From an uncultured Candidatus Cenarchaeum sp. (GTDB lineage: Archaea; Thermoproteota; Nitrososphaeria; Nitrososphaerales; Nitrosopumilaceae): a DNA stretch of 64,000 bases. The position numbers and the translations under genes are program-made. Of this stretch, positions 1 through 64,000 are shown one piece after another. The first letter of the stretch is position 1; each line of letters starts with the position of its first letter. The notes under the pieces are model-generated. The model had not been told where the DNA came from and made no database searches. It worked only from the letters and a program-made list of their open reading frames with translations. The DNA lies in contig OY282369.1 of NCBI GenBank assembly GCA_958295735.1, forward strand, positions 1,410,161-1,474,160, given 5' to 3'.

Positions 1-3000
1 GCCGTGTGGTTGGCGTGGGAGCCGACGAGCGGGCTGTCGCCGACGGCGATGGCCAGAATGCCGGCGAGCGCCGAGGCGTCAGAGACGGTCGGCGCGTCGC
101 CCGCCGCCCGCACGCGCGTGGCGCTCTGCGCATACCCGTCCGCCGGCGCGGCCGCGTCGCCCGCAATCCTCTCGTGCTCTGCTTCTTCGGGGTCGGCGTC
201 CGGATTCACCCTGTCAATCGCCGGGGCCTCCATTCTGTCCGCGTCGCCAGAATCGGCCACGGCGGGGGAGTCGGCCGCCGCCAGGACGCGCATCGACCCG
301 GCCGCGGCGCCGTCCGCCACGCCCGGCGCGTCGGCCGCCGCCAGGACGCGCATCGACCCGGCCGCGGCGCCGTCCGCCACGCCCGGCGCGTCGGCCGCCG
401 CCACCCTGCGCTCCGAACTCCAGCCGTACCCGTCCACCACGGCGGGGGAGTCGGCCGCCGCCAGCGCGTCGCCCGGCGCCACCCTGCGCATCGACCCGGC
501 CGCGGTAGCCGAGTCGCTGGCCGCCGGCGCGTCGGCCGCCGCCAGGACGCGCATCGACCCGGCCGCGGCGCCGTCCGCCACGCCCGGCGCGTCGGCCGCC
601 GCCAGGACGCGCATCGACCCGGCCGCGGCGCCGTCCGCCACGCCCGGCGCGTCGGCCGCCGCCAGGACGCGCATCGACCCGGCCGCGGCGCCGTCCGCCA
701 CGCCCGGCGCGTCGGCCGCCGCCAGGACGCGCATCGACCCGGCCGCGGCGCCGTCCGCCACGCCCGGCGCGTCGGCCGCCGCCAGGACGCGCATCGACCC
801 GGCCGCGGCGCCGTCCGCCACGCCCGGCGCGTCGGCCGCCGCCAGGACGCGCATCGACCCGGCCGCGGCGCCGTCCGCCACGCCCGGCGCGTCGGCCGCC
901 GCCAGGACGCGCATCGACCCGGCCGCGGCGCCGTCCGCCACGCCCGGCGCGTCGGCCGCCGCCAGGACGCGCATCGACCCGGCCGCGGCGCCGTCCGCCA
1001 CGCCCGGCGCGTCGGCCGCCGCCAGGACGCGCATCGACCCGGCCGCGGCGCCGTCCGCCACGCCCGGCGCGTCGGCCGCCGCCAGGACGCGCATCGACCC
1101 GGCCGCGGCGCCGTCCGCCACGCCCGGCGCGTCGGCCGCCGCCAGGACGCGCATCGACCCGGCCGCGGCGCCGTCCGCCACGCCCGGCGCGTCGGCCGCC
1201 GCCAGGACGCGCATCGACCCGGCCGCGGCGCCGTCCGCCACGCCCGGCGCGTCGGCCGCCGCCAGGACGCGCATCGACCCGGCCGCGGCGCCGTCCGCCA
1301 CGCCCGGCGCGTCGGCCGCCGCCAGGACGCGCATCGACCCGGCCGCGGCGCCGTCCGCCACGCCCGGCGCGTCGGCCGCCGCCAGGACGCGCATCGACCC
1401 GGCCGCGGCGCCGTCCGCCACGCCCGGCGCGTCGGCCGCCGCCAGGACGCGCATCGACCCGGCCGCGGCGCCGTCCGCCACGCCCGGCGCGTCGCCTTCC
1501 GACAACACGCGCCCGATGTCCCGCACCTCCCCGCCGTCCGCCACGCCCGGCGCGTCGGCCGCCACACTCGCGCGCCCGATGTCCCGCACCTCCCCGCCGT
1601 CCGCCACGCCCGGCGCGTCGCCTCCCGCCCTTGCGTGCCTTCCAGGCGCGGTGGCCGAATCGGCCGCCTCCAGCGCGTCGCCCGCCTCCCTCACGTGCCC
1701 GCTCTGCGCCGCGTCGCCGTCCGCCACGCCCGGCGCGTCGCCCGCCTCCCTCACGTGCCCGATCCACACTGCGTCGCCGTCCGCCACGCCCGGCGCGTCG
1801 CCTTCCGACAGCACGCGCCCGATGCCGTGCACGGCCCCGCCGTCCGCCGCCTCCGGCGCGTCGCCTTCCGACAGCACGCGCCCGATGCCGTGCACGGCCC
1901 CGCCGTCCGCCGCCTCCGGCGCGTCGCCGTGCCCTGCCACGCGCCCCGCCCGCGCCACGGCCGAGTCGGAATGCGCCGGCCTGTCGCCATTCCGCTCGGG
2001 CGTAACCGTCCCGTGCCCGTCCGCCACGCCCGGCGCGTCGCCCCTCCGCTCGGGCGTAACCGTCCCGTGCCCGTCCGCCACGCCCGGCGCGTCGCCCCTC
2101 CGCTCGGGCGTAACCGTCCTGTTCCCTTCGGCCACTCCCGGCGCGTCCCCGCCGGATCTCGGGAACCACTTCACGGCGGCGGCCCCGTCCGCCACGGCCG
2201 GCGCGTCGGCCCGCGCGGACACGCCGAACCTGATCTCGTAGATCTTGACCATGGCGTTGCCGGTGTCCATGACTGCCAGCCTGGCCGCCCCGTAGGCCGC
2301 CGCATCGTGCGGCGAGGCGAGGCGCTCGACGTCGGGAACCGACTCGCCCGAGCCCAGGCTTCCGAGCAGCGCGCCGAGCGCGTCGAACACCACCACGCGG
2401 TCGTTGCCCGTGTCGGCCACGACTATCCTGTCCGAGGGCCCGGCCGAGACGCCGGCGGGGGAGTCCAGTCCCGCGCCGCTGATCGTCAGGTTGTGCCCGT
2501 ACGACGAATTGAATGCCACCACGCGGTCGTTGCCCGTGTCGGCCACGATGATGCGCCCCGCCCCGTCGATCGCCACCCCCTCCGGCGCGTCCAGCGCGAC
2601 GCCCCGCGCCCCCTCGATTGATCTCGCGAGCGCGTAGTCGACGTGCGCGACGTCCGAGCGCCTGACCCCGGGCCCGTACGTGACTATGCCCTGTTCGTCC
2701 GGCCCGACCGCCCCGAACACCTGGACGCGGTCGTTGTCCGTGTCCGCGACGGCGATGGTGCTCCCCGACGGGTCGACGTCGACTGCGCTCGGGAACCTGA
2801 ACATCCCGTCCCCGTTCCCCGGGCCGGGCCCGCCTATCGTCTGCAGGTGCGCCCCGTGCGCGTTGAAGATCTTCACGCGGTGGTTGCCGGTGTCGGCCAC
2901 GTAGATGTTGCCGTGCGCATCGGCCGCCGCGCCCTCCTCCGACGCGAAGTTGGAGTGGGCCGTCCCCCTCGCGCCGAACGTGCGCTCGTGCGTGTTGTCT

Positions 3001-6000
3001 CTCCCGAACACCTGGATGCGGTCGTTGCCGGTGTCCGCCACGACGAAGCGCCCGTACGCATCGACCGCCAGCCCGCGCGGCATCGCGAACCTGCCGCCGT
3101 CCGAGTCGCTCATGGTGAACGTCGACGCGTGGAAGCCGTCTGCCCCGAACACCTGGATGCGGCCGTTGTCCGTGTCGGCCACGTAGATGCGGCCGTCCGT
3201 CCCCACGTGGACGTCGGACGGGTTATTGAATTGCCAACTCCCGCTGCCATCCGATCCGAACCCGTGCAGGAGCTTCCCGCCGGCGCTGAACACCCGGACC
3301 GAATCGCTGTGCCCGTCGACTACCACGATGCGGCCGTGCGGGTCTATGTCTATTCCGATGCGGTGGTTGCCGGGGGCCTCTTTTGTGAAGGTGCTGGTGA
3401 GGCCGCTCGCCTCGTTGTAGACGACAACAATGTAGCCTGCTATGTAGCTACCAAAGCCTCTGATTTTCGCGGCCACGATGCGATCCTTGTCGTCGACCGC
3501 CACGGCCTTGGGAATGCCGCCCCACGCGCTTATGGTGCCCTGGAGCGTGCCGTTGGGGTGGAATCGGTAGACTGCCCCATTGTCCGCGGTCGCGAGGATC
3601 CGGTCCTGCGAGTCTACCGCCACGTCCAGGCTGTCCCTCACGTTTCCGCTCTTTGGAAACCCGCCATGTGTTATGTTCATGACGTGGGAACCCGACGCGT
3701 CAAGCACTTGGATGCGGCCGTTTCCCGTGTCGCCCACTATGATCCTGCCAGCAGAGTCTGCCGCGATCCCCGAGGGGTTGCTGAACTGCGCGGGGCCGTC
3801 GCCACTCGAGCCGATCGTGCTGGAGTTGCCCGTGCGGGGATCGAATATCTCGATGCGGTCGTTGGCCGCGTCCGTGGCGAGCACCCTGCCTCCCGGATCC
3901 GTCGCCACGCCGCGCGGCCTGCCCGCCCCCCCGTCTATCGTGGCTACCGTCTGGTTGAGCGTCCAGGTAGTGTTGAACGTCTGCACGCGGGGGCCCAGGG
4001 CGTCGACGGCGAAGATCTGCCCGTCCGAATAGTCGATTCCCGACAGCCTGAACAGCTCCCCCTCGGCCGTGCCGTGCCTGCCTATGGTGGCCGACCTCAC
4101 GAACTTGCCGGCATCGTCGGCGTCGCGCACGAGCATCGTGATCCCGTCGAATCTCACGTCTGCGGCGAACAGCCTGCCGCGTTCGTCCATCTCCATGTCG
4201 CGCCTGAATGGGACGTGCGGCTCGTCGGCAAACCGCGTGTTGATCGTCTCGATGTGCCGGTATGGGGATGACGAGTCGTACACGTAGACGTACGGCGGTT
4301 GGGTGACCAGCACCTTGCCGTCGGCGGCGGTGGACACGTCGGTCGGCCTGCCAATATGGGGGGCACTGTATGAGCCCAGCGTGCCGTCAAGCTGCCTTGG
4401 ATTACCGCGGGGCAGTTCCACCCCCTCGCAGCTTGTGCTGTTGATCGCCCGCACCCGTTGGTTTCCCACGTCGGCCACCGCGACGAGCTTCCCGCCGGCG
4501 ATCGCGGCCACCCCCCCCGGACTGTCCAGCAGGCCGCTGGCCGTCTTGCACACGAAGCGCCCCTCCGCGTCGAACACCTGCACCCTGTCGTTTCCCTCGT
4601 CGGCCACCGCGAAGCCCCCCCGCGACGATCCGTTGGGGATGCTCGCGATGCCCTTCGGCGAATCGAACTGGCCGTCGGCCTGGCCCTTTACGCCGGTCGT
4701 GAAGAGCAGGTTGCCCTCTATGTCGAGCACCCGCACGCGGTGAAAGTCGGCCTCGGACACGATCACCCTGTCCTCGCCCCCCCGATCGACGGCCACGTCG
4801 ATCACCCTGGCGTATAAGACCGACGCCCTGGCCTGCTGCTCCAGCGTGAACGCGTGGGCTCCGGTGCCGTCGAACACCTGCACCCGGTTGTTCCCCGCGT
4901 CTGCTACTACGATGAGGCCGTCGGGGGTGGCGGCCGCGCCCCCGGGCCGCATGAATTGGCCGTCACCCGTTCCGTCTCCGCCGAACTTGACGGCTTGCGT
5001 GCCGACCAGCATGCGCACCTCCTGTAGCTCCGGGTAGGAGGCTATTATGCGCCCGCCGGGGGCCGCGGCCACGCCGTGCGGCGCGCCGGAGCCCCCCGCG
5101 CTGCTGCCGTTGAGCTGGTACAGGAAATTCCCCCCGGGGCCGAATGCGACGATCCGCGAGTTGCCCGCGTCGGCCACGATGATGTTGCCCGACGGCCGCT
5201 CGACGTCGACGGAGGCCGGCCCGGCGAGTTTCCCCTCCATCATTTCCACGGTCGGGCCGATCGTGGCGCTGCGCGCGCCCGACGAGTCGAATACCACTAT
5301 GCGGTCGTTGCCCGTGTCGGCTACGACGATGCGGCCGCCGGGGCCCGCGGCGACCCCCTCCGGCGAGTCGAGCGATGCGTTCTGTCCGCCCTCGGCCCAG
5401 CTCTTCAGCGTGTGCAGGTGGATGCCGAGCCGCGTGAACACTTGGACGCGGTCGTTTCCGGTGTCCGCCACGTAGATTCTGTCGTCCGGGCCGCCGGCAG
5501 CCACGCCAGCGGGGGCGTCCAGATGCATGGGGCCCGAGCTGGCGCCGCCGAAGGTCAGGCGGTGGAGCGCCGAGGCGTCAAAGATCTGCACCCGGTCGTT
5601 TCCGGTGTCCGCCACGATGATGCGCCCGCTGCCGTCGACCGCCACGTCGCGCGGGCCGCGGAATGCCGCGTCGTCGGTGCCCGCAGAGACCAGCGAGGCG
5701 GCGTGGATGATGCCCACGGTCAGGACGCGCACGGCCTGTTCGCCCGTGTCGGCCGCGAGTATGCGGCCCAGGTGATCCACGGCCACGCCGGCCAGGGCGT
5801 CGCCGTCATTCCCGCCGTCATTCCCGCCTTGGAACTCGAGGCTTGAAATGATCTCGCCCGATCTCGGATCGAGCATCTTGACGCCGCCGCCGGATTCGGT
5901 CACCAGTATCCTGCCGTAGCGATCGACGGCGACGCCTTCGGGGTTCCTGAGCCCCTTGCCTCCGGGGTCCAGGGTGCGCGCATGCGTGCCGTTGGGGAAG

Positions 6001-7745
6001 AACACTTTGAGAGTGCCGTTACTGCGGTCCGCCACCACTATGTTCCCGCCGCCGTCGACTGCGACGCCGGCCGGATCGGACAGGATGCTGCTGTTGCCGA
6101 ACATACTCACACGCGCGCCCGAAATATCCATCACGACCACTTTCTTCGCTCCGCGGTCCGCCACCACTATGTTCCCGCCGCCGTCGACGGCGACGCCGGC
6201 CGGCCTCACGAAGCATTCGTCACCATGCTTCAGCAGCTTGACCGCTTCTCTATTGTCGACGAATATGATCACGCCGGGGCCTATTTCGTTGTTGACATAT
6301 TTCTGGTCGGCACAGTTGTACGGGTCACTTAGGTCGCTCCGAACCCTGGGGTCGCCCTCGTCGGCCACCACCACCACCTCTCTCTCGCCGTCATTGTACG
6401 CGGCCACGCCGCGCGGTTTCAACATGTATTCGTACGTCTGGATGTCGGACCCGTCGTCCCTGCCAGGCCGATATATCCCGGGCTTCCCCTCCCCATCCTC
6501 GCCTGCTACCAGCACCCCCCCGCGCGGGTCGATCGCCACGCCGTTCGGGTTAGCCGGCGCGCTATCATTTCTCCACCCGAGCATCCCCGCATCCAAGAGC
6601 AGCGGATCCAGCACGTAGATGCGGTTGTTGACAAAATCGGCCACTATGATGCGGCCGCTTGGATCGGAGGCCGCCCTGAGCGAGCTGACCACGCCGACGG
6701 GGTTGGTCGCACTGACCACCGGGTTGCCGGCCGAGTCGTATATGGCTAGCGCTGAGTAGTGGCCGCCGACGATGCGCCGCCCGTAGGCGTCGATGTCGAT
6801 GGACGGAGCCCGCACGTAGATCCCGGTGCTGTGCTGGCCTACGGTGTTGCCGCCGGCGTCGTACGTTTTGATGATCCCCCTGCCGTCGAACACGACTATG
6901 TTCCCGTCGAGATCGGCGGCAGCGTCGAACAGGGGGGAGTCGGTCGCGATGTCCCGGTCACGCATATGGGCGCCGTCTGGCCCGAACACCCTGACAATCC
7001 GCCCGGCTTCGGACGTGATTATGTTCCCGTCCTGGTCGGTAGCGACGCCGGTCACTATTCTCGTGCCGTCGCCGACGGTCATGTTGAAGGAAAAGTCCCT
7101 GTTGAACACCGACACCCTGTGATTTTCCGAGTCGGCCACTATGATGCGGCCGTCGGGATCCGTGGCGACATCCCGCGGCATGTCCAACTGCCCGTCCCCG
7201 CTGCCCTTTTCGCCCAGCGTGTGCACATGCACGCCGTTCCTGTCCATGACGACGATGCGGTGGTTGTCTGTGTCGGCCACTATGATGCGGCCGTCGGGAT
7301 CCGACGTCGCCCCGTTCGGGCTGCTGAAGCGCCCGGACATGCCGCCGCCCTGCCCGAACGAGCCCACCAGGGTGGCATCGAGCAGCGGGGGATCGGCGGC
7401 TTGGGCGTAGGCCGGTTGCAGCGCGAACGCCGCTGCCGCCGCCGCCATCCCGGCCAGGCCGTGCCACGCGCCGCCGCCGGCGCCCTGCTCTCCGGGGCCG
7501 CCGCCGTCCCCGTACCGGGTCATGCCGGTGGCCAGGACGTCGTACGCCGAGGGCGGGACGTACCCCTCGGGGGCGAGCGTGTGGTGCATTGCGTCGTTGC
7601 CGGTCGCCGCCATGCAGGAGTCGCAGGCGGCCGGCGCGGCCAGCAACGGCAGCAGCAGCACGGCCGCGCACAGTATCCCAAGATCGCCGTTCTCGCTGCG
7701 CCGCCCCCGCCCGGCCGCGGCAACGCCGGCTGCGGCCGCCATCAT
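1..7745 (-). CDS. Giant secreted NHL-repeat beta-propeller protein, 3' end outside window
   Basis: Open on the minus strand from 7745 to the window edge, at least 2,581 residues with no stop. The N-terminus has a hydrophobic segment ending LLAAPAAC and a second signal-like stretch ending ALQPAYAQA, so export is likely. Then come dozens of NHL repeats marked by variants of GRIIVADTGNDRVQVF and GVAVD, reaching to about 2240; these fold as beta-propellers and usually bind ligands outside the cell. The distal part is a 20-residue tandem repeat (consensus near ADAPGVADGAAAGSMRVLAA). The last visible residues read VGDSPLVGSHANHT, with an N-glycosylation sequon. ATG 7745 lies 27 nt below a TATA-like box, fitting a leaderless message; ATG 7523 is an alternative that would keep only the second signal. 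Ligand and function are unknown; a cell-surface role is inferred. Confidence 0.9.
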   Translation of the reverse strand, partial: MMAAAAGVAAAGRGRRSENGDLGILCAAVLLLPLLAAPAACDSCMAATGNDAMHHTLAPEGYVPPSAYDVLATGMTRYGDGGGPGEQGAGGGAWHGLAGMAAAAAAFALQPAYAQAADPPLLDATLVGSFGQGGGMSGRFSSPNGATSDPDGRIIVADTDNHRIVVMDRNGVHVHTLGEKGSGDGQLDMPRDVATDPDGRIIVADSENHRVSVFNRDFSFNMTVGDGTRIVTGVATDQDGNIITSEAGRIVRVFGPDGAHMRDRDIATDSPLFDAAADLDGNIVVFDGRGIIKTYDAGGNTVGQHSTGIYVRAPSIDIDAYGRRIVGGHYSALAIYDSAGNPVVSATNPVGVVSSLRAASDPSGRIIVADFVNNRIYVLDPLLLDAGMLGWRNDSAPANPNGVAIDPRGGVLVAGEDGEGKPGIYRPGRDDGSDIQTYEYMLKPRGVAAYNDGEREVVVVADEGDPRVRSDLSDPYNCADQKYVNNEIGPGVIIFVDNREAVKLLKHGDECFVRPAGVAVDGGGNIVVADRGAKKVVVMDISGARVSMFGNSSILSDPAGVAVDGGGNIVVADRSNGTLKVFFPNGTHARTLDPGGKGLRNPEGVAVDRYGRILVTESGGGVKMLDPRSGEIISSLEFQGGNDGGNDGDALAGVAVDHLGRILAADTGEQAVRVLTVGIIHAASLVSAGTDDAAFRGPRDVAVDGSGRIIVADTGNDRVQIFDASALHRLTFGGASSGPMHLDAPAGVAAGGPDDRIYVADTGNDRVQVFTRLGIHLHTLKSWAEGGQNASLDSPEGVAAGPGGRIVVADTGNDRIVVFDSSGARSATIGPTVEMMEGKLAGPASVDVERPSGNIIVADAGNSRIVAFGPGGNFLYQLNGSSAGGSGAPHGVAAAPGGRIIASYPELQEVRMLVGTQAVKFGGDGTGDGQFMRPGGAAATPDGLIVVADAGNNRVQVFDGTGAHAFTLEQQARASVLYARVIDVAVDRGGEDRVIVSEADFHRVRVLDIEGNLLFTTGVKGQADGQFDSPKGIASIPNGSSRGGFAVADEGNDRVQVFDAEGRFVCKTASGLLDSPGGVAAIAGGKLVAVADVGNQRVRAINSTSCEGVELPRGNPRQLDGTLGSYSAPHIGRPTDVSTAADGKVLVTQPPYVYVYDSSSPYRHIETINTRFADEPHVPFRRDMEMDERGRLFAADVRFDGITMLVRDADDAGKFVRSATIGRHGTAEGELFRLSGIDYSDGQIFAVDALGPRVQTFNTTWTLNQTVATIDGGAGRPRGVATDPGGRVLATDAANDRIEIFDPRTGNSSTIGSSGDGPAQFSNPSGIAADSAGRIIVGDTGNGRIQVLDASGSHVMNITHGGFPKSGNVRDSLDVAVDSQDRILATADNGAVYRFHPNGTLQGTISAWGGIPKAVAVDDKDRIVAAKIRGFGSYIAGYIVVVYNEASGLTSTFTKEAPGNHRIGIDIDPHGRIVVVDGHSDSVRVFSAGGKLLHGFGSDGSGSWQFNNPSDVHVGTDGRIYVADTDNGRIQVFGADGFHASTFTMSDSDGGRFAMPRGLAVDAYGRFVVADTGNDRIQVFGRDNTHERTFGARGTAHSNFASEEGAAADAHGNIYVADTGNHRVKIFNAHGAHLQTIGGPGPGNGDGMFRFPSAVDVDPSGSTIAVADTDNDRVQVFGAVGPDEQGIVTYGPGVRRSDVAHVDYALARSIEGARGVALDAPEGVAIDGAGRIIVADTGNDRVVAFNSSYGHNLTISGAGLDSPAGVSAGPSDRIVVADTGNDRVVVFDALGALLGSLGSGESVPDVERLASPHDAAAYGAARLAVMDTGNAMVKIYEIRFGVSARADAPAVADGAAAVKWFPRSGGDAPGVAEGNRTVTPERRGDAPGVADGHGTVTPERRGDAPGVADGHGTVTPERNGDRPAHSDSAVARAGRVAGHGDAPEAADGGAVHGIGRVLSEGDAPEAADGGAVHGIGRVLSEGDAPGVADGDAVWIGHVREAGDAPGVADGDAAQSGHVREAGDALEAADSATAPGRHARAGGDAPGVADGGEVRDIGRASVAADAPGVADGGEVRDIGRVLSEGDAPGVADGAAAGSMRVLAAADAPGVADGAAAGSMRVLAAADAPGVADGAAAGSMRVLAAADAPGVADGAAAGSMRVLAAADAPGVADGAAAGSMRVLAAADAPGVADGAAAGSMRVLAAADAPGVADGAAAGSMRVLAAADAPGVADGAAAGSMRVLAAADAPGVADGAAAGSMRVLAAADAPGVADGAAAGSMRVLAAADAPGVADGAAAGSMRVLAAADAPGVADGAAAGSMRVLAAADAPGVADGAAAGSMRVLAAADAPGVADGAAAGSMRVLAAADAPGVADGAAAGSMRVLAAADAPGVADGAAAGSMRVLAAADAPAASDSATAAGSMRRVAPGDALAAADSPAVVDGYGWSSERRVAAADAPGVADGAAAGSMRVLAAADAPGVADGAAAGSMRVLAAADSPAVADSGDADRMEAPAIDRVNPDADPEEAEHERIAGDAAAPADGYAQSATRVRAAGDAPTVSDASALAGILAIAVGDSPLVGSHANHT
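280..1497. repeat. 60-bp coding minisatellite, 16 exact tandem copies plus two
   Basis: From about 541 to 1494 the same 60 bases repeat about 16 times without a single difference; two more exact copies lie at 280-399. On the minus strand each copy is one 20-residue repeat of the giant NHL protein. Diverged 60-bp relatives continue on both sides (about 60-280, 400-540 and 1498-2200). Nucleotide-level identity, synonymous sites included, points to very recent expansion or ongoing homogenisation. Copy number may be collapsed or variable in an assembly. Confidence 0.97.
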
Positions 7746-7769
7746 GGAACGGCGGGGCCCGGTTTGTAG

Positions 7770-7826
7770 TTAAGCGTATGTCCAAATCTCGCGCGCTGCG
7801 CCTGGTGGAAATTAGGTCGACCTAAT
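7770..7826 (-). promoter_or_regulatory. Promoter of the giant NHL gene with palindromic operator candidate
   Basis: On the minus strand a TATA-like GCTTAAC (7770-7775) sits 27 nt before ATG 7745. Upstream of it, 7811-7826 is a perfect palindrome, ATTAGGTCGACCTAAT. The same arrangement with a near-identical palindrome occurs before the gene at 9501-10181 (see 10206-10263). A dimeric regulator site is inferred. Confidence 0.7.
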
Positions 7827-8972
7827 CTCCGGCAGCCGGCGGGCGGTTTTTCCGGGCCGCGCCTGCGGCAAAAACGGCCGGCGGGCGGTTCAAACGCGCG
7901 ACAAGGGGGCGCGGGAAGGGGCGCGCGTGGCCCGGAACGGCCAAAGCGCGGGTGGCCAGGAGGCGCGCGCAATGGCGGCCCGAGGAATGCGGGCGGGCCG
8001 CCCGCGCGGTTCGCCGCACGGGCCGCCGATCTGGTTGCGCGGCAGTGCGGGAAGGCGCATGCGGGCGCCGCCGGGGCGCCGCCGGGGCGCCGCGGGCCGA
8101 TCGCGCCGCGGCCCGCGAAAGCCTGCCGGAGGGCGGAGGACCGGCGCCGCCGGCTCCGGCCGTGCAGGGGCGCGGGAAGCGGGTGCGTCCCGTGTGGGGG
8201 CATGCCGGCGCCGCGCCGGCACTTCCCGGGCGCGGATTTTGAACGCGGCGGCGCCGCGGCCCCGAAATTACCGCGCAAAGATCCGCGCGGTCGGGCGTTC
8301 GGATCGCCGCGGCGGCAGAGCCGGACGGCCGACCCGCGCGCCGGGATGATGCCGCCACCCCCGGGTCGAAGATCCTGCGCAGGGCGTTAGCGGAACAGGG
8401 CCGTCGCTACGGAGAAAACCGCTTCAAAACCGTAAGTCGAAGATCCTGCGCAGGGCGTTAGCGGAACGGGGCATCGGGGCACGAAGGGGCGCAACGCGGC
8501 GCGCGGGCCGGACGGCCGCTCGCGCGTGGCGGCGAAGGCGGGGCGCGGCGACGCATCCGCCGGGTCCTGCAAAAAACGCGCGGCGGGAGGCCGAGGCGTC
8601 CAAGAAAGAACGCGGGTGCGGCGCGCGTTCCCGTTCCCGCCATGTACTCCACAAGCGCCGCAAAGCCGGACGACGCGATCGGATGCCTCGGCGGGACGCC
8701 GCGCCGCCCCCCGCGGCGCGCGCCGGCACGGGACGCCACGCGGCCCGGATGCAGCCCCGTCGCGGGCATCGCCGCAAAGGCCGCGGAAGCGATCGGGAAA
8801 AACTGCCCCCGCCGGATGGGGGGAGGGGATGGAAACGGGGAGGCGCGGTCTTCGCGCGGCGCGCCGAATTCCTCGCGCGCCGCGCATTTTCCGGAATGCG
8901 CGCCGGCCGCCCCCGCGGCGGAGGGGGATGCCCGCGCGCCGCGCGCAGGATCGGCGCGGCCCGCCGCGCATG
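7827..8972. other. Long GC-rich intergenic region, no convincing gene
   Basis: About 1.15 kb between the promoter of the giant protein and the next plus-strand TATA box. Many frames stay open because of the extreme GC content, but the translations are Arg/Ala/Pro-rich and show no family features. It contains a repeat-insert-repeat unit (8365-8467). Stretches around 7878-7910 and 8765-8840 resemble 10270-10300 and 10640-10730, so this region seems to be a diverged relative of the intergenic region 10264-11027. Confidence 0.6.
8365..8467. repeat. Repeat-insert-repeat unit 1 (32/39/32 bp)
   Basis: A 32-bp sequence beginning GTCGAAGATCCTGCGCAGGG at 8365-8396 recurs exactly at 8436-8467. The 39 bases between (8397-8435) match neither copy. 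The repeat contains the palindrome CCTGCGCAGG. Period 71 bp. First of five such units with unrelated repeat sequences. Confidence 0.9.
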
Positions 8973-8981
8973 GATTATAAG
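8973..8981 (+). promoter_or_regulatory. TATA-like box of the small exported-protein gene
   Basis: GATTATAAG stands out in a GC-rich surround and lies about 26 nt before TTG 9004, the spacing seen at the other leaderless genes here. Confidence 0.65.
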
Positions 8982-9003
8982 GTTGGCGCCGCGGGCGCGC
9001 GCG

Positions 9004-9264
9004 TTGGCGCGGGCCGTCCGTCGGGCCAGGAGGGCCTCGATCCTTGTTGGCGTGGCCTCCGCCTGCGCGCTCGCCGTGGCGGCGGTGCTGTTCGGGGGCG
9101 CGGCTCCCGTGCCGGAGATAGCCGACAGCGCCGACGTCGGCGACGCCGCGAGGATCGGCGTGGCGATAAGCCCCGGCAGCGCGCCGGTCGCGGAGGACGG
9201 CGCGGGGGGCGGCAAGCAGCACTACTCCATAGTCGTGGGCGACTCTGTGGATCCGGGACAGTGA
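9004..9264 (+). CDS. Small membrane-anchored or exported protein, 86 aa, unknown
   Basis: Starts with a basic N-terminus followed by a hydrophobic stretch (ILVGVASACALAVAAVLF, about residues 12-30), then an acidic, Ala/Asp/Gly-rich extracytoplasmic tail of about 55 residues ending HYSIVVGDSVDPGQ. The frame is open further upstream, but TTG 9004 is exactly where a leaderless message from the box at 8973 would begin, and the upstream translation is Arg-rich and implausible. No family recognised. The topology suggests a short surface-exposed protein; it lies between two genes for exported proteins on the other strand. Confidence 0.6.
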   Translation: MARAVRRARRASILVGVASACALAVAAVLFGGAAPVPEIADSADVGDAARIGVAISPGSAPVAEDGAGGGKQHYSIVVGDSVDPGQ

Positions 9265-9330
9265 CGCGGCCGCAACGCCGCGCCGCGGCGCGAACTTGTC
9301 TCGGGGCCGGGCGCGCGCAGCAACGTGCGG

Positions 9331-9396
9331 ACTCGGGTCCGAACCGAAACCGCGCCTAGCCACGGCGAACCGCTCCCGATATCGCGCCTAGATCAC
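9331..9396 (+). repeat. Dispersed intergenic repeat family A, copy 1
   Basis: Contains the family A words GAAACCGCGCC(T/C)(A/G)GC, GGCGAACCGC and CCCGATATCGCGCC. Better copies lie at 22890, 36640, 49095 and 60034. The family typically has a CGATCC...GGATCG stem in its right half; this copy has lost it. Confidence 0.55.
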
Positions 9397-9500
9397 AACG
9401 GATGCGGGCCTGCGCCGCCGCAACCGCGGGCGGACGTAAGTGCCGGGCAGTGACGCGGCCTGCGCGGCCGCGCTTGGGCCCGGTTTGTCAAAAAAATCGT

Positions 9501-10181
9501 CTAGGTACCGGTGCTGCTCATGTCGAACGTGTACGTCACGGACAGCGTCTCGTCGTCGTTGAGCGTCACGTCTGCTACGTCGACCGCCGCGAACAGGGGT
9601 GCGGCGCATCCGCGCACGTCGTCGTCTGCGGAGTGGGCCGCGCATATGCCTATCTGGGCTACCGTCCCTGCCGCGTACCAGTTGTCCGTGGCATCCGTTC
9701 CGGCCTCGAAAGTCAGCGGGCCTATGGTGGCGATCTGGCCAGCGAACGTCACGGCGTCGTCGGTCTTGCAGTTGTTGGTACTGACTATGGGGTTCGCGGC
9801 TTGCCCGGTGTCGTCTGCGGTGTGGCGCGTATTGAAGTTGGTGTTCGTGTCGGTTTCGGACAGGGCAGTATCGTCTGCCGTGAGGCAGATGGCCCCTATC
9901 TGGACGTTGTCCGCCACTGCGGTGGCGCCGTCGGCAAAGATCTGCTGTAGCAGAAGGTCCTCTCCCGCATCGTACAGCTGGTTGTGCATCGTCTGCGTCG
10001 CCAGCAGTTCCCCGTCGGCGCTCCGATGCTCCACGACAGCCATCCCGTACGAGGCGAGATGCGACGAGCCCGCCTTTGCGGCGTGGTCCGCCCCGAAGAT
10101 CCCGGCGGACGGCAGGGCGGCGGCTAGGCCGACCGCTAGCACCGTTGCGCACGCGATGATCGTTGCTTGCTCTCTTTTCAT
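9501..10181 (-). CDS. Exported protein of 226 aa, unknown function
   Basis: The N-terminus has a lysine/arginine start and a hydrophobic core (IIACATVLAVGLAAALPSAG), a signal peptide or anchor. The mature part is acidic, Thr/Asp/Ala-rich and low in basic residues, with spaced cysteines (GAICL, NNCK, GICAA, RGCAAP) that could pair outside the cell. A segment HNQLYDAGEDLLLQQIFADG is the most distinctive region. ATG 10181 follows a TATA-like box by 27-28 nt (leaderless). Its promoter shares a palindrome and its spacing with the giant NHL gene, so the two surface proteins are probably co-regulated. No family assigned. Confidence 0.8.
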   Translation of the reverse strand: MKREQATIIACATVLAVGLAAALPSAGIFGADHAAKAGSSHLASYGMAVVEHRSADGELLATQTMHNQLYDAGEDLLLQQIFADGATAVADNVQIGAICLTADDTALSETDTNTNFNTRHTADDTGQAANPIVSTNNCKTDDAVTFAGQIATIGPLTFEAGTDATDNWYAAGTVAQIGICAAHSADDDVRGCAAPLFAAVDVADVTLNDDETLSVTYTFDMSSTGT

Positions 10182-10205
10182 CCGCGGCGTTTGAATCTTT
10201 TGTGG

Positions 10206-10263
10206 TTATAAGCATTATTCCAAATTGCGGCATTGCGTTGCGTGGGAATTAGGTCGTCCTAAT
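10206..10263 (-). promoter_or_regulatory. Promoter with palindromic operator candidate, second copy
   Basis: Minus-strand TATA-like CTTATAA (10206-10212) about 27 nt before ATG 10181. At 10248-10263 lies ATTAGGTCGTCCTAAT, differing from the perfect palindrome at 7811-7826 only at the centre. Palindrome to TATA is about 39 nt and palindrome to ATG about 67 nt, matching the NHL gene promoter (39 and 66). Confidence 0.75.
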
Positions 10264-11027
10264 GCGGCTCGGCCGGCGCGCGGTTCAAATGCGCGACGAG
10301 GGCGCGGAGGGCGCACGGCTTCCGCGGCGGCACAAGGGCGCGGCCGCGACGCGCGCGGCCGGCCGCTGGCGGGTCGCCGTCATGGCGGGCCCCCGCGTAG
10401 GCCGCCGATCGGGCGGCCGATCCGGGGGGCGGCATCCCGGCGCCGCGCGCCGTCCGAGCCCGGGCATCGGGCCTGCGTGGGTAGCCCCCGCCGCGCGCCG
10501 TGCGCGAGCGGTAAGCCGGGAAGGCTCCCTGGAACCGCGGAACGGAGATCGGGCGCCGCGGGAGCCCGTCCGCATTCGCCGCGTTTTGTAGCGCAAAGGC
10601 TCCGCCGCCGTCCTAGTGCCGGCAACTTGGAGGCCGCGCCCGGGCATTCTGCGCCGGAAAGGCCGCAAAAGCAATCTGGAAAACGCCTCCCGCCGGGCGG
10701 ACAGGGCGAAAACGGGCGGGCAGCGCGATTTTCGCACTGCGCGGACGAGATCGGGAAGCCGGTGTCGCGGGCGTGCGGGAAGATGCGCCGCGGCGGGCAG
10801 GGGGAGGGGGACGCAGGATGCGCGCCGGGATCGCGGCCGCATGTCCCGCGCCGGCCGGCATTCCCGCGCCGGGCGCATCCGAACTGCCGGAAGCGCCGCG
10901 CAGCTTCGGATTGCGAAATTCCGCGCAAGCGGGGCGGGCCCCCCCGCGGGGCCCGGCGTCCGGGGCGCCCTTCCCGCGGCGGCGCGGACCGCGTGGCGGC
11001 CCCGGGAAAAACGCCCGCGCGCCGGCC
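10264..11027. other. GC-rich intergenic region, no convincing gene
   Basis: About 760 bp upstream of the exported-protein gene and beyond the end of cbiT. Open frames are Arg/Ala/Gly-rich without family features. Segments such as GCGCGCGGTTCAAATGCGCG (from 10277) parallel the sequence upstream of the NHL gene (around 7883-7903), suggesting the two upstream regions share ancestry. Confidence 0.55.
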
Positions 11028-11624
11028 CTATTCCCTGCGGGCGGAGACCACCGTGACGGGGTTGCGCGCGAGCATCATCGTGCCCGTCGAGGTCCGCCGG
11101 CCCTTGGAGATGGCCACCTGCGTGACGTCGGCCGGGGCCAGGCAGCCGGCCCCGCCCACCGCGGCGAGCACGGCGGCCAGCGTCTCGACCTGGACGGTTC
11201 CCGCGACTATCCTGCCGCCGGCCTTCAGCTTTTCGGCGCACATGCCCACTATGGCGGCGGTCGCCCCGCCCGTCCCCCCTATGAGCACGGCGTCGGCCTC
11301 CGGGAGCGAGGGTATGACGTCCGCCGCCTCGCCCAGCGACACCTCGGCGTTCGTGACGCCGAACCTGCCCAGGTTCCTCCTGGTCAGCGCCACGGCCGCG
11401 GGATCGCGGTCCACCGCGTGCACCGCGCCGCCGCTGCCGGCCACCTGCAGCGCGGCCTCGACGGTGACCGAGCCGCTGCCGCACCCGACGTCGTACACCG
11501 CGTCGCCGGGGCCCAGCCGCGCCTTGCTGATCTGTATGGCCCGCACCTCCTCCTTGGTTATGGGCACGCCCTCGTCCCTCTCGAACATGTCGTCCGGTAT
11601 GCCAGGCGTCGCGTGGGCCCACAT
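11028..11624 (-). CDS. cbiT: Cobalt-precorrin-6B C15-methyltransferase (decarboxylating)
   Basis: 198 residues, typical for stand-alone archaeal CbiT. It acts in anaerobic cobalamin synthesis, methylating C15 of the corrin ring and removing the acetate carboxyl at C12. The class I SAM fold is plain: motif I VYDVGCGSGSVTVEAA (about residues 43-58), then HAVDRDPAAV, the motif EADAVLIGGTGG, and a C-terminal GTMMLARNPV strand. The start segment GIPDDMFERDEGVPITKEEVRA is characteristic of CbiT. It lies 18 bp after the membrane-protein gene at 11643-12167 and is probably co-transcribed with it. It is separated from the cobalamin block at 39580-45686. Confidence 0.95.
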   Translation of the reverse strand: MWAHATPGIPDDMFERDEGVPITKEEVRAIQISKARLGPGDAVYDVGCGSGSVTVEAALQVAGSGGAVHAVDRDPAAVALTRRNLGRFGVTNAEVSLGEAADVIPSLPEADAVLIGGTGGATAAIVGMCAEKLKAGGRIVAGTVQVETLAAVLAAVGGAGCLAPADVTQVAISKGRRTSTGTMMLARNPVTVVSARRE

Positions 11625-11642
11625 GCGCCGCGGCCCCCGCGG

Positions 11643-12167
11643 TCAGGGTATGGGCGAGACGGGCCCGCCTAGCCCCGCCCCGCCCCCGCCCCACTGCATG
11701 TTCACCAGCGTGTACGTGACTATCCACATGAACAGGTACAGGAACACGTAGCTCCCTATGCCCTGCGTGACCAGCTTTTTCCTGTCGGAGGACGGCAGCT
11801 GCATGTTCATGCTCTTGCCTATGACTATGGTGGCCATGAACAGCACCACCATGAACGCGATGGAGGCCCAGCGCCGCTCCTCCCCCTCCACGGGCTCGAA
11901 GATGAATGTGGCCGCCACGCCGGCCCCCACGGCCAGGCAGATCCTCAGCCAGAACAGCCTGTCGAGCTTCCTCTTGTACTCGGCGGTCTCCGCCTCCGGC
12001 GGCCTTCCCGCGCCCCCGGGGCCCGGCGCCCCGCGGGCGCCGCCCGCGGCGCCCCGGCCCTCCGCGCCCGGCCCCGGATCGTGCGGGGGAGGGGCGCCGG
12101 GATCGTGCGGGGCAGAAGCACCGGGATCGGGGGTGGGGAGGGATCTCCTCCTCTTGTGCTTTGCCAA
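11643..12167 (-). CDS. Small membrane protein with three TM segments, possibly EMC6-like
   Basis: 174 residues. The first 70 are a Pro/Gly/Ala-rich disordered tail; then come three hydrophobic segments (LFWLRICLAVGAGVAATFIF, ASIAFMVVLFMATIVIGKSM, GIGSYVFLYLFMWIVTYTLV). The last one and the short loop before it resemble the archaeal/eukaryotic EMC6 fold of membrane insertases, but this comes from memory of the pattern and is weak. TTG 12167 lies about 30 nt below a TTAAAAT box at 12195-12203. Heads a likely operon with cbiT; divergent from rqcH, whose product works on nascent chains. Confidence 0.8.
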   Translation of the reverse strand: MAKHKRRRSLPTPDPGASAPHDPGAPPPHDPGPGAEGRGAAGGARGAPGPGGAGRPPEAETAEYKRKLDRLFWLRICLAVGAGVAATFIFEPVEGEERRWASIAFMVVLFMATIVIGKSMNMQLPSSDRKKLVTQGIGSYVFLYLFMWIVTYTLVNMQWGGGGAGLGGPVSPIP

Positions 12168-12280
12168 CTACGGGGCCGCCGGGCCGGCCGCTCACTTAAA
12201 ATCTTTGTATTGCCAGGCGCGGTTTCGGTTCGGGCGCAAGCCTGCACGCGGGGCGCGTTGCGCAGTTTTCCGCCGGGGGC

Positions 12281-12389
12281 GGCGCCAAACACTTACAAGC
12301 CGAGCCGGCCCGGGAACTCAGGGCCTCCATCATAGAGCAGCACAAGGAGGTGGGCGCCAAACACTTACAAGCCGAGCCGGCCCGGGAAC
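12281..12389. repeat. Repeat-insert-repeat unit 2 (37/35/37 bp) at the 5' end of rqcH
   Basis: A 37-bp sequence beginning GGCGCCAAACACTTACAAGC at 12281-12317 recurs exactly at 12353-12389. The 35 bases between (12318-12352) are unrelated. Period 72 bp, a multiple of three, so the rqcH frame stays open through both copies. The only in-frame start codon upstream of the conserved N-terminus (GTG 12350) is the end of the insert. Confidence 0.93.
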
Positions 12390-14428
12390 CCCGTGAGCCC
12401 ACGAGCCCCAGGGCCCCCGCCGCCGCGCGGCGCCGGGCGCTAGGGCGCGGGGGAAGGGGGGGGGGGGGGCGCACGGACGTCGCCGGCGTCGAGCTCCGCT
12501 ACCTCGTGGGCGACTTGGCGGCCCGCTCGGCGGGCTACTACGTGAGCAACGTGTACGGGGTGTCGCGGACCAGCCTCCTGCTCAAGCTGCACCACCCGGA
12601 GAGGCCGGACATCATGCTGATGCTCTCCACCGCGGGGCTGTGGCGGAGCTCGGCGCGCATACGGCAGATCGAGCCCAACCGGTTGCTGGCGCGGCTGCGC
12701 CGCGACCTGCTCAGGCTCAGGCTCGAGGGGGCGGAGCAGCACGGGACCGAGCGCGTCGCGTACCTCCGGTTCGCCGGGTTCGGGAGGGCGCGCACGCTGG
12801 TCGGCGAGTTCTTCGGGGACGGCAACATCGTGCTGTGCGGGGACGGCATGAAGATACTGGCCCTGCTGCACTCGCTCGACGTGCGCCACCGCACGCTGGC
12901 GGTGGGCCTCGCGTACGAGCCGCCGCCGGCCAACTGCCTGGACGCCTTTTCGGTCACGGGCGCCGCGCTGCGGGGGGCGCTCGCCCCCGGGCTGGCGGCC
13001 GACCGCTGGCTGGGGCGCGCGCTCGGGCTGCCGGCCCGCTACGTGGGCGCCGCGCTGCGCGGGGCGGGGATCCGCCGGGATGCCGACTGCGCGGGGCTCT
13101 CCGGCGCGCAGCTGGACTCGGCGGCCCTCTCCGTCCGCGGCATGCTGGAGGCGGTGGCCGACGGCGGCAGGCACGATCCCGCCCTGGTGGAGCCCCCGGG
13201 AGGGGGGGAGCCCGAGGTGCACCCGATAGATCTGGCCGCCGGCGGCGAGCGGACGCGCGTGCCGAGCTTCGCGGAGGGCCTGGACAGGCTGTTCACCGAG
13301 CGGATCCTGCGGGCCGGGCGGGAGGCGCAGTCGGCCGGGTCGGACGGCAGGGCGCGCGAGCTGCTGGCCAGGCTGGACGAGCAGGGGAAGGCCGCGCAGG
13401 CGGTGCGGGAAAAGGCGCGCCGCATCTCGGATCTGGCGGCCGCCCTCCTGGGGCGGCGCGGCGGCGCGCCCGGCTCCCCGGCGCCGTCCTCGCTCGGCGA
13501 CGCCGCCGCGGCCGCCGTCATGAAGCTGCACGGCGCCGAGCTCGCGCTCGAAAAGGGCGCGCCGGTGGTGCGCGTGTGCGGGGAGAGCGTGGCGGTCGAT
13601 CCCGGCTCGTCGCTGCACTCGGCCGCCTCCAGGCTGTACGATGCCGCAAAGAGGCAGTCGGGGGCCGTCCCGGCCATAGAGCGCCAGCGCAGGAAGACGC
13701 AGGCGCTGCTGGAGGAGGCGCGGGGCAGGTCGAGGCGCGAGCGGGACTCGGTCACCGCGTCCGAGGTGAGGAGGAGGGCGTGGTACGAGAGGTACCGCTG
13801 GTTCTTCACAAGCGACGGCGCCCTGGCCGTCGGGGGCCGCGACGCCTCGTCCAACTCGTCCATAATACGCAAGCACGCGGAGGCGGGAGACCGCGTGTTC
13901 CACGCCGAGGTGCTCGGCTCGCCGTTCTTCGTGCTGAAGCCGCCGGACGGCGGCGCGCACACGGAGGCCGGCCTGCGCGAGGCGGCCCACGCGACGGCCT
14001 GCTTCAGCAGGGCGTGGCGCGAGTCCATGCACGGGCTGAACGCGTACTGGGTGGAGCCGGAGCAGGTCAGGAGGTCCGCCCCGTCGGGGCAGTACCTGCC
14101 GAGGGGGTCGTTCTCCATAACGGGCAGGCGCAACTTCGTCAGGGTGCCGGCGCTGAGGCTGGCGGTGGGGGTCTCGCGCGCGGGCGGGGAGGGGGAGGGA
14201 CGCGCGGTCTCGTGCGGGCCGCCCGATGCGGTGAAAAGGAGCAGCGCCGCGTACGCGGTGATAGAGCCGTCCGGCCTCGCGATGGCCGATGCGGCAAAAA
14301 AGGTGAGGGCCGAGATCGCGGGGATAGACGCGGAGGCCGCCGCCGGCGCCTCGCTGGACGACTACATGCGCGCCCTGCCCGCTGGCAGGAGCCGCGTCGC
14401 GGGATCGGGGAGGGGCGAGCTCCGGTGA
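12350..14428 (+). CDS. rqcH: RqcH/NEMF-family ribosome quality-control protein
   Basis: The NEMF/Rqc2/RqcH family binds 60S/50S subunits stalled with a peptidyl-tRNA. Domains in order: NFACT-N from about residue 45 (VELRYLVGDLAARSAGYYVSNVYG, LLLKLHHPERPDIMLMLST, GEFFGDGNIVL), a helix-hairpin/coiled-coil middle, and the NFACT-R domain near residues 470-590 (RYRWFFTSDGALAVGGRDAS, SIIRKH, GSPFFVLKPP, YLPRGSFSI). The 692-residue length fits. The start is unresolved: conserved sequence begins right after a run of 14 G (12456-12469), the only in-frame start before it is GTG 12350, and the first 40 residues (GAKHLQAEPAREPREP...) are not family-like. A homopolymer error or an unusual start is possible. 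Confidence 0.93.
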   Translation: MGAKHLQAEPAREPREPTSPRAPAAARRRALGRGGRGGGGRTDVAGVELRYLVGDLAARSAGYYVSNVYGVSRTSLLLKLHHPERPDIMLMLSTAGLWRSSARIRQIEPNRLLARLRRDLLRLRLEGAEQHGTERVAYLRFAGFGRARTLVGEFFGDGNIVLCGDGMKILALLHSLDVRHRTLAVGLAYEPPPANCLDAFSVTGAALRGALAPGLAADRWLGRALGLPARYVGAALRGAGIRRDADCAGLSGAQLDSAALSVRGMLEAVADGGRHDPALVEPPGGGEPEVHPIDLAAGGERTRVPSFAEGLDRLFTERILRAGREAQSAGSDGRARELLARLDEQGKAAQAVREKARRISDLAAALLGRRGGAPGSPAPSSLGDAAAAAVMKLHGAELALEKGAPVVRVCGESVAVDPGSSLHSAASRLYDAAKRQSGAVPAIERQRRKTQALLEEARGRSRRERDSVTASEVRRRAWYERYRWFFTSDGALAVGGRDASSNSSIIRKHAEAGDRVFHAEVLGSPFFVLKPPDGGAHTEAGLREAAHATACFSRAWRESMHGLNAYWVEPEQVRRSAPSGQYLPRGSFSITGRRNFVRVPALRLAVGVSRAGGEGEGRAVSCGPPDAVKRSSAAYAVIEPSGLAMADAAKKVRAEIAGIDAEAAAGASLDDYMRALPAGRSRVAGSGRGELR

Positions 14429-14940
14429 CGGGCGGGGCCTCGTTCCTGGTGGACGCGATGCTGGGCAGCCTGGCCCGGAAGCTCCGCATGCTGGGGTTCG
14501 ACGCGGAGTACCGCGACGGCGCCTCCCCCGCGCCGGGCCCGGAGGCCGCCGCGCGCTTGGCGCGGGCGGGCCGCGTGCTGGTGACGCGCGACCGCGCGCT
14601 TGCCCGCGCGGCGCGCCGCGCCGGGGCGCGCGCCGTGCTGCTGTGCGCGGGCGGCGGCATCCGGGCGGGGGGCAAGGACGCCGGCGACTTGGCGCGGCTG
14701 GGGCGCGAGCTGGGGCTGCGGCCGTGGCGCCCCCGCGCGGGGGCCGGCCGCTCCAGGTGCGCCGCGTGCAACGGGGAGCTGGAGGCGGCGCGCGGGGGCC
14801 GCCCGCCCGCCGGCGTCCCGCCGGGCGCCGCCCGGGCGGCGCGCGGGGGGTTCCGCCGGTGCCGGCGCTGCTCGAAGGCGTACTGGGACGGCTCGCACAT
14901 GGCGCGCCTGAGGGAACTGGGGGCGGCGCTGGACGCGTAG
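14425..14940 (+). CDS. Mut7-C RNase domain protein (DUF82-like)
   Basis: 171 residues. The first half is the Mut7-C/PIN-like fold: FLVDAMLGSLARKLRMLGFD, then RVLVTRDRALARAARR with the acidic residues typical of the nuclease family. The second half ends in a zinc ribbon (CAACNGELE ... CRRCSKAYWDGSH). GTG 14425 overlaps the stop of rqcH (GTGA), so the two are translationally coupled and probably work in RNA or ribosome surveillance; the substrate is not known. Confidence 0.88.
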   Translation: MTGGASFLVDAMLGSLARKLRMLGFDAEYRDGASPAPGPEAAARLARAGRVLVTRDRALARAARRAGARAVLLCAGGGIRAGGKDAGDLARLGRELGLRPWRPRAGAGRSRCAACNGELEAARGGRPPAGVPPGAARAARGGFRRCRRCSKAYWDGSHMARLRELGAALDA

Positions 14941-14977
14941 CGGCGCGCGCATCGCCGACGGGGACGGGGAGGCGCTG

Positions 14978-15559
14978 GTGCGTGCCGCCCGGGCGGCCGT
15001 CGAGGCGCATCTCGGCGCGGGGCGGGGCCCCGCGCCCCGCCTGGGGCCCGCGCTGTCCGGGCCGTCCGGCGTCTTCGTCACGCTGAGCGGCCGGGGGGGC
15101 GCCCTGAGGGGATGCATCGGGTACCCGCTGCCCTCGGCCGCCCTCCCGGAGGCGCTGTCCCGGGCGGCCGTCCGGGCGGCCACGGCCGACCCGCGGTTCC
15201 CTCCCGTGGGGAAGGGCGAGCTCGGCGAGGTGGCCTTCGAGGTGACCGTGCTGGGGCCGCCGGAGGAGATCGAGGCCGACCCGCCCGAGGCGCGCGCGTC
15301 GCGCGTGCGGGTCGGGAGGGACGGGCTCATGCTGCGGCGCCGCCCCGGCGGCGGCGTGCTGGGCATCCTGCTGCCCCAGGTCCCCGCCGGGCGCGGCTGG
15401 GACGCCGCCGAGTTCCTGGAGCAGGTGTGCGCAAAGTCGGGCCTGGAAGCGGGCGCGTGGAAGGGGAGGGACGTCTCCGTGCTACGGTTCGGCGGGACGA
15501 TCTTCCGGGAGGCCTCCCCGGGCGGCGCCGTGGTGCGCGGCGCGGCCGGGGGCGGGTGA
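14978..15559 (+). CDS. AMMECR1-domain protein
   Basis: 193 residues covering the whole AMMECR1 fold: GVFVTLSGRGGALRGCIGYP with the LRGCIG hallmark (about residues 33-52), ALSRAAVRAATADPRFPPV, FEVTVLGPPEEI, GRDGLMLRRR and LLPQVPAGRGWDAAEFLEQV. The molecular function is unsettled; in archaea it often neighbours radical-SAM or MEMO partners, not seen here. GTG 14978 is the only plausible start; it follows the Mut7-C gene by 37 bp. The 3' end overlaps the convergent gene at 15482-15946 by 78 bp. Confidence 0.92.
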   Translation: MRAARAAVEAHLGAGRGPAPRLGPALSGPSGVFVTLSGRGGALRGCIGYPLPSAALPEALSRAAVRAATADPRFPPVGKGELGEVAFEVTVLGPPEEIEADPPEARASRVRVGRDGLMLRRRPGGGVLGILLPQVPAGRGWDAAEFLEQVCAKSGLEAGAWKGRDVSVLRFGGTIFREASPGGAVVRGAAGGG

Positions 15560-15946
15560 CTCCACGCCCCCCGCCTCGGGCCGCACTACTCCCGCGTCCG
15601 TGTCCACCACGGCGCGAGCGCCGTCGCGCAGCGCCCCGTATTCCGCGGGCCCGGCCACCACCATCGGTATGCCGGCCGCCGCGCAGCCGGTGGCCACCGC
15701 CATGTCCGCCCTCTCGCACACCATGGCGGCCGGGGCGACGCCGTGCGACTTTAGCGAGTATATGGTGTACGCCCCGACGCTGCTGCCCGAGCCGTGGGGG
15801 AAGACCAGCACGGCGTCGCGCAGCGCCCTCCCGCCGATCCCGCACCCCGAGCCCTCCCTGACCACCCCCGTCGCCTTGTCCACGGAGCCCAGGAAGTTTA
15901 TGGGGCCGGTCGCCCTCGCGACCGCGCCGGCGGCCCTGCCGCGCAC
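15482..15946 (-). CDS. Phosphomevalonate dehydratase small subunit (AcnX swivel domain, DUF126)
   Basis: About 154 residues. With the large subunit it dehydrates (R)-5-phosphomevalonate to trans-anhydromevalonate 5-phosphate in the archaeal mevalonate pathway for isoprenoid lipids. Family features: RGRAAGAVARATGPINFLGSVDKATGVV, GSGCGIGGRALRDAVLVFPHGSGSSVGAYTIYSL, and AAAGIPMVVAGPAEYGALRDGA. GTG 15946, 8 nt after the large-subunit stop, is my start; there is no ATG. The reading continues about 35 residues beyond the usual C-terminus and overlaps the convergent AMMECR1 gene, so the tail may be lineage-specific. Confidence 0.88.
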   Translation of the reverse strand: MRGRAAGAVARATGPINFLGSVDKATGVVREGSGCGIGGRALRDAVLVFPHGSGSSVGAYTIYSLKSHGVAPAAMVCERADMAVATGCAAAGIPMVVAGPAEYGALRDGARAVVDTDAGVVRPEAGGVESPAPGRAAHHGAARGGLPEDRPAEP

Positions 15947-15954
15947 TATGACCT

Positions 15955-17130
15955 TCAGCGCGGCACGGCCTCCGCCGCCACTATCTCCGAGAGGGGCCTG
16001 AGGCTGACGCCCACCCCCGTGGACCCGTTCAGGTAGTACGCGCCCTTCACGCTGTTGGTGGTGACCGCGTCCACCTCGCCGGGGCCGACCAGCGGGGTCA
16101 GGCAGGCGCAGCAGTCCGCGAGCAGCTCGCAGCCGGCCCGCTCCAGGGCGCGCGCGTGCCCGAGGCGCGCGGCCTGCTCCTTGGCGGCCCTCGGGCAGAA
16201 CACCATGCAGCGCCTGGAGAACCTCCTGCCCTCCAGCATGGATGCGAGCCCTACAAGCTCCGGCAGCCCGAGCTGGGGGCTCCCCAGCACTATGACGTCC
16301 CCCCTCTCCGCGGTGTCCAGCCCGTCGCGCTCCGCGCGCGCCTCCTCCCTGCCGAACCGGACGGTCTCGCGCGCCCCTCCCGCATCGCCGAGCGCGAACC
16401 TGGCGCAGGTCCCCGCGGTGCCCATCCCGCCGCACAGGGCCTTGCGGCAGCGCGCGTCCGGCTCCCCGGCGCCGGCTATCGCCACGGAGCTGCCGCAGGC
16501 CGCCCTGCCGGCGAAGAGGCCCAGCAGCCCGTAATCCACCTCCGTGGGTCCCTCCAGATCCACCACCACGGCGCTTTCCGGCGCCCCCCCGCGGTCCGGC
16601 TCCCTCAGCTCCGAGTGGGGGCTCTTTCCGGTTATGGCGCTGGCCAGCGCGCCCAGCGCGCCCTCCCGGTTGGTCCTCATGCCGGCCAGCGAGTTGGCGT
16701 ATATGGCCGCGTTGCTTTCCGCGAAGGCCACCTGCGCCTCCCCGGCGGGGGGCGCGAACAGCTCGTACGGCACGCACGAGAACGTGGGCTCGACGCCCAT
16801 GGCCGCGTACGACTCCCTTATGGCCTCCTGCCCCGCGACGAACTCCCCGCCCAGGCCGTAGCGGCCGACGCTGTCCCGGTCGTACCCCATGGGGTTCAGC
16901 GTGGCCTTCACCCTGGCGCGCGCCCCCTGCGCGGCGAGCTCCGCGAGCAGATCCCTGCCGGCCTCCCCTATGGTGTTGTAGTTGACCCCCGACAGGTGGG
17001 CCCATTCCACGGGCACCAGGCGCTCGGCGCCGGCCGCCTCGCCGGCGGCCACCAGTATCCTGTACGCGGCCTCCTCGGCCGGCCCCTCCTCGCCCCTGTA
17101 CGCGCGCTCCTCCTCCACGGACAGCTCCAC
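15955..17130 (-). CDS. Phosphomevalonate dehydratase large subunit (AcnX catalytic)
   Basis: 391 residues, aconitase-X family. It shows VEWAHLSGVNYNTIGEAGRDLL, NPMGYD, FSCVPYEL, AESNAAIYANSLAGMRTNREG, and near the end DCCACLTPL and TTNSVKGAYYLNG. Cysteines in the CVPY and CCACL segments are likely ligands of the Fe-S cluster. It forms the catalytic half of the archaeal mevalonate-5-phosphate dehydratase. GTG 17130 lies 26 nt from a symmetric TATA box at 17151-17160 that also faces endonuclease III on the plus strand. Runs of Met-less sequence upstream are not family-like. Confidence 0.92.
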   Translation of the reverse strand: MELSVEEERAYRGEEGPAEEAAYRILVAAGEAAGAERLVPVEWAHLSGVNYNTIGEAGRDLLAELAAQGARARVKATLNPMGYDRDSVGRYGLGGEFVAGQEAIRESYAAMGVEPTFSCVPYELFAPPAGEAQVAFAESNAAIYANSLAGMRTNREGALGALASAITGKSPHSELREPDRGGAPESAVVVDLEGPTEVDYGLLGLFAGRAACGSSVAIAGAGEPDARCRKALCGGMGTAGTCARFALGDAGGARETVRFGREEARAERDGLDTAERGDVIVLGSPQLGLPELVGLASMLEGRRFSRRCMVFCPRAAKEQAARLGHARALERAGCELLADCCACLTPLVGPGEVDAVTTNSVKGAYYLNGSTGVGVSLRPLSEIVAAEAVPR

Positions 17131-17150
17131 GCCGCGCCGGTCCCCACTAC

Positions 17151-17160
17151 TGATATAACG
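17151..17160. promoter_or_regulatory. Single symmetric TATA box serving two divergent leaderless genes
   Basis: TGATATAACG (core ATATAA/TTATAT) is the only A/T-rich element between GTG 17130 on the minus strand and GTG 17179 on the plus strand. It is about 25 nt from each. That fits one TATA element read in both directions. Confidence 0.65.
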
Positions 17161-17178
17161 CTTGCACGCGCCCGGCCC

Positions 17179-17838
17179 GTGCGGCGCATACTGGACGGGA
17201 TGGCCAGGACCATGCGGGAGTCCAGCCCGCCGAGGGCGACCGCGTTGCGCCAGCTGCGCGAGGCCGAGTCCGGCGACCCGTTCAGCATACTCATAGGCAC
17301 CATGCTCTCGGCCCGCACCCGGGACGAGAGCACCGCCGGGGCGGTGCGGGCGCTGTTCGGGAAGTACCCCACCCCCGGCGCGCTCGCCGCGGCGAGGGTG
17401 CGCGACGTGGAGCGGCTCGTGCGGCCCGTGGGGTTCTACCGCGTGAAGGCGAGGCGGGTGGTGGAGGTGGCCAGGATAATACGCGACGAGCACGGCGGGA
17501 CGGTCCCCGACGATCTGGAGGGGCTCGTCTCGCTCCCCGGGGTGGGGCGCAAGACGGCCAACTGCGTGCTGGTGTACGCGTTCGACAAGCCGGCCGTCCC
17601 CGTCGACGTCCACGTCCACCGCGTCTCCAACCGGCTCGGCCTGGTCTCCACCGGGACGCCCGAGGAGACCGAGCGGGAGCTCATGAGGCGGGTCCCCAGA
17701 AAGTACTGGCTGGAGATAAACGAGGCGTTCGTCTCGTACGGCCAGAGCGTCTGCAGGCCCGTGTCGCCGCGCTGCCATATGTGCGGGATACGCGGGCGCT
17801 GCGCGTACTACCGGGAGCGCGCCGTCAGGGGATCCTGA
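17179..17838 (+). CDS. nth: Endonuclease III, DNA glycosylase/AP lyase
   Basis: 219 residues. Removes oxidised pyrimidines in base-excision repair and nicks the abasic site. The helix-hairpin-helix LPGVGRKTANCV carries the catalytic lysine, the catalytic aspartate is in VPVDVHVHRVSNRLG, and the C-terminal 4Fe-4S loop is CRPVSPRCHMCGIRGRC (C-x6-C-x2-C-x5-C). The start GTG 17179 is set by the TATA spacing; ATG 17200 is an alternative. The end overlaps the convergent glyS by 14 bp. An AP endonuclease (nfo) lies just beyond glyS. Confidence 0.96.
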   Translation: MRRILDGMARTMRESSPPRATALRQLREAESGDPFSILIGTMLSARTRDESTAGAVRALFGKYPTPGALAAARVRDVERLVRPVGFYRVKARRVVEVARIIRDEHGGTVPDDLEGLVSLPGVGRKTANCVLVYAFDKPAVPVDVHVHRVSNRLGLVSTGTPEETERELMRRVPRKYWLEINEAFVSYGQSVCRPVSPRCHMCGIRGRCAYYRERAVRGS

Positions 17839-19294
17839 GCCCGCCGCGCAGCGCGTCCGGCAGGTCCTCCTCCGCCACGCGCCGCTGCCCCATGGTGTCG
17901 CGGCTCCTGAGGGTCACGGTCCCGTCCTGCGCCGTCCGGTGGTCCACGGTCACCGCGTACGGGGCGCCTATCTCGTCCAGCCGCCTGTACCTGCGCCCTA
18001 TGGCGCCGGAGTGGTCGAGGAAGGCGTCAAAGTCGCCCCTCAGGGAGCGGTGTATCCTGTCGGCCCTCTCCTTCAGGCCGTCCTTCTTCACCAGCGACAG
18101 CACGCCGACCTGCACGGGCGCCAGGTACGGCCTGAGCGCCAGCACCGTCCGGTCGTTCTCGGCGTCCTCGCGCAGGCTGTGCTCCAGTATGGCGTACAGG
18201 CTGCGGTCTATGCCCATCGAGATCTCAAAGACGTGCGGCAGCACCTTCTCCCCGCCGTCGTCCACCTCGAACTTCTCCCCGCTCCCGGCCGCGTGCCCCG
18301 CCAGGTCGTGCCCGGACCTGTAGTTGCACGCCACCAGCTCCAGCCACCCGGCCGAGGTCTCCACCTCGAAGTCGAACGCCGCTTCGGCGTAGAACGCCTT
18401 TTCCTTCTCCCCCAGCCTGCGGAACCTGCTCCTTTCCGCGTCTATCCCGGCCTTCTCGTAGAACAGCGCCAGCAGCGCCATGTAGTAGGCGACGAGCCTG
18501 CCCGGCACGGCGCCGGACTCGGCGGCCTCGCCGGCCGTCACCGGCCCGGCCCGCTCCTCCCCGCCCTGCAGCCTCAGCTTCACGCCCTCCACCTCGGGGA
18601 ACCCCTCCGCCTCGTCCAGGCGCGCCGGGTTGCAGAACACCTCTATCTCGGCCTGGTAGAACTCCCTGAGCCGCAGCAGGCTCTGCCGCGGCGATATCTC
18701 GTTGCGGAAGCTCTTGCCCACCTGGGCCACCGCCATGGGGAGCTTCCCCCTCATCGTCTTGTACAGCCGCGGAAAGTCGACGAATATGGACTGGCACGTC
18801 TCGGGCCGGAGGTAGGCCCGCTCCCCCTCGGGCCCGATGCCCACGCCGAACATCATGTTGAACCGCCGCGCCCCGCCCAGGGCGCCGCCGCACTTGGCGC
18901 ACGCGATGCCGTGCTCGGCCACGGCCGCATCGAAGGCGGCCGGCTCCGCCGCCTCGGGTATGGCGACCCCCGCCTTTTCGGCCACCAGCCTGTCGGCGCG
19001 GAACGTCGAGCCGCACGCGCCGCACTTCACCACGGGGTCCGCGAAGCTCGCCAGATGCCCGGACGCCTCGAAGACCGACCTTGACATTATCTGGGAGCCG
19101 TCTATCTCCATCATGCCGCCCCGCCGCACCAGCTCCCTGCGCCACAGGGCGAGGAACCTGTTCTTGAAAGCGGTCCCGTTCGGGCCGTACTCCCAAAAGC
19201 CGGCTGGCGCGTCCCCGTACGGCCCGCAACTGGGAAAGTAGAACCCGCGCTCCAGGGCGAGCCTCATCACGCCGTCGTATCCCGCGGCGGTCAC
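17825..19294 (-). CDS. glyS: Glycyl-tRNA synthetase, dimeric class II
   Basis: 489 residues. Charges tRNA-Gly. Visible class II features: FYFPSCGPYGDAPAGFWEYGPNG at the N-terminus, motif 2 in FRNEISPRQSLLRLREFYQAE, motif 3 in SMGIDRSLYAILEHSL, and a C-terminal anticodon-binding domain (PYLAPVQVGVLSLVKKDGL, GAPYAVTVDHRT). A zinc-binding insertion has CGACG and CAKCGG. GTG 19294 overlaps the stop of nfo (GTGA), so the two are one operon. A tRNA-Gly(CCC) lies at 27800. Confidence 0.96.
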   Translation of the reverse strand: MTAAGYDGVMRLALERGFYFPSCGPYGDAPAGFWEYGPNGTAFKNRFLALWRRELVRRGGMMEIDGSQIMSRSVFEASGHLASFADPVVKCGACGSTFRADRLVAEKAGVAIPEAAEPAAFDAAVAEHGIACAKCGGALGGARRFNMMFGVGIGPEGERAYLRPETCQSIFVDFPRLYKTMRGKLPMAVAQVGKSFRNEISPRQSLLRLREFYQAEIEVFCNPARLDEAEGFPEVEGVKLRLQGGEERAGPVTAGEAAESGAVPGRLVAYYMALLALFYEKAGIDAERSRFRRLGEKEKAFYAEAAFDFEVETSAGWLELVACNYRSGHDLAGHAAGSGEKFEVDDGGEKVLPHVFEISMGIDRSLYAILEHSLREDAENDRTVLALRPYLAPVQVGVLSLVKKDGLKERADRIHRSLRGDFDAFLDHSGAIGRRYRRLDEIGAPYAVTVDHRTAQDGTVTLRSRDTMGQRRVAEEDLPDALRGGLRIP

Positions 19295-20133
19295 TCCAAG
19301 AGCCCCCTGGCCGCCCTGATGTTCCCGAAGTCGTCCCGCTCGCCGTCTATGGGGGTCTCCAGTATGACTGGCACGTCCCTCCCGTGGGCCTCCCGCACCA
19401 CGGCCCGCATGCCCTCCTCGCCGATGCCGCCCAGCCCCACGTGGTGGTGCCTGTCCAGCTTTGATCCGAGCCCGCCCTTGGCGTCGTTCAGGTGCAACAT
19501 CCTCAGGTTCTCGGCCCCCACCGCCCCGTCCAGCTCGGCGAACGCCTCCCCGACGGCCTTTTCGGTGCGCAGGTCGTAGCCGTGCACGAAGGCGTGGCAC
19601 GTGTCGATGCAGACGCCGAACCTGTCGGCCGGCTCGAGCTGCCGCAGTATGGATCCGAGCTGGCCAAAGTCGGATCCGACCGAGTTCTTCTGCCCCGCGG
19701 TGTTCTCCAGCAGCACGCGCACCCGGTTGTCCACGGCCGCCGCCTCCCCGTAGGCGGCCACCAGCCTGGCGATCCCGGCCTCCTCGCCCTCGCCCAGGTG
19801 GCTGCCCAGGTGGGTCACCAGGTATGGCACCCCGAGCTCCCCGCAGCGCCCCACCTCCTCGACCAGCACCGCGACCGACCTGCGGTACGCGTCGGGCTCG
19901 CCCGATGCGAGGTTGGGCAGGTACGGCATGTGCGCGCACGTGGCGGAGCGGTCTATCCCGCTGGCATCGAGCTTTGCGCGGTACGCGTCCCTCTCCGCCG
20001 CGCCGATCTCCTTGGCGCGCCACATCCTGGGGCTGCGCGTGAATATCTGGAACGCGGTGCAGCCCCTCTCCACCGCGTTGTCGACCGCCCTGTCGATCCC
20101 GCCGGCTATGGATACGTGGCACCCTATCCGCAT
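19291..20133 (-). CDS. nfo: Endonuclease IV, AP endonuclease
   Basis: 280 residues, the usual length. It cleaves 5' of abasic sites in base-excision repair. The TIM-barrel landmarks with metal ligands are present: GCHVSIAGGI, AHMPYLPNLAS, VTHLGSHLGEG, VLLENTAGQ, CIDTCHAFVHGYD, LHLNDAKGGLGSKLDRHHHVGLG, and ILETPIDG. ATG 20133 is 26 nt below a TTTAAATT box (about 20153-20163). It precedes and overlaps glyS; together with nth this forms a small repair neighbourhood. Confidence 0.97.
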   Translation of the reverse strand: MRIGCHVSIAGGIDRAVDNAVERGCTAFQIFTRSPRMWRAKEIGAAERDAYRAKLDASGIDRSATCAHMPYLPNLASGEPDAYRRSVAVLVEEVGRCGELGVPYLVTHLGSHLGEGEEAGIARLVAAYGEAAAVDNRVRVLLENTAGQKNSVGSDFGQLGSILRQLEPADRFGVCIDTCHAFVHGYDLRTEKAVGEAFAELDGAVGAENLRMLHLNDAKGGLGSKLDRHHHVGLGGIGEEGMRAVVREAHGRDVPVILETPIDGERDDFGNIRAARGLLE

Positions 20134-20185
20134 GCGGCGGGCGGGCGGCGGTGCATAATTTAAATCCGTGCCGGGCGCGCGGGTG

Positions 20186-20275
20186 CGGACCCGCATCCGT
20201 TGCGGTCCGGGCGCGGGATCGGGGGCGGTTTGTTGCCGCCGGGCGCGGTTTCGGTCCGGGCGCAAGCCTGCGCGC
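20186..20275 (-). repeat. Dispersed intergenic repeat family A, inverted copy
   Basis: In minus orientation it reads GAAACCGCGCCCGGCGGCAA, then CCGCCCCCGATCCCGCGCCC and a degenerate right end. Lies between divergent nfo and priL, outside both TATA boxes. Confidence 0.7.
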
Positions 20276-20433
20276 GCCGCATCGCCCGCCCGGTCGCCCG
20301 CCTCCGGCGGGCCACCCGCGGTTCGCATTCGCCCGCCGGATCCTCCCGCGCGCCCGTCCGGCCCGGCGGCCGGGCCGCGATCCGCCCGCCGGCGCGCGGC
20401 CACGTTTTTAAGCGCACGCGCCGGATCCCGCGC

Positions 20434-21528
20434 GTGATAACGCTGGGCCCCGACGAGATGGCGCGGTACCCGTTCCTGGCCGAGTCGGGCGCGTACCTGA
20501 GGGACGCCGGATTCACGCTGGAGCAGTTCGGCACCGACCCCGACCTGCGGCGCCTGCTGGACGGCGCCGAGGAGCGCGTCATGGCCGCCGCGCGCGGGGA
20601 GGCGCGCCGCGCGGGGGGCGCCGGGGCCCTGTCCGGCGATGCCGCCACCTTCGAGGTCTTCTCCTTCCTGCTCGCGGTGGTGCTGCTCAGGATGGCGGGG
20701 CGGCCCTCGCTCGTCCGCCGGTTCGCGCTCCGCGAGGCGATGGAGGCCGAGAGGCGCCTGGAGCAGGACCTGCGGCACATAGTGCCGGGCCGGGACGCCG
20801 CCTCGGCGGCGGGCGGGAGGAGGCGGAGCGGGGAGAAGGAGCTGGCGGCGCGCATAGTCGGCTCCCTGACCGGCGTGCGCATAGTCGCGTCCGGCGACGA
20901 CGCGGCATCGGGGGCGACGTTCGCGGTGCCGGTGGCCGACTACGTGGAGCGCTCGGGGCGGTTCCACGAGCGCGAGTGGAAGCTCGTGAACCGCGGCGTC
21001 TCGGCCGGGCTGGTGCGCCTCACGGCGCACGAGGCGATACGGCTGGTGCGGGCGGAGCTCGGCAACCACATCTCGTCCAGCATCCTCTCGGCCAAGGCGC
21101 CGCCGGTCCCGCCGGGGCTCGAGGGGCCGGTGGGCCGCCTGTCCGCGTACGCCGACCGGCACTTCCCGCGCCCGGTCGCGCCCAAGGACGCGGCCGATCC
21201 GCCGTGCGTAAAGCACGCGGCGGCGGTGCTGGAGCGGGGCGAGAACCTCCCCCACTCCGGCCGGTTCCTGCTCGCCACGTTCCTCCTGAGGAGGGGCCGG
21301 TCAGTCGAGCAGATAGCCCCGCTGTTCCGCAACGCGCCGGACTACAGCGAGCGCGTGACCATGTACCAGCTCAACAACCTGGCGACCAAGGACGGCACGG
21401 GCTACTCGTGCCCGTCGTGCGACAAGGTCCGGGGGCAGGGCCTGTGCTTCGCGACGCCCGAGTGCGACGGGATAGTGAACCCCGTCCAGTTCGGGACCAG
21501 GGCCGCCGCGCCCCCCGGGGGGGGCTGA
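20434..21528 (+). CDS. priL: DNA primase large subunit
   Basis: 364 residues. PriL with PriS makes primers for replication. The N-terminal helical region (YPFLAESGAYLRDAGFTLEQFG) is followed by the C-terminal Fe-S domain with four conserved cysteines: one in DPPCVKH, two in YSCPSCDK, and GLCF/TPEC. GTG 20434 is 26 nt after TTTTTAAG (20404-20412), a leaderless start. The 3' end abuts priS (CTGA overlap), so the primase subunits are one operon. Confidence 0.96.
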   Translation: MITLGPDEMARYPFLAESGAYLRDAGFTLEQFGTDPDLRRLLDGAEERVMAAARGEARRAGGAGALSGDAATFEVFSFLLAVVLLRMAGRPSLVRRFALREAMEAERRLEQDLRHIVPGRDAASAAGGRRRSGEKELAARIVGSLTGVRIVASGDDAASGATFAVPVADYVERSGRFHEREWKLVNRGVSAGLVRLTAHEAIRLVRAELGNHISSSILSAKAPPVPPGLEGPVGRLSAYADRHFPRPVAPKDAADPPCVKHAAAVLERGENLPHSGRFLLATFLLRRGRSVEQIAPLFRNAPDYSERVTMYQLNNLATKDGTGYSCPSCDKVRGQGLCFATPECDGIVNPVQFGTRAAAPPGGG

Positions 21529-22700
21529 GGGCGCTGCGCGAGGAGGATGCGGCGCTCCTCGAGGAGTCCTTCAAGCGGTACTACCTGGACCGCCCCGGCA
21601 TGGTGGGCGCCCCGCGGTCCGCCGGGATGCGCGAGTTCGGGTACCAGCGGTTCAACTCCGGGATGGTCCGCCACCTGTCGCTGCGCACCGCGGGCGAGCT
21701 GCGGGTCATGCTGGTGCAGAACGCCGTCTCCGACGCGTACTGCTCCAGCGGGTACTACAACTTCCCGGACCTCCCGATGGCGGACAAGGACTGGCAGGGG
21801 GCCGACCTCGTGTTCGACATCGACTCCAAGGATCTGGCCCTCCCGTGCCGCGCAGGCCACACAGTCCTCAAGTGCGCCGCGTGCGGCGCGCCGTTCCTTC
21901 CGCCCGACGGCGCGGGGGAGGGCCCCGCGGCCTGCCCCGGATGCGGCTCCCCGCGGCACGACTCCCGCTCCCTCCCGTGCCGGGACTGCGTGGCGGGCGC
22001 CAAGAAGGAGGTGGCCAAGCTGCTCCGCGTGCTGGGGGAGGATCTGGCGGTCCTGCCGGAGGACTGCGCGGTGTACTTTTCGGGCAACGAGGGGTTCCAC
22101 GTGCACGTGGACGACGAGCGGTTCAGGGGCATCGGCTCCGGCGCCAGGGGGGAGATAGCCGACTACGTGGCGTTCCGCGGGGCCGTCCCGGAGCGCTTCG
22201 GCATGGCGCGCTCGGGCGCCGCCGGCCTCCCCGAGGCCGGGGAGGCGGGCTGGAGGGGGCGCGTCGCCGCCGCGCTGCTCGGCCCGAAATCCGCGCGCCC
22301 CCGGCTCGTCAGGGAGGCCAAGGCCGCGGGGTACGGGGCCTTTGCGGCCAGGCTCGCGGGGCTGCAGCCGTCCCTCGGGGCGCGCATAGACCGCAACGTC
22401 ACCACCGACGTGCACCGCATATTCCGGCTGCCCGGCTCGCTGAGCGGCAAGAGCGGCCTGGCCAAGGCGCCGTGCGGGCGGGACCTGGACGGCTTCGACC
22501 CGTACAGGGACGCGTGCCTCGTCGACGGCGATCCGGTGGACGTGGTGGCCCGCTCGCCCGTCCGGTTCCGGCTGCGCGGGAGGGGGTTCGGGCCGTACGA
22601 CGGCGAGGCCGTCACCGTGCCCAGGTTCGCCGCCGCGTACATGATCTGCAAGGGGCTGGCCACCGCGCCCCCCCGCCCCCCCGCCCCCGCGCCGCGGTGA
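21525..22700 (+). CDS. priS: DNA primase catalytic small subunit
   Basis: About 391 residues. The catalytic DxD is in VFDIDSKD, the zinc motif is CAACGAPF...CPGCG...CRDC, and GFHVHVDDE supplies the conserved histidine. RIDRNVTTDVHRIFRLPGSL is also diagnostic. No ATG, GTG or TTG lies in frame near the conserved N-terminus (LREEDAALLEESFKRYY): the sequence offers only CTG 21525, overlapping the priL stop as CTGA, just after a C6G8 run. Either CTG initiation or a homopolymer error is likely. Later ATG 21600 would cut the N-terminus. Confidence 0.94.
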   Translation: MRALREEDAALLEESFKRYYLDRPGMVGAPRSAGMREFGYQRFNSGMVRHLSLRTAGELRVMLVQNAVSDAYCSSGYYNFPDLPMADKDWQGADLVFDIDSKDLALPCRAGHTVLKCAACGAPFLPPDGAGEGPAACPGCGSPRHDSRSLPCRDCVAGAKKEVAKLLRVLGEDLAVLPEDCAVYFSGNEGFHVHVDDERFRGIGSGARGEIADYVAFRGAVPERFGMARSGAAGLPEAGEAGWRGRVAAALLGPKSARPRLVREAKAAGYGAFAARLAGLQPSLGARIDRNVTTDVHRIFRLPGSLSGKSGLAKAPCGRDLDGFDPYRDACLVDGDPVDVVARSPVRFRLRGRGFGPYDGEAVTVPRFAAAYMICKGLATAPPRPPAPAPR

Positions 22701-23025
22701 GCCCCCCGCCCGCCGCGGGGATCCGGGCGCCGCGGCGGCCCGCGGGCGGCCGGGACGGGCGCGGCGCCGCGCGGCGCGGCGGGGCTGCCGCGCCCGGCCG
22801 CCGTCTGCCCGCCCCCCCGCGATCCGACCGGCGCAGGCGCCTTCTCCGGCGGCCGCCGGGCGCGCGGATCCCGCGCGCGCCGCGCCGCGGGCTCGGGCAA
22901 GCCGAAACCGCGCCCGGCGGCGGCAGACCGCCCCCCGATCCCGCGCCCGGATCGCGGCGGGCCCGATCCCGCGCCCGCCGCGCCCGGCAAGACATTAATT
23001 TGCCCCGCGCCGACGCACGCCGGTT
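22701..23025. other. Intergenic region with a good family A repeat
   Basis: No gene seen. 22890-22972 is one of the best family A copies (GAAACCGCGCCCGGCGGCGG, CCGATCCCGCGCCCGGATCG with a CGATCC/GGATCG stem). An A/T-rich CATTAATTTG at about 22993-23002 is the probable TATA box for the gene starting TTG 23026. Confidence 0.7.
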
Positions 23026-25920
23026 TTGTACAGCACGTCGACCGAAAAGTCGCCCCCACCCGATGCGGGCAAGTACGTACGCTGGGGCATAGTGGGCGTG
23101 CTCGCCCTGGTGATACTGGCGGTCGCGGGCACCCAGGGGATAGCGCTGTACATGAACTTCGGCGAGTTCGGCGAGCAGTTCTCCAAGCCCCTGCTGTACT
23201 CGGTGGTCTCGGCCGCCATACTGGCCTCGATCGCCCTCATACGGGTCAACGCCAAGTCGCGCTCGTCCATGTTCTGGTACATGATAACGGCGGGCATCGC
23301 GTACGTGGGAAGGGGCGGCGCCCCGCCGTCCCAGCAGGGCTCCCGCTCCGAGCCGCTGGCCAGCGCGATACCCAGCTACAGGGACTACCGCATGGGCCTG
23401 ATCCCGTTCGCGGTGTGGCAGGCGACCAAGGTCCTCCTTTTCGGCGCGTTCTTCACCAACGTCCTGTTCGGGTTCGCGGCCATGGAGGTCCTGGGCGGGG
23501 ACACGCTGGGGCTGGAGAGCGTCCACGTGCTGTTCACGCTGCCGTTCGTGACGCCGCCGACCGACATCTCGTACGCGCAGGAGACGGTGATACCGATGAT
23601 CCCGGCCCTGCTGGTCCTGCTGCCGCCCGTGCTGGCCGCCGTCGCCCTCCGCCTGGTGCTGTACGTGGGCATGCACGTGCTGCTGGGGGTGATCACCTCG
23701 TACATGCGCGACTCGGCGGACGGCAAGCCGCGCTACCTGAACTACGTCTCCTCGATAGAGGCCATCCTGGCGGCGGCCGCGCTCTGGGCGGGGTTCGAGA
23801 TGTTCTTCACGGACCAGATAGACTACAACACGAGGTACGTGATAGGCGGCACGCTGGCCGTCGGGTTCGCGCTGGCCGCGTTCTCGGTGACCGACAGGCT
23901 GCGCGCGCGCGTCCTCACGCACATGCTGAAGAGGGACGTGTGGATCCGCTTCCTGACGGTGGCCGCCATAGCGCTGATCGTGGTGTCCACCGTGATCGTC
24001 AACGACAGCATAGCCGACGCGCGCAAGATAGAGTACCTGGGGCCGTACACGGCCCAGCAGATAGGCGTCAACCGCTACCTGGCCGAGCTCGACGCGGTGG
24101 AGGAGCACGTGCACGACGTCCAGCTCCCGTCCATATCGCCAAACGCCATATCGGGGTACGCGGAGCAGCACGGCGACGTGCTGGACGTCATACGCGTGTG
24201 GGACTGGGAGGCCGCCGGCGCCAAGCTGAAGCCGGAGATCGGCCTCATACCGAACGTGGACTTTGGGGACAACGACATACTGCGGTTCAACGACACCCTG
24301 TACTGGACGTCCTCCATGTATCCCAAGGTGCCCACGTCCGCGGCCCCCGAGGACGAGTGGTACAACCAGCACCTGGTGTACACGCACGTGCCCAACGGCT
24401 TCCTCACGCTGGACGCCACGGAGGGGCAGATAGTGGACAGCGCCGAGTTCTTCTCGCAGCGGGCCATATACTACGGCGAGGGCGGGCTGCTGGACGAGAC
24501 CTGGTCAGGCTACCCGGCCAACAGGGGGCAGGACACGGTGGAGATAGGCGGCGCCCTGTACGACGGCCAGGGCGGCCTCACGCTGCCGCCCCCGCTGAGC
24601 TGGGTCTTCGAGCCGAACTTCCTGCTCTCGTTCCCCGCCGAGCCGATACACATCATGCGGTACAAGGACATCAGCACGAGGATGGAGACGCTGTACCCGT
24701 ACTTTGTGTACAACTTTTTCGACAAAAAGCTCGACTCGTACCCCGTGACGGACGGCGAGGACTCGTACTGGCTGGTCCCGCTCATGTTCGGGGTCCGCGC
24801 CGACAGCGTCCCGTGGGCATCGAACAACCACTACATCCGGCTGGTCGGCTACGCGCTGATAAACATCTACGACGGCGACATACGGCTGCTCAAGATCGGG
24901 GACGACTTTTTCGCCCGCATGTTCGAGGGGCAGTACGGCGAGAGGTTCGAGGAGATCCCGCCCTGGCTGGACGAGCAGATGAGGTACCCGGCCGAGCTGT
25001 TCAACTGGAAGACCAGCATGTACAACTTTTACCACGTGACCGACGTGGACACGTACATACAGGCAAACGAGTTCTACGAGATACCGCGGGGGCTCGACAC
25101 GTACTACGTGGAGGCCAAGCCGCCCGGCTTCGAGGAGCCCGAGTTCGTCGGCCTCCTCTCGCTGGAGCTCAGGGGCTCGCAGGGGCGGAACTTGGCGGGC
25201 TTCATGGTGGTGCAGAACGACCGGGAGGACCTGGGCCGCATGCGGTTCTACGAGGTCCCGCTCAACTCCACCACGAAGCTCATAGGGCCCACCGCCGTCG
25301 ACGAGGCGCTCAACCGCGACCCGGACTTTGCGCAGCTGAAGACGTTGTTGCGCTCCCCCCGGACGGGCGACAACATACTGTACAGGGTGGGCGAGCACGA
25401 CACGTACTTCATCCCCGTGTACACGTCGGGCGCGGGGGGCGTGGTGGCCCAGCTCGGCACGATAGCCGCCGTGGGGGCCGCGTTCACCGGCGAGTACTAC
25501 GTGGGGCTGGGCGAGACGCAGCAGCACGCCTTCGAGGCCTACCTGCAAAAACTGTCCGGGGTGCCGACCGCGCAGGCTGCGGCGAACGGCGGGTCCGCGG
25601 AGGGTGCCGAGTCCCTGGACCGCCAGGCCAGGATCGAGGCCATAACGGCCATGTTCGAGGACGAGGGGGTGGAGATAGCGAGGCCGACGTCCATACAGAT
25701 ACCGATAGCGTTCGAGGAGGGCTCCGCCTTCTTCTACACCGAGGCGGACCGCGAGGACACGGCCGAGCTTATATCCTCGTTCATAGACGACTTCGTGCAG
25801 CCGCGGACGGACAGCATATTCATGTGGGAGCGGGAGGAGAACACTTTCAGCTTCGGCACCATCCTGATCAGGGACAACATACCGCGGATCCACTACATCT
25901 CGGTGGGCGTGGGGAGCTAG
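23026..25920 (+). CDS. UPF0182-family large membrane protein
   Basis: 964 residues. The first 340 carry about seven hydrophobic segments (WGIVGVLALVILAVAGTQGI, YSVVSAAILASIALI, VTPP/PMIPALLVLLPPVLAAVAL and others). The rest is a large soluble, probably extracytoplasmic part with patterns such as NDTLYWTSSMYPK, FFSQRAIYYGEGG, SWVFEPNFLLSFPAEPIHIMRYK and RLVGYALINIYDGD, as in UPF0182/COG1615. The family function is unknown. TTG 23026 fits a TATA-like box 28 nt upstream. It stands alone between two repeat-bearing regions. Confidence 0.85.
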   Translation: MYSTSTEKSPPPDAGKYVRWGIVGVLALVILAVAGTQGIALYMNFGEFGEQFSKPLLYSVVSAAILASIALIRVNAKSRSSMFWYMITAGIAYVGRGGAPPSQQGSRSEPLASAIPSYRDYRMGLIPFAVWQATKVLLFGAFFTNVLFGFAAMEVLGGDTLGLESVHVLFTLPFVTPPTDISYAQETVIPMIPALLVLLPPVLAAVALRLVLYVGMHVLLGVITSYMRDSADGKPRYLNYVSSIEAILAAAALWAGFEMFFTDQIDYNTRYVIGGTLAVGFALAAFSVTDRLRARVLTHMLKRDVWIRFLTVAAIALIVVSTVIVNDSIADARKIEYLGPYTAQQIGVNRYLAELDAVEEHVHDVQLPSISPNAISGYAEQHGDVLDVIRVWDWEAAGAKLKPEIGLIPNVDFGDNDILRFNDTLYWTSSMYPKVPTSAAPEDEWYNQHLVYTHVPNGFLTLDATEGQIVDSAEFFSQRAIYYGEGGLLDETWSGYPANRGQDTVEIGGALYDGQGGLTLPPPLSWVFEPNFLLSFPAEPIHIMRYKDISTRMETLYPYFVYNFFDKKLDSYPVTDGEDSYWLVPLMFGVRADSVPWASNNHYIRLVGYALINIYDGDIRLLKIGDDFFARMFEGQYGERFEEIPPWLDEQMRYPAELFNWKTSMYNFYHVTDVDTYIQANEFYEIPRGLDTYYVEAKPPGFEEPEFVGLLSLELRGSQGRNLAGFMVVQNDREDLGRMRFYEVPLNSTTKLIGPTAVDEALNRDPDFAQLKTLLRSPRTGDNILYRVGEHDTYFIPVYTSGAGGVVAQLGTIAAVGAAFTGEYYVGLGETQQHAFEAYLQKLSGVPTAQAAANGGSAEGAESLDRQARIEAITAMFEDEGVEIARPTSIQIPIAFEEGSAFFYTEADREDTAELISSFIDDFVQPRTDSIFMWEREENTFSFGTILIRDNIPRIHYISVGVGS

Positions 25921-25994
25921 CAGGCCCGCCGGCCGCGGGGGCGCCTCCCCCGATCCGGATTCCCGCCGGCCGCCCGCCCCCCCCCGCGCGGGGC

Positions 25995-26170
25995 CGGCAG
26001 CCCCCGCCCCGCGGGCGCGAATCCGGATCAACGAAAGCGCTTTCCCGCCCGTGGCTGGCGGGCATGTGGCCCCGCGCCCCGTACGAGGTCAGCAACCCCC
26101 GCTTCGCAGGCGCGAACGCGGATCAACGGAGTCGTTTTCACGCCCGCGGCCAGCAGGTGCGTGACCTCAT
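25995..26170 (+). repeat. Dispersed repeat family B, two tandem units
   Basis: Two units about 95 bp apart. The cores (26014-26050 and 26109-26144) run GGCGCGAA...CGGATCAACG...TTTTC(A/G)CGCC, with ends able to pair (GGCGCGAA with TT(T)CGCGCC). Between them lies GTACGAGGTCAGCAACCCCC. Related loci: 31003, 47735, 55104. Confidence 0.85.
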
Positions 26171-26219
26171 GCCGCGCCCCCCTTCCAATCCTTAAATTGC
26201 CTCCGCGCCCGCGCCCCCC

Positions 26220-26801
26220 ATGCTCGTCGTGGACAACGGCTCGTCGTACACGGACGAGCTGGCCGGGTTCCTGCGGGACTGCTCCGGCGCGGCCCGGGCC
26301 TCCCCCGGCGATCCCGGCATATGGCGCGCCGTGCGCGGCTCCGCCTCGTACGTGCTGTCGGGGAGGAGGGAAAGGAGCAGGAGGACCAACGCCGTCAACC
26401 ACGGGATAATCCGGCACGCCGCCGCGGCCGGCAAGCCCCTGCTCGGCGTGTGCTACGGGGCCGAGATGCTGGCGCTGGCCGCCGGCGGGACGCTCCGCCC
26501 CGCGGACGGGGGCCCCCGCAGGGGCGGGGCGCGGGTGGAAGTGCGCAGCGCCAGCCCCCTGTGCGAGGCGGGGCGCAGCCTGGGCGTGTTCGAGAGCCAC
26601 CGGTACGAGATCGCCCGGCTGGGCGCCGGCCGGCTGCGCAGCCTGGGCGGCTCGGCCGGCTGCCGCCACGAGATGGTGCGGCTCGGGGACTCGCTCATGT
26701 TCGGCACGCAGTTCCACCCCGAGATGACCCCGGACGGCCGCGGCCTGATCCGGCGGTTCGCCGCGCTGGCGGGGCGGCCCGGCGCGGCGCCGCCGCCCTG
26801 A
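26220..26801 (+). CDS. Class I glutamine amidotransferase domain protein (GuaA-N-like)
   Basis: 193 residues, one GATase1 domain. The nucleophile elbow is LLGVCYGAEMLALAAGG (Cys about residue 79), the catalytic His-Glu is in FGTQFHPEMTPDG, and SHRYEI matches the GMP-synthase amidotransferase subunit pattern. It could be the glutaminase of a two-subunit GMP synthetase, but no synthetase subunit is nearby, so the partner is open. ATG 26220 is about 24 nt from a CCTTAAATTG box. Confidence 0.85.
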   Translation: MLVVDNGSSYTDELAGFLRDCSGAARASPGDPGIWRAVRGSASYVLSGRRERSRRTNAVNHGIIRHAAAAGKPLLGVCYGAEMLALAAGGTLRPADGGPRRGGARVEVRSASPLCEAGRSLGVFESHRYEIARLGAGRLRSLGGSAGCRHEMVRLGDSLMFGTQFHPEMTPDGRGLIRRFAALAGRPGAAPPP

Positions 26802-26833
26802 TGGTATTAATACCGGGCGGGCCCGGCGCGGCC

Positions 26834-27796
26834 GTGGAGCCGCCCGAGCGCACGCTGATCGTGCCGCTGGTCACCGAGAACCACGCCTGCCTGCCCCTCT
26901 CGATCAACGCGGTTGCGAAATACTGGAACATCGACCTGCCCGTGCGGGAGGCCGAGGAGGCGTGCAAAAAGTACGGGGGGGTGAAGGGCAGCATACTCAT
27001 GGAGGGGATAGAGCTGGCCGAGCGGCACGGCATGCGCGCCGCCGTGGCGCACTCGGACATTCCCGGGCTGAAGCGGCTGATCGACGCGGGAATTCCCCCG
27101 ATACTGATACTGCCGGGGATGGGCGACGTGGTGCAGCACGCCTCGGTAATATCCGGGTACAACGAGGCCGAGGGGCGCATACTGCACTACGTGCCCGAGC
27201 CGGCCCGCGACGACCAGTTCAAGGTGGGCGCGATACCCGAGGCCCGCTTCGACGAGATGTGGTCGGAGGACGGCCGGCTGCTCATAACGCTCGTGCCGCC
27301 CGCCGCGGCCGAGCTCGTGGGCGATGCGGATCCCGCCGCGTCCCGCTCCAACAGGCTGTGCTTCGAGGCGGAGAAGCACAACGTGCTGGGCCAGGCCGGC
27401 GAGGCCATGGCGCTGCTGGAAGAGGCGCTCCGGCTGGACCCCGGGAATTCCACCGCCCACGCCATCATGGGATCCGTGCGCAACGACGCGGGATCCCCCG
27501 ACTGCGTCGGGCACTACGAGAGCTGCATCCGCCTCAACCCGCGCTCCTTCCTGGCGCGCAGGGGCCTCGGGAACTACTACATAAAGTCGAAAATGTACGC
27601 CGAGGCGGAGCGGTGGTACTCGGAGGCCATCGGCATCAACCCGTCGCGCTACGTGCCGCTCTACAAGAACAGGGCCATCGCCCGGGAGCAGCTCGGGCTG
27701 CGCGCGCAGGCGAAGGCGGATCTGGCCGAGTACCTCCGGCTCATGCCGGACGCCCCGGATGCCGGCCCCATACGCCGCACCATGGAGGAGCTGTAG
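26834..27796 (+). CDS. C39-like cysteine peptidase domain with TPR repeats
   Basis: About 320 residues. The N-terminal half resembles C39-like papain-fold domains: VTENHACLPLSINAVAKYW with a candidate catalytic Cys, VVQHASVISGYNE with the His, and LHYVPEPARD. The C-terminal half holds TPR-like helices (LCFEAEKHNVLGQAGEAMAL, ALRLDPGNSTAHAIMGS, CIRLNPRSFLARRGLGNYY, AIGINPSRYVPLYKNRA). The start: ATG 26801 overlaps the amidotransferase stop, but a palindromic box GGTATTAATACC (26804-26815) lies 25-26 nt before in-frame GTG 26834, so the leaderless start at 26834 is preferred. Substrate unknown; could be inactive. Confidence 0.78.
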   Translation: MEPPERTLIVPLVTENHACLPLSINAVAKYWNIDLPVREAEEACKKYGGVKGSILMEGIELAERHGMRAAVAHSDIPGLKRLIDAGIPPILILPGMGDVVQHASVISGYNEAEGRILHYVPEPARDDQFKVGAIPEARFDEMWSEDGRLLITLVPPAAAELVGDADPAASRSNRLCFEAEKHNVLGQAGEAMALLEEALRLDPGNSTAHAIMGSVRNDAGSPDCVGHYESCIRLNPRSFLARRGLGNYYIKSKMYAEAERWYSEAIGINPSRYVPLYKNRAIAREQLGLRAQAKADLAEYLRLMPDAPDAGPIRRTMEEL

Positions 27797-27799
27797 GTT

Positions 27800-27876
27800 T
27801 GGTGCGGAGTGCGGGATTCGAACACGCGATCTACAGCTTGGGAAGCTGACGTCATACCAGGCTAGACCAACTCCGC
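27800..27876 (-). tRNA. tRNA-Gly (anticodon CCC), CCA encoded
   Basis: Acceptor GCGGAGT pairs with ACTCCGC, followed by discriminator A and an encoded CCA. Anticodon stem CAGC/GCTG closes a seven-base loop TTCCCAA, and the T loop is TTCGAAT. No intron seen. It is convergent with and almost touches the C39/TPR gene (stop at 27796). Confidence 0.96.
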
Positions 27877-27928
27877 CCGCCCGCCGCGTGGCGCTTATCG
27901 TTATATACCTTGGAGCCGCGGCGGGGGC

Positions 27929-28102
27929 GTGAACGCCAGATGCCCCGAGTGCGGGGAAGCCGCCGCGCTCGACGAGGAGATGACCGCGGTGAGGTGCGCC
28001 CACTGCGGCTTCGAGGCCGGCTACGACGAGTACCTGGAGACCATGAAGCAGGCGGCGGTGAACATGGCCGCCGACTACATCCCCGACCGGCCCGGCATGT
28101 GA
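27929..28102 (+). CDS. Small zinc-ribbon protein, 57 aa
   Basis: Translation begins MNARCPECGEAAALDEEMTA and continues VRCAHCGFEAGYDEYLETM: two CxxC knuckles 19-20 residues apart form a zinc ribbon. GTG 27929 is 25 nt after a clear TTATATACC box (27900-27908), a leaderless start. Small zinc ribbons of this kind are common in archaea and often join transcription or translation complexes; no specific role can be given. Confidence 0.8.
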   Translation: MNARCPECGEAAALDEEMTAVRCAHCGFEAGYDEYLETMKQAAVNMAADYIPDRPGM

Positions 28103-28299
28103 GGCGGCCGGCCCTCGCCGGTTCCCCGAAGCGGGCGCGCGCGGATCGCCGGGCGCCCGAGAGCCGGCCCGCCCCCGCGGCATCCCCCCCCGGCGCGTTT
28201 CCTTCGGGCGCCGGCGCGAAAAGCGGCGGCCGGGGCCCCGGGCGGCGGGCGGGCCGATCGCTAAACGTTAATTAGTAGTCCGGGGCCCGCAAGCCCTGC

Positions 28300-28692
28300 T
28301 TGGCAAACTTCAAGCTCAACATATCCGACTCAAAGGGGCACTCCGCCACCAAGGAGCTGAAGGATGCCGACGCCCTGCCGCTCATCGGACTGCAGATCGG
28401 ATCCGAGATCGAGGCCTCGGCGGCCGGGCTTGACGGCAGGCTGGCGATAACCGGCGGCAGCGACAAGTCGGGCGTCCCCATGCGCCCTGACGTCCACGGG
28501 GCGGCCCGCAAGCGCGTCCTCCTGTCGCGGGGGGTCGGGCTGCGCGACGCCGAAAAGGGGGAACGCGTGCGCAAGCTGCTTCGCGGGAACCAGGTCTCCG
28601 AGGAGATCTACCAGGTCAACTGCCGCCTGCTGGATGCCGAGCTTCCCGCGCCGGAGCCGGCGGAAGGCGGCGGCGAGCAGCCGGGCAAGTAG
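28300..28692 (+). CDS. rps6e: 30S ribosomal protein S6e
   Basis: 130 residues, normal for archaeal S6e, a small-subunit rRNA-binding protein. Diagnostic stretch: LIGLQIGSEIEASAAGLDGR, LAITGGSDKSGVPMRPDV, KRVLLSRGVGLRDAEKGERV and RKLLRGNQVSEEIYQVN. TTG 28300 is about 29 nt after CGTTAATTAG. The stop codon lies inside the first copy of a repeat-insert-repeat unit (28683-28796), which ends the gene without changing the protein. aIF2 gamma follows, as in many archaea. Confidence 0.97.
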   Translation: MANFKLNISDSKGHSATKELKDADALPLIGLQIGSEIEASAAGLDGRLAITGGSDKSGVPMRPDVHGAARKRVLLSRGVGLRDAEKGERVRKLLRGNQVSEEIYQVNCRLLDAELPAPEPAEGGGEQPGK

Positions 28693-28796
28693 GCGGGCCG
28701 GCCGGCCCCGCGGATCGGCTCGATCCAAAGCTGAGGTTCCTGCGCCTTTTTGGGGCAAGTAGGCGGGCCGGCCGGCCGGCCGGCCCCGCGGATCGG
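28683..28796. repeat. Repeat-insert-repeat unit 3 (36/34/44 bp) over the S6e stop codon
   Basis: The sequence from 28683 (GGGCAAGTAGGCGGGCCGGC, to 28718) includes the last codons and stop of rps6e. It recurs at 28753-28796 with an 8-bp GGCCGGCC expansion. The 34 bases between (28719-28752) are unrelated. Period 70 bp. Confidence 0.9.
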
Positions 28797-28934
28797 GGCG
28801 CCCTCCCGCCGGAACGCGAACCCGGCGGCCGCCTCCCGCCGGAACGCGAGCCCGGATCGGCGTAGGCGCGTCCGCACCCGGCGGGCGCGCGGCGCGAAAA
28901 AGGTTAACATATCCCGCCCCGGCGCACGTAGGCA

Positions 28935-30230
28935 TTGCACTGGAAGGATTCGCTTCCCGACTGGTACGTGGAAAAGTACGGGCGCCAGCCCTGCGTCAAC
29001 GTGGGCACCGCCGGGCACGTGGACCACGGGAAGACCACGCTGATCCAGTCGCTGACCGGGGTGTGGACCAGCGTCCACAGCCAGGAGCTGAAGCGCGGGA
29101 TCACCATACGCGTGGGCTATTCGGATGCGGCGTTCTACAAGTGCTCCTCGTGCGAGCCGCCGTCCGGCTACTCCACCTCGCCCGAGTGCTCCTCGTGCGG
29201 CGGCAGCTCCGAGCTGTCGCGGGTGGTCAGCTTTGTGGACAGCCCGGGCCACGAGAGCCTCATGGCCAACATGCTGTCGGGGGCCGCCCTCATGGACGGC
29301 GCGTTGCTGGTGGTGGGGGCCAACCGCAAGGTGCCGCAGCTGCAGACCGAGGAGCACCTGCTGGCGCTGCAGATACTGGGCATACGCCAGATAGTCGTGG
29401 TGCAGAACAAGATAGACCTCCTCTCGTACCAGCGCGCCTTGGAGAGCTACGGGGAGATAGACGCCTTCCTGGAGGGCACCGCCAAGGGCGGCCCGGAGGC
29501 CCCCGCTTCCCCGGTCGTGCCCGTCTCGGCCCAGTCCGGGCTCAACAGGGATGCGCTGATCCACGCCATCGAGACCACCATACGGACCCCCGAGCGCGAC
29601 GGCTCCAAGGATCCCATAATGCACGTGCTGCGCTCCTTCGACGTGAACCGGCCCAGCACCCCCATCAGGAAGATAAAGGGCGGCGTCATCGGCGGCTCGC
29701 TGACCCAGGGCGTCTTCAAGGTGGGCGAGCAGGTGGAGATACGCCCCGGCATACTGGACGAGAGGAAAAAGGCGTACGAGCCGGTGTCCACCGAGATAGT
29801 CTCGCTCGGGACGGGCGCCGGCATGGTGCAGCAGGTGGGGCCGGGGGGCCTGGTGGCCATCGGCACCAAGCTCGATCCGTCCATGACCGGCGGCGACTCG
29901 TTCATAGGATCCGTGCTGGGCCGCCCCGGGACGCTGCCCGAAAACGCCACCCGCTCGGTCATGCGGACCAGCCTGTTCGACTCGGCCGTGGGCGCCGAGG
30001 CCGGCTCCGGGGTGGAGCCCGTGCAGGCCGGCGAGTCCCTCCGCCTCAGCATCGGGACGGCGCCGGCGCTGTGCCGCGTCGCAAAGGCGGAGCGCGGGGG
30101 CAGCGACATGGAGGTGGAGTTCCGGCGCCCCGTGTGCCTGTTCGAGGGGTCCAGCGTGGCCATCAGCAGGCGCATATCCGACCGGTGGCGGCTCATCGGC
30201 GCCGCCACGGTGGTGTCGGCCTCTGGCTGA
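28935..30230 (+). CDS. eif2g: Translation initiation factor aIF2 gamma
   Basis: 431 residues. GTPase subunit of aIF2 that delivers initiator Met-tRNA to the small subunit. G1 GHVDHGKTTL, switch region RGITIRVGY, zinc knuckle CSSCEPPSGYSTSPECSSC, G3 VDSPGHESLM, G4 NKIDL, G5 SAQSG; then the two beta-barrel domains. TTG 28935 lies 29 nt after GGTTAACATAT. It overlaps nothing upstream but is followed after 4 nt by the PIN gene, so the two are an operon. The alpha subunit is at 48052. Confidence 0.98.
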   Translation: MHWKDSLPDWYVEKYGRQPCVNVGTAGHVDHGKTTLIQSLTGVWTSVHSQELKRGITIRVGYSDAAFYKCSSCEPPSGYSTSPECSSCGGSSELSRVVSFVDSPGHESLMANMLSGAALMDGALLVVGANRKVPQLQTEEHLLALQILGIRQIVVVQNKIDLLSYQRALESYGEIDAFLEGTAKGGPEAPASPVVPVSAQSGLNRDALIHAIETTIRTPERDGSKDPIMHVLRSFDVNRPSTPIRKIKGGVIGGSLTQGVFKVGEQVEIRPGILDERKKAYEPVSTEIVSLGTGAGMVQQVGPGGLVAIGTKLDPSMTGGDSFIGSVLGRPGTLPENATRSVMRTSLFDSAVGAEAGSGVEPVQAGESLRLSIGTAPALCRVAKAERGGSDMEVEFRRPVCLFEGSSVAISRRISDRWRLIGAATVVSASG

Positions 30231-30234
30231 CGTC

Positions 30235-30678
30235 GTGTGCGATACCAGCTTCCTCTTCCACGTCGCGAGCGCCAGAATCAAGAACGCCGGCTCGCTGGAT
30301 GCCGAGATCGGGAGCATCTCGTTCCTGGTGCCGGGTGCCGTGATGCGCGAGCTGGAGGGGCTGGCGCGCGACCCGAGAAAGGCCGCCGCCGCGGAGGCGG
30401 CGGCGCGGTACGCGGGGCGGCTCGGCCGCATCGGCCTGCCGCAGGGCGGCGACGCGGACGACTCCATCGTGCGGCACGTGGCGGGCTCCGGCGGCGCGCC
30501 GCTCGTGGCCACCATGGACGCCGCCCTGAAGCGCCGCGTGAAGGAGGCGGGCGGATCCGTGGTGTCCGTGGCCGGCGACCGGATAGTCCTGGAGGAGGGC
30601 GGGGGAGCGTCTCCCCGGGGGCCCCGCCGCGGCGCGCGGGCTTGGGCCGGCCCGGGGCGCGGGCCGCGCCGCCGCTGA
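30235..30678 (+). CDS. PIN-domain protein (FCF1/Utp24-like archaeal type)
   Basis: 147 residues. PIN nuclease acidic residues are seen in MCDTSFLFH (Asp 3), VMRELEGLA (Glu), GGDADDSIVRHV and LVATMDAALKRRV. An archaeal PIN protein right after aIF2 gamma is a recurrent arrangement, linked by family resemblance to rRNA processing; the actual substrate here is inferred. The last about 30 residues (GASPRGPRRGARAWAGPGRG...) are low complexity and run into the 47-bp tandem repeat, so the C-terminus may have been remodelled by it. Confidence 0.88.
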   Translation: MCDTSFLFHVASARIKNAGSLDAEIGSISFLVPGAVMRELEGLARDPRKAAAAEAAARYAGRLGRIGLPQGGDADDSIVRHVAGSGGAPLVATMDAALKRRVKEAGGSVVSVAGDRIVLEEGGGASPRGPRRGARAWAGPGRGPRRR

Positions 30679-30903
30679 ACTGCGCAACGCGCTGCGGGCG
30701 GGCCCCCCGCGGCCGGCTCGGCCGAACTGCGCAACGCGCTGCGGGCGGGCCCCCCGCGGCCGGCTCGGCCGAACTGCGCAACGCGCTGCGGGCGGGCCCC
30801 CCGCGGCCGGCTCGGCCGAACTGCGCAACGCGCTGCGGGCGGGCCCCCCGCGGCCGGCTCGGCCGAACTGCGCAACGCGCTGCGGGCGGGCCCCCCGCGG
30901 CCG
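30669..30903. repeat. 47-bp tandem repeat, five copies
   Basis: Five copies of a unit containing CTGCGCAACGCGCTGCGGGC followed by GGGCCCCCCGCGGCCGGC, almost without differences, directly after (and touching) the stop of the PIN gene. There is no unique sequence between the copies, so it is a minisatellite, not a spacer array. 47 is not a multiple of three. Confidence 0.95.
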
Positions 30904-31002
30904 CGCCGATGCGCGCGGGCGAGGCAGCCGCGGGGAGGCGGCAGGCGGGATGCGGGGAGCCCGCGTGACGCCGCGCCCGCGCCGCGGGCCGCGCCGCGCG
31001 AG

Positions 31003-31195
31003 GCCGGTAGCCCGCCGGCCGCAAGCGCGAAAACGATTTCGTTGATCCGGATCCGCTCCCGCGGGGAGGGGGCCGCCGACCTCGTGCGGCGCGCCGTACG
31101 AGGCCACGTACCCGTACGTCACGGGCGCGAAAACGCCTCCGTTGATCCGGATTCGCGCCTTAGAAGCGTGGGTTGCCGACCTCGCGCGGCGCGCC
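31003..31195 (-). repeat. Dispersed repeat family B, two tandem units, inverted
   Basis: Two 98-bp units. Cores 31025-31056 and 31123-31159 read GGGCGCGAAAACGCCTCCGT and TGATCCGGATTCGCGCC; the unit ends CCGACCTCG(T/C)GCGGCGCGCC recur at 31076 and 31174. Opposite in orientation to the copies at 26014 and 26109. Confidence 0.88.
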
Positions 31196-31235
31196 TTCTG
31201 AAAGACTTAACTGTGCGGGGCGCCGCCTGCGGGGC

Positions 31236-31691
31236 ATGGTTGCGCTTTACCTCAAAAGCCCCGCGTTCGAGGACGGGGCCGAGATCCCGCGCAGGCACGG
31301 CTACAAGAACGGCAACGCCAGCCCGCCCCTCGAGTTCGGGGGGATCCCCGAGGGTTGCCGCTCGCTGGCCCTCGTGATGGACGACCCGGACGCGGTGGGG
31401 GCGGTCGGGAAGGTGTGGCTCCACTGGACGGTCTGGAACGTGGGCCCCGACCGGACGCGGTTCGACGACTCGTCCGCCCCGCCTGGCTCGGCGCAGGGGG
31501 TGACGGACTTTGGCAGCGCGGGCTACGGGGGGCCCGCCCCGCCCGACAGGAGGCACACGTACGTGTTCACGCTGTATGCGCTGGACCGCGCCTTGGACGT
31601 CCCGGCGGGAGCGGGCAGGCGGGAGGTGGAGGATGCCATGGTCGGCCACGTGGTGGAGAAGGCGGTGCTGACGGGCACGTACGCGCCGTGA
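31236..31691 (+). CDS. PEBP-family protein (YbhB/YbcL type)
   Basis: 151 residues, the whole phosphatidylethanolamine-binding-protein fold. Marks: GNASPPLEFGGIPEGCRSLALVMDDPDAVGAVGKVWLHWTVWN with the DDPD and HW ligand-pocket residues, SAQGVTDFGSAGYGGPAPP, and HTYVFTLYALD. The family binds anionic ligands; the role in prokaryotes is unclear. ATG 31236 is 28 nt after AGACTTAACT. It lies just after family B repeats and before a family A copy. Confidence 0.92.
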   Translation: MVALYLKSPAFEDGAEIPRRHGYKNGNASPPLEFGGIPEGCRSLALVMDDPDAVGAVGKVWLHWTVWNVGPDRTRFDDSSAPPGSAQGVTDFGSAGYGGPAPPDRRHTYVFTLYALDRALDVPAGAGRREVEDAMVGHVVEKAVLTGTYAP

Positions 31692-31794
31692 CCGCGCCCG
31701 CGCCCCCCCGGCCCATACTGCGCACCAGCCTGCTCTGCTGCGCCCGCCGCCGTAACCGGTCCCGCATCCGCGCGTGATGCCGGCAGGCGGCGCG

Positions 31795-31852
31795 GACTGC
31801 GCCCCCCGATCCCGCGCCCGGACCGCGGCGGACCCGGGCCCGCGCGGCCGCG
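31795..31852 (+). repeat. Dispersed intergenic repeat family A, partial copy
   Basis: GACTGCGCCCCCCGATCCCG and CGCCCGGACCGCGGCGGACC. The left GGCGGCGGCAAACCGCC part is missing. Confidence 0.65.
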
Positions 31853-31894
31853 CGTGACAAAGAGTAATAAGCCATGTTCCGGCGCGCACGCCGG

Positions 31895-34654
31895 ATGCTT
31901 TCCAACAGGCGCCTCCTCCGCGTGGGCCAGTTCGACCTGCGCATGCACCACCTCCTCGTAATAGGGATACTGGCGATCTCGTTCTCGATCTCGTTCATGA
32001 TACGCTCGCAGCCCGCCGAGTACGGGTTCGAGCTCAACGAGTTCGATCCTTACTACAACTACCGCGCCACCAACTTCCTGGTGGAGAACGGGCTGGAGGC
32101 GTACACCGACTGGCACGACTACATGGCGTGGCATCCCAACGGCCGCGACATATCGGCCACCTCGCAGGCCGCGCTGCACATGACCGCCGCGTTCACGTAC
32201 CCCGTGTTCGGCGCCGGCAGCACCGTCTACGACTACACGATAATGTTCCCCGTGGTGTTCGGCTCGCTCACCACGGTGGTGGTGTTCGCGCTCGTGCGGG
32301 TGATCGCGGGCACCACGGCCGGCTTGTTCGCCTCGCTGTTCTTCGCCGTCTCGGTGCCCGTGATAGTCCGCGGCACCATAGGCTGGTTCAAGTCGGAGCC
32401 GCTGGGCCTGTTCTACGGCCTGCTCGCCGCGTACCTGCTGCTCAGCGGCCTGAGGGCGACCGACCGGAAGTGGGAGGCGGCGGCCCGGCTGGCCGGCGGC
32501 GGCATCTTCATGGCCTTCGGCCTGGGGGCATGGGGCGGAATCCAGTTCTTCGTGCTGCCCGTCTCGGTATTCTTCCTGGTGCTGCCGCTCGTGCGGCGCG
32601 ACCTCGGGTTCCTGATGTGGGCCGTCCCGCTGTTCGCCGCGTCGTTCCTGCTCTCGGTCCTCGCGTTCGAGCGGCCGGGCATACACTTCGTGACGGGGGT
32701 CGGCGGGCTCCTCGTGGCCGGCCCCGCCGCGTACCTGGTGGGCAGCTCCCTCCTGCAGCGCTTCTCGGCGGAGGCGGTCCGCCTCCGCAACGGCGCCCTG
32801 CTGCTGGCCGGCACCGCGGCGGCGGGGGCCGGGGCGCTGGTGGCCAACCACACCTTACAGTTCATCTCCCTCCCCGAGTTCCGGTACCAGAACGCCATCA
32901 ACCCGTTCCTCACCACCACCAACCCCCTGGTCGACTCGGTGGCCGAGCACGCCACCACCACCACCGCCCAGTCGTTCTTCTTCCTGTCCGTGCTGATGCT
33001 CTTCGCAGGGGCGGGCGCCTGGCTCATGCTGGGGGGCCGCGAAAAGCTCAGGGGGTACCACAACAGGCTGCGCGGCGACATGGTCGCCTTCGCCCTCATA
33101 CTGGGCATATTCGGGGCCCACATCAGCTCCGCGTACATACGGCTGGAGCTGTTCGCCTCCATATCCGTGATAGTGCTGGCCTCGGTGGGCCTGTCCGTGC
33201 TGGCAGCGGAGGTGCTGAAGCCCACCGTCCGCACCAAGCGGCACTCGCGGGGCACCCCGCTGGCGGGCCGGATCGCGTTCGTCGCGGTCACCATAGGCCT
33301 GCTCATGGTCCCGACGGTCGTGCCCACCCACGGGAACTGGGTAGACAGCGTCAGGGGGCCGCCCACCATACTGAACGGCGGCACCAACTTCGGCACGCTG
33401 CTCTCGGACTGGCCGGACACACTGGAGTGGCTGAGGACCGAGACGCCGGAGGACTCGATAGTGGCGGCGTGGTGGGACTACGGCTACTGGATCACGACGG
33501 TCGGCAACCGCACCAGCATGGCCGACAACGGCACCCTGGACTACGAGGCCATACGCGCGATAGCCCGCATGATGCTGGCCGACCCGGATGCCGCGTGGGC
33601 TTGGCTGAACGAGATGGGGGCGGACTATGTGCTGCTGTTCGTGGCGGCGACCAAGATACAGCAGGAGCCGGTGGAGGCGTACCTGCTGAACGGCGGGGGC
33701 GACGAGAGCAAAAAGCAGTGGTTCATGCGCATAGCCGGCGACGACCCCGTGGAAAAGTACCTGCACGCGGACGGGCTGAGCGGCACCCCGCACTTTTGGG
33801 AGAACACCATGGTGGGCCACATGATCCCGTACTCGCTGATCGCCTACGTGAACTTTGCGACGGGCGAGCAGTCCCCGTCGTACGTGCCGGGGTTCACCCC
33901 GGTGTACGCCAAGGACCTAAAGTACCCGCAGGGCGGCGACGGCCCGCTCAGGCTGGCCTACTCGTCGATCACCTTCGACAGGGAGGCGCCGGGGGCGGTC
34001 GCGGCCGTCATGGTGTACGAGGTCAACAAGGAGTACGATCCCGATGCGCCCACGATGGCGGAGATGCGGGAGATACTCGGGCGCCAGCTAGCGCTGCAGG
34101 AGACCGCCGCGGTCTCCACCGCGGAGGGCGACTTTACGATAGCGTTCAGGGACGACCTAGCGCCGGCCACGGTGAAGAACTTCAAGGATCTGGCGCGGTC
34201 CGGGTTCTACGACGGCACCGTGTTCCACCGGATAGTGCCCGGCTTCGTCGTGCACGGGGGCGATCCGAACACGGTAGCCGGCCCGCGCGACACCTGGGGG
34301 ACCGGGGGGCCGGGCTACTCCGTGCGGGCCGAGCTGGATGCCGGCGGCACCCACTCAAAGTACGCGGTGTCCATGGCGCGCGGCGCCTCCATAGACAGCG
34401 CCGGCTCGCAGTTCTTCGTGGTGCTGGAGGACTCGCCGTGGCTGGACGGCAAGTACACCGTGTTCGGCCACGTGACCGAGGGGACGGACGTGGTGGACAG
34501 GCTGGCCGCCGTGCCGCTCAGCGGGCAGCCGTACCCCGAGCAGCCGGCCGATCCCGCGGATGCCGCCGTGAACAGCATCCGCATCGTGGAGCCGGCGCTC
34601 GGGCAGGGATCCGGGCCGCCGATGCCGCCGTCCCCTGATGCCGCCGTCCCCTGA
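31895..34654 (+). CDS. aglB: AglB/STT3 oligosaccharyltransferase with C-terminal cyclophilin domain
   Basis: About 919 residues. AglB moves a lipid-linked glycan to Asn in secreted proteins. Residues 1 to about 480 are a multi-pass membrane domain starting with LLVIGILAISFSISFMIRS and the acidic FDPYYNYRATNF motif; the catalytic signature WWDYGYWITT follows near residue 525. From about residue 740 to 895 comes a cyclophilin-type peptidyl-prolyl isomerase: VKNFKDLARSGFYDGTVFHR, IVPGFVVHGGDP, GSQFFVVLED, LDGKYTVFGHV; the usual Gln of the FMxQGGDP motif is His. Such a fusion would couple glycosylation with folding outside the membrane. ATG 31895 is 27 nt after AGTAATAAG; in-frame ATG 31874 is too close to that box. 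Confidence 0.95.
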   Translation: MLSNRRLLRVGQFDLRMHHLLVIGILAISFSISFMIRSQPAEYGFELNEFDPYYNYRATNFLVENGLEAYTDWHDYMAWHPNGRDISATSQAALHMTAAFTYPVFGAGSTVYDYTIMFPVVFGSLTTVVVFALVRVIAGTTAGLFASLFFAVSVPVIVRGTIGWFKSEPLGLFYGLLAAYLLLSGLRATDRKWEAAARLAGGGIFMAFGLGAWGGIQFFVLPVSVFFLVLPLVRRDLGFLMWAVPLFAASFLLSVLAFERPGIHFVTGVGGLLVAGPAAYLVGSSLLQRFSAEAVRLRNGALLLAGTAAAGAGALVANHTLQFISLPEFRYQNAINPFLTTTNPLVDSVAEHATTTTAQSFFFLSVLMLFAGAGAWLMLGGREKLRGYHNRLRGDMVAFALILGIFGAHISSAYIRLELFASISVIVLASVGLSVLAAEVLKPTVRTKRHSRGTPLAGRIAFVAVTIGLLMVPTVVPTHGNWVDSVRGPPTILNGGTNFGTLLSDWPDTLEWLRTETPEDSIVAAWWDYGYWITTVGNRTSMADNGTLDYEAIRAIARMMLADPDAAWAWLNEMGADYVLLFVAATKIQQEPVEAYLLNGGGDESKKQWFMRIAGDDPVEKYLHADGLSGTPHFWENTMVGHMIPYSLIAYVNFATGEQSPSYVPGFTPVYAKDLKYPQGGDGPLRLAYSSITFDREAPGAVAAVMVYEVNKEYDPDAPTMAEMREILGRQLALQETAAVSTAEGDFTIAFRDDLAPATVKNFKDLARSGFYDGTVFHRIVPGFVVHGGDPNTVAGPRDTWGTGGPGYSVRAELDAGGTHSKYAVSMARGASIDSAGSQFFVVLEDSPWLDGKYTVFGHVTEGTDVVDRLAAVPLSGQPYPEQPADPADAAVNSIRIVEPALGQGSGPPMPPSPDAAVP

Positions 34655-34852
34655 TGCCGCGCGCAGAACCGCCGCAAGGCGCGGCGCGGGGGCTGCTTGC
34701 GGACATCCCGCCCCGCGGCGATCCCCTCCCGGCCGCGCGCGGCCTCCGGGGATCTCGCGGGATGCCCGCGGCCGGGGATTCCCGGCCGCGATGCTGCCGC
34801 GCGGCGCCCGCCCCCGCGATCGGCGCGCGGGCGGCTCCGGAAAAGCGCGGCC

Positions 34853-35707
34853 CTACGGCGGCCCCGCCGCGGCGGCGGCCGATGCGGCCGCGGCCCCCGC
34901 GCCGGGAGGGGGAGCCGGATCCTCGGCGACCCCGGAGGCCGTGACGCGCAGCGCGAACCGCGAGCTCGCGTTGATCGTCACCAGCTCGCCCCGGACCGAG
35001 GCGGGCGCGGGAGCCGCGGACGCGGCGTCCCCGCCGTCGCCGTACTTGTCGCTGTCGTCCCTGTGCAACCGGATCCGGACGTGCGCGAACAGCTCCATGG
35101 CGCGGCCCATGCTCTCCACTTCCACCCCGTCGGCCACGCGCACCGTGTTCGTGACTATCGCCGGCACGCCGGCCGCGAGGGCCTCCCCGGCCAGGCCCCG
35201 GGCGTACGCCATGAACTGCGCGTAGCGGCCCCCCGCCCCCGGAGCGCGATGCGGCGCGCCGGGGGCGGCGGGCCGCGGGGCGGGCGGCGGCTGCATCCGG
35301 CCCCCGCCCCACCGCGGCCGCTGCCGGCCGCCGTACTCGAACGAGAACAGGTCGGTGACGCCGTCCACTACCGCCAGGGAAAAATTGCCGCCCCCCATCG
35401 CTCGCAGGGCCGACGCCTGCTCCCCGACGTTCGTCGTCCGCATCACCCAGATCCGATCCAGCGCCTCCATCTCCCCCCCAGCCATCTCCAGGATCCGCTC
35501 CGGCCGGAACTCGCCCTTCGTGTCCACGAACAGCACGCGGGCGCCGGCGCGCGCGGCGCGGGCGCACACGTGGTACGCCAGCTGCGTCTTGCCGGAGGCG
35601 GGCGGCCCGAATATGTCCGTGATGGACCCCGCCCCGAACCGCCCCCCCAGCGGGCCGTCGATCCCCCGTATCCCCGACGCTACGGCGATGCGGCCGGGAT
35701 GCGCCAT
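34853..35707 (-). CDS. radB: RadB-like RecA-family ATPase
   Basis: 284 residues. Walker A is DIFGPPASGKTQLAYHV, Walker B NFSLAVVDGVTDLFSFE, and PAIVTNTVR matches a RecA-fold strand. It lacks the N-terminal helix-hairpin-helix of RadA and is short, as in the RadB paralog of archaeal recombinases. A Pro/Ala/Gly-rich insertion (about residues 140-160) and a low-complexity C-terminus (AEDPAPPPGAGAAAASAA) are lineage additions. ATG 35707 is 26 nt below AGTTTTTTATAAG. Likely role: accessory factor in recombination. Confidence 0.85.
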   Translation of the reverse strand: MAHPGRIAVASGIRGIDGPLGGRFGAGSITDIFGPPASGKTQLAYHVCARAARAGARVLFVDTKGEFRPERILEMAGGEMEALDRIWVMRTTNVGEQASALRAMGGGNFSLAVVDGVTDLFSFEYGGRQRPRWGGGRMQPPPAPRPAAPGAPHRAPGAGGRYAQFMAYARGLAGEALAAGVPAIVTNTVRVADGVEVESMGRAMELFAHVRIRLHRDDSDKYGDGGDAASAAPAPASVRGELVTINASSRFALRVTASGVAEDPAPPPGAGAAAASAAAAAGPP

Positions 35708-36043
35708 GGCGCGCCGGAGGGGCCGTTCTTATAAAAAACTGCGCGGGGCCGCCCGGCGCGGGGGGATGCCCGCCCCCCCCCGCCCGGCGCGGATCCGGAT
35801 CAGCGCGGGCGCCCCCCCCCGCCGGGCGCCGCGCGCAGGGACGGGCGGGAGGCGGAGGCGGCGCGGGCGCGCGGGGCGCCGGAAGCCCGCTCCGTTGGGC
35901 GGCCGACGGCGCCATGAAGGCGGGGGCGGGCCCCGGCATCCGCGAACCGCCTGGCCCTCCCCCGGCCGGCGGAGCGCGGCCCGTGCGCCGCAACCGGCCG
36001 GATGCGCGGCCGCCCGCCCCCGCCTGAAAGTGGAACCTGCCGC
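35708..36043. other. GC-rich intergenic region, no gene seen
   Basis: After the radB TATA box (about 35729-35737) the stretch is Pro/Arg-rich in all frames. GCGCGGATCCGGATCAGCGC at 35787 recalls a family B core, but too weakly to call a copy. Confidence 0.5.
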
Positions 36044-36247
36044 TTAATCCCGCCTGCGGCCCCAGCCGTGGCCGCATTCGCCGCACTCCCAGCCAGGGTC
36101 GTCTGGCCCGACGCAGCACCCCCCGAGCACGATCTTCCCGCTGTCCAGCTTTTCCTGTAACTTCTCGTCTATCGGCATGTACCCGTACATGATCCTTGCT
36201 ATCTTCCTGCCGCCGCATTCGGGGCAGGTCTTCCTCCTGTATGCCAC
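36044..36247 (-). CDS. Small zinc-ribbon protein, 67 aa
   Basis: Two knuckles, TCPECGG at the N-terminus and WECGECGHGWG at the C-terminus, enclose MYGYMPIDEKLQEKLDSGKI and VLGGCCVGPDDPGW; a conserved small-protein pattern (GKIVLGGC...DDP.W.C..CGH.W) that I recognise without a known function. ATG 36280 is in frame, but the TATA-like TTTTTATCAAAAG just inside it predicts leaderless initiation at GTG 36247, which also removes the non-conserved MFLSKAGQSGT. Confidence 0.82.
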   Translation of the reverse strand: MAYRRKTCPECGGRKIARIMYGYMPIDEKLQEKLDSGKIVLGGCCVGPDDPGWECGECGHGWGRRRD

Positions 36248-36865
36248 CGTCCCGCTTTGGCCCGCTTTTGATAAAAACATAGCTTGCCGCCCCCCGCCGC
36301 GCAGCCCCGAAACCGCTTCGCGCGCCGCCCGGCGGGCCGGCCCGATGCGGGGCCGGCGCGGGAATGGCGGCGCGCGGGTTCCCCGACGGAACCGATCGCG
36401 CGGGAACCGCGGCCGGCGCGCGGCGAACGGCGCGGGCGGTCGCCGCCGGGCGCGGGCGGTCGCCGCCGGGCGCGGCGGGCGCCGGGCCGCGGGCCCCGCG
36501 CGGGCTGCAGCGCACGCGCGGCGCCCCCCCGGCCCCGCGCGTCCCGGCCCCGCGCGTCCCGGCCCGGAGGGCGCGGCCGCGGCCGTTCCCGGCGCGGATC
36601 CGGATCGGCGGCGCCCGCGCGCGAAAAGGCGCGGCCGGGCCCGGACGGGGACCGCGCCCGGCGGCAGCGGGCCGCCCCCCGATCCCGCGCCCGGATCGCC
36701 GCGGGAACGGCCCCGCGCAGCGCGAAGAACGGCGCGGGGCCGCGCGCCCGCCGGCCGCGGGAACGGCCCCGCCGGTCCGCGCCCGCGGGGCGGGAGTTGC
36801 CGGCCTGGCGCAAAAAATTAGGCAAGGCTTTTATTAATGCCGGGCAGAATCCCGCCGAACGTACA
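36248..36865. other. Long intergenic region with short tandem repeats and a family A copy
   Basis: No gene supported. It holds a 20-bp duplication GCGGGCGGTCGCCGCCGGGC (about 36437-36475), a 16-bp duplication around 36530-36565 (CCCGGCCCCGCGCGTC), and a family A copy (36640-36712: GGACCGCGCCCGGCGGCAGC, CCGATCCCGCGCCCGGATCG). CTTTTATTAATG at 36828-36839 is the probable promoter of the LSm-MetK operon. Confidence 0.65.
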
Positions 36866-37108
36866 GTGTCCCAGCCCACGGCGAAGCGGCCGCTCACCAC
36901 GCTACAGAGGAGCACCAAGAAGAAGGTGACGGTGCGCCTGAAGAACGAGGTGGTGTACAAGGGAAAGATAGACAACGTTGACTCTTACATGAACCTCATA
37001 ATGACCGATGCCGAGGAGTTGCAGGACGGCAGGGTCATAGCCAACTACGGCAGGGCCATACTGCGGGGGAACAACGTCCTGTTCATAAAGCTGGAAAATG
37101 AACTCTGA
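36866..37108 (+). CDS. Sm-like archaeal protein (LSm)
   Basis: 80 residues. Sm1 motif KKVTVRLKNEVVYKGKIDNVDSYMNLIM and Sm2 NYGRAILRGNNVLFI are complete. Archaeal LSm forms a heptameric ring binding U-rich RNA. GTG 36866 follows the A/T box by about 33 nt, a little more than usual; a nearer start is not available. metK begins 15 nt after its stop, so they are one operon. Confidence 0.96.
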   Translation: MSQPTAKRPLTTLQRSTKKKVTVRLKNEVVYKGKIDNVDSYMNLIMTDAEELQDGRVIANYGRAILRGNNVLFIKLENEL

Positions 37109-37123
37109 GGGGGCGCCCCCGCG

Positions 37124-38293
37124 GTGAGGAGCTTCCTGTTCACGTCCGAGTCGGTGACCGGGGGGCACCCGGACAAGCTCTGCGACCAGATATCCGACGC
37201 GTTCCTGGACGAGTACATCCGGCAGGATCCCGACTCGCGCGTCGCGGTGGAGGCGATGGTCACCACGGGGTACGCGGTCGTCTCCGGGGAGGTCACCTCC
37301 AGGGCCAGCTTCGGGCCGGCCGAGCAGGAGGAGCTGGTGAGGCGCGTCATACGCGAAGCCGGGTACGACGATCCGGCCCTCATGTTCGACGCGGACTCTT
37401 GCCGCGTGGACCTGCGGATACACGCGCAGAGCCCGGACATCAGCATGGGGGTGACGGCGGCGGAGGGCCGGGAGCAGGGGGCCGGCGACCAGGGGCTCAT
37501 GTTCGGCTACGCCTCGGACGAGACCGAGGAGCTCATGCCCGTCCCGATACTGCTGGCGCACCGGCTCACCGAGAGGCTGGCCGGCGCCCGCAGGTCGGGC
37601 GCCCTGCCGTGGGCCAGGCCCGACGGCAAGTCGCAGGTGTCCGTGATGTACGAGGGCGGCAGGCCCGCGCGGATAGGCACGGTCGTGGTGTCCACGCAGC
37701 ACGCACCCGGCGCGTCCGCCGGGGAGATAAGGGAGGGCGTCATGGGGGAGGTGGTCAAGCCCGTCTGCGGGGACAGCGGCCTGTGGGACGGCGCCGCCAC
37801 CGTCCACGTGAACCCGACCGGCCGGTTCGAGATAGGGGGGCCCCACGGGGACACGGGGCTGACCGGCCGCAAGATAATAGTGGACACGTACGGCGGGTTC
37901 GGGCGGCACGGGGGCGGCGCGTTTTCCGGCAAGGACCCCTCGAAGGTGGACAGGTCCGCCTGCTACATGTGCCGCTACGTGGCCAAGAACATAGTGGCGG
38001 CGGGGCTGGCGCGCAGGTGCGAGGTGCAGCTGGCCTACGCGATAGGCGTGCCAGAGCCGGTCTCCCTGATGGTCGACGCGTTCGGGACGGCCGCCGTCCC
38101 GGAAGAGCGCATAGAGGGGATGGTCAGGGGCGCCTTCGGGATGACCCCCGCGGCCATAGTGGACAGGCTCGACCTGAAGCGCCCCATATACCGGCAGACC
38201 GCCGCGTACGGACACTTTGGCCGGCTGGGCCCCGGGTTCACGTGGGAAAGGACCGACGGGGCCGCCGCGCTAAGAGAGGCCGCCGGCCTCTAG
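37124..38293 (+). CDS. metK: S-adenosylmethionine synthetase, bacterial type
   Basis: 389 residues. Makes SAM from ATP and methionine, and so feeds the cobalamin methyltransferases nearby. Signature stretches: [46 protein letters not shown], and [19 protein letters not shown]. This is the bacterial MetK, not the archaeal MAT, implying old transfer into the lineage. GTG 37124. The last 24 bp overlap the convergent epimerase gene. Confidence 0.97.
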
Positions 38294-39139
38294 GGCCTCG
38301 CCGTACCCGCGGAACCTGCCCATCCCCGTCAGCCGCCGCAGCCTCCCAAAGTCCCCCGTGAACCCGCCCACCAGTATGTTCAGGTCGTCGGGGCCGAACT
38401 CGGCGGCCGGATCGCGCACGGCCGCCCTGTACGCCTCCTCCAGGCCGATGCGGTCTATGCCCGCGTGCCTCACCCCCGAGAGCAGCTCGTTGTACGTGAC
38501 CACGTCGGGGCCGACCAGGTCCACCGTCGCGTTGGCGAGGCCGGGCCGCAGGCCGGCGGCCGCCGCGGCTATCGCCTCGCAGGCGTCGCCCACGTGTATG
38601 GGCTGCATCTCGTACTCGCCGGAGCCGGGAACGGCGAGGCGGCCCGCCCGGCGCCGCATCTGCCCCCTGAGGCGGCGCGAGAGGGGATCCCCCCGGCCCA
38701 TTATGAACGAGGGGCGGAACACCGTGTACTGCACCCCTGAGAGCGCCACCGCCCGCTCGGCCTCGTACTTTGAGGCAAAGTACGCGGTGGCGGCGCGGGG
38801 GGAGGCGCCCAGCCCGCTCAGGTACACGATCCTCCGCACCCCGGCGCGGCGGCACATGCGGGCCACCCTGGCCGCCAGCCCGGCGTTCGAGTCGGAGTAG
38901 CGCGGGGGGGCGGCCCGGCCCGAGCCGGCCAGGTGCACCAGCGCGCCGCAGCGGCGCAGCGCGGGGAGCAGGTCGGCCTCGGAGTACGAGGGGCTCGCGG
39001 CCGCCTCCTCGCCGCGGCGCAGCCTGACGCGGCCGCGGGAGATGCACGTCACCGGGATGCCGCGGGAGGCCAGGAGCGCCCTGAGGTTGCGCGCCACGAA
39101 CCCGCTCGCGCCGCTCACCGCAGTCCGATCGCGCGCCAT
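38270..39139 (-). CDS. NAD(P)-dependent atypical SDR epimerase/reductase (NDUFA9-like)
   Basis: 289 residues. Rossmann start [42 protein letters not shown], the active site YFASKYEAE (YxxxK), [11 protein letters not shown], and [11 protein letters not shown], all as in extended/atypical SDRs such as NDUFA9-like quinone-oxidoreductase-associated proteins. The substrate cannot be deduced. ATG 39139 is 25 nt from CGGTTAAAATCG on the minus strand. Confidence 0.88.
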
Positions 39140-39254
39140 CCGCGCGGGCCGCGCGCTCCCGATTTTAACCGTGCCGGGCGCGGCCCCGGGCGGCCCCGGC
39201 GGGCGGGATCCCCGCGACCGATACATTTAGATCGGGGTGTTTCCGCTGGCCGCC

Positions 39255-39503
39255 ATGGTGGAGTCCGAGCCGACGCTGCTGCGCAGGGAGCTGGTCGCCG
39301 TGTGCGAGCAGCTCGCGGATCTGGAGGCCGCCGTCGCGGAGCAGCGCTCCACCATCGCGGAGCAGAACGACCTGATCGCGACGCAGGGCGCCACGATCGC
39401 GAGGCTGGAGGACAGGCTGGCCGCGTACGAGGATCCGGGCGCCGCCCCGCCGCCGGCCCCCGCGGAGGGGGCCCCCGACCCGGCGCAGCGGCGCCTCGCG
39501 TAG
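39255..39503 (+). CDS. Small coiled-coil protein, 82 aa
   Basis: Residues 8-60 are a continuous heptad pattern (LRRELVAVCEQLADLEAAVA ... TIARLEDRLAAYED), then a Pro/Ala tail. ATG 39255 follows ATACATTTAGATC by 27 nt (leaderless). No family recognised; probably a dimerising partner protein. A second protein of this type is at 44839-45078. Confidence 0.72.
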   Translation: MVESEPTLLRRELVAVCEQLADLEAAVAEQRSTIAEQNDLIATQGATIARLEDRLAAYEDPGAAPPPAPAEGAPDPAQRRLA

Positions 39504-39579
39504 CGGGGGCCGATCGGCCGCCGGCTCCCGGGGGGCGGCAAGGGTTAATACGAATGCGGCCGCGCCGCCGCCGTGGGGG

Positions 39580-40734
39580 GTGACCAGGCGGGGGCTGCGC
39601 ACCGGCTTCACCACGGGGACCTGCGCGGCCGCGGCGGCCAAGGCGGCGGCGCTGGCCGCGCTGGGCGGCAGCCCCTTCGAGGGGCACGTGGAGGTCGACC
39701 TGCCGGGGGGCGGCGCCGCCCGCATCGCCGCCGGCCGGTGCGAGATGATCCCGGGCGGCGCCCGCTGCTCGGTCGTGAAGGACGGCGGGGACGATCCCGA
39801 CGTGACGAGCGGGGCGCTCATAGTGTCCGAGGTCCTGCCGGGCGGCCCGCCAGGCGACGTGCGGATACTCGGCGGGGAGGGCGTCGGGACGGTCACCAAG
39901 CCGGGGCTGGGCCTGGAGATCGGCGGGCCCGCCATCAACCCCGTCCCGCGCCGGATGATCGAGCGGAGCGTGCGCGGGGCGCTGCGCGGCGGCGGGGCCG
40001 CCGTGACCGTGTCGGTCCCCGCCGGGAGGGAGCTGGCGCCCAAGACGGACAACCCGCGGCTGGGCATAGTGGGCGGCATATCGATACTCGGCACCAGCGG
40101 GATAGTCGTGCCGTTCTCCACGGCCTCGTTCGCCGCGTCCATACGCCAGGGGATCGACGTGGCCGTCGCCGCGGGCGACGGGGGCCTGGTGGTGCTCACC
40201 ACGGGCGGCAGGAGCGAGGAGTTCGCGCGGCGGGCGGCCGGCCCGCTGCCCGACCACTGCTTCGTCCAGATGGGCGACTTTGCGGGGTACGCCGTGGAGC
40301 AGTGCGCGAAGAAGGGCGTGGGGGAGGTGCTGCTGGCGGGGTTCGTCGGCAAGCTGGCCAAGATGGCCGCCGGCGCGTCCCAGACCCACGTGAAGGGCTC
40401 CAAGGTCGACACGGCCATGCTGGCGCGGCTGGCCGCCGAGGCGGGCCTGTCTCCCGGGACCGCCGAGGCGGTGCGCGGGGCCAACACCGCGAGGCACGCG
40501 ATGGAGGTGGTGGTGGGGCGGGAGCCGGGGGCGGGAGCCGGGGCGTTCTTCGGGCTCGTGTGCGAGCGGGTCCGCGGCAGGATGGCCGCCCGCGCCGGGG
40601 GCATGGGGGTGGGGGTGGCCATGTTCGACTTCGAGGGCGGGGTGCTGGCCTGCCGGCGGGAGCGCGGCGCGCGCCCCCTCCCCGCCGCGGATGCGGGGCC
40701 GGGGGGCGGATCAGCAAGCTATTTTACAAAATAG
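39580..40734 (+). CDS. cbiD: Cobalt-precorrin-5B C1-methyltransferase
   Basis: 384 residues. CbiD methylates C1 after ring contraction in anaerobic cobalamin synthesis. Diagnostic: RTGFTTGTCAAAAAKAAALA, GEGVGTVTKPGLGLEIGGPAINPVPR, GIVGGISILGTSGIVVPFS, HCFVQMGDFAGYA and GFVGKLAKMAAGASQTHVKG. GTG 39580, with GGTTAATACG about 30 nt upstream. It opens a four-gene plus-strand cluster (cbiD-cbiG-cbiX-cbiC). Confidence 0.97.
   Translation: MTRRGLRTGFTTGTCAAAAAKAAALAALGGSPFEGHVEVDLPGGGAARIAAGRCEMIPGGARCSVVKDGGDDPDVTSGALIVSEVLPGGPPGDVRILGGEGVGTVTKPGLGLEIGGPAINPVPRRMIERSVRGALRGGGAAVTVSVPAGRELAPKTDNPRLGIVGGISILGTSGIVVPFSTASFAASIRQGIDVAVAAGDGGLVVLTTGGRSEEFARRAAGPLPDHCFVQMGDFAGYAVEQCAKKGVGEVLLAGFVGKLAKMAAGASQTHVKGSKVDTAMLARLAAEAGLSPGTAEAVRGANTARHAMEVVVGREPGAGAGAFFGLVCERVRGRMAARAGGMGVGVAMFDFEGGVLACRRERGARPLPAADAGPGGGSASYFTK
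40717..40734 (+). promoter_or_regulatory. Internal promoter with inverted repeat before cbiG
   Basis: CTATTTTACAAAATAG (seven-base arms, two-base centre) lies at the very end of cbiD, including its TAG stop. Its CTATTTTA is a TATA-like box 26 nt before GTG 40749. The symmetry suggests a repressor site over the promoter. Confidence 0.6.
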
Positions 40735-40748
40735 GGGCGCGGGGAGCC

Positions 40749-41861
40749 GTGGACGTGTCGGTGCTGGCGATAACGAGGAGCGGCGTGAGGACGGCGCTGG
40801 AGCTCAAGAAGTCGTTCCCGTCGTGGTCGGTGCACGCCCCGGCGAAGCTCTCCGGCGGCGGGGCGGGGGACGGGGAGGTGGAGTGGTTCGAGGGGGCGGC
40901 CGGCGCCGCGGTGGGCCGCCTGTTCGCGGCGGGCGGCGGCATGGTGTGCCTGTTCTCGCTCGGGGCCGTGGTCAGGCTGGTGGCCCCCCACCTGCGGGAC
41001 AAGAAGACGGATCCGGCCGTGGTGGTGGTGGACGAGGGCGCCAAGTTCGCGATCAGCGTGCTGTCGGGGCACATAGGCGGCGCCAACCGGCTGGCCGAGG
41101 ACATAGCGGCCAGGACGGGGGCCACGCCCGTGATCACCACCGCCGCCGACGTGATCGGGACCATACCGGTGGACATGGTGGGGCGGAAGTTCCGCTGGGA
41201 GATAGACGGGGACGAGCACGTCACCGCGGTGAGCGCGTGCATGGTGAACGGGGATGCCGTGGGCCTGTACCAGGACGCGGGCCGGAGGGACTGGTGGGCG
41301 CCGGCGGGGAAGAAGGGCGCCGCGGCCGGGGGGCTCCCGGCCAACGTGACGGAGTACGGGACCGAGCGGGAGCTCGCCGCCTCGGATGCCAAGGCCCTTA
41401 TGATAATCTCGGACAGGACGGGGATAGCGGAGGGGGCGGGGAAGGGCAGGCCGTCGGTCACCTACAGGCCCAAGACGCTCGCGGTGGGGGTGGGGCTCCA
41501 CTGGGACACCGCGGAGGAGGAGGTAAGGGCCGGGCTGGAGGCCACGCTGGAGCGGTTCTCGCTGAGCCGGCTGTCCGTGGCCGCGGTGGCCACGATGCGC
41601 AAGGCCCGCCCGCCCGCCGGGCTGGAGGCCTACGCCGCCTCGACGGGGGTGCGGCTGGAGTACGTGGAGCCGGAGATGCTGGCCAGGGTGCCCGTGCCGA
41701 ACCCGTCCGATACCGTGGCCGCGTTCGAGGGGACGCCCAGCGTGGCCGAGGCGGCCGCCCTCCTCGCCTCGGGCGGGGAGCTGCTGGTGGAAAAGCAGAA
41801 ATTCCCGCCCAACCTGACCGTGGCAGTGGCCAGGACGGCGGCCGGGAGCGAGGCCGCATGA
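40749..41861 (+). CDS. cbiG: Cobalt-precorrin-5A hydrolase
   Basis: 370 residues. Opens the delta-lactone of cobalt-precorrin-5A and releases acetaldehyde. N-terminal CbiG domain with VCLFSLGAVVRLVAPHLRDKKTDPAVVVVDE, SVLSGHIGGANRLAEDIAA and GATPVITTAADV; the C-terminal CobE/GbiG domain shows AVGVGLHWDT and FPPNLTVAVARTAAG. GTG 40749 is placed by the internal promoter. The stop overlaps cbiX by ATGA. Confidence 0.96.
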   Translation: MDVSVLAITRSGVRTALELKKSFPSWSVHAPAKLSGGGAGDGEVEWFEGAAGAAVGRLFAAGGGMVCLFSLGAVVRLVAPHLRDKKTDPAVVVVDEGAKFAISVLSGHIGGANRLAEDIAARTGATPVITTAADVIGTIPVDMVGRKFRWEIDGDEHVTAVSACMVNGDAVGLYQDAGRRDWWAPAGKKGAAAGGLPANVTEYGTERELAASDAKALMIISDRTGIAEGAGKGRPSVTYRPKTLAVGVGLHWDTAEEEVRAGLEATLERFSLSRLSVAAVATMRKARPPAGLEAYAASTGVRLEYVEPEMLARVPVPNPSDTVAAFEGTPSVAEAAALLASGGELLVEKQKFPPNLTVAVARTAAGSEAA

Positions 41862-42625
41862 GGCGCGGCATGCTCATAATAGACAGGGGGAGCCGCGAGC
41901 CCGAGGCATCGGAGGAGCTCGACGCCATCTGCGCCGGCGTCATGGGGAGCGGGGACAGGTACGAGTTCGCCGAGCACTGCTTCCTGGAGGTGGTTCCCCC
42001 GTTCATAGCGGAGGGGATGGGGAGGGCGCTGGGCAGGTCCCCCGACGCGCTCACCATAGTGCCCTACTTTCTGTACCCGGGCCGCAAGGTGAAGGCGGCG
42101 GTCGCCGATGCCGTGGGGCGGCAGGCGGGCACGGGGGTCAGGTTCGTGGTGTCGCGGCCCATGAGCATGCACCGCTCGCTGGTGCGGCTGGTGGACCGCA
42201 GGGTGCGCTCCGCGCTGGAGGAGGCGGGGCTGGGCTCCGTCCCCAGCAGCGGCGTGGACGTGCTGGTGGTGGGGCACGGCAGCCGCGACCCCAACGCGGC
42301 CAGGTCCATCCGGTACATAGTGGACGGGCTGGCGCCCTCGTACAGGAACGCGGCCCACTGCTTCCTGGAGATGGAGCAGCCGGACATACGGCGCGGCGTG
42401 GAGGAGGCCGCGGCGCGCGGGCCGGCGGTGCTGGCCGTGGTGCTCTACTTTTTGCACGAGGGGGCCCACGTGAAGCGCGACGTGCGCGAGGACCTGGATC
42501 CGGCCCTGCGGGATGCCGGCCTCGGCAGGGTGGTCGTGACCAGGCACATAGGCGCCGATCCCGCGATGGTGGGACTGGTGGTGGAGAAGGCCAGGGAGGC
42601 CGAGGATGCCGCCGGCTGCGGCTGA
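41858..42625 (+). CDS. cbiX: Sirohydrochlorin cobaltochelatase-like CbiX, two-domain form
   Basis: 255 residues made of two CbiX domains. CbiX inserts cobalt into sirohydrochlorin. The C-terminal half keeps VLVVGHGSRDPNAARS and CFLEMEQP with HEGAHVKRD. In the N-terminal half the matching motif is LIIDRGSREPEASEE: the metal-binding His of GHGS is Arg, although CFLEVVPP and FLYPGRKVKA remain (the second His region reads GRK). The first domain is therefore probably structural and the second catalytic. Coupled to cbiG and overlapping cbiC by 20 bp. Confidence 0.93.
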   Translation: MRRGMLIIDRGSREPEASEELDAICAGVMGSGDRYEFAEHCFLEVVPPFIAEGMGRALGRSPDALTIVPYFLYPGRKVKAAVADAVGRQAGTGVRFVVSRPMSMHRSLVRLVDRRVRSALEEAGLGSVPSSGVDVLVVGHGSRDPNAARSIRYIVDGLAPSYRNAAHCFLEMEQPDIRRGVEEAAARGPAVLAVVLYFLHEGAHVKRDVREDLDPALRDAGLGRVVVTRHIGADPAMVGLVVEKAREAEDAAGCG

Positions 42626-43262
42626 CCGGGGGAGCTCCATAGAGGCGGCCAGCATGGCCGTCATCGAGGCCGAGATCGGGGAGCACGGGTACGGGCGGGA
42701 GGAGTGGCCCGTGGTGAGGAGGATAATACACGCGACGGCCGACTTTGACTTTGCCCGCGGCGGCGCGGTAGTGTTCGGGCGCGGCGCCGTGGGCGCGGGG
42801 CTGGAGGCGCTCGGGCGCGGATGCCGCATAGTGGCCGACGTGAACGGCGTGAAGGGGCTGCTCAGCAGGGGGGGAATGGCGGCGTGCGGGAGCGGCGCGG
42901 TCTGCCGGATAGCCGAGCAGGGCGTGGCGGAGGCGGCGGCGGCCTCCGCCGGCGCCATGACGCGGGCGCAGGCGTCCATGAGGGCCTCGGCGGCAGACAT
43001 GGACGGCGGCATAGTGGCGGTGGGAAACGCCCCCACCGCCCTGCTCGAGGTGATCTCGATGGTGGCCGAGGGCGCCGCGCGGCCGGCCCTGGTGGTGGGG
43101 CTGCCCGTCGGGTTCATATCCGCGGCCGAGTCGAAGGCCGAGCTGGAGGGCGCCGGCGTCCCGTTCATCACCAACAGGGGCAGGAAGGGCGGGAGCCCGG
43201 CGGCCGCGGCGGCCGTCAACGCCCTCATGGTGATGCGGCGGGGCGGCGGCGGGGAGGGCTAG
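42606..43262 (+). CDS. cbiC: Cobalt-precorrin-8 methylmutase
   Basis: 218 residues. Moves a methyl group from C11 to C12 to give cobyrinate. Family marks: EEWPVVRRIIHATADFDFA (catalytic His), IVADVNGVKGL, GIVAVGNAPTALLEV, ALVVGLPVGFISAAESKAEL and PFITNRGRKGGSPAAAAAVNAL. The start overlaps the end of cbiX. The C-terminus (RRGGGGEG) and stop lie in a duplicated segment shared with the 3' end of the convergent cbiA. Confidence 0.97.
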   Translation: MPPAAADRGSSIEAASMAVIEAEIGEHGYGREEWPVVRRIIHATADFDFARGGAVVFGRGAVGAGLEALGRGCRIVADVNGVKGLLSRGGMAACGSGAVCRIAEQGVAEAAAASAGAMTRAQASMRASAADMDGGIVAVGNAPTALLEVISMVAEGAARPALVVGLPVGFISAAESKAELEGAGVPFITNRGRKGGSPAAAAAVNALMVMRRGGGGEG

Positions 43263-43324
43263 CGCGCCGGGAACCGGGCCGCGGCGGCGCGGCCCAAAAG
43301 CCGCGCGGCGGGGAGGGCTAGCGC
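43246..43324. repeat. Degenerate direct duplication at the convergent cbiC/cbiA ends
   Basis: GCGGCGGGGAGGGCTAGCGC at 43246-43265 recurs at 43305-43324. The next about 17 bases also match imperfectly (CCGGGAACCGGGCCGC versus TCGAGAACCCGGCCGC). Period 59 bp. Both stop codons fall in the copies. An older or different duplication than the 70-bp units. Confidence 0.75.
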
Positions 43325-44769
43325 CTCGAGAACCCGGCCGCCATCCCGACGAACCGCCCCGCCCGCTCCCGCGTAATCTGGCAGTGCACGTAGGAGGCCA
43401 GCGCGTTGTGCGCCAAGATGCCGTCGCAGCCGCGCTTCCCGCCGCGGCCCCGCCGCGGCCCGGATCCGCCGGGCGGCCCCACGTGCCCCCCGCCGGGGCC
43501 CTCGCACGCGTAGGCCAGCCGCGCATCGTCCGGCAGGCCCCGCATCTCGGAATAGTGGAACACGTGGCCCGCCAGCCCCGCCCCGCCCGCGGCCGCCTGG
43601 ATGGGGGTGTCCGCCAGCAGGCCGCACCGGCAGTACCCCACCCTGAGCCGGCCGGTCATGGCCGCCTCGCCGCCGATCAGCCCGACCATCCTGCGGCGCC
43701 GCGGCCGGCCGGGGCCGGCCGCGGACAGGCGGTCCGCCAGGTACATCATCCCGCCGCCCTCCGCGTACACCGGCCCGCCGCGCTCCGCGAACCTCTTCAC
43801 GGATGCGCGCATGGGCGAGTTGGCGGACAGCTCGGCGGCCCGATCCTCCGGGAACCCGCCCCCCACGTAGAGGGCGTCGCACTCGGGGAGCGCGCGGTCG
43901 GCCACCGGGCTGAAGAACCTCAGCGAGGCGCCCGCGAGGCGGAGGTTCTCCAGGCTCCGGCGGTAGTAGAACCCGAACGCGTCGTCGAGCGCCACGCACA
44001 CGACGGGCCCGGGCGCCGCGGGGGCGGCGGGGGGGCGGCCCGCGCGCCCCGCGGCGCCGCGGTGCCGGGGGAGCGGCTCGCTCGTCCTGCTCGCCCTCGC
44101 GAGCCCCCCGGCGTCCAGGAACGATGCTATCCGCGATGCCATGGCGTCGACGGCGCCGCTCCCCAGCCGCCAGGAGGGCACCAGCCCCAGCGGGCCCGAG
44201 TCCAGCGACAGCCCGGCCTCCCGCGGGACCGCCCCGAGCACGGGGATCCCCTCCCCGTCCAGGGCCTCCCTGCAGATCCGCTCGTGCCTCTCGCTGCCCA
44301 CCCTGTTCAGTATGACGCCGCGGATGCGCGTCCTGCGGCGGTGGGCTGCAAAGCCGGCGGCCACGGCGGCCACCGAGTGGCCGGCCTTGCCCGCATCCAG
44401 CACCAGCACCGCGGGCATCCTGAGGCGCGAGGCCACCGCGTACGTGCTCAGCTCGTCCTCCCCGCCGTACCCTGGGCCGCCCCCGTCGAAGTACCCCATG
44501 ACCCCCTCGGCCACCGCCACGTCGAACGGGCGCTCGGCCGCAAAGTCCTCCACCATCGTCCTGCCGTCCGCGAGGAACAGGTCTAGGTTGGCGGCGGGGC
44601 GGCCGGCAGCGGCCGAGAGGTAGCCCGCGTCCAGGTAGTCGGGCCCCGTCTTGAACGCCTGCACGGACATCCCCATGTCGCGGAACGCCCGCACCACGCC
44701 GCACGCGATCGACGTCTTGCCGGCCCCGCTGGACGGGGCGGTCACCATGAGACGCGGGACGCACTCCAC
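43318..44769 (-). CDS. cbiA: Cobyrinate a,c-diamide synthase with degenerate glutaminase nucleophile
   Basis: 483 residues. Amidates the a and c carboxylates of cobyrinate using ATP. N-terminal P-loop TAPSSGAGKTSIACGVVRAF, KTGPDYLDAGYL, EGVMGYFDG and VILNRVGSERH are intact. In the C-terminal amidotransferase domain the expected AECGGLMYL reads VYAEGGGMMYLAD: the nucleophilic Cys is Gly (codon GGC for TGC), while HVFHYSEM with the His is kept. The enzyme may use free ammonia, plausible for an ammonia oxidiser. A Pro/Ala/Arg insertion separates the halves. GTG 44769 is 27 nt from GGTTAATTTG. Confidence 0.94.
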   Translation of the reverse strand: MECVPRLMVTAPSSGAGKTSIACGVVRAFRDMGMSVQAFKTGPDYLDAGYLSAAAGRPAANLDLFLADGRTMVEDFAAERPFDVAVAEGVMGYFDGGGPGYGGEDELSTYAVASRLRMPAVLVLDAGKAGHSVAAVAAGFAAHRRRTRIRGVILNRVGSERHERICREALDGEGIPVLGAVPREAGLSLDSGPLGLVPSWRLGSGAVDAMASRIASFLDAGGLARASRTSEPLPRHRGAAGRAGRPPAAPAAPGPVVCVALDDAFGFYYRRSLENLRLAGASLRFFSPVADRALPECDALYVGGGFPEDRAAELSANSPMRASVKRFAERGGPVYAEGGGMMYLADRLSAAGPGRPRRRRMVGLIGGEAAMTGRLRVGYCRCGLLADTPIQAAAGGAGLAGHVFHYSEMRGLPDDARLAYACEGPGGGHVGPPGGSGPRRGRGGKRGCDGILAHNALASYVHCQITRERAGRFVGMAAGFSRR

Positions 44770-44838
44770 GCCGCCGCGGGCGGCCCCGCGCAAATTAACC
44801 TTTCAGCGGCCCCCGCGGGCGGCGGCCCTCTTCCTCCA

Positions 44839-45078
44839 TCACGGCGAGTCGGCCCGGGGCGGCGGGCCGTGACTCCCGTGCCGCGACATGATTTTGGTCA
44901 GCTCGCCGAGCCGCCTCTTCTCGGAGTCGTGCGCGCGGGCAAGCTCGCCGCACTCGAATTTCCGCCCGTCGCGCTCGGATCTCAGCTCGCTCATGGCGCG
45001 GCGGGCCGCCTCCAGCTCCGCCTCCAGTTCCCCCCGCGTCTTGCGCTCGCCCGTGCCGTATGGTCTGCTTGCGCGCAT
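44839..45078 (-). CDS. Small coiled-coil protein, 79 aa
   Basis: Charged heptads (RGELEAELEAARRAMSELRS, EFC/ARAHDSEKRRLGELTKI) over residues 15-66, then a short Pro-rich tail. ATG 45078 with AAAAGTTGCAATTC about 26 nt upstream. Between cbiA and cobO on the same strand; its frame is not the only open one, but the helical pattern and start signal support it. Unknown function. Confidence 0.65.
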   Translation of the reverse strand: MRASRPYGTGERKTRGELEAELEAARRAMSELRSERDGRKFECGELARAHDSEKRRLGELTKIMSRHGSHGPPPRADSP

Positions 45079-45152
45079 AACAGCGGCCGAATTGCAACTT
45101 TTCACGAAAAGCTCAACACCTGGTGACCTCGCGCGCGCCCGCGCCGGCCGCG

Positions 45153-45686
45153 CTAAAAGTCGATTCCCCTGCGGGCCTTTATTCCCGACTTGAACGGGTG
45201 CTTCACCTCCCTCATCTCCGTCACGAGGTCGGCCGCCTCCACCACCTCGGGCCTCGCGCGGTTGCCGGTAAGCACCAGGTTCAGCCTCTCGGGCCTGCCG
45301 CGTATGAGCTCCATGACGTCCCCCGCCTCCACCAGGCCCAGGTCCACCGCGTAGTTGATCTCGTCCAGTATGACGAGGTCGTACTCGTCGGACATCACCC
45401 GATCCCTGCTGAGCCGCAGGGCCTCGGCGGCGGCCCTCACGTGATCCTCCCTGGGGCTCTTGTCGTCCACTATGCCCACGAACCCCCTGCCGGCGGCCAC
45501 CATCTCGAACCGCGGGCCCAGCATGGCCGCCGAGTCGGCCTCGCCGTAGTGCCACGAGCCCTTGACGAACTGCACCATGCACGTCCTGAGGTCCCCGTAC
45601 CCGGCGGCCCGGAGGGCCATCCCCAGGGCGGCGGTGGTCTTGCCCTTGCCGCCGCCCGTGTACACGATGACCAGCCCCCTGTCCAC
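45153..45686 (-). CDS. cobO: Cob(I)yrinic acid a,c-diamide adenosyltransferase
   Basis: 177 residues, CobA/CobO/BtuR type. Adds the 5'-deoxyadenosyl group to Co(I). P-loop VIVYTGGGKGKTTAALGMAL, VQFVKGSWHYGE, DLVILDEINYAVDLGLV and NLVLTGNRARPEVVEAADLVTEM are diagnostic, ending PFKSGIKARRGIDF. GTG 45686 is 28 nt from CTTTTTAGCG. Same strand as cbiA; it completes the cobalamin block. Confidence 0.97.
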   Translation of the reverse strand: MDRGLVIVYTGGGKGKTTAALGMALRAAGYGDLRTCMVQFVKGSWHYGEADSAAMLGPRFEMVAAGRGFVGIVDDKSPREDHVRAAAEALRLSRDRVMSDEYDLVILDEINYAVDLGLVEAGDVMELIRGRPERLNLVLTGNRARPEVVEAADLVTEMREVKHPFKSGIKARRGIDF

Positions 45687-45791
45687 TGCGCGCGCCGGCG
45701 CGGCCCGCCGCTAAAAAGATTGGCGCCGATCCGGGCCCGCGCCCGGCGGAGGGGGGCGGGCGGGGCCCGCCGGCCGGAGCGCGCCCCGCCG

Positions 45792-46877
45792 CTACCCGCC
45801 GCTACCCGCGGCGCCGCTCCCCCCCAACTCGGAGACCAGCTCGGCCAGCCTCGAGTACGGGTCCTCCATTGACGCCACAAAGCGCTCCGCCCTCCTCTTT
45901 TTCGCGGCAGATCTGCCGGAGGCGAGCAGGCGCCCGACCCGCGCGGCGATCCTGGCGGGATCCTTTTCGGTCACCAGGAACCCCCGCCTCCCGAGGTACT
46001 CGGAGGTGACGTTCGGCACGGCGTCGTAGGACACCGTGGGCACCCCCATGAGCGCCGCCTCGGCCGTCATGGTGCCGCCGGACCCGACGAAGGCATCGCA
46101 GTTCTCCAGCAGGATCTTCCCGTCGTACGCCATGTCCAGCAGCCGCACGCGGGAGCCGAACTCCCTGCCCAGCCGGGCCTTCTGGTCGGCGTACCGCGAG
46201 AGCACCACCACGTTGTGGCCGGCGTACCTGTCCAGCACGCCGCGCACTATGGACGAGGTGGCCTCCCCGCTCTTCTCCTTCTCCCCCACGTACGCCGCCT
46301 GCTCCTCGACCGGCCTGATCAGTATGGTCAGGGCGCCCCCGCCCGCCGCGTACGGCAGCCCCGCGCCCCCGGACGGGGAGGCCCGCCGGATCATGGGGCC
46401 GGCGTCGATCGCCCTGTAGCGCGATATGCGCTTCCCGTCGAACCCGTACCTGGTATACGCGCTCTTCGGGATCATCCACGGGGTGAACAGCCTCTGGATC
46501 ATGGGCAGCGTCAGCCTCATCCCCACGTCGTGGTGCGGGGCGTCGTTGAACGCGGCGTGGTAGAACCCCAGCCCGTACGAGACGCGGGCGGCCTCGGGCG
46601 AGCAAAAACTCACGGTGAGGTCGGGGGAGAACTCGGAGATCATCGCGGTGAGCCTTTTCATGCGCTGCAGGCTGGCCTCGAGCTTGCCGAGCTTCTCCGC
46701 CCCGCCGTGCCTGCCCACCAGCACCACGGGAAACCGCCTTATCGCGGCCAGCGCGTGGGCCTCCTTGTACCTGCGCGACGTGCAGAGGACGTCGTGCCCG
46801 CGCGCCTTGAGTTCCTTGGCCATCGGCTCGAAGAACAGTATCTCCTTGGGGGTGAGTATGTCGAACCAGATCCTCAA
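45792..46877 (-). CDS. DUF354-family glycosyltransferase-like protein
   Basis: 361 residues. GT-B-like two-domain fold: LRIWFDILTPKEILFFEPMA and GHDVLCTSRRYKE at the N-terminus, VSFCSPEAARVSYGLGFYHAAFNDAPHHDVGM in the middle, LVLS/RYADQKARLGREF, NCDAFVGSGGTMTAEAALMGVPTVSYDAVPNVTSEYL at the C-terminus. Resembles UDP-GlcNAc 2-epimerase/glycosyltransferase folds; archaeal members are of unknown substrate. TTG 46877 is the family-consistent start; the stretch upstream is Arg/Pro-rich and not homologous. Could serve the glycans used by AglB. Confidence 0.85.
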   Translation of the reverse strand: MRIWFDILTPKEILFFEPMAKELKARGHDVLCTSRRYKEAHALAAIRRFPVVLVGRHGGAEKLGKLEASLQRMKRLTAMISEFSPDLTVSFCSPEAARVSYGLGFYHAAFNDAPHHDVGMRLTLPMIQRLFTPWMIPKSAYTRYGFDGKRISRYRAIDAGPMIRRASPSGGAGLPYAAGGGALTILIRPVEEQAAYVGEKEKSGEATSSIVRGVLDRYAGHNVVVLSRYADQKARLGREFGSRVRLLDMAYDGKILLENCDAFVGSGGTMTAEAALMGVPTVSYDAVPNVTSEYLGRRGFLVTEKDPARIAARVGRLLASGRSAAKKRRAERFVASMEDPYSRLAELVSELGGSGAAGSGG

Positions 46878-46984
46878 GCGGCGGGGCGGCGGGCGAACCG
46901 GCAATTGGGCTCGTGACCGCGGATGCGCCCGCGCCCGGCCCCGCGCCCGGCCCGGCCCCGCCGGCGCGTCCGGGCCGGGGCCGC

Positions 46985-47040
46985 GCCCGCGGCGGCGCCC
47001 CGCCCCCGATCCCGCGCCCGGATCGCGGCGGACCCTGGCC
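46985..47040 (+). repeat. Dispersed intergenic repeat family A, partial copy
   Basis: CCCCCGATCCCGCGCCCGGATCG followed by CGGCGGACCC keeps the right-half stem. Between the DUF354 gene and the gene at 47059. Confidence 0.7.
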
Positions 47041-47058
47041 CGCGCGCCGCGGTCCCCG

Positions 47059-47622
47059 CTACCCGTGATCATTGTGTCCAGCCGTCAGGTCCCGGCCGCA
47101 GACGTTGCACTTGCCCCGGTACCCGATCTTAATGATGTCCTTCGTCTCGACGTCGTATACCGGCTCGCCTCCCTCCGAGAACGACCCCGACTTGGTGATC
47201 CGGACCGCCACGACCTTTACGCGCAGCGCCTGGCCGCCGCCGAACTCGTACTCGCTGTACCTCTCTCTGATCGGCTCAAAGTCCACGACGGCGTCCGCCT
47301 TTCCCGCACGCGGCCCGCCCCGCTCGCGCTTTTGGACGCCCGAGGGCCGGCGGCGCTCCTTCGGCACGAACGTGGCGACCTGGATCGCGCAGCAGGTTAA
47401 GATGCCTCCGGAACCGTCGGGATTCGGGACGATGGTTATCACCTCGATCCGGACGCGCACCACCGCCCCGCTGCCGTCTTTTATCGCGTAGTAGCTCGGG
47501 CGCGCGCGCTTCAGCTTGCACGCCGTGTAGCCCATGCGCGCAATGCGCTCGAGGATCTCCCTCTCGGGAACCGACCGGCCGACCCTCCGGCGCTTCCGTC
47601 CCGCGCCCCCCGCCGCGGTCAT
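47059..47622 (-). CDS. Conserved-looking protein of 187 aa, unknown
   Basis: Basic N-terminus (RKRRRVGRSV), then mixed alpha/beta sequence with good codon structure: EREILERIARMGYTACKLKR, VVRVRIEVITIVPNPDGSGG, ILTCCAIQVATFVPKERR, VDFEPIRERYSEYEFGGGQA, LRVKVVAVRITKSGSFSEGG. The C-terminus CNVCGRDLTAGHNDHG has a CxxC and two His that may bind zinc. ATG 47622 is the first in-frame start after a stop. A TATA-like TTTATTACG at about 47711-47718 would place a transcript start near 47687, leaving a 65-nt leader with a 22-codon GTG frame that ends in ATGA with this start. No family recognised. Confidence 0.72.
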   Translation of the reverse strand: MTAAGGAGRKRRRVGRSVPEREILERIARMGYTACKLKRARPSYYAIKDGSGAVVRVRIEVITIVPNPDGSGGILTCCAIQVATFVPKERRRPSGVQKRERGGPRAGKADAVVDFEPIRERYSEYEFGGGQALRVKVVAVRITKSGSFSEGGEPVYDVETKDIIKIGYRGKCNVCGRDLTAGHNDHG

Positions 47623-47734
47623 CGCCGGATCCCGCCCCCCGCCGCGGGCCCCCCGCGCTCCTCACACGGGTGCATGCCGGGGATCACGAGTGCGCCGTCT
47701 CCCGTGCCGTAATAAAGTTTCACGGGGCCCGGCG

Positions 47735-47905
47735 TGCGAGGCCAGCAACCCCCGCTCCGCGGGCGCGAATCCGGATCAGCGGAGTCGTTTTCGCGCCCGT
47801 GACTGGCGGGTACGTGGCCTCGTACGGCCCGGCGGCGGGGTCGCGCGCCCGTCGGCCGCGGGCGCGAAGGCGCCTCCGCCGATCCGTATTCGCGCCCGCG
47901 GCCGG
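47735..47905. repeat. Dispersed repeat family B, two cores in opposite orientation
   Basis: Core 47761-47799 (GGGCGCGAATCCGGATCAGC, GGAGTCGTTTTCGCGCCCGT) and an inverted core 47860-47899 (GGGCGCGAAGGCGCCTCCGC, CGATCCGTATTCGCGCCCG). The segment GTACGTGGCCTCGTACGG between them recurs inverted at 31096-31116. Lies in the 430-bp gap before aIF2 alpha, which is otherwise empty up to the AGGATTAAATTG box near 48020. Confidence 0.85.
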
Positions 47906-48051
47906 CCGGCCGGCGCGCCCCGCCTGCCGCGGATCCGGGGCGTCGGGCGCATCGGGGCCGGGGATGCGCCCCGGGCGGGCGGCGGTCCGGCCGCCGGCAT
48001 CGCGGGGCGCTCTCCCGGCAGGATTAAATTGCCACCCCGGCCAGCGCGCGC

Positions 48052-48846
48052 GTGCCCGAACCGCAGGAGCTCCCCGAGCAGGGCGAGATAGTGGTGGCTA
48101 CCGTGTCGCGGCTGATGGATCACGGCGCGTACGTCTCGCTAGACGAGTACGGGGGCACGCAGGGCTTCCTCCACATATCCGAGATAGCCCCCGGATGGAT
48201 AAGGTCGGTCAGCAGGTTCGTGAGGCCGGGCGAGAAGAAGGTGCTGCTTGTAAAGAGGGTCAACGCGCGCAGGTCGGACGTCGACCTGTCGCTAAAGCAG
48301 GTCTCCATAGACCAGAAGAAGAAAAAACTGCTGGCGGTGAAGCGGTACGAAAAGGGCAAGACGCTCCTGAAGGGGGCCGTGGAGAGGGCGGGGCTCTCCG
48401 AGGCCAAGGCCGCCAGGCTCGAGGAGGCGCTGTACGCCAGGTTCGACTCGGTGTACCAGGCGTTCTCCGAGATCGCCAGGGCGGGGAAGGTGCCCGACGG
48501 CATGGGCATCGACGGCAAGACCGCGGCCGCGCTCCTGGAGGTCAGCTCCAAGATCAGGCTCCCGTCCGTGGAGATCCGCGGGGTGATGGAGATAACCAGC
48601 CCCAAGCCCGACGGCGTCGAGGTGATCAGGGAAGCGCTGGGCTCGGCCGCCGACAGGGACGGCGTCGGCATCACGTACCTGGGGGCGCCCAAGTACCGGC
48701 TGTCGGTGACCGCGAAGGACTTCAAGTCGGCCGAAAAGCAGCTCAAGCCGCTGGTGGACGGGATACAGCGCACTATAGAGAGGAAGAGGGGGGGCGGCAC
48801 GTTCAAGTTCGCCAGGGAAGAGTCGAGGAAGACCCGGGAGGGGTGA
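48052..48846 (+). CDS. eif2a: Translation initiation factor aIF2 alpha
   Basis: 264 residues. Binds initiator tRNA with aIF2 gamma. S1 domain at the N-terminus (GEIVVATVSRLMDHGAYVSL, GGTQGFLHISEIAPGWIRSV, RVNARRSDVDLSLKQVS), helical middle, and the C-terminal alpha/beta domain (GVGITYLGAPKYRLSVTAKDFKSAEKQL). GTG 48052 follows GATTAAATT by 27 nt. Nop10 follows 15 nt later, a classical archaeal pair. Confidence 0.97.
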   Translation: MPEPQELPEQGEIVVATVSRLMDHGAYVSLDEYGGTQGFLHISEIAPGWIRSVSRFVRPGEKKVLLVKRVNARRSDVDLSLKQVSIDQKKKKLLAVKRYEKGKTLLKGAVERAGLSEAKAARLEEALYARFDSVYQAFSEIARAGKVPDGMGIDGKTAAALLEVSSKIRLPSVEIRGVMEITSPKPDGVEVIREALGSAADRDGVGITYLGAPKYRLSVTAKDFKSAEKQLKPLVDGIQRTIERKRGGGTFKFAREESRKTREG

Positions 48847-48861
48847 GGAACGAGGTTCCAG

Positions 48862-49017
48862 ATGCGCAGGTGCCTGCTGTGCGGCCGCTACACGCTGAAC
48901 CCGGCCTGCCCCGGCTGCGGGGGGGACACCAGGTCGGCCCACCCCGCAAAGTACTCCCCCGACGACAAGTACGCCAGGTACCGGCTGGCCTCCAAGTACG
49001 GCAAGAGCGCCGCCTGA
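48862..49017 (+). CDS. nop10: H/ACA ribonucleoprotein subunit Nop10
   Basis: 51 residues: MRRCLLCGRYTLNPACPGCG, a zinc-binding CxxC pair, followed by DTRSAHPAKYSPDDKYARYR, the conserved linear segment that contacts the Cbf5 pseudouridine synthase. Co-transcribed with aIF2 alpha. Confidence 0.96.
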   Translation: MRRCLLCGRYTLNPACPGCGGDTRSAHPAKYSPDDKYARYRLASKYGKSAA

Positions 49018-49094
49018 CCGCGGCGGGACCCCCGGCCGGGGGCGCGGCCTGCCGCGGGCGGGTCCGCGCCCGCTCCCCGCCCGCAGGCTCGCGC

Positions 49095-49160
49095 CCAAAT
49101 TGAGACTGCGCCCGGCGGCGGCAGCCGCCCGCCGATCCCGCGCCCGGATCGCAACGGACG
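49095..49160 (+). repeat. Dispersed intergenic repeat family A
   Basis: GACTGCGCCCGGCGGCGGCA, then CCGATCCCGCGCCCGGATCG and CAACGGACG. Ends about 14 bp before the insertion-sequence target site. Confidence 0.75.
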
Positions 49161-49181
49161 TATCTGCGCCGCCCCGCCCTC

Positions 49182-50511
49182 TAGTCTATCTCATAACTAC
49201 CCTGGACGGCGCCGGGGCTCCGCTCCTCCCCCCTCCCCTTCCCCCTTCTCCCCCCAAGTCCCCCTATCCGATCCCCCCCGAGGCCATGCCGACCAGCCTG
49301 TTGTAGAGCGCCACCTTGAGGCCGACCTCCTGGACTATGTTCTTCCACTTCAGGGCGCGCACGTCGCTCCCGAACAGGCGCTTGACTGCCGAAAAGACGA
49401 TCTCGATCGTCCAGCGCCGGCCGTACCTGCTGGCCGCCTTCCACGCCTCCATGCTGGCCGCCTTTTCCGCGGCGGTCAGGTCCGAGACGTACTTTGTGCC
49501 GAAGCCCAGCTGCTCCCGCACCACCCTGCCCCACTCGTCGCCCTCGCCCTTGCCGGCCGTGGTGGCGTTCTTTCCCATCTTGATGAACGGGACGATCCCG
49601 AGCTCCTTGCACAGGGCGACGTTCTTGCGCGACGCGTACGCGCCGTCGGCGTAGATGACTTTCTCCGCCCCCTCCGCGGCCGCCGCGGTCACGGCGGCAG
49701 AGACGGACGCCTCCGGCTCCCGCTCGCGGGCCGTCCCGCCGTTGTCGGCGGCGACCGCGCGCGCCGCGGCCGCCTCCTCGGAGGCGGAGCACATGGCCTC
49801 TGCCGCGATCGCCGCGGCCGCCTCTTCCTTCTCTTCCGCCTCCTTGCCCCGCGCCTCCCCGCGCGCCGCCGCCCTGTCCAGGGCCGCGACCGCCTCGGTG
49901 ACGAGCGTCTCGAAGACTGGCGCGTCGCCGGTCTTCTCGTCGGTCACCTTCAGCGCCAGGACGTGGTGCGTGTCCACGTCCACCAGCATGTGCACCCTCA
50001 CGAACCCGCGCTTCAGCTTCCACTTCTTCGTTATCCACTCCCCGCGGTTGTGCTGCTGCAGGCCTGACGAGTCGGTGGCCATCCGCACGGTGCACTTGCT
50101 GCTCGACGCGATGACCATCCCCTCGCAGATGTCCACCTTTATCCCGTTGATCCTCCTGCATATCTGGGCGTGCCTCGGCGTGCCGTCGTCGCCCAGCGCC
50201 TGCCGGGCCAGGCCCTCCAGGGCCTCGTACGACGCGCCGGTCAGGCACCTTATGGCCGCCAGGGCCAGGAACATGGACTCGGCGTACCGGTACGGGGCCC
50301 CGACCTTCTTCCGGTTCATCTTCTCGAGCTCCTCGCCCTCGTTCGGATCCCTCTGCAGGACGAGCAGCCTGCCGCGCGCCACGTACTTGGATTCTGCCAC
50401 GCCATGGTGTGGCCGGGCGGGTTTTTGGCCCGTATTGTCAACAAAAGTCGCCCGTTCGCGATCATTGTCTTGAGCTGGATCGGGTTTCAGGCGTGATTAT
50501 GAGATAGACTA
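49182..50511 (-). mobile_element. Complete 1,330-bp insertion sequence, IS5-like
   Basis: Left end TAGTCTATCTCATAA (49182-49196) and right end TTATGAGATAGACTA (50497-50511) are perfect 15-bp inverted repeats. They are flanked by an identical 8-bp target duplication CCGCCCTC (49174-49181 and 50512-50519). One intact transposase fills the element. Exact ends and target site imply a recent insertion, in the gap between nop10 and the small membrane-protein gene; no gene was broken. Confidence 0.96.
49264..50400 (-). CDS. DDE transposase, IS5-like
   Basis: 378 residues. N-terminal helical region (YRYAESMFLALAAIRCLTGASYEALEGLA), first catalytic Asp in VRMATDSSGLQ, second in KVIYADGAYASRKN, and the Glu region in RRWTIEIVFSAVKRLFG, as in IS5-type DDE enzymes. 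Between the first two acidic motifs sits an unusual Ala/Glu-rich insertion of about 65 residues (ARGKEAEEKEEAAAAIAAEA ... EASVSAAVTAAAAEGAE), probably a surface helix. GTG 50400 start; the frame is intact, so the element may be active. Confidence 0.93.
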   Translation of the reverse strand: MAESKYVARGRLLVLQRDPNEGEELEKMNRKKVGAPYRYAESMFLALAAIRCLTGASYEALEGLARQALGDDGTPRHAQICRRINGIKVDICEGMVIASSSKCTVRMATDSSGLQQHNRGEWITKKWKLKRGFVRVHMLVDVDTHHVLALKVTDEKTGDAPVFETLVTEAVAALDRAAARGEARGKEAEEKEEAAAAIAAEAMCSASEEAAAARAVAADNGGTAREREPEASVSAAVTAAAAEGAEKVIYADGAYASRKNVALCKELGIVPFIKMGKNATTAGKGEGDEWGRVVREQLGFGTKYVSDLTAAEKAASMEAWKAASRYGRRWTIEIVFSAVKRLFGSDVRALKWKNIVQEVGLKVALYNRLVGMASGGIG

Positions 50512-50554
50512 CCGCCCTCCCAATCTATTTAACGGCGCCCCGCCCCGCCCTCCC

Positions 50555-50761
50555 GTGGCGGGCATCTTCGAGTCCATTCCGTTAATCTCAGTCATACTTT
50601 TTGCCGTGGGCCTGGTCGGGGTCATGGTGTATGAGCGGGCGAGATCCAGGGAAAGGCACGAGCGCGAGATGCGGGACGGGGAAGGGGAGCAGCCGCAGCA
50701 GCCGGAGCCGGAGCGGCGCGCGAAAAGGAAGGAAAAGAAGGGCGCCGCCCCTCCATCCTGA
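50555..50761 (+). CDS. Small single-span membrane protein, 68 aa
   Basis: One hydrophobic segment (IPLISVILFAVGLVGVMVYE, residues 8-27), then a highly charged Arg/Glu/Gln/Lys tail. GTG 50555 follows CTATTTAACG by 27 nt (leaderless). Its 3' part overlaps the upstream extension of the helicase frame; the helicase is probably co-expressed. No family recognised. Confidence 0.72.
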   Translation: MAGIFESIPLISVILFAVGLVGVMVYERARSRERHEREMRDGEGEQPQQPEPERRAKRKEKKGAAPPS

Positions 50762-53492
50762 CCTGCGCGCCAGGTTCGCCTCGCTGGGGTTCGGCTCCCT
50801 CACCGAGATACAGGAGGGCGCCGTCCCGCACATACACAGGAAGAGGGACACCCTGGTGGTGGCCCCGACCGGCTCGGGGAAGACCGAGTGCTCGGTAATC
50901 CCGATATTCGCCCGCCTCGGCGCCTCGCGGGGCCGCGGCCGGATAAGGGCCCTGTACGTGACGCCGCTCCGCGCGCTCAACCGCGACGTGTTCGGGAGGA
51001 TCGCCGCGTACGCGGCCGCCGAGGGCCTCTCCATGGAGATCCGGCACGGGGACACGACGCAGAGGGCCAGGCGGCGCATCGCCGAGAGCCCGCCCGACGT
51101 GCTGATAACCACCCCCGAGTCGCTGGTGGTCCTGCTCAGCCAGGAGCGGATGCTGGCCGCGCTCTCGGAGCTGGAGTGGGTGGTGGTGGACGAGGTGCAC
51201 GAGCTCCTGGCCAGCGAGCGCGGCGCCCAGCTCTCCCTCAGCATGGAGCGGCTGGCCCTCAACTCGGCGAGGGACATGACGAGGGTGGGCCTGTCGGCCA
51301 CGGTGGGCAACGTGCGCGAGGCGGCCAAGTTCGTGGCGGGCACCAAGAGGAAGTGCCGCATCGTGCGGGACGCATCTGTCCGCCGGTACGACGTGGAGGT
51401 GCGCCTCGTGGACGGCTCCGTGTCCGACGTGGCCTCGGAGGCGGCCGAGTACGCCGCCGCCCACTCGCCGGACTCGCCGGTCCTCCTGTTCGCCAACAGC
51501 AGGGGGGAGGCGGAGCTCGTGGCCTCGGTGCTGAAGGAAAAGTCGGCCGTGCCGGTGGAGCTCCACCACGGCTCGCTGTCCAGGGAGGTGAGGGAGGAGG
51601 CGGAGGGCTCCCTCAAGGAGGGCCGGCGCGGGATAGTGGTGTGCACCTCGTCGCTGGAGCTCGGCATGGACATAAGCTCCGTGGAGCTGGTCATACACTA
51701 CGGCTCCCCGCGGCAGGTCTCCAAGCTCGTGCAGAGGATAGGCCGGAGCCGGCACAGGAGGGGCGCCTCGGCGAGGGGGCTGGTCATAACCAACAGCGCC
51801 GACGACGAGCTCGAGGCCAGGGCCATCATGGAGAGGGTGGCCGCCGGCTCGATGGAGGAGCAGCGGGTGCACGAGGGCGCGATGGACGTGCTGGCGCACC
51901 ACCTGGTGGGCCTTTCCATGCAGCTGGGGGGCGACGTCTCGGTGGAGGCGGCGCTGGGGCTGGCCAGGGCCGCCTACCCGTTCCGGAACGTGCGGCTCGG
52001 GGACCTGCTGGGGGTGCTGGAGCTGCTGGACTCCACGTACGTGGTGACGCTGGACCGCGATGCCATGACGTTCTGCCGGAAGCGCGGCTCGTTCCGGTAC
52101 CACTTCGAGAACCTCTCCACCATCCCGGACATACTGCGGTTCCGCGTGTTCGATTCCGTGGGCAAGCGGCACATCGGGACGCTGGACCAGCGGTTCGTCG
52201 GCGACCACGGCGAGCAGGGAAACGTCTTCGTCCTGAGGGGCTCGCAGTGGAGGATAATGAGCGTGGACGAGAAGGCCCTGGCGGTAAACGTGGAGCCGTT
52301 CCGCTCTGGCGGGGTCACCGTCCCGTACTGGGAGGGCGAGAACATCCCGGTCGACGCGGCCACGGCCGGGCTGGTCGGGGCGCTGCGCCGGCGGGACGCG
52401 CGGCGCGGCCGCCCCGCGGCGGCCGGCGGGGGGGAGCAGGGGGAGGGGATGCCCGCCGGCGCCGCCCCCGCGGTGCCGGACGACCGCACCATCGTGGCCG
52501 AGTCGTCCAGGACGGAGGGGGCCGTGGTGCTGCACGCCTGCCTCGGCACGCGGATCAACGCGACCCTGTCCGCCCTGCTCTCCTCGATGCTCTCCTCGGC
52601 GCTGGGATTCTCCGTGGAGTCCCGCTCGGACGCGTACCGCATCGCGCTCGTGTCCCGCTCCCGGATAACCGAGCCGCTGCTCCGCGGGGTGCTCTCTGAC
52701 TCGTACGACCTGCCGTCCATGGTCTCGGCCTCGCTGGCCGGGACGCACAACATCAACTGGAGGACGTGGTGCGTCTGCAAAAAATTCGGCATCGTGGAAC
52801 GCGGGGCCGTGTACGAGCGCCGGTCCGCCCGGTTCCTCCACGAGAGGTACGCCGGCACCCCGGTGGCGGACGAGGCCCTCAGGGAGCTGTTCCACGACAA
52901 GTACGACCTGGACGGGGCGTCGGAGGCGCTGTCCCGGATAAGGGCCGGCGAGATCGCCCTGGAGTGGCGCGAGGCGGACGGCCGCCTCTCCGAGATGGCC
53001 GCCCCCGTGCTCGACCACGCCGCGCGGTACTATTCCTCGCCGGCCAACGTCGACAGGGGGATAATGGAGATGGTCAGGAAGCGGCTGCGCAAGACGGTGC
53101 ACCGGCTGGTCTGCGCCAGGTGCGGGGGCTGGGAGCGGTCGTGCACCACCGACGAGGCATCGGGCCTGCGGCTCGCCTGCCCGCACTGCCGCGGGCGGCA
53201 GATCGCCGCCACGTTCTACTCGGACCACGACCTCGCCGCGCTCGTCCGGCGCAGGCGCAGCGGCAAGAAGGTGTCCGCGGAGGAGCGCCGCCGGCTGGAC
53301 AGGGCGTGGAAGACCGCCTCGCTGGTGGGCTCGTTCGGCGCCACGGCCATACTGGTGCTGTCGGGGTACGGGGTGGGCGCCGACACGGCGGCGCGCATAC
53401 TGCGCAATATGGTCGACGAGGAGACCCTCCTCAAGCAGATCTACGAGGCCGAGAGGCAGTACGTTATGACCAAGGGCTTCTGGGACAACTAG
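50631..53492 (+). CDS. lhr: Lhr-type superfamily 2 DNA helicase
   Basis: About 953 residues in this reading. Motif I APTGSGKTE, Ia TPLRALNRD, II VVDEVHELL (DEVH), III GLSATVG, IV LLFANSRGEAE, V TSSLELGMDIS, VI QRIGRSRHRRG. After the RecA pair come winged-helix and beta-barrel regions as in the Lhr core, and a late zinc knuckle (CARCGGWERSC ... CPHCRG). Lhr acts in replication-coupled repair. The start is uncertain: ATG 50631 lies within the upstream small gene and gives 40 non-conserved residues; the family N-terminus begins at PLHPDLRARF (about 50748), where no ATG, GTG or TTG is in frame and CTG 50763 is the only near-start. Confidence 0.95.
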   Translation: MSGRDPGKGTSARCGTGKGSSRSSRSRSGARKGRKRRAPPLHPDLRARFASLGFGSLTEIQEGAVPHIHRKRDTLVVAPTGSGKTECSVIPIFARLGASRGRGRIRALYVTPLRALNRDVFGRIAAYAAAEGLSMEIRHGDTTQRARRRIAESPPDVLITTPESLVVLLSQERMLAALSELEWVVVDEVHELLASERGAQLSLSMERLALNSARDMTRVGLSATVGNVREAAKFVAGTKRKCRIVRDASVRRYDVEVRLVDGSVSDVASEAAEYAAAHSPDSPVLLFANSRGEAELVASVLKEKSAVPVELHHGSLSREVREEAEGSLKEGRRGIVVCTSSLELGMDISSVELVIHYGSPRQVSKLVQRIGRSRHRRGASARGLVITNSADDELEARAIMERVAAGSMEEQRVHEGAMDVLAHHLVGLSMQLGGDVSVEAALGLARAAYPFRNVRLGDLLGVLELLDSTYVVTLDRDAMTFCRKRGSFRYHFENLSTIPDILRFRVFDSVGKRHIGTLDQRFVGDHGEQGNVFVLRGSQWRIMSVDEKALAVNVEPFRSGGVTVPYWEGENIPVDAATAGLVGALRRRDARRGRPAAAGGGEQGEGMPAGAAPAVPDDRTIVAESSRTEGAVVLHACLGTRINATLSALLSSMLSSALGFSVESRSDAYRIALVSRSRITEPLLRGVLSDSYDLPSMVSASLAGTHNINWRTWCVCKKFGIVERGAVYERRSARFLHERYAGTPVADEALRELFHDKYDLDGASEALSRIRAGEIALEWREADGRLSEMAAPVLDHAARYYSSPANVDRGIMEMVRKRLRKTVHRLVCARCGGWERSCTTDEASGLRLACPHCRGRQIAATFYSDHDLAALVRRRRSGKKVSAEERRRLDRAWKTASLVGSFGATAILVLSGYGVGADTAARILRNMVDEETLLKQIYEAERQYVMTKGFWDN

Positions 53493-53553
53493 CCGGGCGG
53501 CGGCGGATGCCCGCGCCCCGCCGGCGCGAAAGCGCGCAGCCGTTCCGGGCGCG

Positions 53554-55062
53554 CTAGCTGGGCGCCTCGGCCCCGCCGCCCTCGGCGCCGAGCCCGCCGC
53601 CGCCCTCGGCGCCGAGCCCGCCGCCGCCCTCCGCGCTTCCGGTGTCCTTTTTGGTGACCTTGGTGTATGGGCCGACGAACAGGTCCACCCTCCCCTCCAG
53701 GCCGCTCCTGGCCGTCACGTCCGTCATGACTGCGATGTCGCCCGTGCCGAGGCCGTCGATCAGCCGGGCATCCTCCCTCCACCCCTTCACCCACATCTGG
53801 CCGGTGGCATCCCCCACCAGGACCTCGCCCAGGTACACGGTCTCCCCGCCCCTGGTCTGCACCTCCCTCCTCTCGGGGCTCTTCAGCACTATCACGTCCA
53901 CGCAGTAGCTCCCCCCCGCGGTCGTTATGCTCGAGATCATGGTGCGCAGCTCTTCCTTCTTCGGAATCTTCTCGCCTCCCTCGCCCTCCTCCACCTTCCG
54001 CACGTACGAGTTGGCATCGAGCGTGATCAGGTTTCCGTGCGCCCTTGCCGGGAGGAACTCGATGACCTCGCCCTCCGGGTAGCCCAGCATCTTGCCAGCG
54101 GGATCGGTGAACCGGAGGAGGTTCCCCTTCGCGTCGGCGCCCAGTATCCTCGTCTCGCCCGAGTCGGACCTGGCCGCCGACACGATCCTGGCCCTTATCG
54201 GCTCCGGCTCGCGCGAGCCCTCCACGGACATGGCCGTGGACTCGTTCCCGTGTATCTCCATCGCCCCCTGGTCGTCGGGCTTCGCCCTCACCCCGAGCAG
54301 CCGGGCCTTCGAGTCCGACGCTATTATCGGGGGCAGGCCGGCCTCGTCCTTGCCCCACAGCACGACCCTGACGGACCTGCCGTCCTTCCCCTTCATCCTC
54401 ATCTTCAGCGCCTTTCCGGGCATGCCCTTCGAGTTGACGTACTGCATCGTGTCTATCGGGCCGTCCAGGATCCCCGAGACGGCCAGGTTCTTTCCCTCCT
54501 CCCCGATCTCGCCGACGTCCTTTGTGATCTCGTCTATCCCTGGCATGCCGCTTCCGGCGCCCTCGCCGGCTACCGCCTCGACGGACGAGCCGGATCCGAC
54601 GTTGATCGCGGGGGCGCCGTCCATGTCCTGCTTTACGTACGCGTTGGTGATCTTCACCACGTCGCCCGGCTTGAGCTCGTCCATCCCGGGCAGGTTGGCC
54701 TTTTCGTCCCACATCTTCACCGCGGCCCTCGCGTCCGCGTCGTAGACGATCATCGTCCTCAGGAAGAACGCGGTGCCGTCCTTCCTGCTGTACTGCTTTG
54801 CGGGCGAGATGCTCATGACTTTGGCCTCGACGGATACCTCCCTGGCCCCCGTCCACAGCTCCTTGAGGCCCACCTCGGCCTTGGCCGGCTCCGATATGGA
54901 GATGCCCAGATCCCCGGCGATCAGGAACATCGCGCCATTGTCGGTCAGGTAGCCGGCCCCGATCTTGTTCTTCTTGTCCTGTATGAGCTCTTCCACCTTG
55001 GCCCTGCTCATGTCGGGCCGCAGCTCCAGCAGCCTCTCCATCAGCGCGCCGAACTCTGGCAT
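53554..55062 (-). CDS. RPA-like OB-fold single-stranded DNA-binding protein
   Basis: 502 residues. Starts with a helical domain typical of archaeal RPA (ALMERLLELRPDMSRAKVEELI) followed by consecutive OB-fold segments: VSVEAKVMSISPAKQYSRKD, VKMWDEKANLPGMDELKPGDVVKITNAYVK, VRVVLWGKDEAG, and GETVYLGEVLVGDATGQMWVKGW. The C-terminus is GGGGLGAEGGGGLGAEGGGA, from a 27-bp tandem repeat. ATG 55062 is 27 nt from CGAATGTTTATTATG; in-frame upstream Met codons fall inside the promoter. Likely the main ssDNA protector in replication and repair. Confidence 0.88.
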   Translation of the reverse strand: MPEFGALMERLLELRPDMSRAKVEELIQDKKNKIGAGYLTDNGAMFLIAGDLGISISEPAKAEVGLKELWTGAREVSVEAKVMSISPAKQYSRKDGTAFFLRTMIVYDADARAAVKMWDEKANLPGMDELKPGDVVKITNAYVKQDMDGAPAINVGSGSSVEAVAGEGAGSGMPGIDEITKDVGEIGEEGKNLAVSGILDGPIDTMQYVNSKGMPGKALKMRMKGKDGRSVRVVLWGKDEAGLPPIIASDSKARLLGVRAKPDDQGAMEIHGNESTAMSVEGSREPEPIRARIVSAARSDSGETRILGADAKGNLLRFTDPAGKMLGYPEGEVIEFLPARAHGNLITLDANSYVRKVEEGEGGEKIPKKEELRTMISSITTAGGSYCVDVIVLKSPERREVQTRGGETVYLGEVLVGDATGQMWVKGWREDARLIDGLGTGDIAVMTDVTARSGLEGRVDLFVGPYTKVTKKDTGSAEGGGGLGAEGGGGLGAEGGGAEAPS

Positions 55063-55103
55063 GGGGGCACGCGCACGGATCATCATAATAAACATTCGAT
55101 CCG

Positions 55104-55215
55104 CCTGCCGGTATGGGGCCGCGTACCCGCCAATCACGGGCGTGAAAACGCCTCCGCCGATCCGGATCCGCGCCTGGGGAGCGGGGGCTGCTGACCTCGC
55201 ACGCCTGCCGGCGCG
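55104..55215 (-). repeat. Dispersed repeat family B, single unit
   Basis: Core 55138-55173 (GGGCGTGAAAACGCCTCCGC, CGATCCGGATCCGCGCC) with flanks GGGGCCGCGTACCCGCCAAT and GGGGGCTGCTGACCTCGCACG that match the units at 31096-31195. Confidence 0.85.
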
Positions 55216-55284
55216 GGGCCGGCAGCCCGCTCCCCGGGCGCGGATCCGCGCCGCGGCCGGCCCCCCGGCCCTTTCCCGGGCGCC

Positions 55285-55389
55285 CCCCCGACCCGCCGGC
55301 GATCTGGCGCGGCAGGAACTTATCCGCGCGGCCCGGCCCGCCGCATGGCCGCCGCCCCCGACCCGCCGGCGATCTGGCGCGGCAGGAAC
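55285..55389. repeat. Repeat-insert-repeat unit 4 (35/35/35 bp)
   Basis: A 35-bp sequence containing GACCCGCCGGCGATCTGGCG and ending GCGGCAGGAAC at 55285-55319 recurs exactly at 55355-55389. The 35 bases between (55320-55354) are unrelated. Period 70 bp. Located just past the 3' end of the CARF gene. Confidence 0.93.
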
Positions 55390-55445
55390 CCCGCCTGGTC
55401 CGTCCCTTTTGCGCCCCGCCCGTTCCGTCCGGACCCGCCGCCGGC

Positions 55446-56195
55446 CTAGTACGGCAGGAACTCGGCCAGGTTCCTCCCCTCCCGGTTTATCGTGACGTGC
55501 CGGTTCCTGCCCACCTTCTCGACGTCCACGAGCCTCCACTGCAGGAGCGGCTGTATGATGTTCTTGTCCAGCGTGGTGTAGCGCACCACCGCGTGGTTCT
55601 TTTCTTGCGCGTTGACCTGTATGATCCCCCTCTCCTCGGCCACCTCGGCGAGCCTCTTCTTGGTCATCCTCCCCCCGCCCTCCTTTATGACGTGCAGCGT
55701 CCTGACCAGTGCCTCCTTGGGGGTGCGGATCTCGAAGGTCGGGAGCGGGTTCACCCCCTTCACGCCGCTCGACTGCTGCCTCCCCTCGAACCCCGCGTAC
55801 TCCTCGGCCTCGGCGTAGAACGGCTTGATCTCCCGGCCCCCGGCCTGCATGGTCATGCACGCCATCATGCACCCTATGGCCTGGATCTTCGATCCGGAGG
55901 CCGCGTTGACGTACACTATGTTGTCCGCCGGCTCGTCGGCTATTATCTTGCGGGCGGCCCTGATTATGCCGAACAGGCTGAGCCGGTCGGCGTAGGCCTC
56001 CCTCGCCTGTATCTTGGACTTTTTCAGGCGCTTCTTGATCTCCTCGGCGAACCGCAGCGCCTTGTCCTCGGCCCGGTTGTCGTGCACGAGGAGCCAGACC
56101 CTGTCCGCCTTCAGCCGCCTGGCCGGGATCACGATCCTGTCGATCTCGAACCCGACGGGGGCTATGTGCACGCGCTCGCTCTCGAGTTGTGCCAT
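55446..56195 (-). CDS. CARF-domain transcription regulator with C-terminal winged helix
   Basis: 249 residues. The N-terminal CARF-like Rossmann domain is clear: VHIAPVGFEIDRIVIPARRL, KADRVWLLVHDNR, and the ligand-loop segment NIVYVNAASGSKIQAIGCMM. The C-terminal part is a winged helix (MTKKRLAEVAEERGIIQVNA, TTLDKNIIQPLLQWRLVDVE, NRHVTINREG). This is the HFX_2341-type architecture of archaeal regulators; CARF domains bind cyclic oligoadenylates in CRISPR signalling, but no cas gene is in the window. ATG 56195 shares a 66-bp divergent promoter with a PIN gene and lies beside dyad sequences it could bind. Confidence 0.87.
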   Translation of the reverse strand: MAQLESERVHIAPVGFEIDRIVIPARRLKADRVWLLVHDNRAEDKALRFAEEIKKRLKKSKIQAREAYADRLSLFGIIRAARKIIADEPADNIVYVNAASGSKIQAIGCMMACMTMQAGGREIKPFYAEAEEYAGFEGRQQSSGVKGVNPLPTFEIRTPKEALVRTLHVIKEGGGRMTKKRLAEVAEERGIIQVNAQEKNHAVVRYTTLDKNIIQPLLQWRLVDVEKVGRNRHVTINREGRNLAEFLPY

Positions 56196-56197
56196 GG

Positions 56198-56240
56198 TAC
56201 TATTCCTAGTATCAATAGTATATTGATGGTATATAATAAT
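56198..56240. promoter_or_regulatory. Divergent CARF/PIN promoter with two overlapping dyads
   Basis: TACTATT...AATAGTA (about 56198-56220, seven-base arms) overlaps ATCAAT AGTAT ATTGAT (56211-56227). AGTATATTG is placed as TATA box for the CARF gene (27 nt), and TATATAATAAT (56230-56240) for PIN (27 nt). An autoregulatory operator is inferred. Confidence 0.7.
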
Positions 56241-56261
56241 TTCGATCCCGCGCCCTCAGGC

Positions 56262-56681
56262 ATGGACGGCAGAACCGCGGTCAAGGTCGCGCTGGATTCC
56301 TGCGTGGTGATAGACGTGCTGAACGGCCGGCACGCGGCGGTGGCATCGGCGCTGAAGGGCGAGCGCGTCGTCCTGGTGCTGTGCGAGACCGTGCTGCGCG
56401 AGGTCCGCCGCGTGAGGGGGGTGGAGCCCGGGGAGACGGCGCGGCTGGTGGGCGCCAGGCTGGGCAGGCGCGTCGAGACGGTGGGCTCCACGCCGGGGCA
56501 CAGGACGGTGGCGCGGAGCCTGTCGTGCAGGCTGCTCCACTGCCACGCGGGCGACGACATGATAGTGGCAGCGTGCATCGACCTCAGCTGCATCCTGATC
56601 ACGTCCGACCGCAAGCTGCTGGACGTGTGCGGCATGGTCGGCGTCACGGCGCGCCGGCCGCGCGGGCGGCGGGGCCGATGA
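56262..56681 (+). CDS. VapC-like PIN-domain ribonuclease
   Basis: 139 residues. Acidic PIN residues: VALDSCVVIDVLNG, VLCETVLREVRRV, HAGDDMIVAACIDLSC, LITSDRKLLDVC. Length and layout fit VapC-type toxins or stand-alone RNases. No obvious VapB antitoxin precedes it; the regulator opposite is a CARF-HTH protein. ATG 56262 is leaderless from TATATAATAAT. A Arg-rich tail (RRPRGRRGR) could bind RNA. Confidence 0.85.
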   Translation: MDGRTAVKVALDSCVVIDVLNGRHAAVASALKGERVVLVLCETVLREVRRVRGVEPGETARLVGARLGRRVETVGSTPGHRTVARSLSCRLLHCHAGDDMIVAACIDLSCILITSDRKLLDVCGMVGVTARRPRGRRGR

Positions 56682-56800
56682 CCGGCGCGCGGGCGGCCGC
56701 CCCGGCCGCGTTCTACCCGCGGATAATACGCGAGTTCGACGACGGGCCGGACGAGGAGCCCATGCTGTACGGGGGCGGCCGCCCCGGCCGGCCTCATTAA
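56678..56800 (+). CDS. Possible 40-aa protein coupled to the PIN gene
   Basis: ATG 56678 overlaps the PIN stop (ATGA). Translation MTGARAAAPAAFYPRIIREF continues DDGPDEEPMLYGGGRPGRPH. The acidic centre (EFDDGPDEEP) differs from the Arg/Pro noise of non-coding sequence here and could neutralise a basic RNase, but the evidence is slight and no family is recognised. Confidence 0.35.
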   Translation: MTGARAAAPAAFYPRIIREFDDGPDEEPMLYGGGRPGRPH

Positions 56801-56830
56801 CTACTTTAGTAGGGGCCGGCGCCGGGCCGC

Positions 56831-57781
56831 GTGCAGTGCATACGGGCGCGATCCCTCACAAAGTCGTACGGCGGCGCGGGGCGCCCCGCGGTGGACGGCA
56901 TAGACCTGTCGGTGGGCGCGGGCTCCGTGTTCGGGTTCCTGGGGCCCAACGGCGCCGGCAAGTCCACCACGATCAAGATGCTCACCACGCTGATCCGCCC
57001 CGACTCTGGGGATCTCTCCGTGTTCGGGATCGACGCGCTGCGCTTCCCGCTGGAGGTGCGCAGGCGGATAGGCGTCGTGCTCCAGCAGGCCAGCTACGAG
57101 CCCACGCTGACGGTGTCCGGGGCGCTGGAAAAGTACGGCATGATGTGGGACGTGCCGGCTGCCGAGCGCCGGAGGCGGGCGGGCCGCCTGCTGGAGGAGT
57201 TCGACCTGTCGGAGATACGCGGCAAGAGGAACGACGACCTGTCCATGGGGCAGCGCAGGCGCGTCCAAGTGGCCAGGGAGTTCATGCACGACATGGACCT
57301 GCTGTTCCTGGACGAGCCGACGGTGGGGATGGACCCGGCGGCCAGGAGGGCCCTGCTGGACTCGCTCAGGCGCAGGGCCAAGTCGGGCCTCACCATATTC
57401 TACACCACGCACGTGCTGGCCGAGGCCGAGTACATATGCGACGAGATAGCGATAATCAAGGGGGGGCGGACGGTGGCGGCCGGCTCGCCGGAGAGCCTGA
57501 AGAGCAGGTTCGGCTCGGGCAGGGAGGTCCGCATACGCGTGCCGTCCCGCGACGGGCGGATCCCGGCGCTCCTCGGCGGGGTGGACGGCTGCTCGGTCAG
57601 CGTGGACGCGGGCACCGAGATCCGCGTCCGGCCGTCCGGCTCGAACGAGGCCCTGCTGCGGGTGCTCCGGGTGCTGGGCAGCCACGGCATAGAGATAGAC
57701 AACCTGTCGGCAGCCCCCGCCAACCTGGAGGAGACGTTCCTGCGCGTGGTGGAGGAGGAGCCCGGTGCACCCGGTCGCTAG
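56831..57781 (+). CDS. ABC transporter ATP-binding protein
   Basis: 316 residues. Walker A FGFLGPNGAGKSTTIKML, Q loop VLQQASYEP, signature DDLSMGQRRRVQVAREFM (LSMGQ), Walker B LLFLDEPTVGMDP, switch FYTTHVLAEAE. The C-terminal extension with a drug-exporter type regulatory domain places it in the DrrA-like ABC-2 exporter class. GTG 56831 is 26 nt from TAACTACTTTAGTAG. Overlaps the permease gene by 17 bp. Confidence 0.95.
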   Translation: MQCIRARSLTKSYGGAGRPAVDGIDLSVGAGSVFGFLGPNGAGKSTTIKMLTTLIRPDSGDLSVFGIDALRFPLEVRRRIGVVLQQASYEPTLTVSGALEKYGMMWDVPAAERRRRAGRLLEEFDLSEIRGKRNDDLSMGQRRRVQVAREFMHDMDLLFLDEPTVGMDPAARRALLDSLRRRAKSGLTIFYTTHVLAEAEYICDEIAIIKGGRTVAAGSPESLKSRFGSGREVRIRVPSRDGRIPALLGGVDGCSVSVDAGTEIRVRPSGSNEALLRVLRVLGSHGIEIDNLSAAPANLEETFLRVVEEEPGAPGR

Positions 57782-58529
57782 GCTCGTAAACCGGAACCTG
57801 ACCATATCTCTGAACCCGGGATTCCTGGTGTGGCAGGTCGTCTTCCCGCTGATCTACGTGTTCGTGGCGGGGTTCGCCTATTCCTCGCTCATAGACCGCG
57901 TCCCGTTCGGGGGGAGGGACCTGGCGTACCCGGCGTACTTGGCCACCGGCATGATCGGGTTCAACATAATGAACAGCACCCTGGTGAGCGGGGTGATAAT
58001 CTGGAACGACAGGCGCAACGGCATGTTTGAGCAGATCATGTCCGGCCCGTTCACTAGGACGCACTACATACTGGCCAGCGTCCTCACGCAGGGGATAGTG
58101 GGGCTGGCCAGCGCCGGCCTCATAGCGGGCCTCGGGCTGGCCGCGTACTACGACCAGGCGGAGCCGGGGCTGGAGGCGATCCCGCTGGTGGTGTTCGCGG
58201 CGGTCACCGGCTCCCTCCTGTTCGGCTCCACCGCCTCCATAATATCGACCAGGCTCAAGACCAGCGAGGGGTTCAACGTGATGATCAACACGGTGTTCCT
58301 GTTCTTCGCGTTCGTGAGCACGGCGTTCTACCCCGCGGCCGGCGCGCCCGAGCCGCTGGCCACCGCGTTCTACCTCAACCCGCTGACGTACCTGGTGGAC
58401 GTGGTGCGCGCGGGCATGCTCGGCGGCGGCCTGACCGACCTCGTGCTGGCGGAGATGGCCGCGCTCGCGGTTCTGGCCGCCGGCCTGTTCGCGCTAGCCA
58501 CGCGCCTGCTCACGAGGCTGGACTTCTAG
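57765..58529 (+). CDS. ABC-2 type permease
   Basis: 254 residues with six hydrophobic segments (FLVWQVVFPLIYVFVAGFAY, YLATGMIGFNIMNSTLVSGV, LTQGIVGLASAGLIAGLGLA, PLVVFAAVTGSLLFGSTASI, NVMINTVFLFFAFVSTAFYP, EMAALAVLAAGLFALATRLL) and the ABC-2 motif FYLNPLTYLVDVVRAG. Partner of the preceding ATPase; exports an unknown lipid, drug or polysaccharide. Confidence 0.94.
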   Translation: MHPVARLVNRNLTISLNPGFLVWQVVFPLIYVFVAGFAYSSLIDRVPFGGRDLAYPAYLATGMIGFNIMNSTLVSGVIIWNDRRNGMFEQIMSGPFTRTHYILASVLTQGIVGLASAGLIAGLGLAAYYDQAEPGLEAIPLVVFAAVTGSLLFGSTASIISTRLKTSEGFNVMINTVFLFFAFVSTAFYPAAGAPEPLATAFYLNPLTYLVDVVRAGMLGGGLTDLVLAEMAALAVLAAGLFALATRLLTRLDF

Positions 58530-58599
58530 GCACGCCACGCCGCCCTGCCGGATCCGGGGGCGGACGGGCTTGGGGCGGGATTTCGGGCGGATGGCGGTA

Positions 58600-58671
58600 T
58601 AGCCCGGCCCAGACTCGAACTGGGGTCTGGGGCTCCAAAGGCCCCCATGCTTGCCGCTACACCACCGGGCT
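58600..58671 (-). tRNA. tRNA-Gln (anticodon TTG)
   Basis: Acceptor AGCCCGG pairs with CCGGGCT, discriminator A, no encoded CCA. Anticodon stem GGGGC/GCCCC closes the loop CTTTGGA, giving anticodon TTG; T loop TTCGAGT. Convergent with the ABC permease. Confidence 0.96.
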
Positions 58672-58748
58672 TCCGGCGATGCCGAGGGCCGTCCCTTAAT
58701 GATATTTTCGCGCGCCGCCGGCGGCGCGGCCTGGCGGGGGCGGGGGGA

Positions 58749-58853
58749 GGAAGAGGGCGGGCGCCGCCGCGCCCCGTTCCAGCAGCGGCGCGTCGAGCAG
58801 CATTGTCGAGTCGGGGGGAAGAGGGCGGGCGCCGCCGCCGCGCCCCGTTCCAG
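58749..58853. repeat. Repeat-insert-repeat unit 5 (34/34/37 bp)
   Basis: GGAAGAGGGCGGGCGCCGCC to GTTCCAG at 58749-58782 recurs at 58817-58853 with one extra GCC triplet. The 34 bases between (58783-58816) are unrelated. Period 68 bp. Sits between tRNA-Gln and the promoter of the next gene; the rest of this 360-bp gap shows nothing else. Confidence 0.9.
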
Positions 58854-58893
58854 TCCAATACGTTTTTCTTACTCCCAGCGTGTTGCACCCGCC

Positions 58894-60063
58894 GTGGAGC
58901 GGGGCGGGGCGGTGGTGTACGGCATGAGCGAGGAGGGCTACGCCGCCGCGTGCATCATGGCAGTCAAGGGTACCCCCGTTTCCCTCGTGGACGAGTCGAC
59001 CGCGTCGGCGGTCCAGCTCACCGCCGAGATGGCGAAGATATACCCGGACGTCCATTCGCTCAAGGAGGACGAGCCGATACTCCTTCTGGAGCCCACCAAC
59101 AAGGCGGTCGGCGAGGCGGCCTACCTCGTATTCAGCCCCAGGATGAAGGCGGGCGAGGACGCGGCGGAGGTGCTGTCCAAGTTCAAGGATGCGGCATCCT
59201 GCCTCGGCCGGGACAGCTCGGTGGTGTACTGCCTGCCGACGGGCCTCGGCGGCAACGCGGAGAACATGTCCGTGCTGGAGCACGTGACCGGATTCGAGGT
59301 CGGCAAGACGATCTCGTACTACTATTATCCCCTGGGCGGGCCGTCCGGAAGCCCCGCCGTGATCGGCACCGCGGGCGCCGGGAACGAGAACCTGGCGCGG
59401 ATGCTGGCCGCGGGCAGGCGGGTCAAGGCCTTCGCATCAATCCCCACGTCCGAGTACCTCTACACGATGCACCTGCTGTCGCACTTTACCAGCGTGTACG
59501 ACGTGCTGGAGGTGTGCAGGATAGCCAGCGGGGGCGCCAGGAGCTCGGTGCCCGTGCCCGCCAGCGAGCTCTCCCTGGACGGCATAACGGACCTGTTCCT
59601 GGACGACATGGTGGTCGGCCAGCACGACATGTGCATGCTCCCCTCGTCGCCCGCGGAGGGGCTGGGCGGCATAGCCCACTTGGTCAACATGGCCAGCCGT
59701 GGGATCGACCAGTACATCAGGCGCCTAGCCACGACGCTCCACCGCGCGCTGAAAAGGCACGAGATAAGGCCCAGCAAGACGCAGGTACTCGTGTCCTGGA
59801 CAATCAACCGGCACGAGATCCGCGCGGACAAGGTAGTCACGCTGGGCGCGCTGATCGAATGCCTGAGGGACTACGTGAGCGACGTGGCGTACGAGCGGGA
59901 CGCCGAGCAGTTCCACACGGACAGGACGCTCGTGGTGGTGGCGTGCTCAAAGGCCGACTATGAGAGGGCCGCCGCGCGCAAGGACTCCCCGGCCATACTG
60001 CTAAAGGCGAACCCGATGTGCGAGGTAAGCGTGGGCTCGGGTCCAAAACGAAACCGCGCCTAG
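58894..60063 (+). CDS. NAD-binding-fold protein, nucleotide-sugar dehydrogenase-like
   Basis: 389 residues. N-terminal dinucleotide-type motif VVYGMSEEGYAAACIMAVKG with TPVSLVDES, then VYCLPTGLGGNAENMSVLEH and SYYYYPLGGPSG, in the manner of UDP-sugar dehydrogenases, but the catalytic Cys region is not evident. The second half (LSHFTSVYDVLEVCRIASGG, DMCMLPSSPAEGLGGIAHLVNMASRGIDQYIRRLATTLHRALK) is helical. Function not assigned. GTG 58894 is 27 nt after TTTTTCTTAC. The last residues (SGPKRNRA) and the TAG stop are supplied by a family A repeat. Confidence 0.75.
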   Translation: MERGGAVVYGMSEEGYAAACIMAVKGTPVSLVDESTASAVQLTAEMAKIYPDVHSLKEDEPILLLEPTNKAVGEAAYLVFSPRMKAGEDAAEVLSKFKDAASCLGRDSSVVYCLPTGLGGNAENMSVLEHVTGFEVGKTISYYYYPLGGPSGSPAVIGTAGAGNENLARMLAAGRRVKAFASIPTSEYLYTMHLLSHFTSVYDVLEVCRIASGGARSSVPVPASELSLDGITDLFLDDMVVGQHDMCMLPSSPAEGLGGIAHLVNMASRGIDQYIRRLATTLHRALKRHEIRPSKTQVLVSWTINRHEIRADKVVTLGALIECLRDYVSDVAYERDAEQFHTDRTLVVVACSKADYERAAARKDSPAILLKANPMCEVSVGSGPKRNRA

Positions 60064-60107
60064 CGGCGGCAAACCGCCCACGATCCCGCACCCGGATCGC
60101 GGCGGGC
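60034..60107 (+). repeat. Dispersed intergenic repeat family A over a stop codon
   Basis: CTCGGGTCCAAAACGAAACC, GCGCCTAGCGGCGGCAAACC, CCCACGATCCCGCACCCGGATCG. The TAG of GCGCCTAG ends the gene at 58894-60063. The copy at 9331 has the same GCGCCTAG. Confidence 0.8.
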
Positions 60108-60167
60108 GCGAGTACGCGCCGGGGCAATCCGGTAGGATTAAAATTGGCCGGGGCCGCCTCCGCCGCG

Positions 60168-60869
60168 TTGGCAGAAGAGCGCGGCATGGCCGGGGCCGTG
60201 GGCGCCCCGCAACCGGCGGCAGGAGCGGCGGAACAGGCGCCCGCCTCGGAACAGGCGCCCGCCTCGGAACAGGCGCCCGCCTCGGAACAGGCGCCCGCCT
60301 CGGAACAGGCGCCCGCCTCGGAACAGGCGCCCGCCTCGGAACAGGCGCCCGCCTCGGAACAGGCGGGAGACGGCGTGGCCGATCCGGAGATCGACAGGCT
60401 GCGCGGCCTGCTCTCGGAGGAGAAGCGCAGGGCGGACTCGCTGGAAGACGAGCTCCGGCGTAGCCTGGCGGACTTTCAGAACTTGGAGCGCAAAAAGATC
60501 TCGGACATCGAAAACGGCGCCAACGCGCTGGTGGACCGCTTCATGCTCGACATGCTTCCCGTCCGCGACGACCTCGCCAGGGCCCACAAGGCGGCGGCCG
60601 CCGGCGGCGGCACGGTGGTGGACGGCTTGGAGTCGATCATAAAAAACATGGATGCCGCGCTCGCAAAGCACGACATTGCCCACATGGACGTGATCGGGGA
60701 GATATTCGACCCCCGCCTCCACGAGGCAGTCACGGTAGTGGAGGACGGCTCGCTGGACGAGGGAACCATAACGGAGGAGATTCGCAGGGGATACGCGGCG
60801 CGGCAAAGGGTTATTAGGCCTGCGCTGGTCGTCATATCGAAAAAACCGGTATCAGGGAATGGTGACTGA
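60168..60869 (+). CDS. grpE: GrpE nucleotide-exchange factor
   Basis: 233 residues. Releases ADP from DnaK. After a short Ala-rich start comes a run of seven EQAPAS hexapeptides (18-bp tandem repeat, about 60235-60363), an addition not in the family. The GrpE body follows: coiled coil (EIDRLRGLLSEEKRRADSLE, DELRRSLADFQNLERKK), MLDMLPVRDDLARAHKAA, the beta domain with FDPRLHEAVTVVED, and VIRPALVVISKKP. TTG 60168 is about 29 nt after GGATTAAAATTGG. dnaK starts immediately after the stop. Confidence 0.96.
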   Translation: MAEERGMAGAVGAPQPAAGAAEQAPASEQAPASEQAPASEQAPASEQAPASEQAPASEQAPASEQAGDGVADPEIDRLRGLLSEEKRRADSLEDELRRSLADFQNLERKKISDIENGANALVDRFMLDMLPVRDDLARAHKAAAAGGGTVVDGLESIIKNMDAALAKHDIAHMDVIGEIFDPRLHEAVTVVEDGSLDEGTITEEIRRGYAARQRVIRPALVVISKKPVSGNGD

Positions 60870-62786
60870 TTGGCTAGGGTAATAGGGATAGATCTGGGAA
60901 CGAGCAACTCGGCTGCGGCCGTGATGATGGGCGGCAAGCCTACCATCATACCCGCCGCGGAGGGGGCCACCGTGGGCGGCAAGGCGTTCCCTTCGGTCGT
61001 GGCGTTTTCCAAGGACGGCGACCTCCTGGTGGGCGAGCCGGCGCGCAGGCAGGCGGTGACCAACCCCGACAACACGATAGTGGCCGCGAAGAGGAGCATG
61101 GGGACCGACCGCACGTTCGCGGCGCGGGGCAAGGAGTACCGGCCGCAGCAGATCTCCTCGTTCATACTGCAGAAGATCAAGAAGGATGCCGAGGCGTTCG
61201 TGGGGGAGCCGATCGAAAAGGCGGTGATCACGGTGCCTGCCTACTTTGACGACAACCAGCGCCAGGCCACGAAGGACGCGGGCACGATAGCCGGCCTGGA
61301 CGTGGTGAGGATCATCAACGAGCCGACGGCCGCGTCGCTCGCCTTCGGGCTGGACAAGTCCAAGGCCGACATGAAGATACTGGTGTTCGACTTTGGGGGG
61401 GGCACCCTGGACGTCACCATAATGGAGATGGGCGGCGGCGTGTTCGAGGTGATGAGCACGTCCGGCGACACCCACTTGGGCGGCACGGACATGGACAAGG
61501 CGGTCATAGACTACATAGTGGACGAATTCCGCAAAAAGGAGGGGATCGACCTCTCGCAGGACAGCACCGCGGTCACGCGCATCCGCGAGGCCGCAGAAAA
61601 GGCCAAGATCGAGCTGTCGACCGTAATGGAGACGGACGTCAACCTCCCGTTCATCTCGCACGACCCCGCATCGGGTCCCAAGAACCTCGAGCTGCGGCTC
61701 ACCAGGGCGCGGCTGGAGGAGCTCGTGGGACCCATCGTGGAGCGCTGCCGCCCCTCCGTCGAGAAGGCGCTGGAGGACGCGAAGGTCTCCACGTCGGACA
61801 TCACGAAGATCGTGATGGTGGGGGGGCCGACCCGCATGCCGGCCGTGCGCAAGTTCGTCAGCTCGGTGATAGGCAGGGACGCCGTGTCGGGCGTCGATCC
61901 GATGGAGGCCGTGGCCATGGGCGCCGCCATCCAGGCGGGAATCATAGCGGGCGACGTGGCCAGCGACATCGTGCTGCTGGACGTGACCCCGCTGACGCTG
62001 GGGATCGAGACGCTGGGGGGCGTGCGCGAGCCCCTCATAGAGAGGAACACCACCATACCCACGTCCAAGAGCAAGGTCTTCACCACGGCCGCCGACAGCC
62101 AGACTGCGGTGACCATACACGTGGTGCAGGGCGAGCGGCCGATGGCCGCCGACAACGTCTCGCTGGGAAGCTTCAACCTCACGGAGCTTCCCCCCGCCCC
62201 CCGCGGGGTGCCGCAGATAGAGGTAAAGTTCGACATTGACGCCAACGGCATCATCAACGTGACCGCCAAGGACCTCGGCACGCAAAAGGAGGCAAAGATC
62301 ACCATAGAGTCAAGTTCAAAGCTCTCGGAGGCCGAGATAAGCCGCCTGAAGGAGGACGCCGAAAAGTTCTCCGAGGACGACAAGAAGAAGATGGAGGGCG
62401 TCAGGCTCAAGAACGAGGCGGAGAACCTCATCTACTCGGCTGAAAAGCTGGTCAACCACGACATGAAGGACAAGATAAGCCAGGAGATGGGGATCAAGGT
62501 GACCGACGCCGTGCGGGAGCTGCGGGAGTCGCTGGACAAGGAGCCCGACGCGCTTAGGCCCAAGATGGATGCGCTCCAGTCGCTAGTCCACGAGCTGACC
62601 ACCGAGATGTACAAGAACATACAGCAGCAGGCGGCGGCATCCGCCGAACCCGGCCCCGCCGGCGGGGAGCAGGATCCGCCGCAGCCGCCGCCCGGCGGGG
62701 AGCAGGATCCGCCGCAGCCGCCGCCCGGCGGGGAGCAGGGCCCCGCAGGCGACGCGGACCGGGACAAGGGCCCCGCAGCCCCCTGA
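60870..62786 (+). CDS. dnaK: Hsp70 chaperone DnaK
   Basis: 638 residues. ATPase domain: [79 protein letters not shown]; interdomain linker [16 protein letters not shown]; substrate domain with [20 protein letters not shown] and a helical lid. The C-terminus has three [11 protein letters not shown]-type repeats (33-bp unit, 62655-62750) instead of the usual acidic tail. TTG 60870. Group obtained anciently from bacteria in this phylum; acts with GrpE and DnaJ. Confidence 0.98.
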
Positions 62787-62959
62787 TCGGCTCGGCCCCG
62801 CCGCGCCCGCGGTCCTCCCGCGCAAAGTCATTCCCCGCCGCGCCGGTTGCCTTGGCGCGAACCCGGTTCGGCGCGCCGCCTTCGCGCGCGGCCGGCAGGC
62901 GCGCGAACCCGGCCGGCCTGCCGCCATCCAATTTATAGACCGGCCGGCCAGCCGCGCGC

Positions 62960-64000
62960 GTGAGCTCCAAGAGGGACTACTACGAGGTCCTCGGCGTCCA
63001 AAAGGACGCCACGGCCGACGAGATAAAGGCGCAATACCGCAAGCTGGCCCTCAAGTTCCACCCCGACCGGAACAAGACGGCCGAGGCGGCGGAGCACTTC
63101 AAGGAGATCTCCGAGGCCTACGCGGTCGTCTCGGACGGCAAGAAGAGGAAGATCTACGACCGGCACGGCCACGCGGGGGTAGACGGCAGGTATACCACGG
63201 AGGACATCTTCCAGGGGGCGAGCGGAAACTTCAACGACGTGTTCGCCGACCTCTTCGGCCGCCGCGGGGGCGGCGGCGGGTTCGAGTCGGTGTTCGAGAC
63301 GTTCATGGGGCAGGGCGGCGGGCGCGGCGGGCCCGGGCGGCCGAGGGGCAGGGACATGCTGTGCGAGACGACGGTCACGCTGGAGGACGTCCTCCACGGC
63401 AAGCGGGTGGAGTTCGACCACAAGGGGGCCGTGGCCTGCGAGGCGTGCGGCTCCACCGGCTGCGCGCCTGGCAGCACGAAGATCCGGTGCAAGGGGTGCG
63501 GCGGGAGCGGCCAGGTCCGGGCGCAGCGCCGCATGGGGTTCGCCTCGTTCGTCACGGTGGGGGCGTGCCGCGACTGCGGCGGGCAGGGCAGGGTGGTCGA
63601 AAAGCCGTGCCGCGACTGCGGCGGGAGGGGGGTCCGAAAGGGCAAGAGGCGCATAGAGTTCGGCCTGCCCCCCGGCATAGACGACGGCGAATACACGATG
63701 CCCGGCAGGGGAGAGATTGCCCCGGGCGGAATCAACGGGGATCTGATCGTGAGGGTAGCGGTGGAGCCCCACCGCCACTTCCGGCGTGACGGCAGGAACA
63801 TATTCTGCGACAAGCACGTCACCATGGTGGAGGCGGCGCTGGGGGCCGAGGTAAGAGTCCCCACGCTGGAGGGCGAGGAGGACGTGCGCATCGCGGCGGG
63901 GACCCAGCCCAACCACCTGGCCAAGCTGGGGGGGATGGGGGTGCCCAAGCGCGGCTACGGCGGCAGGGGCGACCAGTACGTCCGGATAGTGGTGGACGTG
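62960..64000 (+). CDS. dnaJ: DnaJ/Hsp40 co-chaperone, 3' end outside window
   Basis: 347 codons visible. J domain with DYYEVLGVQKDATADEIKAQ, LKFHPDRNKT (the HPD triad) at the N-terminus; Gly/Phe-rich stretch near residues 85-125; zinc domain with CEACGSTG, CKGCGGSG, CRDCGGQG and CRDCGGRG, all four knuckles intact; then the C-terminal substrate-binding barrels (IEFGLPPGIDDGEY ... GDQYVRIVVDV). GTG 62960 is 25 nt after AATTTATAGAC, so dnaJ has its own promoter, separate from grpE-dnaK. Confidence 0.98.
   Translation, partial: MSSKRDYYEVLGVQKDATADEIKAQYRKLALKFHPDRNKTAEAAEHFKEISEAYAVVSDGKKRKIYDRHGHAGVDGRYTTEDIFQGASGNFNDVFADLFGRRGGGGGFESVFETFMGQGGGRGGPGRPRGRDMLCETTVTLEDVLHGKRVEFDHKGAVACEACGSTGCAPGSTKIRCKGCGGSGQVRAQRRMGFASFVTVGACRDCGGQGRVVEKPCRDCGGRGVRKGKRRIEFGLPPGIDDGEYTMPGRGEIAPGGINGDLIVRVAVEPHRHFRRDGRNIFCDKHVTMVEAALGAEVRVPTLEGEEDVRIAAGTQPNHLAKLGGMGVPKRGYGGRGDQYVRIVVDV

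Follow-up and report, generated by a model that had tools for sequence, protein, structure and literature searches.

A putative off-target CRISPR spacer integration upstream of rqcH, and units of the same build across an archaeal chromosome with type I-G genes

Off-target spacer integration by CRISPR adaptation proteins is already known from engineered or purified systems. Passages of PMC9456107 and PMC11788318 cite off-target integration by overexpressed Cas1-Cas2 in E. coli (Nivala, Shipman and Church 2018), and passages of PMC6895254 describe off-target integration in vitro by the Cas1-Cas2 proteins of S. thermophilus, with guanine preferred at the attacked position. For the type I-G system of Methanosarcina barkeri, a smear of PCR products was taken as a hint of nonspecific integration in vitro, according to passages of PMC10504553. 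In the open-licence literature, which leaves out most subscription journals and bioRxiv, we found no report of a natural chromosome with many such scars.

The DNA analyzed in this study (hereafter, the window) is a stretch of 64 kb corresponding to C1:1410161-1474160 of a one-contig genome of 3,166,131 bp, and the G+C content of the window is 71.5%. Upstream of rqcH, a 37-bp sequence (R) is doubled, with identical copies (37/37) at 12281-12317 and 12353-12389. The period is 72 bp, or 24 codons, in agreement with the in-frame 72-bp unit that the first-pass annotation had placed before the RqcH N-terminus. The 20-mer core of R occurs twice in the 64 kb, against an expectation of 0.01. Between the two copies lies a spacer-like insert of 35 bp (12318-12352), and its edge with the second copy is ambiguous by two G, a division into 36 + 36 fitting as well as 37 + 35. 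When 12260-12479 was searched against the own genome, positions 12318-12354 proved to be a 37/37 copy of C1:881995-882031, 540 kb away, at the 3' end of a different ORF of about 163 residues without an NCBIfam match. Homology between insert and source ends at the insert edges, apart from the two G common to R, indicating that the unit consists of a fragment copied from elsewhere and flanked on each side by the target sequence. No uninserted allele of this site was found in the relatives scanned (the best 80 of 234, at 43-47% identity; 60% in a genus mate, G001). Going beyond the first-pass annotation, we describe the unit on the basis of its sequence as a spacer-like insertion with a target duplication on the 36-bp scale, of a kind that recurs across the genome.

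Further units in the window were taken from a scan for exact repeats at short distance. The second unit, of the same build, lies at 8365-8467 and consists of an identical 32-bp R (8365-8396 and 8436-8467) around an insert at 8397-8435, with a period of 71. Positions 8402-8436 match the own genome at 2752562-2752596(-) in 32 of 35 positions, and other dispersed places in the genome match the insert at 80-96%. The third unit (55285-55389) has the same build, with an identical 35-bp R (55285-55319 and 55355-55389), an insert at 55320-55354, and a period of 70; its insert matches 1091606-1091640(+) in 33 of 35 positions, exactly over the width of the insert. A doubtful pair at 28683-28777 (period 70, 25 bp, nested with a pair of period 78) is counted in the catalogue of 59 pairs given below. 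The window also contains GC-rich elements of about 95 bp, dispersed in both orientations (25980-26169, 30990-31188, 47728-47921, 55109-55203, and others), related copies of which elsewhere served as uninserted paralogues. Tandem arrays were found at 30677-30903 (a 47-bp period, near-perfect, 4.8 copies, between ORFs) and at 464-1818 (a 60-bp period, 22 copies, in a long ORF with NHL-like repeats).

For the rest of the genome, we sampled 20 evenly spaced stretches of 20 kb, one of which fell inside the CRISPR array and was left out of the count, and then 20 more. Together with the window and stretch L011, and with the array stretches excluded, the sample amounted to 860 kb. A mismatch-tolerant scan at periods of 30-130, leaving out tandem arrays, identified 146 non-tandem, near-exact repeat pairs in this sample, including 53 at periods of 70-74, 8 at 65-69, and 3 at 75-79. 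The second 400-kb sample, drawn after the first, again peaked at 70-74, with 20 pairs versus 3 and 3 in the neighbouring bins. Minor peaks at 100-104 (16 pairs) and 120-124 (21 pairs) appear, to judge by the sequences, to be repeated protein domains.

Periods of 67-75 comprised 59 pairs at 53 sites of the 860 kb, and the two R copies were identical in 46 of these pairs, with one difference in 10 and two differences in 3. In the 46 units whose R reached 30 bp or more, its median length was 36 bp. At five of the 53 sites, two or three inserts that differ from each other were present. A part of the 59 pairs (e.g., L018_16668, L026_19542, and L085_6450) probably represents ordinary repeats. With neighbouring periods as background, we estimate by extrapolation about 170-200 units per genome. 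Only six of the 59 units were more than 80% inside coding-like ORFs, which cover 68% of bases, and this intergenic bias may come from target choice or from selection. A G-sense outermost base of R was found at 27 of 46 ends (p = 0.009). Additionally, at L018 6215-6470 a GC-rich R is present in four copies that enclose three different inserts, forming a neo-array; one of these inserts contains GAGTTGCGGAAAG, with which the genuine CRISPR repeat ends on its leader side.

Pairs at periods of 49-80 were absent from 800 kb sampled from three relatives (G001, G019, and G008). In 400 kb of G001, which belongs to the same genus and is without a Cas1 match, ten pairs were found at periods of 48, 81, 81, 84, 114, 120 (four times), and 126, and in G019 and G008, both with Cas1 and sampled at 200 kb each, there was no pair at any period scanned. 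With respect to Cas1, the G001 result is a correlation only. The G+C contents of these controls were 58% (G001), 42% (G019), and 37% (G008), both Cas1-bearing genomes being far lower. Since the G+C content of the relatives differs, the neighbouring periods within the own genome provide the better control.

The genuine CRISPR array of this genome is a single array of 528 perfect copies of a 36-bp repeat, extending over about 40 kb (C1:2941355-2981981; stretches L010, L030, and L081). Its spacers are 33-39 bp long, with a period mode of 71 over the 457 spacers measured in two stretches. The build of the dispersed units matches this ruler, as the median R equals the length of the repeat and the period mode is 71 in both sets. 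The mean period was 0.5 bp lower in the 46 clearer units than in the array (71.1 vs 71.6; Welch p = 0.009, Mann-Whitney p = 0.015, KS p = 0.38). In the part read, the array is interrupted at two places (L030 128-1500 and 6437-8088), the second interruption being a sequence with copies elsewhere in the genome.

The only Cas1 gene in the genome adjoins the array and encodes a Cas4g-Cas1g fusion (NF049935, 711 bits, cut-off 560), for which the closest solved structure is 7mi4, a Cas4/Cas1 fusion. Cas2 adjoins this gene, and the array is flanked at its opposite end by Cas3g, Cas8g, and Cas7g. The type I-G genes covered (the Cas4-Cas1 fusion, Cas2, Cas3g, Cas8g, and Cas7g) are all present, and the predicted adaptation module is complete-looking. 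A second match to Csb1/Cas7g was found far from the array (C1:1154762-1155253, minus strand, L111), perhaps a second type I-G effector module. None of the 457 array spacers had an 18-mer match in the sampled part of the own genome, indicating that array spacers and unit inserts are largely of different sources. Likewise, none of the 59 inserts matched an array spacer, and the sole insert match in an array stretch (L030 7189-7226) is the element that interrupts the array.

Alignments of flank, R, and flank without the insert were found somewhere in the sampled genome for 21 of the 59 units under a loose criterion. For five units (L017_10330, L086_9086, L099_6054, L082_15969, and L019_3303), the uninserted paralogues aligned without gaps at 84-95% over 110-117 bp, which argues for insertion and not deletion. 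Automatic boundary scoring in seven empty-site alignments of six units gave duplication lengths of 32, 36, 46, 46, 36, 48, and 42, and one substitution would bring the first of these to about 36. Given this range of 32-48, the value of 36 should be read as central and not as exact.

A search of the whole own genome was carried out for six units, and four of them matched over most of the insert, with identities of 100% (rqcH), 94% (55285), 91% (8365), and 89% (L013_19078). No own-genome source was found in this search for L016_15959 or for L095_12796, the latter with 40 of 97 candidates scored. In the sampled part, sources spanning the insert were found for at least four more units, namely L031_16051 (a multicopy element), L024_1520, L085_15526, and L092_10304. 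These results indicate that self DNA is a frequent source of the inserts and not the sole one.

By eye, no common motif of the PAM type was apparent in the flanks of six sources, where the boundaries are blurred by chance matches. The ends of R with their flanks matched the leader-repeat junction at 5.31 of 16 positions, compared with 5.37 of 16 at random places. This chance-level match lowers the specificity of recognition, and likeness to the junction is not required by definition. Archaea are not known to have IHF. A preference for stem-loops or cruciforms in R was not clearly above that of shuffled sequences, 14 of 200 shuffles reaching the observed value.

The build of R, insert, and R, the copied insert, the array-like period, the recurrence, the uninserted paralogues, and the complete-looking adaptation module form the observed basis for our main reading. 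We consider it probable, at roughly 0.88, that the rqcH unit is a single off-target CRISPR spacer integration ("neo-CRISPR") by the type I-G Cas4-Cas1/Cas2, whose role we infer from these features. The Cas4-Cas1 fusion together with Cas2 would take up a piece of roughly 35 bp that derives from the end of another own gene. At a non-CRISPR site upstream of rqcH, it would then attack the two strands at points about 36 bp from each other and join the piece to both. Repair of the gaps would leave the target duplicated on both sides of the piece, on the 36-bp scale, just as happens to the repeat in a normal array. Dozens of other sites on the chromosome, most of them intergenic, would carry the mark of the same reaction, and at rqcH the insertion would happen to bring an in-frame GTG as a candidate start.

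Another integrase or transposase could in principle make 36-bp target duplications with a short variable cargo, and the genome does contain many dispersed elements and array interruptions resembling insertion sequences, one such multicopy element being matched by the insert of L031_16051. We regard this explanation as very unlikely, however, as the inserts examined have no common ends and come from different places, the lengths of insert and duplication both equal those of the array, and no transposase is known to us to mobilize anonymous fragments of 35 bp. Repair of breaks by templated end joining, or replication slippage there, seems less probable still. Such repair does generally leave a copied filler with duplicated sequence on either side, yet a broad spread of lengths would be expected from it, whereas the period is fixed at 70-74 with R centred on 36, and at several sites additional inserts were gained without a change in spacing. 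That the units derive from ordinary coding or tandem repeats, or from errors of assembly, with an accidental peak, is hardly credible even in a genome rich in tandem repeats and with peaks at 100-104 (16) and 120-124 (21) that apparently come from protein domains, because the sequences between the copies are unrelated to each other and uninserted paralogues exist. A coding-repeat reading was rejected on account of the periods of 70 and 71, which are not multiples of three, and of the position of 53 of the 59 units mostly outside coding-like ORFs.

The unit also bears on the start of rqcH. The gene (12350-14428, plus strand) is an otherwise intact equivalog by its match to RqcH_arch (NF041120, 430.7 bits, cut-off 400), with the conserved part beginning near 12473 and with Pfam NFACT-N and NFACT-R domains. 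The first-pass annotation had named the GTG at 12350-12352 (plus strand), inside the insert, as the only in-frame start before the conserved region, and our scan of ATG, GTG, and TTG codons agrees. From the in-frame stop at 12197 up to the conserved region there is no other such codon, so that this interval would have none without the insert, and the next in-frame GTG (12506) is already inside the conserved segment. This candidate start is a Val codon of the source gene, in the same frame, near the end of the captured fragment (...AAG GAG GTG GG) and in the third codon position block from that end.

Start codons were compared in the best 80 of 234 relatives, and one incomplete record was dropped. 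In the 79 readable named relatives, the codon aligned with ACG at 12473-12475 (plus strand) was ATG in 68 and GTG in 11. The earlier suggestion that the insert created or displaced the start thus holds insofar as the insert carries the only canonical in-frame start and none is left without it; it falls short at the ACG, which is not explained by an insert 121 bp upstream. Either the start of rqcH is this ACG, or it is the GTG brought by the insert, or it lies further inside, or the sequence has one wrong base. The expected N-terminus of Cas2 (L010 16424-16440, minus strand) seemingly has no ATG, GTG, or TTG either, and a CTG is found there. The CTG of Cas2 and the ACG of rqcH may hint at non-canonical start codons, or at start decay, in this genome.

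A TATA-like promoter box, AGTATA(A/T)T, was found 25-30 bp before the start in six of six relatives, and was absent at the matching place before rqcH in this genome, which is G-rich. Outside the rqcH frame, GTG 12393 is the sole start downstream of the insert, and its frame closes at the TAG at 12441. Because this stop precedes the G run described below, a wrong count of G, as in the indel considered in the first-pass annotation, cannot free GTG 12393. R also contains an AT box, AAACACTTACAAG, placed 24-36 bp ahead of GTG 12393, a distance where an A+T peak is seen across 292 ORFs; its reading as a promoter was rejected, as that frame closes at 12441.

The run of 14 G already noted in the first-pass annotation (12456-12469, plus strand) is the longest homopolymer of the window, followed by runs of G8 and C9. 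As for the phase-variable expression suggested in the first-pass annotation, the run is inside the rqcH ORF if GTG 12350 is the start, and otherwise in the leader only. G/C runs of at least 12 numbered 51 in 860 kb of the own genome versus one in 400 kb of G001, indicating that such runs are a general trait of the genome and that G14 is not special to rqcH. These long runs are of 12-17, mostly 12-13 (e.g., in L020, L023, L027, and L092), and the 400 kb of G001 contain a single run of 12 and a single run of 10.

A bolder version of the main reading would make the adaptation complex a genome-wide insertional mutator, which places host and foreign fragments into intergenic DNA at about 200 sites, some of them growing into small arrays, and which at rqcH, an essential-type ribosome rescue gene, has supplied the start with a self-derived spacer, the ancestral ATG now being ACG. 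We consider this full version unlikely. If the off-target reading itself is true, a natural chromosome with dozens of footprints would imply that CRISPR adaptation can act as a persistent source of mutations. The units would then also provide a ready-made data set on where Cas4-Cas1/Cas2 integrates when the array is missed, as well as a model for the birth of a new CRISPR array from ordinary sequence. In addition, scattered repeat-spacer-repeat calls by CRISPR finders would be real integration scars in some genomes, and not false positives.

Among the described systems, the mini-CRISPR arrays of archaeal viruses (PMC6858448) resemble the units in being very short repeat-spacer units; they reportedly carry host-type repeats, whereas every site in this genome has its own R sequence. 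As in the off-target events of S. thermophilus described in passages of PMC6895254, non-CRISPR sites were used, and the G-sense ends of R agree with the guanine preference. According to the same passages, those events were probably half-site, on plasmids, and resembled the leader-repeat junction, in contrast to the full duplications without junction likeness found here. The type I-G system of M. barkeri has the same gene set and a Cas4/1 fusion protein, and chromosomal footprints, absent from the passages of PMC10504553 considered here, are present in this genome. The closest likeness in build is to the neo-CRISPR events of Nivala et al. (2018), as cited in passages of PMC9456107 and PMC11788318, in which a spacer-sized fragment in a non-CRISPR site is reportedly likewise flanked by a repeat-sized target duplication. 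Unlike those events, the units described here belong to a natural archaeal chromosome that is free of engineered overexpression and encodes a Cas4-Cas1 fusion of type I-G, and their fixed sites number in the dozens.
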